The notes under the pieces were generated by a model. That model was not told where the DNA came from. It made no database searches and worked only from the letters and a program-made list of their open reading frames with translations. DNA of 32,177 nucleotides from a virus: IMG/VR virus record IMGVR_UViG_3300015371_000117, positions 1 to 32,177 of that record. One strand, written 5' to 3'. The translations under genes were made by a program, and so were the position numbers. The first letter of the stretch is position 1. Each line of letters opens with the position of its first letter. Positions 1 through 32,177 of the stretch are shown in pieces.

Positions 1-15
1 GGCTGTATCTGCCAT
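1..15 (-). CDS. Start of a gene running off the left edge, possibly major capsid protein
   Basis: Only five codons (M-A-D-T-A) lie inside the window. The start is well supported: an excellent Shine-Dalgarno sequence, AAAGGAGGTG on the minus strand (21-30), sits 5 nt upstream of the ATG. This is the strongest ribosome-binding site in the left arm, which suits a highly expressed virion protein. The gene comes after terminase, portal and scaffold in transcription order, where most tailed phages encode the major capsid protein; that identity is inferred from position only. The same MADTA start is used by the 45-aa gene upstream. Confidence 0.5.
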
Positions 16-133
16 GTATTCACCTCCTTTGAGGCGATTGGAGTAACGGGTCGCGCTTCCGCCTTGGCCCCCGTGTGGGGCTGTACTCCGCTGGCAGGTT
101 CTGGCCTTGGCTGCGTCTCAGGCGCTGTACCGA

Positions 134-150
134 AGTCTGCAACGCAGACT
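134..150. repeat. Perfect hairpin AGTCTGC-AAC-GCAGACT
   Basis: Seven-bp arms around a 3-nt loop lie in the 152-nt gap between the 45-aa gene and the left-edge gene. CTGTACC occurs on both sides (125-131 and 149-155). No T-run follows in either direction, so a classical terminator is not supported; an operator or RNA processing site is possible. The rest of the gap (16-133) holds the ribosome-binding site and a weak GC hairpin at about 66-82. Confidence 0.45.
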
Positions 151-156
151 GTACCA

Positions 157-183
157 CAGTTCGAGAACTATCGAACAGTCGAA
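157..183. promoter_or_regulatory. Operator-like palindrome, copy 1 (GTTCGA-N6-TCGAAC)
   Basis: GTTCGA, six bases, then TCGAAC (159-176), flanked by CA and AGTCGAA. The 27-bp unit matches 11339-11365 at every base except five in the centre. It overlaps the end of the 45-aa gene and lies upstream of the left-edge gene. Two-fold symmetry with a variable centre is typical of a dimeric DNA-binding protein site. The regulator is unknown. Confidence 0.55.
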
Positions 184-305
184 AGGTACTTGCGCTGCTG
201 CTTGGCCTTGGCGCGGAGACGGCCAGCTTGCTTCTTGGCCGCCGCGCGCTTCGGGTCCGGGTAGCTGATCTTCATGGCTCCCGCGTATGAGGCCGTGTCC
301 GCCAT
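168..305 (-). CDS. Small basic Ala/Lys/Arg-rich protein, 45 aa
   Basis: I do not recognise a family. The start is chosen at the ATG that overlaps the stop of the upstream beta-helix gene in a TAATG junction, pointing to translational coupling; a longer frame upstream lies wholly inside that gene. The C-terminal two thirds is a run of Ala, Lys, Arg and Gln, probably one basic helix. It sits between the secreted beta-helix gene and the presumed capsid gene. Its 3' end overlaps a palindrome shared with the divergence region, so part of its sequence may be constrained by DNA rather than protein. A minor virion or nucleic-acid-binding role would fit the charge but is a guess. Confidence 0.5.
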   Translation of the reverse strand: MADTASYAGAMKISYPDPKRAAAKKQAGRLRAKAKQQRKYLSTVR

Positions 306-1543
306 TACGGCAGGTTCACGGGCTGGCCCGTCTCGTGGATGACGTTGCCGGACTGCACCTCGTCGGAGCAATCGGTGGAGACGCCGTACGCGCCCACGTT
401 CGGGCTGAACCTGGTGCTGAAGTGGTTGTCCAGCACGCGGTAGTTGCTGCCCTTGGCGCCCTGCTGGCAGTAGAGCGCGACGGCTCCGCCAGCGAGCAGG
501 TTGTTCTGGATCAGCACGTTCGTGTCGGTGTTGGTGCCTTTGTTCGAGATGATCGCGCTGGTCCCGAGCGAGCCGTTGGAGTGGACGCCGTAGATCGTGT
601 TGTGGATCAGCGTGACGTCCAGCGCGCCCGGCGCGTACCCGGCAGCGCAGCCGTTACCGGTTCCGGTCCAGTGGCCGCACGCCATCTGGAGGCCGTCGGC
701 GTGGCAGCCGTCGGACTGCGGGCAGCCGGTGCCCTTCAGGTCGTGGACGTAGGAGTCCTGCACGTCCAGCTTCTGGTTCGTGTCGAAGCCGTTCTCGCAT
801 CCGCGCACGTTCACACGACGGAAGTTGGCGTGGCCCTCACCGAAGCATGTGCTGGCGGCGCCCTGGCCGTCGATCTCCGAGTCCTGCACGGTCAGCGGCG
901 TCCAGGCCGAGTTGAACTGGGCGTCGTCCACATACAGCGAGTAGCCGCTGCCGCAGGTGATCTTGGAGTTCTTGATGATCACGCCGCTGGCGCGTACCGT
1001 CAGGCAACCGATGGACTTCGAGTCGATGATCGTCCCGGCCAGCGTCACCGTGGACGGGCCGGTGTACGGAGTCAGAGCAGTGCCGCTGGGAACGCCAGTG
1101 TTGGAGGCGTCAGGGTAGCCGCCGGGCGGCGGGGGAGGCGGCGGTGGCGGCGGCACCGGACAGCCGGTCGGGTCCACCGGAGTGCCAGCCGGGGTGCCGG
1201 GACATAGGTCGGAGCCGTTTGTAACGCCATCCCCGTCCGAGTCCGGGTCGGGCGGCGGTGGCGGCGGCGACACGAACGCCTGAAAGGCAGCCTCGACCTT
1301 GTTCTCCAGCGTCGCCGGAGTAGCGGTGTTGCCGGACCAGGCCAGGTCCCCGTTCACGCGCGTGGAGAGCGTGCGCCAGTCGGTGGCGCTGCGACGCTCC
1401 AGCACAGTGGTGAAGCTGCCGTCGTCGTACGTCGCCCTCCAGTTTGCTCCCGGCTTGGCGAACGTAGGTGACACGGCTGCCTGGGCGAAACCCGGGACAG
1501 CCAGGGACATTACGAGCACCAGGCTCAGCAGGAGTCGTCGCAT
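305..1543 (-). CDS. Secreted right-handed beta-helix protein with thrombospondin type 3 repeat
   Basis: 412 aa. Residues 1-22 form a clear signal peptide: Arg-Arg, a Leu/Val core, and a probable A-Q-A cleavage site. About 70 residues of unknown fold follow, then a poly-Pro linker, a calcium-binding thrombospondin type 3-like unit (DSDGDGVTNGSDLCPGTPAG), a second poly-Pro linker of ten prolines, and a beta-helix domain of about 250 residues with Cys pairs and repeated N/D-rich rungs (for example VIIKNSKITC). This layout is known from extracellular actinobacterial proteins of the pectate-lyase/beta-helix type. No catalytic residues can be assigned. The start is the ATG 6 nt after a TATAAT box; the frame extends 51 codons upstream, but that part overlaps the scaffold gene and looks like an antisense-type shadow. 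A signal peptide inside a head-assembly operon is odd. It might be an exported depolymerase or a surface protein; virion incorporation is not excluded. Confidence 0.8.
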   Translation of the reverse strand: MRRLLLSLVLVMSLAVPGFAQAAVSPTFAKPGANWRATYDDGSFTTVLERRSATDWRTLSTRVNGDLAWSGNTATPATLENKVEAAFQAFVSPPPPPPDPDSDGDGVTNGSDLCPGTPAGTPVDPTGCPVPPPPPPPPPPGGYPDASNTGVPSGTALTPYTGPSTVTLAGTIIDSKSIGCLTVRASGVIIKNSKITCGSGYSLYVDDAQFNSAWTPLTVQDSEIDGQGAASTCFGEGHANFRRVNVRGCENGFDTNQKLDVQDSYVHDLKGTGCPQSDGCHADGLQMACGHWTGTGNGCAAGYAPGALDVTLIHNTIYGVHSNGSLGTSAIISNKGTNTDTNVLIQNNLLAGGAVALYCQQGAKGSNYRVLDNHFSTRFSPNVGAYGVSTDCSDEVQSGNVIHETGQPVNLP

Positions 1544-1549
1544 CGACCC

Positions 1550-1555
1550 ATTATA
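1550..1555 (-). promoter_or_regulatory. -10 box TATAAT for a leaderless beta-helix mRNA
   Basis: A consensus TATAAT lies exactly 6 nt (GGGTCG) before the ATG of the beta-helix gene, and no Shine-Dalgarno sequence is present. Transcription would start at or next to the ATG. No good -35 is visible. Confidence 0.6.
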
Positions 1556-1559
1556 CCGC

Positions 1560-2486
1560 CTACACGACCGGCGGCGCAGCCTTCTTGGCAGCCATCTCGG
1601 CGCCGAAGTCGCGTACAGCGTCCGCGATGGAGTCGTACTGCTTCTGGGCCGGGACGCTGGCGTTCTGACCGCCGGTGACGATGGGCGGTGCGCCACTAGC
1701 GGCGTTGATCGAGTCGATCTGGGCGTCCGTCAGCCCGGCGACTGCCTCGGCCGCAGCGGCCTCGCTACCGGGCCCGCCGCCGTGGATCAGCGTATAGGTC
1801 TTCTGATAGCGCTCGAACGCGTAGGCAAGTGCCTCATCGTCGTCCATCTCCTCGGGCGCAGCCACCACCAGCGGCGACAGCACATCGACAAGCTGCTCCT
1901 CGGTCATCGGCTGGCCCTCGGCGGTGACGAAGTGGTCCGGGTGAGCCTCCTTCAGCTCGTTCAGCGAGGCGCGGTACTCCTTGTCCTCGTCCTCGGCCAT
2001 CTTCTGATCGACGTAGTTGAGCCGCTCGCGGTCCTCCGGGTCCAGCTCCACCTCGAACTCGTCGGAGGTGCCGCCCTGCTGGACGTGCTCCGTGGCAGCC
2101 TCGATGACCTCCTCCTCGGAGGCGTCCGGGTTACCGGCCGCGTACTTAATGGCCACCTTGAAGATTTCCTCGGCCTCCGGGTTGTCGTCGTAGACCTGGG
2201 ACGCGAGCGCGGTCAGCGCGGCGTCCGGGTCCTCCCCGAGATCGGCCCAGAAGCGCTGGAGGCCCTCCGGCACGGCGTCGCGGAGCTGCGCAAGGTTCTG
2301 TTCGAGCTGGGTCGTGTGGGGCTGGACCTTCTCGCGCAGGTAGGCGTCCACCTGCGAGCGCACGGTCTCGTCCTCAAACCGCTCAGCCAGGTCCGCGCTC
2401 CAAGGCGCGTCGCCCGGAGGAGCTGCTTCGGTCGTCTCTACGGTCTCCGGCGCGGTCGTACCGTCGCCTGCTCCTGCTGTGGCCAT
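1560..2486 (-). CDS. Putative capsid scaffolding protein
   Basis: 308 aa, strongly acidic and rich in Glu, Asp and Ala, with mostly helical composition. It has a disordered Thr/Pro/Glu-rich N-terminus and a short C-terminal segment containing a basic patch (AVRDFGAEMAAKKAAPPVV). Scaffolds of tailed phages typically are acidic helical proteins with a basic C-terminal capsid-binding helix, and lie between portal and capsid genes; this protein matches in composition, size and position. There is no sequence motif that proves it. The start is the ATG preceded by GGGGTAGG. It starts 3 nt after the stop of the upstream 114-aa gene. A protease fused to the scaffold is not seen. Confidence 0.65.
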   Translation of the reverse strand: MATAGAGDGTTAPETVETTEAAPPGDAPWSADLAERFEDETVRSQVDAYLREKVQPHTTQLEQNLAQLRDAVPEGLQRFWADLGEDPDAALTALASQVYDDNPEAEEIFKVAIKYAAGNPDASEEEVIEAATEHVQQGGTSDEFEVELDPEDRERLNYVDQKMAEDEDKEYRASLNELKEAHPDHFVTAEGQPMTEEQLVDVLSPLVVAAPEEMDDDEALAYAFERYQKTYTLIHGGGPGSEAAAAEAVAGLTDAQIDSINAASGAPPIVTGGQNASVPAQKQYDSIADAVRDFGAEMAAKKAAPPVV

Positions 2487-2489
2487 GTC

Positions 2490-2834
2490 CTACCCCTTTG
2501 CTTTGCGTTTCACGTCGCGCTGTAGCGACGCGCTGGCACCTGCGTACGGTGTCCGTCCACCTCCGCCACCCTCGGGCGGTGCTGCTGCGGCCTGTTCGAC
2601 CGTTTCCTCGTGCGGATTGTCGCCGCCCGGCTCTGCGGCACCTTCTGCCTCGGGCTGCTTGCCCGGCGCGGCCGGAACCTGCTGAACGACCTCGTGCGCA
2701 GCCTTTGCGCACTGGCTGAATAGCTTCGAAGCCTCCTCAGCACCCTGAGCGGCTAGAAGCGTTGCCAGCTCCTCCGCGTTCGTCTCTACTGCATGTGCAG
2801 CGTCGGCGATCTGCGCTAGAGCATCGTCAGCCAT
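2490..2834 (-). CDS. Small Ala/Glu-rich protein between portal and scaffold, 114 aa
   Basis: No recognised family. The N-terminal half (about residues 1-55) is a probable amphipathic helix rich in Ala, Glu and Leu. The middle is a Pro/Glu/Gly-rich disordered stretch ending in five glycines, and the last 15 residues are basic (RDVKRKAKG). The start has no Shine-Dalgarno sequence (CCTCCC precedes it), but a TACACT box lies 6 nt upstream, so it probably has a leaderless transcript even though the portal gene ends only 12 nt before. It could be a portal- or scaffold-associated assembly factor, on position alone. Confidence 0.6.
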   Translation of the reverse strand: MADDALAQIADAAHAVETNAEELATLLAAQGAEEASKLFSQCAKAAHEVVQQVPAAPGKQPEAEGAAEPGGDNPHEETVEQAAAAPPEGGGGGRTPYAGASASLQRDVKRKAKG

Positions 2835-2840
2835 GGGAGG

Positions 2841-2846
2841 AGTGTA
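2841..2846 (-). promoter_or_regulatory. -10 box TACACT, 6 nt before the start of the 114-aa gene
   Basis: TACACT, then CCTCCC, then ATG. The box overlaps the junction with the portal stop codon. The absence of a ribosome-binding site and the 6-nt spacing shared with seven other genes support a leaderless promoter. Confidence 0.5.
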
Positions 2847-4769
2847 TCAGCCCTCTGGGGCCGCCGCAGGCTCCTGCGGGTTGCCCGCCTGAGCGTCGGT
2901 GGTTGCGCCCGCTTCGCTCTCGGCTGGATCGGCCTGCGCAGCCTCCTGCTGGCCGGAAGACACCGTGGCGCCCTGGCCGACGAGTTGCTGCATGGCCTGC
3001 TTCTCCAGCTCCTTCAGGTACAGCACCTCGTGGGTGCGCACCTGGAACTCGAACAGTGCCTTGGCCTTGGGGCTGAGTAGCTTGAACTGGACAGTCTTTC
3101 TGAAGTCGTTGTGCTCCTTGATGTGGATGGGGGGGTTGTCCCACGAGTTCGGCACCACCGCCTTGCCATTGGCCATGTCGAAGTTCTCGCCGCGCGCCAG
3201 CATGATGTCGCGGGCGTCGCTAGTGAGCGGCAGCGGGCCGCCCACGTCGAGCAGCTTGAGCATCCGCACCGGGTCGTCCTGGAGCAGGCCACGGTCCCAC
3301 AAGTTATAGAGCGCTTCCTGTCGACCGCTCTTGGTGTGGCCGAGGCCGTTGCCCATCGACACCTTGAAGCGAATGCCGGGGTCCACCTCGCGCGCCTTGA
3401 ACTCGCGCACCTGGGGGATGCCCTCCTCGGAGTAGATCGTGACCATCTTCTTCTCCGTCTCGTACTGCTTCGCCAACCAGGTGATCTGCGTAAAGCCGGT
3501 CTCGATGGCCCACGCCACCGTGTCAGACAGCTCCGCCAGCCGCAGCGCGTCGCCCGACTTGACCTCCTCGATGGCCTTGGCCGACTCCAGCCGCCCCTCA
3601 ACCTGGCCGCTAGAGGAGTCGTGGATGCCAACGGCGTCCTTCATCTCCGCCACGATCCACTCCTTGCGGTCTGTCTGCGGCATCGCAGGGGGGCTGAGGA
3701 TTTCTGGCTTGACACCCTCGGCGCCCGTGCCGCGCAGGATTTGGTCGCGCGCGCTGGTGGGGGACATCTTGCCCGACTCCAACTCTGCTTCGAACGGTAT
3801 CCACCACCACAGCTCCGCGAAGTTGTCGGCCATCATCAGCTCCTGGGCGTGGGTCTTGTTCAGCTCCATCTGGAGCGGGCGCATCGTCTTCACGTCGCTG
3901 CCGTAGTACGGTGTGTTCAGGCCCGGCACCACGCCGATAGGCGTGAAAGGGAGCTGGCGTGCGTTGCGCAACTCGTCGTACGGAACGTCCTGCGCGGCGA
4001 TCAGCGTCTCCTGCCCGCACCACGCGCCGAACAGACCCCCGGGGCGGCGGCGGTTGGGCTTCATCCAGATTTCGTTGACCGTGTACCCCTCGACGGCGGG
4101 CGCGTTGCCCATCTCGCGCAGTAGGGCGGCACGGGTGGAGTCCTGCTTCTCGCCCTTGCCTTGCAGCTCTACGCCGTAGGCGTCGTAAACGGCCTCCTTG
4201 TCCATGTACTTGCTGTGGATGAGCCAGCGTACCTGCTGCCAGTCCTCGGCGTACGGGTCCAGGAACACCGAGAACGGGTCGGCGTAGTTGATGCTGGGGA
4301 CGCCATGGACGCCATCCCAGCCCCACTTCAGCCATGCCGTGCCTGCGACGATGGCCCACCACTCCGCGCGGGAGAGCGTGCGCGGGAAGTCGGTGACGCC
4401 TGCCGACGCGGCCCAGGTGCAGTACCCCAGCGCTACTTGTGCGTCGGACTCCGCGATCATGTCCTCCGTGGTCGGCTCCACCTCCGGGATCGGGCGTAGC
4501 TCCTTCATGAACGCGTGCTGCTGCTGGACGAAGTGCTTGATCTTATTGGCCACCGGGCGCGGCTTGTTGTCCGGACTACCGTCCGGCAACGTGTCGCGCG
4601 GGATGCGGCGGATGTTCTCGATCTTGTTCGACCACTCGGTGTACTGCTCGTCGTACGTGAAGGCGACGTTCAGCCACCAGTCACGCTCGTATGGCATACG
4701 AGCATGACGGGCGGCCTCACGCAGCTTCTTCCACTTGCGTACGTCCTCTGACTCGACCACGCGAGCCAT
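2847..4769 (-). CDS. Portal protein
   Basis: 640 aa, in the size range of P22-type and related large portals. Portal dodecamers form the DNA entry channel of the capsid. Features visible: an N-terminal Trp/Tyr-rich helical region (about 1-60), a long alpha/beta stem-wing region containing NYADPFSVFLDPYAEDW (about 180-196) with the D/P-rich pattern typical of portal wings, the segment GLNTPYYGSDVKTMRPLQME (about 298-317), an Ala/Glu-rich acidic tail from about 590, and a helix with RTHEVLYLKELEKQAMQQL (about 575-593). It follows terminase and precedes the scaffold, the usual order. The start ATG overlaps the stop of the 182-aa gene (TGATG). It carries one AAAGACTGTCC motif at 3089-3099, coding K-T-V. 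Assignment rests on these patterns and synteny. Confidence 0.8.
   Translation of the reverse strand: MARVVESEDVRKWKKLREAARHARMPYERDWWLNVAFTYDEQYTEWSNKIENIRRIPRDTLPDGSPDNKPRPVANKIKHFVQQQHAFMKELRPIPEVEPTTEDMIAESDAQVALGYCTWAASAGVTDFPRTLSRAEWWAIVAGTAWLKWGWDGVHGVPSINYADPFSVFLDPYAEDWQQVRWLIHSKYMDKEAVYDAYGVELQGKGEKQDSTRAALLREMGNAPAVEGYTVNEIWMKPNRRRPGGLFGAWCGQETLIAAQDVPYDELRNARQLPFTPIGVVPGLNTPYYGSDVKTMRPLQMELNKTHAQELMMADNFAELWWWIPFEAELESGKMSPTSARDQILRGTGAEGVKPEILSPPAMPQTDRKEWIVAEMKDAVGIHDSSSGQVEGRLESAKAIEEVKSGDALRLAELSDTVAWAIETGFTQITWLAKQYETEKKMVTIYSEEGIPQVREFKAREVDPGIRFKVSMGNGLGHTKSGRQEALYNLWDRGLLQDDPVRMLKLLDVGGPLPLTSDARDIMLARGENFDMANGKAVVPNSWDNPPIHIKEHNDFRKTVQFKLLSPKAKALFEFQVRTHEVLYLKELEKQAMQQLVGQGATVSSGQQEAAQADPAESEAGATTDAQAGNPQEPAAAPEG
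3089..3099 (-). repeat. Dispersed motif AAAGACTGTCC (exact)
   Basis: Exact copy inside the portal gene, on the coding (minus) strand, in the frame that reads K-T-V. See the finding on this motif. Confidence 0.7.
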
Positions 4770-5317
4770 CAGATCGTGGGCGCCTCCTCCTCAACCGGCG
4801 AGTAGCCGCCTGTCTCGTCGGGAGTCTCCAGCGGCAGCTCCGCCGCGATCTGCTCCAGCGCAGGCGTCGGGCTGGCGGCGGCGATGTTCTTGAGGCCCGC
4901 CAGCTCGTTGGCCGTGGTGCCGTTGGCGGCGGGCACGTCCACCACTCCGTACTGCGTGCGCGTCGCGCCGCCCTTCGGGAACGCCGTCATCAGCCGCTCC
5001 TGATCAAGCGACGGAATGTCCTCCCACGCGACCGTGGCCGGTGTGGGCTTGGCGATCTTGTCGCGGATGTCGCCCTCTCCGCCCGTATGGTCGGGAGCAA
5101 CGTCGCGCGCGGTGCGCACGATCTCGTCAATAGCCGACATAGGCAGAGCCGCGTGCGGAAGCGGCACCTGGCCCTGGGCCTCGGCGCAGTCAACTGCCGG
5201 GAACACCACCCACGGACCCTTGACATCCACGGTCTGGTGGGTAGGCGTGATCAGGTCTCCGCCGCCCTGTTCGGCGTTGGGGTTGTGGGGGCTGATGTAG
5301 AATCCATGTTCGGGCAT
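4769..5317 (-). CDS. Unknown protein between terminase and portal, 182 aa
   Basis: I do not recognise it. The N-terminal 60 residues are Pro/His/Gly-rich and look extended (for example FYISPHNPNAEQGGGDLITP). The middle has a short helical region and the C-terminus is acidic (ending in PVEEEAPTI). No Cys pairs and no membrane segment. The start is supported by GAGAGGAG 7 nt before the ATG, and its stop overlaps the portal start. Its place suggests a head-assembly or virion accessory role. Confidence 0.65.
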   Translation of the reverse strand: MPEHGFYISPHNPNAEQGGGDLITPTHQTVDVKGPWVVFPAVDCAEAQGQVPLPHAALPMSAIDEIVRTARDVAPDHTGGEGDIRDKIAKPTPATVAWEDIPSLDQERLMTAFPKGGATRTQYGVVDVPAANGTTANELAGLKNIAAASPTPALEQIAAELPLETPDETGGYSPVEEEAPTI

Positions 5318-5338
5318 AAGGTCTCCTCTCGGGTTGAC

Positions 5339-6757
5339 TCAGACGATTGTACCCGCTGCCGGGGCCGGGCGCACGCGGCCGGTGCGGGCATGCTTCTCTA
5401 CTGCCGCGCGTAGGTCGTCGGACTGCTCCTGCCAGCGCGTCTTGTTCGGTCGCTCGCGCGTCTCCGTCGTCTTGATCGGCTGCACCCACCGGCTGCTCAG
5501 GTACTGGGCGCAGTCCACCTGGTCATCGAAGACCTTCAGCGGTTCCTCGGGAGCGTAGTCCTCAGAGTGTGACCCCAGCTTCTGGCGCATGGTGGCGGTC
5601 AAGTCCTCCCATCGGTACGCCTGCACTTGGTCGAAGGTGAGCGGACAGTCTTTCGTGAGCATGAAGCGGCCGCTCTTGATCAGCGTCCCCAGCATCGGAA
5701 TGCGGTCCTTGTGGCGCGACGGCCCGTCCTGGAAGAAGTAGCCTCGGCGGCGCCAGTGCGCCTTCAGACTCTGGGCGTGGAAGTCGCGTACGTTGATCCG
5801 GTTCGGGTCGGCAACGCGCCATTGTACCCGGGGCAACTTCTCCTCGACGGTCTTGACCCGGTGCACCCACGCGTCGAAGTCGGTGTCGGCGGCCGACTCC
5901 TCCTTCACGCCGATCATCTTGTTGCCGACGACGGCCACCCACAGCATGCCGGTCGGGTGGCGCATGCCCGGATCGTAGCCGTGCCAGATCGGCGTCAGCT
6001 TGTCGATCTCCAGCGTCCCCTTCCAGACGTGCCGGTCGTAGCTCCAGTCCGGGTAGATCAACCCGCCGAACTCATCGAAGCTGCACAGCACGTATCGCTT
6101 CACCCACGCATCCGGCATCTGGAGCAGCGTCTCCAGGTAGTCCTCCGGGAGGTGCGGGTTGTCTAGCGATGTCGCAGTCCAGCTCTGACGCTCAGGCGAA
6201 GCGTCTCGGATGAAGTGCTCCCAAATCCAGTCATGTCCCGCAGGGTTCGTGGCGGCTGTTGATCCCCGCTCAGCTTCAGGTATCTCGTCGGTGTAGCCCA
6301 TGTCGCGGGCACGGGCCGTCGGGAATCTCTGGCGGAGTCGTCCACGCATACCATTGTACGTGGGCTGGTCGAACTCCGATAGCTCATCCCAGTACAGATG
6401 GCCGATGTTCAGCGACTTGTATTTCTGCCAGTCGTCAATCGCACGGAACAACCACTCCGACCCGTTGGGCGCCACGATGCTCTCCAGGTGGCCGCCGCTG
6501 CGGCGCTTGGTGCAAGCCGCGTACAGCTCCGAGGGCATCACGTTCACGAACTCCGGCTCCAGCATGTCGCGCAGCTCGTTGGCGGTCTTACGCGACAGTA
6601 CGATCCTGATACCCGGTACACGCAGGCCCTTGCTGATCGCGTCGGCGCATTGCGCGATGGTCTTGCCGGACCCCATCCCCCCAACCAGCAACCGCTCCTT
6701 GGCCGGGCTGGCGTGGAAGGGCCGGTACACCGACAACGGCCGGTAGTCCCAGCTCAC
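5339..6757 (-). CDS. Terminase large subunit
   Basis: 472 aa, the DNA-packaging motor ATPase and headful/cos nuclease. The ATPase has a Walker A GGMGSGKT (26-33) and a Walker B LYWDELSEF with Asp124/Glu125. The C-terminal RNase H-like nuclease shows its acidic triad in GYDPG (Asp262), VADPN (Asp317) and FDDQVDC (Asp411/412 and 415). The start is the GTG overlapping the small-subunit stop (GTGA); the frame continues 14 codons further upstream, but that extension lies within the small-subunit gene. It has one AAAGACTGTCC motif at 5643-5653, here read in a different frame (T-K-D-C-P). The stop is 21 nt before the next gene. Confidence 0.92.
   Translation of the reverse strand: MSWDYRPLSVYRPFHASPAKERLLVGGMGSGKTIAQCADAISKGLRVPGIRIVLSRKTANELRDMLEPEFVNVMPSELYAACTKRRSGGHLESIVAPNGSEWLFRAIDDWQKYKSLNIGHLYWDELSEFDQPTYNGMRGRLRQRFPTARARDMGYTDEIPEAERGSTAATNPAGHDWIWEHFIRDASPERQSWTATSLDNPHLPEDYLETLLQMPDAWVKRYVLCSFDEFGGLIYPDWSYDRHVWKGTLEIDKLTPIWHGYDPGMRHPTGMLWVAVVGNKMIGVKEESAADTDFDAWVHRVKTVEEKLPRVQWRVADPNRINVRDFHAQSLKAHWRRRGYFFQDGPSRHKDRIPMLGTLIKSGRFMLTKDCPLTFDQVQAYRWEDLTATMRQKLGSHSEDYAPEEPLKVFDDQVDCAQYLSSRWVQPIKTTETRERPNKTRWQEQSDDLRAAVEKHARTGRVRPAPAAGTIV
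5643..5653 (-). repeat. Dispersed motif AAAGACTGTCC (exact)
   Basis: Exact copy in the terminase large subunit gene, sense to transcription, read as K-D-C, a frame different from most copies. Confidence 0.7.
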
Positions 6758-7374
6758 GCGTAGTCCTTGAGAATGTCGTCCCTGATCTGCGCCTGGCACT
6801 CGTTGCAGCGCCCGGCACCCGGCTCGAAGTGATCCATCGTCTTCGTCTCCTCGCAGCGCTCACACTGTTGTACGGTGTCATCCCCGCCCGAGGTAGTGTC
6901 CGGCATCGGGTCACCAGGGGTGGGCATGCTGCCCATATTGATCACCAGCGGCTGCGTCTTGTCGTCCTTCTGCGGATCGAGGAAGCCCATCGTGTACTTC
7001 GCCACCAGCGTCTGCGCGCGGCCGCGCGCCACGGCGTCCTGGCTGGTCAGGTCGTTGGCGAGCGACTCCACCAGCGCGGGCGTCAGCTTCACCATCGCGC
7101 GCACCGCCTTGATCGTGTCCTCAGTGATCGCCTCGCGGACGTGCGGCGTCAGCTCCTGCGTGAACACCTCGATGGCCAGCTCTATCGGGTCGGCCTCGGC
7201 GGCCTCCTCGGCGGCGTCCTTGGGCCGGTGCGACCCCAGCCCTGCCTTGTTCTGGTCAAGCGCGACGCGCTTCTTGAGCCGGTTCCAAGCCTGTCGGTGC
7301 GCGGCCGAGCACGTAGCCTGGCGTCCGGGAGGGACGATCTCGCACCCGGGCAGAGCGCAGACGCGCTCCTCCAT
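6754..7374 (-). CDS. Putative terminase small subunit with zinc-binding ends
   Basis: 206 aa. Small terminase subunits recognise the packaging site and hand DNA to the large subunit. Here the N-terminus has a C-x4-C...C-x3-H pattern (CALPGC, then CSAAH, residues 6-26) followed by a basic helix. The centre (about 65-150) is helical and includes ARGRAQTLVAKYTMGFLDP, resembling small-subunit oligomerisation regions. The C-terminus has CERC...CNEC (about 173-194), a zinc ribbon. Identity is inferred from position directly before the large subunit, with GTGA coupling, plus DNA-binding features. Two zinc modules flanking the core is unusual. The ATG overlaps the stop of the 157-aa gene (TAATG). Confidence 0.55.
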   Translation of the reverse strand: MEERVCALPGCEIVPPGRQATCSAAHRQAWNRLKKRVALDQNKAGLGSHRPKDAAEEAAEADPIELAIEVFTQELTPHVREAITEDTIKAVRAMVKLTPALVESLANDLTSQDAVARGRAQTLVAKYTMGFLDPQKDDKTQPLVINMGSMPTPGDPMPDTTSGGDDTVQQCERCEETKTMDHFEPGAGRCNECQAQIRDDILKDYA

Positions 7375-7847
7375 TACTCCACTCGCCAGACGAACAGCTT
7401 GATGGCGATGTTGGCGTTCGTGGCGTCGGTGCCGGTCAGCACGCGCAGCCGCTCGTTGGCCGTCTCGACCGTGAACTTGCCGCGCTTAGTGCGCTTACCG
7501 GACCCGGCCGCGAAGGTGGCGAACACGCCGATGTTCGCGGCGTTGCCCGAGTCGCGGTGCTGGAGCTGAACCTCGCGGTTGGCCGCAGCGGCGGACGGGT
7601 GGGTTACCTCGAAGTAGTAGGCGTACTCGCCCACCGGCAACTGGCCGGTGTCTCCGACGAGCGTGCTGCCTGCGGCGGGCGCGGTGTCCACCGTCACGAC
7701 GGCCGAGGCACCGGTCGCGGCGTCGGTGCCCTCGACGTACAGGATGGGCTGGTCAACCAGCGCCACCCCCTGGGCCGAGTCGTTCGGCACGATGTTGTCT
7801 CGGGTGGCGATGACGCCGCCCTGACGCGTGTCCAGGATTGCAGGCAT
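7374..7847 (-). CDS. Small beta-rich virion-type protein, 157 aa
   Basis: Not matched to a named family. The sequence alternates Val/Thr/Ala in a way typical of beta-sandwich virion proteins (for example ASAVVTVDTAPAAGSTLVGD), and includes a segment EYAYYFEVTHPSAAAANREV that resembles a jelly-roll strand pair. Its N-terminus (LDTRQGGVIATRDNIVP) shares the pattern T-R/K-D/N-N-I-x-x-P with the 68-aa and 89-aa genes upstream. The start overlaps the stop of the 286-aa gene (TGATG). Head decoration or fibre are possible roles. Confidence 0.6.
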   Translation of the reverse strand: MPAILDTRQGGVIATRDNIVPNDSAQGVALVDQPILYVEGTDAATGASAVVTVDTAPAAGSTLVGDTGQLPVGEYAYYFEVTHPSAAAANREVQLQHRDSGNAANIGVFATFAAGSGKRTKRGKFTVETANERLRVLTGTDATNANIAIKLFVWRVE

Positions 7848-8707
7848 CAGTCGTCATCCTCCTTGTCTCCGTTGAGCGCATCCAGCTCCTCCTGGGTGCG
7901 CTTGGGATTCGATGTGGGCTGCGGCGCGGGTCCGGCCGACTCGTAGTACTCGTCCGGCAGCGGTGTACCAGGGACGTGGTTGACCGCGACCTGGTAGGCA
8001 GGCGCATCGTTCTCCAGGTCTCGCTCGCCCGGGAGGGTGTCGCCCTCCTGGTAGGCGGCGTGCTGCGCGGTGGCGTGGCCGGTCTGGTCTTCGGCCGGGC
8101 GCTGGAGCAGCGGAGTGCGTGCTGACGCCTCGCTGGCGCCGTCGCGCTGCCGCTGCTCTGCGGAGCCGGGTAGCGGCCCCTCGTCGCTCTCCGCCTTGCG
8201 CGCGGCCAGAGCCTCGACAGGGTTCGGCTCGACCTGCTCCTCCGGTTCCGGGTTGTCTGCGTCTTCAGGGGCGGGAGACTCGGGCGGGTACACCTTCTCA
8301 GTCTCCGTCTTGCCTGCACGCTCAGCCAGTGCCGCTGTAGCGGCCTGCTGCTCCGCAAGCTGCTGGAGCTGGTCTACGGTCAAGGGTGGACCGACCTGCT
8401 CCTCTACGGGCGGGATCACTCCGCCCGACGGCTGCGCGGTCGGAGGCAGCACGGCCTCCTTGGCGTAAAGTTCGTCGGCGTCAATGCCGTGCGCCTCCAG
8501 GGCGGCGGCGGCATCCTCGGCCTGGTCTTCGGCGGTGACCGGCTCCACCTCGACATCGGCGGCGGTAGCGCCTCCCTCGTTCTCGAAGCGGTCTACGTCG
8601 TCAGCGGTGATGCGACCGTCCTCGCCGGTGCCCTCGACCTTGGACAGGTCGACGCCCTGCTCGTCGGCGTGCGCCTTGGCGGCGTCCGTTGCGTCGTAGT
8701 CGGCCAT
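7847..8707 (-). CDS. Acidic protein with an E3-binding-like (peripheral subunit-binding) N-terminal domain, 286 aa
   Basis: Residues 4-42 read DATDAAKAHADEQGVDLSKV then EGTGEDGRITADDVDRF, which closely fits the peripheral subunit-binding domain of 2-oxo acid dehydrogenase E2 subunits (short helix, G-V-D-L-x-x-V, G-T-G-x-x-G-R-I-T-x-x-D-V). In those enzymes it binds E3 or E1. The rest is acidic, rich in Pro/Glu/Ala/Gln and probably disordered, with no lipoyl or catalytic domain. In a phage packaging/head operon the domain more likely serves as a small protein-docking module. The start has an excellent Shine-Dalgarno sequence, AAGGAGG. Its stop overlaps the start of the 157-aa gene. Confidence 0.7.
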   Translation of the reverse strand: MADYDATDAAKAHADEQGVDLSKVEGTGEDGRITADDVDRFENEGGATAADVEVEPVTAEDQAEDAAAALEAHGIDADELYAKEAVLPPTAQPSGGVIPPVEEQVGPPLTVDQLQQLAEQQAATAALAERAGKTETEKVYPPESPAPEDADNPEPEEQVEPNPVEALAARKAESDEGPLPGSAEQRQRDGASEASARTPLLQRPAEDQTGHATAQHAAYQEGDTLPGERDLENDAPAYQVAVNHVPGTPLPDEYYESAGPAPQPTSNPKRTQEELDALNGDKEDDD

Positions 8708-8710
8708 CGC

Positions 8711-8917
8711 TTAGACCTCCTTGGACTGCGCCACGTACGTCTTGGTGATGACGTTGGTCGCGCGGGTGTGGGTGGCCGGGAGATCGGTCGAGTCCAGCTC
8801 CTCCACCTGGGCCGCGAAGTCGCGGATCACGGTGGCGGCGCGGGGGTCACTCGCCGGGATGCGAATGTTGTTCCGCGTGCTGTAAGACGACTCCGGGCTG
8901 CGGGTGTCGTGTGCCAT
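8711..8917 (-). CDS. Small protein sharing an N-terminal motif with neighbours, 68 aa
   Basis: No known family. Its N-terminus HDTRSPESSYSTRNNIRIP resembles that of the 89-aa gene (DITSPEQAYTTKDNIVYP) and of the 157-aa gene. The C-terminal half is beta/helical with no special residues. The start lacks a Shine-Dalgarno sequence but has TAAGAT exactly 6 nt before the ATG, so I infer a leaderless mRNA. Likely a small virion or assembly protein. Confidence 0.65.
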   Translation of the reverse strand: MAHDTRSPESSYSTRNNIRIPASDPRAATVIRDFAAQVEELDSTDLPATHTRATNVITKTYVAQSKEV

Positions 8918-8923
8918 ACGGCG

Positions 8924-8929
8924 ATCTTA
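8924..8929 (-). promoter_or_regulatory. -10 box TAAGAT, 6 nt before the 68-aa gene
   Basis: TAAGAT, CGCCGT, ATG in the 21-nt gap between two genes. No ribosome-binding site is present; the spacing matches the leaderless set. Confidence 0.6.
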
Positions 8930-8938
8930 CCACACCGG

Positions 8939-9274
8939 CTAGGCGTCAGAGAGGCCGGAGCCGAGGAACAGGCACTCCACGATGGCGGCGCTCTGGTCGG
9001 TGGCGGCGGTGGCGACACCGGTGGCCGCGACGCGCAGCTTCAGCGCGCCGGTGGCCGGGAGGAACTCCACGAGCTGGCCGGTGGCCTGGGTGGTGGTGCC
9101 GAGCGGCACGATCACGTCGATGTCCGTCAGGCCGAGCGAGCTGATCTGCGCGGCGCTGAGCGCCTGCCCCGCCGCGCCCGGGTAGTCCGAGCCGAAGGTA
9201 ACGGTGGCGCGGACGGCGGTGTGATCACCGAGTCCACGGAAGGTCTTGGCGGGTGCGGAGACGGAAGCGGGCAT
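8939..9274 (-). CDS. Virion-type beta protein, 111 aa
   Basis: Composition and pattern suit a small structural protein: almost free of charged clusters, rich in Ala/Gly/Thr/Val, with strand-turn-strand units such as VPLGTTTQATGQLVEFLPAT and LKLRVAATGV. Similar proteins in many phages are capsid decoration or head-fibre-base proteins; the name here is inference only. No Cys pairs or membrane segments. The start has no Shine-Dalgarno sequence; TAATCT lies 6 nt upstream. Confidence 0.65.
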   Translation of the reverse strand: MPASVSAPAKTFRGLGDHTAVRATVTFGSDYPGAAGQALSAAQISSLGLTDIDVIVPLGTTTQATGQLVEFLPATGALKLRVAATGVATAATDQSAAIVECLFLGSGLSDA

Positions 9275-9280
9275 GCGCTC

Positions 9281-9286
9281 AGATTA
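9281..9286 (-). promoter_or_regulatory. -10 box TAATCT, 6 nt before the 111-aa gene
   Basis: TAATCT, GAGCGC, ATG; located in the 17-nt gap after the 150-aa gene. Part of the leaderless promoter set. Confidence 0.6.
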
Positions 9287-9291
9287 CCACA

Positions 9292-9744
9292 TCACGTACC
9301 GGGCGGCAGTGTGCCCGCTGCTTTCGCCTTGGCGTACTTGGCGGCGGCGCGGGCGCGACGCTTGCCCGCCTTCTGGTAGCGGCGGGCGCGCTTGACGAGG
9401 CGCGCCTCCTTGCGTGTGTAGCCGTCCGTGCCGTCGACGCCCTTGACAGTGCCGCCGAGCGCTGCCAGCCGAGCGCCGGTGCGCTCCGCCACCTTGTCGG
9501 GGGCCTTCTGAGAACCGGGCTGCTTGACCTGTCCCGTGGACGGGATGATGGGCCGCTTGTTGTTGGCGCGAGCGGCGGCCTTGCGCTTCGGAGCGGCGCC
9601 GCCTCCGAACTTGTCTTGCGTGTGCCCGACGCGCTGGTCGGGTGCGGTGTACCGATCCTTGACGGCCTTGCGCAGCACCGGGTTCTGGACGCGCTTGGCC
9701 TTCTTGCCCTTCGCAGGCGCGAGTGTCCCGTACCGGTCTGCCAT
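9292..9744 (-). CDS. Strongly basic Lys/Arg/Ala-rich protein, 150 aa
   Basis: No recognised domain. Lys and Arg are spread over the whole length, densest in the last 45 residues (for example RKEARLVKRARRYQKAGKRR), with few aromatic residues. Such proteins bind nucleic acid or acidic partners; the neighbouring 286-aa acidic protein is a conceivable partner, but that is speculation. The start overlaps the previous stop (TGATG). It is followed by a probable independent promoter for the next gene. Confidence 0.65.
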   Translation of the reverse strand: MADRYGTLAPAKGKKAKRVQNPVLRKAVKDRYTAPDQRVGHTQDKFGGGAAPKRKAAARANNKRPIIPSTGQVKQPGSQKAPDKVAERTGARLAALGGTVKGVDGTDGYTRKEARLVKRARRYQKAGKRRARAAAKYAKAKAAGTLPPGT

Positions 9745-10013
9745 CAGGTCTGCGCCTTCAGTCCGTCCTTCTCCATCTGGGTCTTGGTGCCGGAGGTGGT
9801 CAGGTCGCCGCGCGTGTCGGTGGCGACGCCCTTGGTCGAGCCGGGGCTGCCGTTCACGCGCGCCTGGGCCGCGTTCTGTGCGAGCGCCTGCACCTCGACT
9901 TCATCGGCCTGCGCTTGGCGCAGCGCCTGGGTGGGAGCGTAGGACGGGTAGACGATGTTGTCCTTCGTCGTGTACGCCTGCTCCGGGCTGGTGATGTCTA
10001 CTCCCTTGGGCAC
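9744..10013 (-). CDS. Small protein with shared N-terminal motif, 89 aa
   Basis: GTG start with no Shine-Dalgarno sequence; TACACT lies 6 nt upstream. The N-terminus DITSPEQAYTTKDNIVYP is similar to those of the 68-aa and 157-aa genes. The central part is a Gln/Ala-rich helix (about 28-50); the C-terminus is Gly/Thr/Lys-rich and likely flexible. Function unknown; by its company probably a virion or assembly protein. Confidence 0.65.
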   Translation of the reverse strand: MPKGVDITSPEQAYTTKDNIVYPSYAPTQALRQAQADEVEVQALAQNAAQARVNGSPGSTKGVATDTRGDLTTSGTKTQMEKDGLKAQT

Positions 10014-10019
10014 GCCGTC

Positions 10020-10025
10020 AGTGTA
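10020..10025 (-). promoter_or_regulatory. -10 box TACACT, 6 nt before the 89-aa gene
   Basis: TACACT, GACGGC, GTG. Immediately upstream are two CACCGTG-type repeats (10027-10042), which could act as an operator for this promoter. Confidence 0.6.
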
Positions 10026-10026
10026 T

Positions 10027-10042
10027 CACCGTGTCACCGTGA
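10027..10042. repeat. CACCGTGT / CACCGTGA tandem repeat
   Basis: Two 8-bp units overlap the predicted -35 region of the 89-aa gene. The same CACCGTGNCAC family recurs at 10386-10405, 10808-10819, in the divergence region and at 11965-11985. Confidence 0.45.
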
Positions 10043-10198
10043 TCGCCGCCCCGGCTCCAGGTACAGCGCGTCGCCCTTGCCCTTAGCCGTCCAGGTCTTC
10101 CCGCACACCCAGCACTCCGCCACCTCACCCCACGCCCAGGTGCGGCGGGAGCGGATGATCGCGCGATGCAGCGCCCAGTGCTGCCACGGCCACATCAT
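10034..10198 (-). CDS. Trp-rich small zinc-ribbon-like protein, 54 aa
   Basis: Begins MMWPWQHWALHRAII and has one C-x2-C pair (CWVCGKTW, residues 29-36) with five other Trp residues. A second metal-ligand pair is lacking unless His7/His11 contribute. The ATG overlaps the stop of the upstream gene by 4 nt (ATGA type); a longer frame in this register is a shadow of the 156-aa gene. Similar tiny W/C/H-rich proteins are common in actinophages but have no assigned function. Confidence 0.6.
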   Translation of the reverse strand: MMWPWQHWALHRAIIRSRRTWAWGEVAECWVCGKTWTAKGKGDALYLEPGRRSR

Positions 10199-10665
10199 CC
10201 GAACGCCGCCGCGTACAGGCCCGCAGGACTGTCGGGGGCAGGCGGGTCGTGGCCGGGATAGCACCCCGTCGTCGCGAGCCAGTTCGCGTGCTCCCAGAAC
10301 AGCTTGCCTGCGTCGTCCACGTACTTGGTCAGCTCGTACAGGCCCCACTGCTCGTAGCACGCGTGATGGACGAGCTGATTTGCGAGTGGCACGGTGACAC
10401 GGTGGTGGACGCCCGCTTGGCTCAGCCACGGCGCCCGCAGCGTAACGTCGTACAGGTCGTGCGTCGGCCTCCACGTCATGCTGACGACGAGATCACGTTC
10501 GGCGGCAACGCGGCGAATGGCGGGCTCGATCTCGTCGCGTGGCCACTTCAGCCGTATGGGCTTCGTGATGCGGCCGGTGTCGTGGTACACGTATACCGCC
10601 ATCGCACAGAAGTCCGCCTGGCTGATCCGGCGGGCCAGCTCATCGGGGCGGCGCCGCTCAAGCAC
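10195..10665 (-). CDS. Unknown protein, 156 aa
   Basis: No known family. GTG start overlapping the stop of the zinc-ribbon gene (GTGCTTGA). Mixed alpha/beta composition: an N-terminal basic helix, two probable strands (FCAMAVYVYHDTGRITKPIR), then a helical Trp/His-rich region (PLANQLVHHACYEQWGLYEL). No membrane segment. It is the second gene of the leftward unit and is read by coupling. A GTGNCACGGTG-type repeat lies within it at 10386-10405. Confidence 0.6.
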   Translation of the reverse strand: MLERRRPDELARRISQADFCAMAVYVYHDTGRITKPIRLKWPRDEIEPAIRRVAAERDLVVSMTWRPTHDLYDVTLRAPWLSQAGVHHRVTVPLANQLVHHACYEQWGLYELTKYVDDAGKLFWEHANWLATTGCYPGHDPPAPDSPAGLYAAAFG

Positions 10666-11044
10666 GCGCCACCGCCTTCAGCTTGCGCACTGCCGCTACA
10701 GATACCTTTTGCGCTTTGTCTATGTCGTTGGCGTCGGCGGCACACACGTAGCACAAAGCGACGCCTGGCATCAGCCGGTGGTGGCTGTCACAGAAGGCGC
10801 AGGGCTCGGTGTCACGGTGCTCCCCGGCTGGGCGGCCCGAGCAATCGGGGCACATGCGCATACGGGTGCGCGCCGAGTAAGAATCGAGCGCGTAGTACCG
10901 GCGGTCGCAGGCGATGCATTTGTGGGCCTTGTCGCGGAGCTGGAGCAGTGCCTTGAGGGACCTGCACCGGTCGCACCACTTGCGTAGGTCTGGGCGCTTG
11001 GTGCGGATGGTATCTCCACAGTGCTGGCACATCGTCTCCTGCAT
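10658..11044 (-). CDS. Multi-CxxC zinc-ribbon protein, 128 aa; first gene of the leftward arm
   Basis: Six C-x2-C pairs in 120 residues (CQHC, CDRC, CIAC, CPDC, CAFC, CYVC), enough for three zinc ribbons, followed by a Lys-rich C-terminal helix. Such proteins bind DNA, RNA or proteins; a transcription-regulating role would fit a first gene next to the divergent control region, but is inference. The start is the ATG with GAGAGGAG 6 nt upstream; an in-frame ATG four codons later and a longer 146-codon frame are less likely. Confidence 0.65.
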   Translation of the reverse strand: MQETMCQHCGDTIRTKRPDLRKWCDRCRSLKALLQLRDKAHKCIACDRRYYALDSYSARTRMRMCPDCSGRPAGEHRDTEPCAFCDSHHRLMPGVALCYVCAADANDIDKAQKVSVAAVRKLKAVARA

Positions 11045-11111
11045 GCGTCTCCTCTCGTTGGCTCCAGTACCACCGTAGCACAGATCAATGCTTACCAACT
11101 TTCTTCTTCTA

Positions 11112-11136
11112 GCTGCCCCCCTTCAGGGGGGGCAGC
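11112..11136. repeat. Hairpin GCTGCCCCCC-TTCA-GGGGGGGCAGC
   Basis: Ten-bp arms with a 4-nt loop, flanked by pyrimidine-rich and purine-rich arms that could extend pairing. No U-tract follows on either strand, so it is not a classical terminator. A second hairpin of the same style lies at 22215-22241. Confidence 0.55.
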
Positions 11137-11200
11137 AGAGAAAGAAGTAGGTAAGGAATACGTGGTCGAAGACGGGCATGGGATAGCGAACGTGCAACGG

Positions 11201-11216
11201 TGGCACGGTGGCACGG
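11201..11216. repeat. Tandem direct repeat TGGCACGG x2
   Basis: Two 8-bp copies, preceded by ACGG that starts a third partial copy. Related units: 11372-11402 and 11445-11456. Iteron-like, or operator sites. Confidence 0.5.
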
Positions 11217-11338
11217 ACGTTCCCCCCCGCCCCCGCCGCTGTGACATCTGGCGAATCCTCCCCGGGTGTAGAGGCTCCAGGATTCATAATCGCGACCTAC
11301 CCCGCCAAGGGGTTGGTACCCACAGTGCCACCGCACAA

Positions 11339-11365
11339 CAGTTCGATGGTCATCGAACAGTCGAA
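11339..11365. promoter_or_regulatory. Operator-like palindrome, copy 2 (GTTCGAT-N4-ATCGAAC)
   Basis: Perfect 7-bp arms (11341-11358) followed by AGTCGAA. Matches copy 1 (157-183) in 22 of 27 bases, the differences being confined to the centre. Lies about 150 bp upstream of the first rightward gene. Confidence 0.6.
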
Positions 11366-11379
11366 GCATAGGGTGCCAG

Positions 11380-11396
11380 GGTGCCACCGTGGCACC
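11380..11396. repeat. Palindrome GGTGCCAC-C-GTGGCACC
   Basis: Eight-bp arms around one base, built from the same GTGGCAC unit as the direct repeats. It is embedded in a longer run of alternating GGTGCC/GGCACC (11372-11402). Confidence 0.55.
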
Positions 11397-11402
11397 GTGC
11401 CA

Positions 11403-11421
11403 GTAGTCAACGATTGACTAC
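11403..11421. promoter_or_regulatory. Inverted repeat GTAGTCAA-CGA-TTGACTAC
   Basis: Eight-bp perfect arms with a 3-bp centre. The right arm contains TTGACT, which resembles a -35 hexamer, but no -10 follows at 16-18 bp on the plus strand. Operator for a dimeric regulator is the simplest reading. Confidence 0.5.
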
Positions 11422-11506
11422 GACACAGAGAGAGAGGAGGGGGGTGGCACGGTGGCATGTTCACCTCGGCTTAACATTCGGAGGTTTAGCCCTCGATCCA
11501 CCGGGG

Positions 11507-11512
11507 TACAAC
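11507..11512 (+). promoter_or_regulatory. -10 box TACAAC, 6 nt before the first rightward gene
   Basis: TACAAC, TCAGCC, ATG, with no Shine-Dalgarno sequence at proper distance. The preceding GGGG is also found before the TACAAT box at 29878-29883. Confidence 0.5.
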
Positions 11513-11518
11513 TCAGCC

Positions 11519-11962
11519 ATGACCGACACACACACAGTCCCTACCACATCCTACATCAGCCGCATCGGCCGCATGATCGGCAATCTGCTGCGCGAAGGCT
11601 ACAGGGCTGAGGCGCACAAGCTTGTGGACTGGGCGCTCATCGTGGACGACCAGCGGCCCGTCCTCACCAACGACACTCGCCCTCCGGCCGCAGCGGTCCT
11701 GCCAGCCACGTGCGAGCTGGCGCTTCCGTTCCGCACTGCCGCCGATCAGCGCGACAACATCGCACGGATGGCGGCTAGCGTGCCCGGACCCGATGAGTGC
11801 CCGCCCGTGAAGTGGGTCACGCCCGAGCCCGGCGAGGTTGGCTCACGCGAGTGGATCGAGGCGCGCGAGCCCGGACCCGATGAGTGCGACAACTGTCTCG
11901 CGCGCGCCGAGCTGTACTACGACGAGGAGAGCGGACTCGCATTCTGCGACCGCTGCCACTAG
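11519..11962 (+). CDS. First rightward gene; protein with C-terminal zinc ribbon, 147 aa
   Basis: Not a known family. N-terminal 50 residues are helical (SRIGRMIGNLLREGYRAEAH). The second half has a duplicated PGPDEC segment (about residues 91-96 and 118-123), the second copy entering a zinc ribbon CDNC...CDRC near the C-terminus. The start is the ATG 6 nt after TACAAC; the 46-codon upstream extension covers the palindromic control region and is not believed. Position and the zinc ribbon would suit an early regulator, unproven. Confidence 0.65.
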   Translation: MTDTHTVPTTSYISRIGRMIGNLLREGYRAEAHKLVDWALIVDDQRPVLTNDTRPPAAAVLPATCELALPFRTAADQRDNIARMAASVPGPDECPPVKWVTPEPGEVGSREWIEAREPGPDECDNCLARAELYYDEESGLAFCDRCH

Positions 11963-11999
11963 TACCACCGTGCCACGTCGGCACCGCCGCGCGGCGGTC

Positions 12000-12023
12000 G
12001 TAGGTTCGAGTCCTACGGTGGCA
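12000..12023 (+). other. tRNA T-arm and acceptor-end-like sequence; possible attachment-site core
   Basis: GTAGG-TTCGAGT-CCTAC is a perfect tRNA T-arm with its 7-nt loop, followed by GGTGGCA, which could pair with TGCCAC at 11971-11976 or 11954-11959. No anticodon arm with a 7-nt loop can be drawn upstream, so a functional tRNA is unlikely. Phage attP cores often copy the 3' end of a host tRNA gene. Confidence 0.4.
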
Positions 12024-12166
12024 CATCGCAGCAAGCAGGAGAGTCCCCGAACGGGTAGCACGCGGTAGCCCCGGCGGCGCAGGACCCAGCGAGCGCGAGC
12101 GACGTCGAGAGGTGGGCCGTACCCTTGTTAAAGGCGGGAGGGGAGCGACACTCAACCTGCCCTAAC

Positions 12167-12180
12167 ACTCAATGTTGAGT
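12167..12180. promoter_or_regulatory. Inverted repeat ACTCAA-TG-TTGAGT
   Basis: Perfect 6-bp arms; an extra ACACTCAA lies upstream (12148-12155) and TTGAGG overlaps downstream (12180-12185), giving several half-sites in one direction or the other. Operator-like; 60 nt upstream of the next gene. Confidence 0.45.
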
Positions 12181-12210
12181 TGAGGTTAAGACTAGGCGCA
12201 GCAGGTTTGG

Positions 12211-12221
12211 AAAGACTGTCC
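12211..12221 (+). repeat. Dispersed motif AAAGACTGTCC (exact), in a promoter
   Basis: Non-coding copy. It ends 6 nt before the CATAAC box of the next gene, within the -35/-10 spacer position, where a bound protein would block or direct polymerase. Confidence 0.7.
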
Positions 12222-12227
12222 ACGGGG

Positions 12228-12233
12228 CATAAC
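12228..12233 (+). promoter_or_regulatory. -10-like CATAAC, 6 nt before the 73-aa gene
   Basis: CATAAC, TAGAGC, ATG. The hexamer matches TATAAT at four positions; no Shine-Dalgarno sequence precedes the gene. Confidence 0.4.
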
Positions 12234-12239
12234 TAGAGC

Positions 12240-12461
12240 ATGATTACATACCGACGCAACGCACCGCTCTACTCCAACACAACGTGGGACAAGGGCCTCC
12301 GCGCGCTGGAGCACTCCACCACCGCAATGCGGGCCGTGGAATTGTGCTCGCGGCTCGCGCTCTCGCCCGCCACTGCCAAGCGCGACGCGCTGCTCGACAG
12401 GCTGGAGCAGATGAGCCCGGATGAGATGGACGAACTCGCTTACGCGGCGGAGCTGTCATGA
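12240..12461 (+). CDS. Unknown helical protein, 73 aa
   Basis: N-terminal 20 residues are polar and extended; the rest is helical, with ATAKRDALLDRLEQMSPDEM as the clearest amphipathic helix. No Cys or membrane segment. Probably leaderless (see the -10-like box). It starts a run of tightly overlapping small genes: its stop overlaps the next ATG by 4 nt (ATGA). Function unknown; small early genes in this position often encode host-takeover factors. Confidence 0.6.
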   Translation: MITYRRNAPLYSNTTWDKGLRALEHSTTAMRAVELCSRLALSPATAKRDALLDRLEQMSPDEMDELAYAAELS

Positions 12462-12661
12462 ACGGCCGCATCTATCGCATCCAAGACACGATCACGGACG
12501 AGCCTTACTCCGACGTAATGGGTCCGGCGCTGATCTCCAGCTATACGGCTGCTTGCTTCAAGGCTGGCGAGCAAGCCAAGCGCACGGGCAATCCGTGGAG
12601 TGTCATACGCATTAGCGGCGCCGGACAAGTGAAGTGCGTAAGAGTGGTGAACCCGTCATGA
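12458..12661 (+). CDS. Unknown protein, 67 aa
   Basis: Starts MNGRIYRIQDTITDEPYSDV; mixed strand/helix, with a likely beta hairpin at the C-terminus (SVIRISGAGQVKCVRVV). The ATG overlaps the previous stop and its own stop overlaps the next ATG, both by 4 nt, so it is translated by coupling. No family recognised. Confidence 0.6.
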   Translation: MNGRIYRIQDTITDEPYSDVMGPALISSYTAACFKAGEQAKRTGNPWSVIRISGAGQVKCVRVVNPS

Positions 12662-13173
12662 GCCGCATGCTGATAAAGCGCTACGAGCGCGCCGATGCCG
12701 ACGCGCGTGAGTTCGGGATGGCGTGGTATCGCGACACGCGCAACACCGCGCGCCGGATGGCCAGGCGTCACGGTCTCACCCTCTCGCAAGCGGCGGGCAT
12801 CATCGCATCCGCCAGCCTTAACCAGTCGTGGAAGGGGAATCTGACGTTGGCGGAGCGGCTATGTGCGGGCGAAGCGGTCGGTCTCGCGGCGGTACGCCGA
12901 GAGTCTGCCGCCATCCTTGCCGGTACGCATCCGTGCGACGCCATCGGCGGACCCAAGCGCAAGAACTTCTATCGCAACATCATGGGCTCGACAACCGCTG
13001 TCACGGTTGATCGATGGGCGGCGCGAGCGGCCGATGCGGAACGTTTGCTCCAGCGCAAGGGTGGGTATGAGACCATAGCAACCATGTATCGGGAAGCAGC
13101 AGCCAAACTCAACATCACGCCGCGAGAGCTACAGGCCGTGGTGTGGTGCGAAGTGAGAGGATCGCACTCATGA
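12658..13173 (+). CDS. Helix-hairpin-helix-like DNA-binding protein, 171 aa
   Basis: Helical throughout. The segment LTLSQAAGIIASASLNQSWKG (41-61, the first half of an A-S-x-N-x-x-W signature) and RKNFYRNIMGSTTAVTVDRW (about 101-120) follow the pattern of a widespread phage family distantly similar to HhH-GPD DNA glycosylase folds, in which T-V/I-D-x-W-A-x-R ends the core. The catalytic Lys/Asp of true glycosylases cannot be confirmed. The start is the coupled ATG; a start eight codons upstream overlaps the preceding gene. DNA binding is probable, enzymatic activity uncertain. Confidence 0.6.
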   Translation: MSRMLIKRYERADADAREFGMAWYRDTRNTARRMARRHGLTLSQAAGIIASASLNQSWKGNLTLAERLCAGEAVGLAAVRRESAAILAGTHPCDAIGGPKRKNFYRNIMGSTTAVTVDRWAARAADAERLLQRKGGYETIATMYREAAAKLNITPRELQAVVWCEVRGSHS

Positions 13174-13286
13174 AGCCAAGAAAGACTGTCCCGCGCGATG
13201 GCACGCGCACTGCGCGAGCTAAGCGCAACACACGGAACCTCAAGCAACGGCGCGCGCTGGTGCACGCGCAGAAGGGCAGGCCATGA
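13170..13286 (+). CDS. Very basic small peptide, 38 aa
   Basis: Begins MKPRKTVPRDGTRTARAKRN; about 13 of 38 residues are Lys or Arg. Coupled on both sides (ATGA overlaps). An exact AAAGACTGTCC motif lies 11 nt after the start (13181-13191) and supplies K-T-V. The peptide may bind nucleic acid or simply carry the motif. Confidence 0.5.
   Translation: MKPRKTVPRDGTRTARAKRNTRNLKQRRALVHAQKGRP
13181..13191 (+). repeat. Dispersed motif AAAGACTGTCC (exact)
   Basis: Exact copy near the start of the 38-aa gene, sense orientation, K-T-V frame. Confidence 0.7.
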
Positions 13287-13420
13287 CCGAGCAGGAACGA
13301 ATCATCAAGCTACTGGAGGCGGCTCAGGTAGCCGCTAAGGATGGAGACTTGGTGGAGGCGCGCGAGTACACCTACGACGCGCTGCACTACCTGAACGGAG
13401 AGTTAGGTCCGAATGGCTGA
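13283..13420 (+). CDS. Small acidic helical protein, 45 aa
   Basis: MTEQERIIKLLEAAQVAAKD begins two probable antiparallel helices with a short turn (about 20-24); net acidic. The start overlaps the previous stop by 4 nt, and its end overlaps the next gene by 8 nt. The helical-pair form recalls a TPR-like unit. Function unknown. Confidence 0.5.
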   Translation: MTEQERIIKLLEAAQVAAKDGDLVEAREYTYDALHYLNGELGPNG

Positions 13421-13685
13421 CCTCATCACATTCACACTGTACGACCCTGACGGCCGCGCCCTCGACACCACGGAGTCGAACTGGGATGAGACCGTGGACG
13501 ACATTCGCGACCTGCTCAGACTGAGCGGCATTTACCGCCGTACTGAATTGCGGTTCGATGCCAACCTGTCGCACGTCGCGCACGCGGCGGACCAGCAGCT
13601 ACGCGACGCGTTCGTGGGCGACGTGGGCGTGGTCCAGGCCGAGCTGCCGGACTGGTACTACATCACGATGCAGGTCCAGCGATGA
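13413..13685 (+). CDS. Unknown acidic protein, 90 aa
   Basis: Begins MADLITFTLYDPDGRALDTT; alpha/beta pattern with edge strands at each end (LITFTLYDPDG and WYYITMQVQR) and an acidic helix between (DETVDDIRDLLRL). Compact small domain, no metal or catalytic motif. Overlaps neighbours on both sides, so it is part of the same polycistron. Confidence 0.6.
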   Translation: MADLITFTLYDPDGRALDTTESNWDETVDDIRDLLRLSGIYRRTELRFDANLSHVAHAADQQLRDAFVGDVGVVQAELPDWYYITMQVQR

Positions 13686-13756
13686 AGTGGCACATCCTGT
13701 ACAAGCTGATCTTGCAGCCGCTGGCGCTCGCTGTACTCTGGGCGCTAGATAGATAA
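13682..13756 (+). CDS. Single-pass membrane micropeptide, 24 aa
   Basis: Too short for most gene callers. Starts MKWHILYKLI, followed by a hydrophobic stretch LQPLALAVLWAL and a charged end. The ATG overlaps the preceding stop (ATGA). Basic N-terminus and a 15-18 residue hydrophobic core fit membrane insertion. Small membrane peptides in early regions can act in superinfection exclusion, but nothing here shows that. Confidence 0.45.
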   Translation: MKWHILYKLILQPLALAVLWALDR

Positions 13757-13773
13757 CATCCGAAACGGAAAGG

Positions 13774-13784
13774 AAACACTGTCC
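13774..13784 (+). repeat. Dispersed motif variant AAACACTGTCC
   Basis: Non-coding copy with G to C at position 4, lying between the purine-rich ribosome-binding site and the ATG at 13786. A bound protein here could block translation start or transcription. Confidence 0.55.
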
Positions 13785-13785
13785 G

Positions 13786-14022
13786 ATGGAACAAGTAGAA
13801 CTCACGTCAATCCAGGCTGAGCTTCAGAGCGCGCGTAACCGCCATGCCATCGCAGAGCGGGAGCTGAACGACGCACTCAAGCAGCTACACGCGGCCGAGG
13901 CTAGGCGCAACAAAGCGTATATCTGGCAGAGACTGGAGACGCTTGAGCGTGAGGTTGAGAAGCTGCGCCAGACGGCCGAGCGGATCACAGCAGATAACCC
14001 TACGGGTGAGAAGCGTGGCTAA
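13786..14022 (+). CDS. Coiled-coil protein, 78 aa
   Basis: Almost entirely a heptad-type coiled coil (for example RLETLEREVEKLRQTAERI, about 50-68), ending in a short polar tail. The ribosome-binding site GGAAAGGAAA lies 10-19 nt upstream, with the AAACACTGTCC motif between it and the ATG. Likely dimeric; function unknown. Confidence 0.65.
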   Translation: MEQVELTSIQAELQSARNRHAIAERELNDALKQLHAAEARRNKAYIWQRLETLEREVEKLRQTAERITADNPTGEKRG

Positions 14023-14212
14023 CCCGACCGACATCCTGATCCGCAAGGTATACGAGGACGAGATCGACAAGATGGTGCGCGGCACGCTGAGCGGGTCGCG
14101 GGCATTCCCGGGCCAGAGCTTCAGCGTCAAGGATCGCGTCAGCGAGCGGCTCAACCTGTCTGCTCAGCGCGTCGAAGATGGCGTCGCGCGGACGGTGCGC
14201 AATGGCTCGTGA
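14015..14212 (+). CDS. Unknown helical protein, 65 aa
   Basis: GTG start overlapping the previous gene by 8 nt. Contains IRKVYEDEIDKMVRGTL and, in the C-terminal half, VKDRVSERLNLSAQRVEDGV, which could form a small helix-turn-helix-like DNA-binding unit. No firm family. Part of the coupled small-gene run leading to the RIIA-like gene. Confidence 0.5.
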   Translation: MANPTDILIRKVYEDEIDKMVRGTLSGSRAFPGQSFSVKDRVSERLNLSAQRVEDGVARTVRNGS

Positions 14213-14387
14213 GGACGCGCGTCCTGGCGCACACTGGAAAGAGGTGGCGACGCGCTGCGCCCGTCCTGGTTGTAGCCGTACGCGCGTCAAGGGCTGGACG
14301 CACTGCGCCCGTCACTACACATCGGGCGGGTCACTCAAGAACCTACCACGCAAGCAACGCAATAACGACCGGCGTACGCATGTTTAA
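14202..14387 (+). CDS. Small zinc-finger protein, 61 aa
   Basis: The core CARPGC...CARHY gives C-x4-C-x10-C-x2-H (about residues 19-38), a compact zinc knuckle widespread in phage proteins of unknown role, followed by a basic tail (PRKQRNNDRR). Overlaps the preceding gene by 11 nt. Nucleic-acid binding is likely. It is the last gene before the RIIA promoter. Confidence 0.6.
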   Translation: MAREDARPGAHWKEVATRCARPGCSRTRVKGWTHCARHYTSGGSLKNLPRKQRNNDRRTHV

Positions 14388-14410
14388 ACATCCGACTCAA
14401 AGGGTATACT
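14383..14410 (+). promoter_or_regulatory. Promoter of the RIIA-like gene
   Basis: -10 TATACT (14405-14410) with a possible -35 TTTAAA (14383-14388) at a 16-bp spacing. The ATG is 8 nt after the -10, so the leader would be 0-2 nt; GAGAG directly after the -10 is unlikely to be in the mRNA. The AT-rich stretch here contrasts with its surroundings. Confidence 0.55.
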
Positions 14411-14418
14411 GAGAGAAC

Positions 14419-16548
14419 ATGATTACAGCGAACGAGCACATAAAGACTGTCCGTGGCAATCTGTCGGGCGAGAAGGTCGCCATGGGAATCGAGGAGGAGC
14501 ACCTCGGGCTGGTGATGGACACGCTGGCCGGGATGTACTCAGACCAGAAGATGGCGCTGTTGCGCGAGTATGGGTGCAATGCGCGCGATGCCATGGTCGC
14601 GGCCGGTAGAGGCGACCACCCCATCGAAGTCACACTGCCCGGTGACCTGTCGCCATTCCTGACGATCAAGGACACGGGCATCGGCATGGACATCGAGGAC
14701 ATCCGACGCACGTACTCGCGCTACGGCGCGAGCACCAAGCGCGATACGAACGCGCAGGTAGGCAAGTTCGGTATCGGGTCTAAGGCGGCGATGGCATACA
14801 CGGACCAGTTCACTCTCTGCGCGGTGAAGAACGGCATCCGCATCCAGGTCGCCATCAGCCGCACCGCCAATAGCGGCGGCGACATGACAATCGTGGATGA
14901 GCGCCCTACCTCCGATCCGAACGGCGTCGAGATCGTGATCCCATGCAAGCACGGTGACTCGGGCGCGTTCCGGGAGAAGGCCAAGTACTTCTTCAGCTTC
15001 TGGGAGCGGGGCATGGTGTTGGTTGATGGTGAGGAGCCGACGCCATTCACTGAGGGCGCGATCCCGATCCCGAACATGGACGCGTGGGTTGTGAGGTGCG
15101 GCGCCGGTGGCGTGGGCGATGTTGTAATCATGGGGAACGTGCCCTACCCGGCGTCGCTAAGCCAAGGCACGCTACCCTCGCATAGCCTTGTGGTGCGCGT
15201 GCCTATCGGCGCAGTTGACATACCGCCCGCCCGCGAATCGCTCAAGCAGTCGCCCGAGACGGACGCCATGCTGGCCAAGCTGCGAGCCGCGTACAAGGCG
15301 AATGTCGGAAAGGCTGTCCAGGCACAGATCGACAAGGCTGCCACCAAGCGCGACGCGATGATGGCGCGGGAGTGCTGGAGCACTGTGCTAGGTGGAAAGA
15401 CGGGCGACGCGTACACGTGGTGTGGCACCGTGATGCCCTATAACTTGCGCGCGTTCGGGGCAGTGTCGTGCGGAAGCCACGGCAACAACGCACTTGTGGA
15501 CCCGAAGTGCTCCAATTGCAAAGAGGCCGAGCCGGACTTCTTCACCTTCGGCACTCAGTCCAGAGACTGGACCAGCTTCATGGCTTGCCGCGACATGCCG
15601 CTGTCTACGATCGATCACGAACTGAGGGGCGACCGCGCGCCGTACTGGGTCAAGAACAGCAAGTACCTGCTGGTCGAGGGCTACGACCGGGGCAACAAGC
15701 CCACCGCCACGGTCAAGAAGAAGATGGTGCAGTACATCATCGACAACGGCTTGGTAGACGAGGGCTACACGGATGTAATCATGTTCCGCGAGCTGCACCA
15801 GCGCAACGCTGACGCGTTGACGTGGATCAAGCCGATCAAGCGGATCAAGTGGGCGGACGTGTGGGCCACGAAGCTAGCGCGCGAGACGAAGATCACGAAC
15901 AGCGGACGACCGACCGGCTCGTACCCTGTCGCGCAGCCGCCGCCCAAGGACTACGTGCCGCACGCGTGGTACATCAAACGAGGCCAAAGTGGCATGTTGC
16001 AGGGAGTGACATGGAAGGATGTACCAGCCAACGAGCTGCCCTCGCGCCCGATTTACGTGACCTCCTCCAGGGACGACGCTATGAGGATGGCGTTGCAGTG
16101 CAACGAGCCGGTTGTGTTCCTGACGACGTCGCGCGTCGACAAGTTCAAGCGCGAGAACCCGAATGCGCGCCAGGCCGTGCCGGTCGCCAAGGCGAGGCTG
16201 GAGGCGTATGTGAAAACACTGTCCAACGATGAGAAGGTGCTTATGTCACACATAGGCAGGTGGGGAGGATATGGCAACCCATTCTATGGGTGGGGTGGCC
16301 TTGACGGCCAGGCCGTAGACGATCCCGATGTTTTGGAATTGGTGAGGCTGGGTAGGCTGAACGTGAAGGACAAACTCCTAAAGCTGCAAGACATGGGAGG
16401 CTATGCCACCGACATCAAGCCCGACACGCCCTTCGAAGACCCCCGACACAAGTACCCTTTGCTCGACAGCGTTATCGGCAAGGAAGACGTGGATCACGCA
16501 GTCCTCTACATCAACGCGGCGTATGCCGCTCAGGCGAAAGGAGCCTAA
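14419..16548 (+). CDS. RIIA-like GHKL ATPase
   Basis: 709 aa, near the 725 of T4 rIIA. The N-terminus ITANEHIKTVRGNLSGEK resembles T4-type rIIA proteins. The GHKL (Hsp90/MutL/histidine-kinase-type) ATP fold is seen in the N box LLREYGCNARDA (Glu50, Asn54, Asp57), the G1 box IKDTGIGM (Asp85-Met90) and the G2 box GKFGIGSKAA (115-124). A long C-terminal region of unknown fold follows, with a His/Cys-containing segment around residues 355-375. In T4, rIIA and rIIB act together at the host membrane in lysis inhibition and protect against prophage exclusion; the same pairing is seen here with the next gene 2 nt downstream. The biochemical role is unresolved even in T4. Three AARRCTGTCC-type motifs fall in this gene. 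Codon use is less GC-rich in the last 350 nt. Confidence 0.85.
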   Translation: MITANEHIKTVRGNLSGEKVAMGIEEEHLGLVMDTLAGMYSDQKMALLREYGCNARDAMVAAGRGDHPIEVTLPGDLSPFLTIKDTGIGMDIEDIRRTYSRYGASTKRDTNAQVGKFGIGSKAAMAYTDQFTLCAVKNGIRIQVAISRTANSGGDMTIVDERPTSDPNGVEIVIPCKHGDSGAFREKAKYFFSFWERGMVLVDGEEPTPFTEGAIPIPNMDAWVVRCGAGGVGDVVIMGNVPYPASLSQGTLPSHSLVVRVPIGAVDIPPARESLKQSPETDAMLAKLRAAYKANVGKAVQAQIDKAATKRDAMMARECWSTVLGGKTGDAYTWCGTVMPYNLRAFGAVSCGSHGNNALVDPKCSNCKEAEPDFFTFGTQSRDWTSFMACRDMPLSTIDHELRGDRAPYWVKNSKYLLVEGYDRGNKPTATVKKKMVQYIIDNGLVDEGYTDVIMFRELHQRNADALTWIKPIKRIKWADVWATKLARETKITNSGRPTGSYPVAQPPPKDYVPHAWYIKRGQSGMLQGVTWKDVPANELPSRPIYVTSSRDDAMRMALQCNEPVVFLTTSRVDKFKRENPNARQAVPVAKARLEAYVKTLSNDEKVLMSHIGRWGGYGNPFYGWGGLDGQAVDDPDVLELVRLGRLNVKDKLLKLQDMGGYATDIKPDTPFEDPRHKYPLLDSVIGKEDVDHAVLYINAAYAAQAKGA
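14442..14452 (+). repeat. Dispersed motif AAAGACTGTCC (exact)
   Basis: 23 nt downstream of the RIIA-like start codon, read as K-T-V; close enough to the promoter to act as an operator. Confidence 0.7.
15309..15319 (+). repeat. Dispersed motif variant AAAGGCTGTCC
   Basis: Inside the RIIA-like gene, sense, read as K-A-V. Confidence 0.5.
16214..16224 (+). repeat. Dispersed motif variant AAACACTGTCC
   Basis: Inside the RIIA-like gene, sense, read as K-T-L-S. Confidence 0.5.
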
Positions 16549-16550
16549 CC

Positions 16551-17483
16551 ATGCAGTACAGCATCGTAGGTGACGGAGACAACCAGTTCCTCACCGTGTT
16601 CGACCCGAGCTACACCAAGCCCGGCGTCATGCACAGCTCGCACCCCAACTTCGACAAGGTGGTGGATGCAATCGAGGCTGGTGTCTACGTGGAGGAGACT
16701 GCGTTCGACCCGGCTGAGGCTGCGCGCGAGGCATTCGAGGCGCTGGGAGATCGCGTCACCATCAAGGGCAGCACCGTATACCTCGACGGCGACCCCGTGG
16801 ACAACTCGGTCACGAAGGCCATCGTGCGCTGGATGCAGGATGGCGAGCGCGACTGGAACCCGCTGGTGCGGTTCTTCGAGAACATCCAGGGCAACCCGTC
16901 GGAGGCCAGCCGCGAGCAGCTCTACAGCTTCCTCGCCGCGAACGACTACTCGCTCACGCGGGATGGCGAGATCGTCGGCTACAAGGCTGTCCGTGAGCTG
17001 GAAGACGGCTCCTTCCAGTCAATCAATGCAGGCAACCCCGGAGACGTGCAGGTGAACGGCGAGGACGCTGCCGCCCGGCCCGTCCAGCAGGTGGGCGATA
17101 CCGTCACGATGGCGCGGTCGAAGGTGGACCCGAGCAGCGCGGCATACTGCTCTGTCGGCCTCCATGTCGCAGCGTGGAGCTACGCCAACGGCTGGTTCGG
17201 TGGCCACGGCTCACCGGTACTGCGAGTTATCGTCAACCCGACCGACGTGGTGGCGGTGCCCGACGATGAGTCGGCTCGCAAGATGCGCGTGTGCAAGTAC
17301 CGCATCGATGCGGTGATCGACTCGCCGGACGAGCGGGCGCTGTTCACCACGCTGGGCGAGGTGGAGCCGGACGACGGATGGACCGATCAGAGTCCGGTCG
17401 ATCAGGCCATCGACGCCGCCTACGAGGACGACCCCGACCCTGAGGACGAGTACGACTCCTACGATGAGGACGAGGGCTGGTAG
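16551..17483 (+). CDS. RIIB-like protein
   Basis: 310 aa, the size of T4 rIIB (about 312). Diagnostic features are FLAANDYSLTRDGEIVGYKA (about 125-144), the segment CSVGLHVAAWSYANGWFG (about 200-217) and PTDVVAVPDDESARKMRVCK (about 227-246), all of which follow the pattern of phage rIIB-like proteins. The extreme C-terminus is very acidic (Asp/Glu-rich from about residue 290). It starts 2 nt after the RIIA-like stop, supported by AAAGGAG upstream (16537-16543). Function in T4 is joint with rIIA; the molecular activity is unknown. Confidence 0.85.
   Translation: MQYSIVGDGDNQFLTVFDPSYTKPGVMHSSHPNFDKVVDAIEAGVYVEETAFDPAEAAREAFEALGDRVTIKGSTVYLDGDPVDNSVTKAIVRWMQDGERDWNPLVRFFENIQGNPSEASREQLYSFLAANDYSLTRDGEIVGYKAVRELEDGSFQSINAGNPGDVQVNGEDAAARPVQQVGDTVTMARSKVDPSSAAYCSVGLHVAAWSYANGWFGGHGSPVLRVIVNPTDVVAVPDDESARKMRVCKYRIDAVIDSPDERALFTTLGEVEPDDGWTDQSPVDQAIDAAYEDDPDPEDEYDSYDEDEGW
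16982..16992 (+). repeat. Dispersed motif variant CAAGGCTGTCC
   Basis: Inside the RIIB-like gene, sense, K-A-V frame. Confidence 0.45.
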
Positions 17484-17485
17484 AC

Positions 17486-17704
17486 GTGACACATCCGAAC
17501 GGGGGTCAGGCCAGCGCGCCTGGCCCCCCCGAGAAGACTGTCCTGTACTACCCGGTCGGCACGGAGAAGCAGCGGCCCTACCGCACTCGCCACCACCGTG
17601 CCAGCCTGCGCGGCATGATGATCGCACGCAGCGAGACCATGACAGGCGGTCTGGGTACACGCACCGCAACTAGAACCAACCCGGCAGGCGAAGTCATCGC
17701 CTAG
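17486..17704 (+). CDS. Unknown small basic protein, 72 aa
   Basis: GTG start 2 nt after the RIIB stop. Low-complexity N-terminus with Gly/Pro, then K-T-V-L-Y-Y from a motif copy, then Arg/His/Thr-rich sequence (RPYRTRHHRASLRGMMIARS). The start region carries an 11-bp hairpin (17501-17527). Coding nature is plausible from gene packing but less certain than its neighbours; it may instead be a short regulatory stretch. Confidence 0.45.
   Translation: MTHPNGGQASAPGPPEKTVLYYPVGTEKQRPYRTRHHRASLRGMMIARSETMTGGLGTRTATRTNPAGEVIA
17501..17527 (+). repeat. GC hairpin directly before a dispersed motif
   Basis: GGGGGTCAGGC, a 6-nt loop, then GCCTGGCCCCC; 11 pairs including one G-U. An AAGACTGTCC copy begins 7 nt after the hairpin. 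No U-tract. It could pause polymerase or shape the mRNA. Confidence 0.5.
17533..17543 (+). repeat. Dispersed motif GAAGACTGTCC
   Basis: Ten of eleven bases as the exact motif; sense orientation, K-T-V frame, just after a strong hairpin. Confidence 0.6.
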
Positions 17705-17717
17705 AGAGGAGAGCAGC

Positions 17718-18182
17718 ATGGGCTTCACACGAGAGTACGTAGAGACGTTGGAGCGGCTGACGGATGGCCTCGCCAACATGGTAGGGCCGGACGAGGAGGA
17801 GTGGGACACCGACGAGCACATCGATACACCGGTCGTTCAGCAGGTAGATGGCCTGGACGAACTAAACCTCAAGGACTTCGAGGAGTCAGGCACGCTGGTG
17901 ATCCTGCCGCCCGAGGCGTTCGCGCCGACCGACGACCGTAGGCGCGGGATGGCCATGCTCAGCTACGCCGAGCGCACTGGCCACAACGTCCTGTTCGTCT
18001 ACAAGGGCAAGGTGCGGCGGGTGCGTGTGTACGCCATCAACATCGCAAAGGCCACCGTGCGATTCAGCACTATGGTGGAGGGCTACGACGTGCACGCCAA
18101 CGATGGTCGCGGCGGCTACCGAACCTTCCGCTTCGACCGAATCAGCCAGCTCGCGCTGGTGGACCCCGAGTCAGGGTCGTGA
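17718..18182 (+). CDS. Acidic protein with WYL-like segment, 154 aa
   Basis: Strong ribosome-binding site (AGAGAGGAG). The N-terminal third is acidic and helical; from about residue 85 the pattern NVLFVYKGKVRRVRVYAINI ... then GYRTFRFDRI matches the general outline of the WYL fold (strand-turn-strand, R-x-F-x-x-D-R-I), known as a ligand-sensing domain in bacterial regulators. A WYL domain without an HTH is seen in some phage proteins. The match is by eye and weak; a regulatory role would be inference. Confidence 0.6.
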   Translation: MGFTREYVETLERLTDGLANMVGPDEEEWDTDEHIDTPVVQQVDGLDELNLKDFEESGTLVILPPEAFAPTDDRRRGMAMLSYAERTGHNVLFVYKGKVRRVRVYAINIAKATVRFSTMVEGYDVHANDGRGGYRTFRFDRISQLALVDPESGS

Positions 18183-18379
18183 GCGCGGCTGACCTGCAGC
18201 GAGTGCGGCGCAGGGAAGAGCGATACCTGCGCCGCATGCAAGAGCTGGAGCGGGACTTCGATGCTGCCAATAGCGTCGAGGCGGAGCTGCGCATCAACAA
18301 GGAGATCAACCACGTTGCGAAGATGGCGTCAAAGGCTGTCCGACGCCGCATGCGCTACGAGAACAGGAGCGGATCATGA
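18179..18379 (+). CDS. Small basic coiled-coil protein, 66 aa
   Basis: GTG start in a GTGA overlap. Helical throughout (for example RREERYLRRMQELERDFDAA), strongly charged with net positive ends. A variant motif copy lies near its end (18331-18341, K-A-V). Stop overlaps the next ATG. Function unknown. Confidence 0.6.
   Translation: MSAADLQRVRRREERYLRRMQELERDFDAANSVEAELRINKEINHVAKMASKAVRRRMRYENRSGS
18331..18341 (+). repeat. Dispersed motif variant AAAGGCTGTCC
   Basis: Near the 3' end of the 66-aa gene, sense orientation. Confidence 0.5.
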
Positions 18380-18720
18380 GGGGCCGCGTCTTCCTGACCG
18401 CCGCATACCACCGTGACACCGGGGCACTCTCCGAGGAGGAGGCCATCGAGGCCGCCCAGTACTGGACGTATCGCGGCACCATCGAGCCATTGTCCTTCCC
18501 GATCAAGAAGCGTGGGCCGAGAGGCGAGATCACAACGAACCACGGCAACCAGTTCCCGCTGGAGGGTGTGATTATGGTGACGGACGCCGTGGTCAGCGGG
18601 CCGGAGACGCGCGCCATCGGCACCAAGCGCGTCAACCTGGAGTGGAACAAGGAGGAGCCGTGCAGTGACGTGGTGCTACCGTGGCACAGCGTCAGGCTGA
18701 TCGAGGTGGACGACTCATGA
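18376..18720 (+). CDS. Unknown protein, 114 aa
   Basis: Mixed alpha/beta protein with GRVFLTAAYHRDTGALSEEE at the start and a C-terminal beta segment VVLPWHSVRLIEVDDS. No recognised family. Coupled start (ATGA). Its last 19 nt and the following junction are repeated at the end of the next gene, so both genes end in EVDDS. Confidence 0.6.
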   Translation: MRGRVFLTAAYHRDTGALSEEEAIEAAQYWTYRGTIEPLSFPIKKRGPRGEITTNHGNQFPLEGVIMVTDAVVSGPETRAIGTKRVNLEWNKEEPCSDVVLPWHSVRLIEVDDS

Positions 18721-18729
18721 GGCTGCTGA
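18702..18729 (+). repeat. 28-bp direct repeat at a gene junction, copy 1
   Basis: Covers the end of one gene and the start of the next. Identical to copy 2 (18866-18893) except for one base. Confidence 0.75.
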
Positions 18730-18884
18730 TAGCCAAGACCGTGCTGGTCGTCGCTGTGCTGGGGTCCATCGTAGGGCTAGGCGTGCTCATCTACCGCGAC
18801 GCGGCGGCCGCTCTCGCCATCATCGGGGCCGTCCTGACTGGATGGCTACTGGGGTGGGCACTCACCGAGGTGGACGACTCATGA
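18717..18884 (+). CDS. Two-helix membrane protein, 55 aa
   Basis: Two hydrophobic segments, about residues 4-24 (IAKTVLVVAVLGSIVGLGVL) and 31-49 (AALAIIGAVLTGWLLGWAL), joined by a short charged loop, ending in EVDDS. A holin-like topology is possible but location with early genes argues against lysis; an exclusion or takeover role is equally open. Start is the ATG overlapping the previous stop. The gene is bracketed by the 28-bp direct repeat, as if inserted or duplicated. Confidence 0.65.
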   Translation: MRLLIAKTVLVVAVLGSIVGLGVLIYRDAAAALAIIGAVLTGWLLGWALTEVDDS

Positions 18885-18893
18885 GGCGGCTGA
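18866..18893 (+). repeat. 28-bp direct repeat at a gene junction, copy 2
   Basis: 27 of 28 bases equal to copy 1, 164 nt downstream, again spanning stop and start codons. Confidence 0.75.
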
Positions 18894-19225
18894 CCGTAGA
18901 CCCGGTCACCGAAGCCGACGATTTGCTGAGGCGGCTGGACGAGTGGGACCAGATGAACGTAACGGCGCCCGGTGCGGACGGGCCGTACTGGAAGCGCGAG
19001 ATAGCCCGCGTCCGTGGCCTTCTCTCCAAGGATGTTGACCGGCGGGGGGAAACAGACGTGGATGCTCTCCGCGCGGCGCTGAGGTTCTACGCAGAGCACA
19101 GCACGTACGAGGAGTCGGCGCCTGTCGGCGGCGGCTTCGACGGCGTCGTGCCGATCCACGATGACCTTGGAGCCAAGGCCCGTGCTGCTCTCGCCCCCAC
19201 CCCTGACGGGGGATGTAGACGATGA
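18881..19225 (+). CDS. Unknown protein, 114 aa
   Basis: N-terminal helix, then a C-terminal module LRAALRFYAEHSTYEE ... DDLGAKARAALA, which resembles a short unit found in many phage proteins (A-L-x-F-Y-A ... D-x-G-x-x-A-R-x-A-L), of unknown function. The start is the coupled ATG in the 28-bp repeat. Confidence 0.6.
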   Translation: MRRLTVDPVTEADDLLRRLDEWDQMNVTAPGADGPYWKREIARVRGLLSKDVDRRGETDVDALRAALRFYAEHSTYEESAPVGGGFDGVVPIHDDLGAKARAALAPTPDGGCRR

Positions 19226-19398
19226 CGGTTGAGGAAAGGGGAACGAAGATGGAGACGAAGGACGAGAGAACCGTGACGCTCGGTGCGAAGGACTGGCTGG
19301 TGGTGCTCGACGCGCTCGCCAACGACGAGCTATTGGCCGGAAGTCTTGATCGGGATCGCCTTGCCGAGGCGATTCGTGAACAGGCGGGTGTGGTTTGA
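19222..19398 (+). CDS. Small acidic helical protein, 58 aa
   Basis: Too short for many gene callers. Starts MTVEERGTKM; a second in-frame ATG nine codons later is preceded by GGGGAACGAAG, so the true start may be 19249. The core VTLGAKDWLVVLDALANDEL is a likely helix pair. Start overlaps the preceding stop and its stop overlaps the next ATG. Confidence 0.5.
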   Translation: MTVEERGTKMETKDERTVTLGAKDWLVVLDALANDELLAGSLDRDRLAEAIREQAGVV

Positions 19399-19565
19399 TG
19401 CCTGACCCTGTCCCCCAGGAGCAGCAGAAGGTCTGGGTTTGCGACGGCTGCTCGTCGTGGACCGACCGCCCGGTGACGTACGAGGCGCTCTTGACCGAGT
19501 GGGGCTGGAAAGAGTGGGAAGAGGTAGAGGACGACGTGGGCGTGTTCTGCCCGGAGTGTCAGTGA
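19398..19565 (+). CDS. Zinc-ribbon protein, 55 aa
   Basis: CDGC (residues 15-18) and CPEC (near the C-terminus) flank an acidic Trp-rich middle (EWGWKEWEEVEDDVGVFC), a single zinc ribbon. TGATG coupling at both ends. Role unknown. Confidence 0.55.
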   Translation: MPDPVPQEQQKVWVCDGCSSWTDRPVTYEALLTEWGWKEWEEVEDDVGVFCPECQ

Positions 19566-19843
19566 TGGCTTCCCAGGAGCAGGGCGTGGACCTGGTGGAG
19601 ATGAAAATACGCACCATCCTCGAATCTGCCCCTGGGTGGCACCCAACGCGGCTCGCGCCGATGATCGCTCGCGCTCTCCGTGACGCGAACCTGCTCTCCC
19701 CGGAGGGGCTTACGAGGGAGGAGGCAATCGCGCTTGTCCATGCAATCGATATCGCGAACCCGTACTGGAGCAATCGGTACGCAGGTCTAGGCCTTCGGGC
19801 GAAGCTCCTTTTCTCTGCTTCAGCACAGAAAGGCACAGAGTGA
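19565..19843 (+). CDS. Unknown helical protein, 92 aa
   Basis: Begins MASQEQGVDLVEMKIRTILE. Three or four helices, no Cys; the pattern LAPMIARALRDANLLSPEGL looks like a small folded helical domain. The 42 codons upstream in the same frame are a shadow of the zinc-ribbon gene. Coupled at both ends. Function unknown. Confidence 0.6.
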   Translation: MASQEQGVDLVEMKIRTILESAPGWHPTRLAPMIARALRDANLLSPEGLTREEAIALVHAIDIANPYWSNRYAGLGLRAKLLFSASAQKGTE

Positions 19844-20010
19844 GCCAGGAACACTGCCGCTGCGGAAGACTGTCCGGCCTCACCATCGAGAAGCTGATGG
19901 CGAAGCGCGGGTGCTCGGAGAACTTCGTGTGCCCGCGCCTAGACAAGGCCAGACGCACGCATCCGAAGCTGAACGAGTACCTAAACCGACACCAGAAAGG
20001 AACGGCGTGA
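19840..20010 (+). CDS. Small Cys/His protein, 56 aa
   Basis: GTG start in a GTGA overlap. Cys pattern C-x-C (residues 6 and 8), then CSENFVC (31-37), followed by a basic helix ending near HQKGTA; could bind zinc. A motif copy (GAAGACTGTCC) is present, here read as G-R-L-S, a third reading frame. Confidence 0.5.
   Translation: MSQEHCRCGRLSGLTIEKLMAKRGCSENFVCPRLDKARRTHPKLNEYLNRHQKGTA
19865..19875 (+). repeat. Dispersed motif GAAGACTGTCC
   Basis: Sense orientation; read in the frame R-L-S, unlike the K-T-V frame of most copies, which shows that the conserved element is DNA or RNA, not peptide. Confidence 0.6.
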
Positions 20011-20291
20011 AGCCTCACAGAGGACATAGAGCAGTCGCTGGTGAGACGGTACTACTGTGGGGCGGCATCGATCACCAGAAGTTCAGGGCCGTGCTGGCCA
20101 GCGACATCGACTACAAGGGGCACCTGCACTACCCGGTGATGGGCAAACGCAAGTTCCGTCCCATAGGCTCCTACGACACGCTGCCAGTGGCCGGATCAAC
20201 TCGCGTCCACGAGGCCGAGTACATGCCGATAGACTGCCGGGTGTTCGTGGACGCTAAGCTGCTGAAGCGGTTCGAGAAGAGAGGGGTGTAA
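20007..20291 (+). CDS. Unknown beta-rich protein, 94 aa
   Basis: GTG start overlapping the previous stop. Strand-rich: GETVLLWGGIDHQKFRAVLA, then a Tyr/His loop, then EAEYMPIDCRVFVDAKLLKR. An SH3- or OB-like barrel is possible but not demonstrable. No catalytic motif. Confidence 0.55.
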   Translation: MKPHRGHRAVAGETVLLWGGIDHQKFRAVLASDIDYKGHLHYPVMGKRKFRPIGSYDTLPVAGSTRVHEAEYMPIDCRVFVDAKLLKRFEKRGV

Positions 20292-20300
20292 GCTAATGGG

Positions 20301-20582
20301 GTGGCTACGAAGGGTCTCACGAAGGACGGCAGCACGCGCTCTTGGCGTGCCGGTCGAGCTGATGCTATGCAGCGCGCCAAGGATAATGGGACGTATCGCT
20401 GCGCCGTTTGCGGGACGACCAAGAACCTCCAGCTCGACCATCCAGGAGGAGGCCGACGCGCTGGGGTATCAGATGCGACCGCCGTCGCGCGCGGCAAGTG
20501 GTACTGCCCCAAGCACAACCCCAACACGGGTCGCCCACGTAAGCGGGGTTCACGTAACGCCGCGCGGAGAGCTGCGAGCTGA
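20301..20582 (+). CDS. HNH-like small zinc protein, 93 aa
   Basis: CAVCGTTKNLQLDHPGGGRR (34-53) and WYCPKHN (67-73) give two Cys pairs/His ligands with the D-H of an HNH beta-beta-alpha core; the final H-N-P-N could supply the third motif. HNH nucleases in phages cut DNA in packaging, homing or host degradation. The domain is short and the family is uncertain. The start is GTG at 20301. A competing frame (20296-20772) lacks such signals and is judged a shadow. Basic C-terminal tail. Confidence 0.6.
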   Translation: MATKGLTKDGSTRSWRAGRADAMQRAKDNGTYRCAVCGTTKNLQLDHPGGGRRAGVSDATAVARGKWYCPKHNPNTGRPRKRGSRNAARRAAS

Positions 20583-20584
20583 CG

Positions 20585-20743
20585 ATGCCCTGGCCCGAGC
20601 CACAGCGGAAGGCGATCTACCTGGACGTGAAGCGCCGGAAGGGCAAGGCAGCGGCGGACAAGCTGATGCACGAGGCGGGCTACGGTCAATCGTCCCGACC
20701 CAGGCGCGCCTCCGCTCGTCGCACAGCCTCGCGTCGGAGCTGA
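20585..20743 (+). CDS. Small basic protein of the PW-x-x-x-QRKAIY type, 52 aa
   Basis: Starts MPWPEPQRKAIYLDVKRRKG. A short N-terminal P-W...Q-R-K/R-A-I/Y pattern is common in small phage and plasmid proteins without known function. The C-terminal 17 residues are mostly Arg/Ser/Ala. It lies 2 nt after the HNH-like gene and 25 nt before the primase-helicase. Confidence 0.5.
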   Translation: MPWPEPQRKAIYLDVKRRKGKAAADKLMHEAGYGQSSRPRRASARRTASRRS

Positions 20744-20768
20744 GCGAACAGGCTGAGCTGGACGGCTC

Positions 20769-22190
20769 GTGACAGACGAGAACCAGTTCTACGGCATCGA
20801 GTCCGACCCGATGCGGGACGCGTTCGACAAGACCGAGCCGATACCTGACTGGGAGCACGCCAAGGAGCCGCTGCGGTCGCTGTGCGAGCGCAAGAACATA
20901 ACGCTCGATGACCTAGTACGGATCGGCGCACGCCTGAAGGACAAGCACGGCACGACGCTGGCGTACTCCATGCCTCTTGGCATCAAGTACCGAGACGTGA
21001 TAACCGGCAAGAAGTGGAGCGAGTGGGGCAGCGACTGGAGCAAGATGAAGGTCGTGCCCGGACGCGACAGCTCGAAGCTGGTGCTGGTCGAGGGCGAGAC
21101 CGACGCGGCTCGCATGAGCGGCAAGGACGGGCCGGGCTGGGACGTAGGCATCATGGCCGCAGGCACGCACGTATACCCCGAGTACATCGAGACCGCCGAC
21201 TCGTACGAGTGGGTGTACGTGGCGACCGACGACGACAGCAAGGGCGACGAGGCTGCGTCCAAGATCATGCACGCACTGCCCGGTAAGACTGTCCGTTGGC
21301 GTCCGCCCGAGAACACCAACCACGACTGGTGCGGAGCCGACGAGATCGGCAAGCCGCCGATGCCGCCGCAGAAGCTACCTGCCATTGTGTGGGGGGAGAG
21401 CCTGCACGAGATTGACTACCCCGACACGCCCTCGCTACTCGACAACGCCATGCTGCCCGACAACGGGATGCTGTTCATACACGGCTGGAAGGGCGCTTAC
21501 AAGAGCTGGCTGGCGTTCGACCTAGCGGTAGCCCTCGCCACTGGCACGCCATGGGGGTCTTTCGACACCACACAGCCTGAGTGCAAGGTGGTCGTCGTCC
21601 AGTTCGAGCTGCCCTTCGCCTACTACGCCGAGCGCATGCGCGGGCTGTCGCATAGGCTACCTGAATATGCGCGCGAGAAGTACAAGAACGTGGGTACATA
21701 CAACCCGCTGGAGAAGATGAGGTTGGACATTTCCAACCAAAAAACACAGGATCACTTTCTGGAAGTGTTCACCAAAAACAAGGTGCAAGTTGCCATATTC
21801 GATCCGATCAGGAGGATGTCAGGTGCAAAGAGTCACTATGAGCAGGAATGGCAGAGCGCGGTTGTTGACTTTTCGACTCGTCTCAATCAGGCTGGAATTG
21901 CGGTTGTACTCACGCACCACGACGGCAAGGCGGCGGCCAGGCATGGCGGAGGTTCGATGCTGGATGCCTCAGCGGCCGACGCTATCGTTGGTGCGACTGA
22001 CGCTTCGGTCAGCATCGCTCTCCCGAAGGGCGAGGACTGGGAGTCGAGCAAGAAGCGGAACCTGATCTTCTACAGCCGCAACGCCGAGACGCCTGCACCG
22101 CGCGGCTTCAGCATCGATGGCGACCAGATCGCCTACCACGACGAACCCTTCTACGGAGGAGACACGCCTGATGACGCACCCCCGATTTAA
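20769..22190 (+). CDS. Primase-helicase: Toprim plus RecA-fold (AAA_25) ATPase
   Basis: 473 aa. Residues about 100-160 form a Toprim domain: LVLVEGETDAARM with Glu108, and VATDDDSKG with Asp154-156. Residues about 215-450 form a RecA-like motor: Walker A IHGWKGAYKSW (Lys245), Walker B VAIFDP (Asp345), and a sensor-like LTHHDGK (382-387). This is the RepA/DnaB-like group in which Toprim and ATPase are fused; it would prime and/or unwind DNA at the fork. No N-terminal zinc-binding domain is present, so priming may need another protein. GTG start. A strip at about 21,720-21,920 is clearly AT-richer, with runs of A and uncommon codons. One motif copy at 21284-21294. Confidence 0.82.
   Translation: MTDENQFYGIESDPMRDAFDKTEPIPDWEHAKEPLRSLCERKNITLDDLVRIGARLKDKHGTTLAYSMPLGIKYRDVITGKKWSEWGSDWSKMKVVPGRDSSKLVLVEGETDAARMSGKDGPGWDVGIMAAGTHVYPEYIETADSYEWVYVATDDDSKGDEAASKIMHALPGKTVRWRPPENTNHDWCGADEIGKPPMPPQKLPAIVWGESLHEIDYPDTPSLLDNAMLPDNGMLFIHGWKGAYKSWLAFDLAVALATGTPWGSFDTTQPECKVVVVQFELPFAYYAERMRGLSHRLPEYAREKYKNVGTYNPLEKMRLDISNQKTQDHFLEVFTKNKVQVAIFDPIRRMSGAKSHYEQEWQSAVVDFSTRLNQAGIAVVLTHHDGKAAARHGGGSMLDASAADAIVGATDASVSIALPKGEDWESSKKRNLIFYSRNAETPAPRGFSIDGDQIAYHDEPFYGGDTPDDAPPI
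21284..21294 (+). repeat. Dispersed motif TAAGACTGTCC
   Basis: Within the Toprim part of the primase-helicase gene, sense orientation, K-T-V frame. Confidence 0.6.
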
Positions 22191-22383
22191 TCCTTATCGG
22201 CTGCCTGCTGACCAGACTCCTCCCCCTTTAGGGGGGGAGTCGTCTCCTGGCGGAGCCAAGGGCTGGATGGCAGCCGTTGAGCACGGTCGAATCCCCGGCT
22301 GCCCCGTCCCCGGTGGCTCGTGCCTGCACTGTGACGACGACCACTGCCGGGAGCTGGTAATGTCCGGGATGGTGAGAGCATGA
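22171..22383 (+). CDS. Small Cys/His protein, 70 aa
   Basis: Starts MTHPRFNPYRLPADQTPPPL, overlapping the helicase end by 20 nt, and ends in an ATGA overlap with the SNF2 gene. The C-terminal half has C-x-C-x-x-C-D-D-D-H-C spacing (CPVPGGSCLHCDDDHCREL), likely zinc-binding. The proline-rich N-terminus overlaps a C-run/TTTA/G-run hairpin (22215-22241), so some codons are dictated by that element. Confidence 0.55.
   Translation: MTHPRFNPYRLPADQTPPPLGGESSPGGAKGWMAAVEHGRIPGCPVPGGSCLHCDDDHCRELVMSGMVRA
22215..22241 (+). repeat. Hairpin GACTCC-T-CCCCC-TTTA-GGGGGGG-AGTC
   Basis: Arms of 11-12 bp with one bulged T and a 4-nt loop, same style as 11112-11136 (C-run, TTCA/TTTA loop, G-run). It lies inside a small gene, about 140 nt upstream of the SNF2 helicase start. 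Confidence 0.55.
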
Positions 22384-24026
22384 AGGTCATTCTGAGCGAG
22401 GAGTACGTCAAGAAGGGCGCGGCCCTGGCGGTCCCTGGCGCGTACTGGGAGCGCGGTGAGGGCTGGGTCGTGGACGACCCGACGCCGAAGGCCGCGTCCA
22501 TCGCCATCGCGCTGTTCCCGGCCGTGCTGATGGACTACCCGGAGCTGGGGGACATGCGCGACCAGCTCTATGGCGACGCGCGGCCCGACGACTTCGCCAC
22601 CAAGTACGGCGTCAAGCTGGCGTGGGGGCTGCAAGGCATCATGCCGTTCGACTACCAGGCTCTCGACACCGGCTACATTGCCGCGCAGCTCAAGCAGATC
22701 GGCGGCGGCTTCCTCGGGTGGGATCGTGGCCTCGGCAAGACCGCCGCGTCGCTGGCCATTGCGGCCGAGCTGCCCGCCAAGCGCATCCTGGTCGTGTGCG
22801 GCAACACGATGAAGCAGGCCGTGTGGGGCGACGAGATCGCCAATCTATGGCCCGAGGCTCAGGTGTCCGTCATACCCAACGAGAAGCGCAAGCGCGAGGA
22901 GTGGTTGGCGTATCACAGTGGAGCGATGATGACGCGGCCGGGTACCAATCCGCTCGTGTGCGTAGTCCACTACGAGGCCCTGGCGCTCATCGCTGGCGAC
23001 AAGGGTCGGGGTAAGGGCTGGGACAAGCTGGGCGTGTGGGACCTGATGATCTTCGATGAGGCCCATCGCCTAGCCAACACGAAGACCCAGATGCACCGCG
23101 CCGCCATGAAGGCCCGCAAGCGTTCCAAGCACGCGCTCGCCCTGACCGGCACCGCCATCATGAACCGGGCCGACGACCTGTTCGGTCAGCTCAACTGGGT
23201 GTTTCCGAAGACCTACAAGGCCAAGTGGAAGGACTGGAACGACCGCTACCTGGAATACGTGCGAACGGATTACGGGATGGTGTGCGTTGGATTCAAGGTA
23301 GAGATGCTGGAGAAGCTACGCCGTGAGCTAGGGGTGTTCATGGTGTACCGCACCAAGAACTCCGTGCTCGATCTGCCGAAGCGCACGGAGGAGACGCGCA
23401 TGATCGACCTATCGAAGAAGCAGCGCAAGGCGTACGACGAGCTGCGCGACCAGTTCTGGACGCAGCTCGACAGCGGTGAGGAGCTGTCGGCCTCGAACCC
23501 TCTCGCCCAGCTCAACATGCTGCGCCGTGTGGCGACCGGCCTCAGTGCCACCGAGTCACGGGTAGACGACAGCACGAAGCTGGACTTCTGCATGGAGCTG
23601 ATCGAGGACAACGAGGACGAGGCGTTCGTCGTGTTCTCGTGGTACAAGGCGCCGCTGTACACTCTGTCGCAGCGCCTCGACAAGAAGGGGATCGGCCATC
23701 ACATCATCACCGGCGACACCAAGCAAGTGGATCGTCCGCAAGCGGTCGAGGACTTTCAGGCTGGGAAGGGTCGAGTGTTCCTCGGCACGCTCTCGACACT
23801 GGGTGAGTCGGTCAATCTCCAGCGCGCCTCCAGTGCTGTCTTCCTGGATCGCGCTTGGAATCCTGCGGTTAACGCCCAGGCCGCTGACCGCATTTATCGG
23901 ATTGGGCAAGACCGGCCGGTCACGATCACTCACCTGGTGGCTCGTGACACCGTGGACGAGCTGCGGGTGCAGCCGGTCCTGGCCTCGAAGGATGCACTCA
24001 GAAAGGCGGTGCTAGGTGCCGAGTGA
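22380..24026 (+). CDS. SNF2-family DNA helicase/translocase
   Basis: 548 aa. Superfamily 2 motor in order: motif I GWDRGLGKT (113-121), DEAH box (226-229), motif III LTGTAIM (255-261), C-lobe FVVFSWYKAPLY (about 416-427), motif V-like LGTLSTLGESVNLQRASSAV (468-487) and motif VI QAADRIYRIGQ (500-510). The D-R-I/R-Y-R-I-G-Q pattern is diagnostic of SNF2-type proteins. In phages such proteins serve in replication, repair or remodelling; the precise role is unknown. The ATG overlaps the previous stop. Residues 1-90 form an N-terminal domain of unknown fold. Confidence 0.88.
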   Translation: MKVILSEEYVKKGAALAVPGAYWERGEGWVVDDPTPKAASIAIALFPAVLMDYPELGDMRDQLYGDARPDDFATKYGVKLAWGLQGIMPFDYQALDTGYIAAQLKQIGGGFLGWDRGLGKTAASLAIAAELPAKRILVVCGNTMKQAVWGDEIANLWPEAQVSVIPNEKRKREEWLAYHSGAMMTRPGTNPLVCVVHYEALALIAGDKGRGKGWDKLGVWDLMIFDEAHRLANTKTQMHRAAMKARKRSKHALALTGTAIMNRADDLFGQLNWVFPKTYKAKWKDWNDRYLEYVRTDYGMVCVGFKVEMLEKLRRELGVFMVYRTKNSVLDLPKRTEETRMIDLSKKQRKAYDELRDQFWTQLDSGEELSASNPLAQLNMLRRVATGLSATESRVDDSTKLDFCMELIEDNEDEAFVVFSWYKAPLYTLSQRLDKKGIGHHIITGDTKQVDRPQAVEDFQAGKGRVFLGTLSTLGESVNLQRASSAVFLDRAWNPAVNAQAADRIYRIGQDRPVTITHLVARDTVDELRVQPVLASKDALRKAVLGAE

Positions 24027-24201
24027 ACAGTACGTGCTGGTCAGCGACGTGATCCAGGCGGAGGATGCCGCCCGCCACGCGGGGTTGGTTTCGATCCGCG
24101 AGCAAGCGGGTACCATGGAGCTGAGGTTCAACAACGGCGTTCAGCTCGACATCCGAGCCGAGGGCGTCCAGATCATCGAGACGAAGGAGTGGAGGCCGTG
24201 A
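24016..24201 (+). CDS. Unknown small protein, 61 aa
   Basis: GTG start within the last codons of the SNF2 gene (11-nt overlap). Strand-helix-strand pattern: EQYVLVSDVIQAEDAARHAG then TMELRFNNGVQLDIRAEGVQ. Resembles a small antiparallel beta domain. It is followed by a coupled GTGA start. Function unknown. Confidence 0.55.
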   Translation: MPSEQYVLVSDVIQAEDAARHAGLVSIREQAGTMELRFNNGVQLDIRAEGVQIIETKEWRP

Positions 24202-24878
24202 AGGCGAAGGAAGTGATCGAGCAGAACACGCGCGACATCGCACTGCTCAAGCGCGGCATGGCCGAGCTGAACGACAAGATCGACCAGCTCCTGAGCCGCG
24301 GCCTCGGTGACTACGACTTCGAGATCGACGTTGCCGGGGTGAGCGGAACGGCTACCTCCGTCGCCCAAAACGACGGGTCTGTGGGTTCGAATCCCACCCC
24401 CGGCACTGAGCCGGAAGTGAGCATGACCATCGGCGGCACCACCGAGGAGCAGAAGGAGGCATACAAGGCCTTCGTCGCCGCCAGGGAGCGCGCCGAGCAG
24501 GAGCGCAAGGGGTTGGTGGAGGAGGGCGACATGCGCGTCATAGCGCCGCCTAATGAGCAGCAGTACCTGATGCGCAAGAACCTCGCCGCCGAGATAGGCT
24601 GGGAGCACTGGACGCGCTCTGACGAGTACCAGTCCGACCCGCTGCCGGAGGCCGAGGCCGTGCACGCGTACATCGCGGGCGGCCCGATGTGGCTCGTCCA
24701 CTACGACCGCGACTTCGTGAAGCAGCAGACGATGGCGACTCGCCAGCGGATGGTGCAAGACGTTATGCTCACAGACGTGGACGCCGCGAATGAGCTGAGT
24801 GCCGACATCCTCAAGTACGAAGACACCAACGACCCTAGCGTGGCGACAGACAACGCCAACGCCGCCTGGGACCAGTAG
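24198..24878 (+). CDS. Unknown protein, 226 aa, reading through a tRNA-like element
   Basis: GTG start overlapping the previous stop. Residues 1-45 are helical (for example MKAKEVIEQNTRDIALLKRG). Residues about 46-70 are encoded by the tRNA-like sequence and end in VGSNPTPG, which is what a tRNA 3' half reads as in this frame. Residues 76-226 are a separate helical domain rich in Glu/Gln (EEQKEAYKAFVAARERAEQE). An alternative start at 24423 (ATG, after GGAAGTGAGC) would give a 151-aa protein downstream of the tRNA-like element, with the N-terminal part as a second, truncated gene. Which is used cannot be told from sequence. Confidence 0.55.
   Translation: MKAKEVIEQNTRDIALLKRGMAELNDKIDQLLSRGLGDYDFEIDVAGVSGTATSVAQNDGSVGSNPTPGTEPEVSMTIGGTTEEQKEAYKAFVAARERAEQERKGLVEEGDMRVIAPPNEQQYLMRKNLAAEIGWEHWTRSDEYQSDPLPEAEAVHAYIAGGPMWLVHYDRDFVKQQTMATRQRMVQDVMLTDVDAANELSADILKYEDTNDPSVATDNANAAWDQ
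24333..24405 (+). tRNA. tRNA-like gene, apparent anticodon CAA, aberrant
   Basis: 73 nt with canonical spacing. Acceptor GCCGGGG/CCCCGGC (7 perfect pairs), discriminator A, no encoded CCA. Anticodon stem CGTCG/CGACG (5 pairs), loop CCCAAAA. T-arm GTGGG-TTCGAAT-CCCAC perfect, T8, G18-G19 present. Deviations: the D stem keeps only about two pairs, position 33 is C instead of the near-universal U, and the apparent CAA anticodon (Leu) comes with a short variable loop of 5 nt, whereas bacterial tRNA-Leu has a long one. So it may be a degenerate tRNA, a tRNA with altered identity, or an attachment-site copy. It lies within an open reading frame. Confidence 0.5.
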
Positions 24879-25510
24879 TGGACCTGTCGCGCGACAACGA
24901 TCCGGTCGCCGCCCTGGCGAAGCGGCTCGACAGGATCGAGAAGCTGCTGAAGCCCGGGGGCCAGAAGCGCATCGACCCGGCCGTGCTCGACAAGGGAAAG
25001 CTGTCCAAGCTGGTCAGCTCGTTCGAGACCGACACCGAGTCCATCGGCCGAGGCGTAGTCACCGGCACGAACATGGCTGCCGACGCCATGCCGTGGCTGA
25101 TTCAGGTACTGCCGCAGCACCCGGATTACGCCGAGAACGTCGGGCCGTGGGTGCCTAACTACGGCGCCGCAGGCGAGGCCTTCGGCGGCAATGGCTCCTC
25201 TGCCGGTGCGCAGTTCAACCGCGTCGCGTGGGACCTTCTGTTCAGCGCGGGCACGTACAGCTTGTCGCTCGTGTACAAGAAGCTGGCAAACGGCGGTATC
25301 ATGACCTTCCAGCTTGACGACGAGACTCTCAGCACCACTGTCGATACGTACCTTGCGGTCACCCTGCCGAACCAGTTCGTCACCATCCCTGGCGTCCAGG
25401 TTCCGGTCAACGGTAAGAAGCGATTCCGCATCAGGATGGACTCGAAGAACGCCGCTAGTGGCGGCTACTTCGGGATCATCAACTCATTCCAATTCTGGCG
25501 CACAGCGTAA
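24878..25510 (+). CDS. Tail-fibre-like jelly-roll protein in the replication arm, 210 aa
   Basis: GTG start overlapping the previous stop (TAGTG). Residues 1-50 are a helix suitable for trimer formation (DPVAALAKRLDRIEKLL). From about residue 105 the sequence is a beta domain: RVAWDLLFSAGTYSLSLVYK and later GKKRFRIRMDSKNAASGGYF, ending GIINSFQFWRTA. Such domains occur at the ends of phage fibres and in carbohydrate-binding modules. Position among replication genes is unusual. It could be a misplaced receptor-binding protein or an early protein using the fold differently; not proven. Confidence 0.6.
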   Translation: MDLSRDNDPVAALAKRLDRIEKLLKPGGQKRIDPAVLDKGKLSKLVSSFETDTESIGRGVVTGTNMAADAMPWLIQVLPQHPDYAENVGPWVPNYGAAGEAFGGNGSSAGAQFNRVAWDLLFSAGTYSLSLVYKKLANGGIMTFQLDDETLSTTVDTYLAVTLPNQFVTIPGVQVPVNGKKRFRIRMDSKNAASGGYFGIINSFQFWRTA

Positions 25511-25518
25511 GGAGGACC

Positions 25519-25920
25519 ATGGCAGCGAAAGATGAACTGACCGAGGCGGTCAAGCACTGGGACAAGCTGACGGCCAAGCGGGCCAAGGCTAACCGAGAGG
25601 CCAAGCTGATCTCGGCCGAGACTGCCGAGGCCAAGCAGGAGGTGGACCGACTGCTAGGCGAGCGCGGGCACGAGGGCGTTCGGGTTGGTGGGTCCGTCGT
25701 CAGCGTCTACGAGAAGACTCACTACTACGTACGGGAGGATGGCCGCGAAGCGTTCGAGCGGTGGGCCAAGAAGCAGGACGAGCAGTACCTAGAGCCCGTC
25801 CAGCGCGTGCGCGAGGAGACGCTCAACTCGAACATGCAGATGCTGGAGGAAGACGGCCAGCCGTTGCCTCCGGGCGTCAGCAAGTACACCGAGCGCAAGA
25901 TCAGTAAGCGCAAGGCATGA
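25519..25920 (+). CDS. Coiled-coil phage protein with LPPGV C-terminus, 133 aa
   Basis: Strong ribosome-binding site AAGGAGG 5 nt before the ATG. N-terminal coiled coil (about 1-45), then a small beta segment GVRVGGSVVSVYEKTHYYVR, then a charged helix, ending with GQPLPPGVSKYTERKISKRK. The end pattern P-L-P-P-G-V...R/K-I-S-x-R occurs in actinophage proteins of unknown function encoded near replication genes. A nuclease-inhibitor (Gam-like) role has been suggested for similar layouts only loosely; I do not assign it. Confidence 0.65.
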   Translation: MAAKDELTEAVKHWDKLTAKRAKANREAKLISAETAEAKQEVDRLLGERGHEGVRVGGSVVSVYEKTHYYVREDGREAFERWAKKQDEQYLEPVQRVREETLNSNMQMLEEDGQPLPPGVSKYTERKISKRKA

Positions 25921-26453
25921 GCTACAAGACCGTACACATGCGCGGCGGGCCGTACGACGGGCGTGAGGCTGCTTTCGCTACCGTCGGAGCTACGCTGTCG
26001 TTTCCACAGCCGCTGGAGGGCGGCGTGTACCGCCTGGATCATCAGGAGGGCGAGCACTACTACTACCGATGGCGTCCTGACGTGCCTGACTGGGAGGTAC
26101 CGGAGTACCACCCGCCACCGCGCGTCGAAGCGTGGCTGACGCTGCCGCCCGGCGTGGTGGTGGCGCGCGACGATCCCGACTGGGAGCCGTACGACCGCTT
26201 CGCCTGGAGCCGTGAATGGATCGGCGTCCGGCGCCTAGACTCCGACGAGCGTTTTGTTAAGGAATTCGGACTAAAAACTGCGGTGGACTGGGGTCTGGTC
26301 CCATCGCCCTTCTCGTGGATCATGAAGGACGTGTTCTGCGACTCCATCCGCGATCAGATGCACGACGCCAGCAGGCTCCTATGGAGCGAGAACGAGGTGC
26401 CTACCACCAGCTTCACCGTGCCACTCAAGAAGAAGGACAATGCCGGACGCTAA
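25917..26453 (+). CDS. Unknown protein, 178 aa
   Basis: Starts MSYKTVHMRGGPYDGREAAF; the N-terminal M-R-G-G-P-x-D-G is a common opening in small phage proteins of unknown role. Trp/Tyr/Pro-rich middle with HYYYRWRPDVPDWEVPEY; no Cys pairs. Coupled start (ATGA), 14-nt overlap with the next gene. No function assigned. Confidence 0.6.
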   Translation: MSYKTVHMRGGPYDGREAAFATVGATLSFPQPLEGGVYRLDHQEGEHYYYRWRPDVPDWEVPEYHPPPRVEAWLTLPPGVVVARDDPDWEPYDRFAWSREWIGVRRLDSDERFVKEFGLKTAVDWGLVPSPFSWIMKDVFCDSIRDQMHDASRLLWSENEVPTTSFTVPLKKKDNAGR

Positions 26454-26727
26454 TGGTAAGATCAGGGGCATCACCGTGCCACGGCTATGGCCTGGCCATC
26501 GAGACTGGGAGGACAACGTGAGTGTAGTTCTGTTGCAGGCAGACGACTGGCAGGGGTTGTACGTGGACGGCAAGTTGGTGCTGGAGGAGCATCGGATCGC
26601 CCCGCGCGACATAGCTCAGCACACGCCAGGCTTCGAGGCACACTTCGTGACCGAGGAACAGGATCGCCTGATGTCTGAGAAGGGGATTGGGTTCCCGGAG
26701 TCGTTGGCCGAGGCGGTCTACGAGTGA
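26440..26727 (+). CDS. Unknown acidic protein, 95 aa
   Basis: Starts MPDANGKIRGITVPRLWPGH. Beta-rich N-terminal half (VSVVLLQADDWQGLYVDGKL) followed by a helical acidic half. The frame overlaps the previous gene by 14 nt and its own stop overlaps the next GTG. An alternative start is the GTG at 26518 (GTGAGTGTAGTT), preceded by GGGAGGAC; either is possible. Function unknown. Confidence 0.55.
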   Translation: MPDANGKIRGITVPRLWPGHRDWEDNVSVVLLQADDWQGLYVDGKLVLEEHRIAPRDIAQHTPGFEAHFVTEEQDRLMSEKGIGFPESLAEAVYE

Positions 26728-27020
26728 ACAAACACGGCCAGGCAGCCCGCTTCGCGTACAACCCGGAGGCGGTGTTGGCGTACCTCAAGTACCTTGACAA
26801 CACGGTCGGGTACCTCGATGACGACGTGCCCGATCACCGCGTCGGGTGGACGGATGCCGTGCACGGTCGTACCGTGCGACGGTGGCGCTCCGCCAAGGGA
26901 ATCACGGCCGCCGGACTCAATACGGTCCTGGCGTGCTATCCTGGTATTGGGGAGAAAGAGTTCGTCGCGTGGGCTGAGGCCAACGGGTACGCACCGATTC
27001 TCCGCAACCGTAAACCGTAG
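26724..27020 (+). CDS. Possible helix-turn-helix protein, 98 aa
   Basis: GTG start in a GTGA overlap. Residues about 50-74 (TVRRWRSAKGITAAGLNTVL) have the form of a recognition helix preceded by R-x-W-R/x-S, as seen in small actinophage HTH proteins. The N-terminal half is helical with a Tyr/Leu-rich segment. A DNA-binding regulator is a reasonable guess, unproven. Its protein is a candidate reader of the palindromes or the 11-mer motif, on general grounds only. Confidence 0.5.
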   Translation: MNKHGQAARFAYNPEAVLAYLKYLDNTVGYLDDDVPDHRVGWTDAVHGRTVRRWRSAKGITAAGLNTVLACYPGIGEKEFVAWAEANGYAPILRNRKP

Positions 27021-27032
27021 AGAGGAGCACAC

Positions 27033-27806
27033 ATGACAAGTACCGAACTGGCACCGTCCCTGCCCAACCCGGTGTATGCGCCGGAGGAGACCACCGCAGA
27101 GGACATCAGCCTGCCCCGCATCAAGGTCGGGGAGAACCAGTCGGATCGCGTCGGCAACAAGAAGGACCCGGTGTTCTACGGGGACATCTTCACCGAGACG
27201 AGCAACGACGATCCGTCGCCGACCGTCCTCGCCAAGGGTGGCGATGGCGTCGGAGACGTGACGGACCCGCCGATCCTGTTCTACATGCTGGCGCCCGTGC
27301 GGATCAGCTACTCGTGGAACGACAAGGACTCGAACGAGTTCGTCGTCGCAGGGTCCAAGGACCCGCGCACCATCGCCCAGCTCGAAGCGTTCGGGCACAA
27401 GGGCAGCGACAAGTGGATTCCCCGTAAGGGCTACAACCTGCTCGTTGCCCTGCCGGAGTTCCCGGACGAGTCCACCGCGCGGCAGGTGCCTTTCAAGCTG
27501 CTGCTCAAGGGGATGTCGTCGCAGGCGTACCGGCACCTCGACACAGAGCTGCGCAAGTCAGGCGCAGACGCCGGGGGCTACTGGAACATCCCGTTCCACC
27601 TCACCGCCAAGCAGTCGAAGAAGGGGACGTACAACTTCAACGTCTGGCAGGTGGCGAGGGCGGACATCCCGGACAAGCTAGCGGCGGAGTACCGGCCGTT
27701 GGTGGAGGGGTTGGTCGGACCGGCGTGCGACATCGCGCTGTCGGCCTCGGCCATCGACTCCACGTCCGCACCGGCCGTGGCAACCGACGCTCCGAGCATC
27801 GACTGA
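27033..27806 (+). CDS. Putative single-stranded DNA-binding protein, 257 aa
   Basis: Own ribosome-binding site AGAGAGGAG. The centre is beta-rich with aromatic residues (ILFYMLAPVRISYSWNDKDS and GGYWNIPFHLTAKQSKKGTY), consistent with an OB-type fold; the C-terminus is an acidic/Ser-Thr-Ala-rich tail, as in SSBs. It lies two genes upstream of the DNA polymerase, where phages often encode an SSB. No sequence motif proves this; a structural or recombination accessory role is possible. Confidence 0.45.
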   Translation: MTSTELAPSLPNPVYAPEETTAEDISLPRIKVGENQSDRVGNKKDPVFYGDIFTETSNDDPSPTVLAKGGDGVGDVTDPPILFYMLAPVRISYSWNDKDSNEFVVAGSKDPRTIAQLEAFGHKGSDKWIPRKGYNLLVALPEFPDESTARQVPFKLLLKGMSSQAYRHLDTELRKSGADAGGYWNIPFHLTAKQSKKGTYNFNVWQVARADIPDKLAAEYRPLVEGLVGPACDIALSASAIDSTSAPAVATDAPSID

Positions 27807-28024
27807 TGCCGTCCAAGGTCTACAGCTCAGAGGACAAGGGCACCAAGGCATTCGCAGGTGAGAGTGTCTTCAACGACCCGCAGTTCGCAGTGTTCGATGT
27901 GGCGTTCCGTGAGTGGGGCGGTTTCCCTAGCCCGGACGAGAAGTACATCGTGGTAGACACCGAGAACGAGACGGCGTGCGTGGTTCAGGTGAACGGCGCA
28001 GACGCGGAAGTTGCCTCGCTATAG
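27806..28024 (+). CDS. Unknown protein, 72 aa
   Basis: Starts MPSKVYSSEDKGTKAFAGES in a TGATG overlap with the previous gene; directly abuts the polymerase gene. Alpha/beta pattern with EKYIVVDTENETACVVQVNG. Could bind the polymerase or SSB, by position only. Confidence 0.55.
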   Translation: MPSKVYSSEDKGTKAFAGESVFNDPQFAVFDVAFREWGGFPSPDEKYIVVDTENETACVVQVNGADAEVASL

Positions 28025-29872
28025 ATGCCTAAGCTACCCGACAACTCACTCGGCTTCGACACCGAGACGCTGGGCCTGCGGCCCTACCGAGGGGAGACTG
28101 CGTTCCTCGGTACCTGGGCCGACGAGGACAAGGAGTACGTCGGGCCGCTCGTAGGAGAGCGCGCTGACGAGGGCAGACCAGCCTACGTCAGCGCGCTCCA
28201 GAGCGCCGACTGCCTCGTAGCGCACAACCTCAAGTTCGACGCGCACCAGACCGCTGTGACGGTGGGCGAGAACATCTTCGAGTACGGCTGTGAGCTGCAC
28301 GACACGGACCTGATGTCGCGCGTGCTGATGCCCGAGGGCCAGCGCAAGGACCGTGGGGGCCACGGCCTCAAGAACCTTTCGACGGTGTTCCTGCGCGCGG
28401 ATGCGAAGGACGCTGAGGACAAGATCAAGGAGATCGCTAAGAACGTACTAGGCCGGAAGTCGCTGAAAGAGGGTGGGGCCTACTACGATGTGTGGCGCGC
28501 CTACCCTGATGCGATGGAGCAGTACGCACTGCTCGACGCGCGCTACACGTACGACCTGGCGAAGCAGTTCCTGCCTCAGTTCGACAACGACGCACGGCTG
28601 TGGGACCTGTACAACCTGGAGCGCGACGTGCAGCGTGTGCTCTACTACGCCGAGGCAAAGGGCGTGCGGGTGGACCAAGAGGCCGTCGAGCGAGTGGACA
28701 AGGAGTACGTCGGGCGCTTGGCAGCGGCCCGCGACCACTGCAACGAGCATCTCGGCTTCATCCCCGAGGGCGAGGGCAACGAGGAGCGCCTACGCGACGC
28801 GCTGCTGAAGGCAGGCGTGGAGCTGACGGAGGAGACCCCAACCGGCGACCTGGCTACCAACGCCCGCGCACTCGCCCGCTTCAAGGACAACCCGGCCGTC
28901 AGCGCCCTGTTCGAGTACCGGCGCGTGCTCAAGTTCATGACCACGTACATCGAGCCGCTGATGGAGGTGGACGTGGTGCACCCGGACTTCCAGCAGGCGG
29001 AGGCGTGGACCGGCCGCATGAGCTGCCGCAACCCGAACATGCAGAACCTGCCAAAGCGCAGCGACAAGGCCGACGCCACCGAGTTGCGCATGCGCTCGAT
29101 GTTCGTGCCGCGCGAGGATCACTACTTCGTGGTGGCCGACTACAAGAGCATCGAGCCGCGCATCCTGGCGTGGTACCTGGGTGTGCCGGACTACCGCAAG
29201 GTCGTGGACGAGGACCGCACCTACGAGCTGGCGTGCGCCGCCGCATGGGGCCACCTCAGTGAGGAGCACGCCGACCCGGACTCGTACGCCAAGGGCGGGC
29301 CGCTGGAGGAGCTGCGCGGGGTTGGCAAGCTGATCTACCTGTCCATCTGTTACGGCGGAGGTGGCGGCGTCGTACGCGACAACATCAACCAGAACGCGCC
29401 GCCCGAGTACCACCTCGACCTGGATTGGGTGAAGGACCCCACCAACAAGTACGACACGCCGCACGACTCGCAGGAGCTGAAGAAGCGGATCGTCGCCAGC
29501 ATCCCGGGCTTCGGGACCTGGAACAGCGGCCTGCGTGGGCGCGTCGAGGGCAAGATCAAGAACGAGGGCTTCGTGCGCACGCTGCTGGGCCGCAAGCAGA
29601 TCGTGGACCCGGACAAGAAGTACGTGGGCCTGAACGCGCTGATCCAAGGGTCCGCCGCCGACATCATGAAGAAGGCGGCGGTGAACCTAGACCAGCTCGA
29701 AGGGCAGCCGCTGCTGTTCGTCCACGACGAGGTGGTCATGGAGTACCCGAAGGACTACGACCCGCAGAAGGCGCAGGCCGAGGTGATCGAAGCGATGGAG
29801 AGCGCCTACGACCTGGACCCGCCGCTGCGCGTCGATGCCAGCGTCACGGAGGTGAGCTATGCACACGCCTAA
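28025..29872 (+). CDS. DNA polymerase I-type (family A) replicative polymerase with 3'-5' exonuclease
   Basis: 615 aa. The exonuclease has motif I DTET (Asp12, Glu14), motif II HNLKFD (67-72) and motif III YALLDARYTYD (167-177, Asp171). No 5'-3' exonuclease domain. The polymerase has motif A VVADYKSIEPR (Asp372, Glu377), motif B R431-x3-K435-x3-Leu439-x3-Y443-G, and motif C VHDEV (His567-Asp568-Glu569). Motif B residue 439 aligns with E. coli Phe762, so the enzyme belongs to the Leu762 viral group. The start ATG abuts the preceding stop. Next genes are overlapping. This is the fork polymerase. Confidence 0.93.
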   Translation: MPKLPDNSLGFDTETLGLRPYRGETAFLGTWADEDKEYVGPLVGERADEGRPAYVSALQSADCLVAHNLKFDAHQTAVTVGENIFEYGCELHDTDLMSRVLMPEGQRKDRGGHGLKNLSTVFLRADAKDAEDKIKEIAKNVLGRKSLKEGGAYYDVWRAYPDAMEQYALLDARYTYDLAKQFLPQFDNDARLWDLYNLERDVQRVLYYAEAKGVRVDQEAVERVDKEYVGRLAAARDHCNEHLGFIPEGEGNEERLRDALLKAGVELTEETPTGDLATNARALARFKDNPAVSALFEYRRVLKFMTTYIEPLMEVDVVHPDFQQAEAWTGRMSCRNPNMQNLPKRSDKADATELRMRSMFVPREDHYFVVADYKSIEPRILAWYLGVPDYRKVVDEDRTYELACAAAWGHLSEEHADPDSYAKGGPLEELRGVGKLIYLSICYGGGGGVVRDNINQNAPPEYHLDLDWVKDPTNKYDTPHDSQELKKRIVASIPGFGTWNSGLRGRVEGKIKNEGFVRTLLGRKQIVDPDKKYVGLNALIQGSAADIMKKAAVNLDQLEGQPLLFVHDEVVMEYPKDYDPQKAQAEVIEAMESAYDLDPPLRVDASVTEVSYAHA

Positions 29873-30455
29873 TGGGGTACAATCAGGTCATGAGTCTCGT
29901 ATGGGTACTTCTGATCATCCTGTTGGTGGTACTGATCCTGGGCGTAGGGTCGCGCGGCCGCTGGTAAGCCGGTACCGCGTAGTCTTCTTCGACCCAGGCG
30001 ACCGCCGCACCGGCGTCGCCACTGCCACCGTGTCACCGGGACGCCTGACCAAGGTCAAGGCGTTCGTCATGGACCCTAAGGAGGCCGTGCTGTGGCTGGC
30101 CAGCCAGCAGGGTCTGGCGCTGGCGCTCGCGCACGGCCAGGACCGTGAGTTCGACGTGATCGGCTACGAGACCTGGCGCCCGCGCCCAGTGAACGGCTCG
30201 ATGGACTGGATTCAGGGCAACCCTCTGATCGCTGCCGGAGGGGTGCACCAGATCAGGCTGCTGGGGTGGCTCAGTGGCGCGACGCTGCGCGGCCAGGGGC
30301 CGGACATGAAGGCTGCGGCCTTCGAGCAGATCGACTCCGGCATGCCCGGCACGGCGATCCTGAAGCGTCGCATCCGCAGCTCCAACGAGCAGCACGACAA
30401 GGACGCGCTCGCGCACTTGTGGGCGTACTACCGCGACCACTGGAGGAACTCATGA
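29859..30455 (+). CDS. RuvC-like Holliday junction resolvase
   Basis: 198 aa. RNase H-like fold: first acidic motif VVFFDPGDRRTGVA (Asp near residue 44, D-P-G-x-x-x-T-G), middle Glu in IGYETWRP, and C-terminal NEQHDKDALAHLWAYY (D-x-x-D-A). RuvC-type enzymes cleave four-way junctions before packaging. The start is unclear. The ATG at 29859 has an excellent GGAGGTG 5 nt upstream, inside the polymerase end, but the first 34 residues look like an out-of-frame reading of a small membrane ORF in another frame. The only alternatives are ATG 29901 or an unlikely CTG at 29961. Confidence 0.75.
   Translation: MHTPNGVQSGHESRMGTSDHPVGGTDPGRRVARPLVSRYRVVFFDPGDRRTGVATATVSPGRLTKVKAFVMDPKEAVLWLASQQGLALALAHGQDREFDVIGYETWRPRPVNGSMDWIQGNPLIAAGGVHQIRLLGWLSGATLRGQGPDMKAAAFEQIDSGMPGTAILKRRIRSSNEQHDKDALAHLWAYYRDHWRNS
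29878..29883 (+). promoter_or_regulatory. -10 box TACAAT, 6 nt before the nested membrane ORF
   Basis: GGGG-TACAAT-CAGGTC-ATG, very close to the first rightward promoter (GGGG-TACAAC-TCAGCC-ATG). No Shine-Dalgarno sequence precedes the ORF. Confidence 0.5.
29890..29967 (+). CDS. Nested membrane micropeptide, 25 aa
   Basis: MSLVWVLLIILLVVLILGVG then a basic tail (GSRGRW): an almost pure transmembrane helix with C-terminal positive charge, encoded in a different frame inside the 5' part of the RuvC-like ORF. The TACAAT box at the leaderless spacing precedes it. Its codon choice retains GC bias at wobble positions. The stop is just before the clear RuvC domain begins. I think this ORF is the real gene here and the RuvC N-terminal extension is its shadow, but both may be made. 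Confidence 0.5.
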   Translation: MSLVWVLLIILLVVLILGVGSRGRW

Positions 30456-30523
30456 TTTGCTGGCATTGGTGGCGGTTCTCGTATAGTGGCGCGGTCTGCG
30501 TGAAGTGCGGGAAGCGTCGTTGA
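30452..30523 (+). CDS. Cys/Trp-rich micropeptide, 23 aa
   Basis: MICWHWWRFSYSG then CVKCGKRR; a C-x-H ... C-x2-C arrangement that could bind a zinc ion. Coupled start (ATGA overlap with the RuvC stop) and TGATG into the next gene. Resembles the 54-aa Trp-rich protein of the left arm. Confidence 0.5.
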   Translation: MICWHWWRFSYSGAVCVKCGKRR

Positions 30524-30708
30524 TGGCTGACCTAGCGATCATCACGCTGGTGGAGACGGACGAGGGCACCATCCTCATCCAGACCAAGTTCGACCCTCCC
30601 ATGTCGCCTGACCGGGAGGACTCACCGCTGGCCGACGCCGCGTGCGTAGCCATCGGAGCTGTAAGCAACTGGGCCGCAGGACTACCACACGACGAAACGG
30701 AGGACTAA
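30523..30708 (+). CDS. Unknown protein, 61 aa
   Basis: Starts MADLAIITLVETDEGTILIQ: a strand-turn-strand opening, followed by an acidic Pro-containing loop and a helix (DAACVAIGAVSNWA). TGATG and TAATG junctions on either side. No family recognised. Confidence 0.55.
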   Translation: MADLAIITLVETDEGTILIQTKFDPPMSPDREDSPLADAACVAIGAVSNWAAGLPHDETED

Positions 30709-31259
30709 TGCCAACCACAGGGCTGAGCGGTGACCGGAAGTCGTACGTCCGCGTCGAGAACAACATCTACGAGACGGTCACAGGCCTGTACCTGGCCCGG
30801 CTGCGCTCACACGGTCACGAGAGCACGGTCTACTGTGAGACGCTGGAGGAGGCGCGCAATGCGCTGGCGGGCATGGTCACCGCGACCCGCAACCGGCGCG
30901 CCACCGAGGGCTGGTTCGACGTGGTGAAGGAGGACGGCAACGAGTGGATTGACACCCCGCCGCAGGCGTCCACGGCCATACTCACCAAGCCACGTCAGGC
31001 ACGCGAGGCGCGTGAGCGCGCCTTTATGCTACAGGAGCGCTTTAAGAAGGCTGTCCACCGTCTGCCGCCCGACTGCGTGGCGGAAGCTAAGGCCGGAGCA
31101 AGCCTATCGGCGCTCCAGTACGGCACCGGCCAGGTGCTCGTTAAGCGCGCGCTGCGCGGCCTGGACGACCTCCCGGCGTTCCTGATTGTGCCGACCGAGC
31201 CACACCCTGACCACAAGGCAGCGGTCGAGTCGCTGGGCGTGAAGGTCGTCGTTCCGTGA
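30708..31259 (+). CDS. Protein with possible AP2-like DNA-binding N-terminal segment, 183 aa
   Basis: Ribosome-binding site CGGAGG 5 nt before the ATG. Residues about 15-60 (IYETVTGLYLARLRSHGHES, then a helix EEARNALAGMV) are strand-strand-strand-helix like AP2-type domains in phage integrases and HNH proteins, but the match is by eye. The second half is basic helical (REARERAFMLQERFKKAVHR) and ends with VLVKRALRGLDDLPAFLIVP. A motif copy lies at 31046-31056. Function unknown. Confidence 0.5.
   Translation: MPTTGLSGDRKSYVRVENNIYETVTGLYLARLRSHGHESTVYCETLEEARNALAGMVTATRNRRATEGWFDVVKEDGNEWIDTPPQASTAILTKPRQAREARERAFMLQERFKKAVHRLPPDCVAEAKAGASLSALQYGTGQVLVKRALRGLDDLPAFLIVPTEPHPDHKAAVESLGVKVVVP
31046..31056 (+). 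repeat. Dispersed motif variant GAAGGCTGTCC
   Basis: Rightmost copy, sense, K-A-V frame; about 10 kb beyond the nearest other copy. Confidence 0.4.
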
Positions 31260-31852
31260 CGGTCGGAGACACCGTAGTCGAGACGTACTCCGGCCGCTGG
31301 GTGGACGTGTACGACCCGCAGCCCGAGACGATCTGTCTAGAGGACATCGCCCACGCGCTCGCCAACACGGCCCGCTACGGTGGCCACACGAGACACTTCT
31401 ACTCCGTGGCAGAGCACGCGGTGTATGTGTCGCGGCGGTTGGAGCGGCTCACGAACCACAAGGAGCTATGGTTCGTTGGCCTACACCACGACGACGCCGA
31501 GGCGTACTTGTGCGACATCCCCCGTCCGCTCAAGCCGCTGCTGGGGCCGGAGTACGCAGAGCTGACCAAGAAGATGGACGCCGCGATCTTCACCGCTATA
31601 CACATACCGTGTGTATTGGAGGACCCGCTCGACTACGAGGTAATCAAGGACGCAGACAACTGGGCGCTGTTCGTGGAGGCACGTCACCTGCTGCCGTCCA
31701 AAGGCAAGAAGTGGAACCTACAGCCCAATTACAGGATCGTCACCCCGACCTGGTTCGAGGGTGGCATGAAGCCTAAGAAGGCGGAGCGCGAGTTCCTGGC
31801 CCGTCACCACTACCTGAGAGGAGTTCTCGATGACACAGCAGACGCTGCCTGA
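31256..31852 (+). CDS. HD-domain nucleotide phosphohydrolase (YfdR-like)
   Basis: 198 aa. Metal-binding HD residues: His44/His47 region GGHTRHFYSVAEH (42-54), the HD pair LHHDDAEAYL (His77/78, Asp79/80), and a distal Asp in KDADNW (131-136). The opening TYSGRWVDVYDPQPETICLE ... IAHAL is typical of the COG1896/YfdR group, which act on deoxynucleotides or their monophosphates. GTG start coupled to the preceding stop. It is paired with a dATP/dGTP diphosphohydrolase-type gene downstream, suggesting control of the nucleotide pool. DatZ-type dATPase activity is not shown. Confidence 0.78.
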   Translation: MTVGDTVVETYSGRWVDVYDPQPETICLEDIAHALANTARYGGHTRHFYSVAEHAVYVSRRLERLTNHKELWFVGLHHDDAEAYLCDIPRPLKPLLGPEYAELTKKMDAAIFTAIHIPCVLEDPLDYEVIKDADNWALFVEARHLLPSKGKKWNLQPNYRIVTPTWFEGGMKPKKAEREFLARHHYLRGVLDDTADAA

Positions 31853-32177
31853 GGGCAGTGAGGATCGTAAGGGTGTGCCGCTGGCAGAGGGCTGCCTGGA
31901 CTACTTCCCGGCCGCGCTGGCCGAGGTGGCACGAGTGTCGAAGTTCGGCAACGACAAGCACAACCCCGGCGAGCCCATGCACCACGCGCGCGGCAAGTCG
32001 ATGGATCACGCCAACTGCATCGCCCGCCACTTGGTGGACCGAGGCCTGCGTGATCCGGACACCGGCATGCTGCACACGGCCGAGCTGGCCTGGCGCGCAC
32101 TTGCGCTGCTCCAGGAGGAGCTGGAGGCTGCCGGTGCGCCGCTGGCGCGCGGTGCCAAGCTGCCGCCCGAGACAGAC
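31830..32177 (+). CDS. dATP/dGTP diphosphohydrolase-type N-terminal domain protein (partial)
   Basis: 116 codons, truncated by the window edge. The segments LDYFPAALAEVARVSKFGND (23-42), KHNPGEPMHHARGKSMDHAN (43-62) and HTAELAWRALALLQEELE (82-99) match the N-terminal domain found in phage dATP/dGTP diphosphohydrolases and in many proteins annotated as MazG-like or of unknown function. The start has GAGAGGAG 6 nt upstream, and overlaps the HD gene by 23 nt. Together with the HD protein it may remove nucleotides or shift the dNTP balance. Confidence 0.72.
   Translation, partial: MTQQTLPEGSEDRKGVPLAEGCLDYFPAALAEVARVSKFGNDKHNPGEPMHHARGKSMDHANCIARHLVDRGLRDPDTGMLHTAELAWRALALLQEELEAAGAPLARGAKLPPETD

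Follow-up and report, generated by a model that had tools for sequence, protein, structure and literature searches.

The window analysed here, a virus contig of 32,177 bases taken in full, carries portal and terminase genes on its minus strand and, on its plus strand, rIIA/rIIB-like genes, an SNF2 helicase, DNA polymerase A and others. The rIIA-like (HATPase) and rIIB-like genes adjoin at 14419-17483 (+). Our subject is an open reading frame at 24198-24878 (+), where 226 codons run without a stop from a GTG start to a TAG, and inside which a tRNA gene lies at 24333-24405 on the same strand. A small gene at 24016-24201 (+), for which no family was found, overlaps the start of the frame by four bases (GTGA at 24198), and the next gene, at 24878-25510 (+), overlaps its stop by one base (TAGTG at 24876). 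Overlaps at both ends fit one gene of a packed operon, and the finding of no promoter-like site near the tRNA fits co-transcription of the tRNA with that operon.

Both flanks of the tRNA are protein-coding in this frame. The upstream block, 24198-24332 (+), has 45 codons, a predicted helix, and GC contents of 0.67/0.24/0.91 at the three codon positions; the downstream block, 24408-24875 (+), continues in the same frame with 0.67/0.39/0.90. With codon log-odds learned from 17 further genes of the window, the values for this one frame are 0.995 bits per codon ahead of the tRNA, -0.27 across it and 0.66 beyond it, and the other frames score lower. A value as low as that of the tRNA segment is reached by only 0.4% of 25-codon windows taken from those training genes. 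Since the upstream block contains no stop codon and the tRNA begins exactly at a codon boundary, translation begun at 24198 has to pass through the tRNA and render it as AGVSGTATSVAQNDGSVGSNPTPG, about 24 residues; the remaining two sense frames each stop within the tRNA. The preliminary description had placed a tRNA-like element in the sense direction of a 226-codon stop-free frame, and the same-frame codon signal on its two sides agrees with that placement. Coding on the antisense strand was considered and rejected, the scores there being near zero or negative. Two antisense open frames do cross the tRNA, at 24141-24758 (-) and 24311-24673 (-); they contain GGGIRTHRP and GVGFEPT, which arise from backward reading of the T arm, and a gene caller could misannotate them. 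Searches for homologues of the 24198-24878 protein, whole and as its C-terminal part, found none, family scans were also empty, and no family or phage homologue was found for the gene that follows. A single-sequence structure model of the protein has a mean pLDDT of 43, too weak for a structure search, and in this low-confidence model the tRNA-encoded segment is predicted to be the least ordered part.

The 73-nt cloverleaf at 24333-24405 is confirmed by sequence and fold as a real tRNA. The only tRNA that ARAGORN calls in the window is Leu(caa), at 24333-24406 (+), and Rfam RF00005, run with permissive filters, matches 24333-24405 over model positions 1-71 with 38.2 bits against a cut-off of 29. 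The default-filter Rfam gathering scan overlooked this tRNA, 9 bits above the cut-off though it is; the permissive scan alone listed it. The acceptor (7/7), anticodon (5/5) and T (5/5) arms form all of their 17 pairs, while the D stem is weak, with two pairs, or three if C12 is bulged out. The gene runs to discriminator A73 with no encoded CCA, and the anticodon CAA (24366-24368) sits in the loop CCCAAAA, directly after C33 at 24365, which is the third base of a GCC codon. Position 33 is thus C where U is usual; otherwise the A14, G18, G19, A73, CAA anticodon and class I variable loop are those of a short-arm tRNA-Leu(CAA). The perfect main arms, the reduced D stem, and C33 with CAA on a class I body had all been read from the letters beforehand, and each holds up.

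Could the fold be a by-product of the code? Of 3000 versions of the open reading frame recoded with synonymous codons, 24 also draw a tRNA call from ARAGORN, so that its call by itself is not decisive. The element, however, folds with an energy of -36 kcal/mol (z -2.5), its T-arm 15-mer occurs once against 0.01 expected, and just 342 of 200,000 random synonymous encodings of AGVSGTATSVAQNDGSVGSNPTPG retain all 17 pairs, so that the RNA shape is not implied by the peptide. Together with the Rfam score, these results rule out a chance fold.

Which tRNA is it? In a comparison with 392 Actinomycetota genomes, the best chromosomal matches, which are partial (91% over 34 nt), fall in the 3' half of tRNA-Leu(caa) of two genomes. 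The 7-bp acceptor stem is identical to that of these chromosomal tRNAs and the T arm differs by one base, which makes leucine identity likely. The two host tRNAs have a long variable arm, an encoded CCA and U33, whereas the nested tRNA has none of the three. To judge by its sequence, then, the nested tRNA is related to actinobacterial tRNA-Leu(CAA), minus the long variable arm. Cellular tRNAs for leucine belong to class II, and one might think that a class I body marks a new identity, as the preliminary description supposed it might. We reject this idea, since a short arm is frequent among phage tRNAs for Leu(CAA): viral contigs contain at least 120 matches to a CTCAAAA loop with class I spacing. 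Short-variable-arm tRNA-Leu(CAA) genes are indeed widespread in viral contigs, with more than 100 recognised, and we found no description of them in the open-access literature searched. The tRNA-Leu(caa) of Mycobacterium phage LeBron (cluster L) shares 35 of 40 bases with the nested tRNA across the anticodon and T arms. This gene, LeBron gene 102, likewise has the anticodon CAA, a class I variable loop and no CCA; it differs in having U33, in lying in a tRNA cluster, and in overlapping merely the last 10 bases of a gene, whereas the nested tRNA has C33, is alone, and lies within a coding frame. Against a model trained on 41 short-arm Leu(CAA) tRNAs from other phages, the window tRNA not among them, the nested tRNA scores 55.7 bits, and most of the other phage short-arm Leu tRNAs searched score 66-84 bits.

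Among phage Leu(CAA) tRNAs C33 is rarer than the short variable loop, yet it is recurrent. It is present in 56 of 1686 tRNAs of the viral loci examined, and ARAGORN-called Leu(CAA) tRNAs with CCCAAAA and matching spacing occur in at least five other viral contigs. Most of these five short-arm examples belong to GC-rich phages, where they sit within large clusters of tRNA genes. Among cellular genomes, ten sequences fitted the pattern of a C33 Leu(CAA) tRNA, none of which was called as a Leu(CAA) tRNA. In the protein frame the change from U33 to C33 is synonymous, GCT to GCC (Ala), and coding preference is therefore an alternative cause of C33.

How unusual is the nesting? At least 30 open codons flank the tRNA on each side in 98 of 1586 phage tRNAs, so one might propose that a long open frame through GC-rich, tRNA-bearing DNA is a sufficient cause. 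We rejected this proposal because such open frames lack a two-sided coding signal. To measure that signal, we computed the GC3-minus-GC2 contrast of each flank in any stop-free frame and kept the lower of the two values, in samples of 225 and 316 distinct tRNAs from GC-rich viral loci, obtained by two different selections with the window counted in each. The nested tRNA has a value of 0.52-0.53, and the next values in the two samples are 0.15 and 0.20. Comparable two-sided coding signal was thus absent from all of the roughly 540 other tRNAs of GC-rich phages, in samples that were chosen by pattern and are rich in tRNA clusters rather than a random draw of phage tRNAs. The nesting of the tRNA in a coding gene is well supported. 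In the open-access literature that was searched, no phage tRNA turned up in sense orientation within a gene, and the nearest likenesses are of two kinds. The tRNA-Lys-TTT of phage Fionnbharth also overlaps a protein-coding gene, gene 37 (PMC10865867), but that tRNA is antisense and overlaps its gene at the 3' end, whereas the present one is sense, internal and in frame. A putative tRNA-Pro within the mitochondrial mutS of octocorals (PMC11353228) is likewise a tRNA-like sequence inside a coding region; that case is mitochondrial and conserved among octocorals, while no relatives of the phage case were found.

What might such an arrangement do? The reading that we prefer, to which we would give a probability of about one half, is that a phage tRNA-Leu(CAA) is nested, sense and in frame, in a protein gene, serving as a linker when translated and potentially being processed as a tRNA. 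The operon transcript would then have two fates. If translated, the tRNA segment would become a flexible linker, AGVSGTATSVAQNDGSVGSNPTPG, that joins an N-terminal helix to the remainder of the protein. On RNA not occupied by ribosomes, RNase P together with 3' trimming could release the tRNA, to which the host would have to add CCA, as none is encoded. After cutting, the downstream RNA would begin with a plausible ribosome site at 24413-24425 (+), picked out from its letters, in which GGAAG stands five bases before an ATG (24423), so that the C-terminal part could be made alone. Expression and function of the tRNA are what we infer here. One role would be the decoding of UUG during infection; UUG accounts for 34 of the 437 Leu codons in 17 genes of the window. 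Another might be to replace a host tRNA cut by anticodon nucleases, a role put forward for phage tRNAs whose anticodon loops are changed (PMC10264068). The nested tRNA resembles those in that its anticodon loop departs from the host form, and the C33 loop could differ at nuclease sites; resistance of this Leu(CAA) loop is suggested by analogy with that literature only. A point against processing is that a cut transcript would leave the upstream 45 codons with no stop. More tentatively, we suggest that the same 73 nt are in true dual use, as linker code and, on other transcripts, as an excised and working C33 tRNA-Leu(CAA), with processing setting the balance between the full protein and a C-terminal part begun at ATG 24423.

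A possible alternative is that the element is now a tRNA pseudogene, inserted in frame into a linker, serving at present as code only, with its fold a leftover of recent insertion. The element departs from a normal tRNA at C33 and at the extra C12, and both are third codon positions; Ala is encoded by GCC in preference to GCT (272 against 70), CCA is not encoded, and the protein model is least ordered over this segment. All of this is as one would expect of a segment kept as code. On the other hand, all 17 main-arm pairs are intact, even though nine of them include a third codon position, and C33 occurs also in phage Leu(CAA) tRNAs outside coding genes. Intact stems would, however, also be expected after a very recent functionless insertion, and the weak D stem, the lost U33 and the score of 55.7 bits, against 66-84 bits, fit decay equally well.

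It is doubtful that the locus instead holds two genes flanking an excised tRNA, with the downstream protein begun at ATG 24423 and the shared frame either incidental or the product of a gene-fusing deletion. In its favour, GGAAG stands five bases ahead of that ATG, and tRNAs between phage genes are nothing unusual, as in LeBron. No stop codon closes the upstream 45 codons, however, so that ribosomes must read through, and one would have to put down to coincidence both the match of frames and the fact that a single frame is free of stops over the tRNA. An error of sequencing or assembly in the metagenome contig, by which a stop was removed or two loci were joined, is unlikely as the cause: there is a single contig and no second record of the locus, but the one-frame coding signal reaches both edges of the tRNA, and both ends of the open reading frame overlap their neighbours correctly.

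Phage attachment sites often overlap the 3' ends of tRNAs. The earlier suggestion of an attachment core, in which the element would be a phage copy of a host tRNA end used in integration, is nevertheless barely credible, even with tRNA-Leu-CAA a known attB site in mycobacteria (PMC10865867), as the tRNA is complete and not a 3' fragment, the window proteins scanned, a set that leaves out some small ORFs, include no recognisable integrase, and the proposed search for the same tRNA in host genomes gave no exact match to its 28-nt 3' end in 84,980 species genomes, among which the host's may not be. The best Actinomycetota matches, already described, are partial.

How did the nesting come about? 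A scan with the DNA polymerase found no relatives. The terminase scan gave one relative, at 33%, on a 4.6-kb contig, and the SNF2 helicase scan one, at 48%, on a 5.4-kb contig that ends 450 bases past the match and has no tRNA. No syntenic relative of the tRNA locus was found with the open reading frame, the next gene, the DNA polymerase, the terminase or the SNF2 helicase as queries, and no target-site duplication was seen at the tRNA edges. A recent insertion, a fusion of two genes across the tRNA, and a decaying tRNA kept as a linker may each be compatible with the locus, for which neither a protein homologue nor a syntenic relative was found.

Translation and tRNA maturation are mutually exclusive on one RNA molecule, and an in-frame sense tRNA within a gene would therefore be a compact processing switch. 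It would also put competition between ribosomes and RNase P to the test. The nested tRNA suggests one route from tRNA genes to new protein linkers, and for annotation it shows that a gene caller and a tRNA caller may both be correct over identical bases.

The window has a second, degenerate tRNA-like element at 11970-12025 (+), 56 nt long and beginning 8 bases past the stop of an open reading frame that ends at 11962. Its acceptor stem, GTGCCAC/GTGGCAC, has 7 bp and its T arm reads GTAGG-TTCGAGT-CCTAC, while the D and anticodon arms are collapsed to one GC hairpin. The short-arm Leu(CAA) model gives it 20.4 bits (E 5.5e-4), Rfam has no match and ARAGORN makes no call. It resembles a tRNA with an internal deletion, or else a minimal processing element of the RNase P type.
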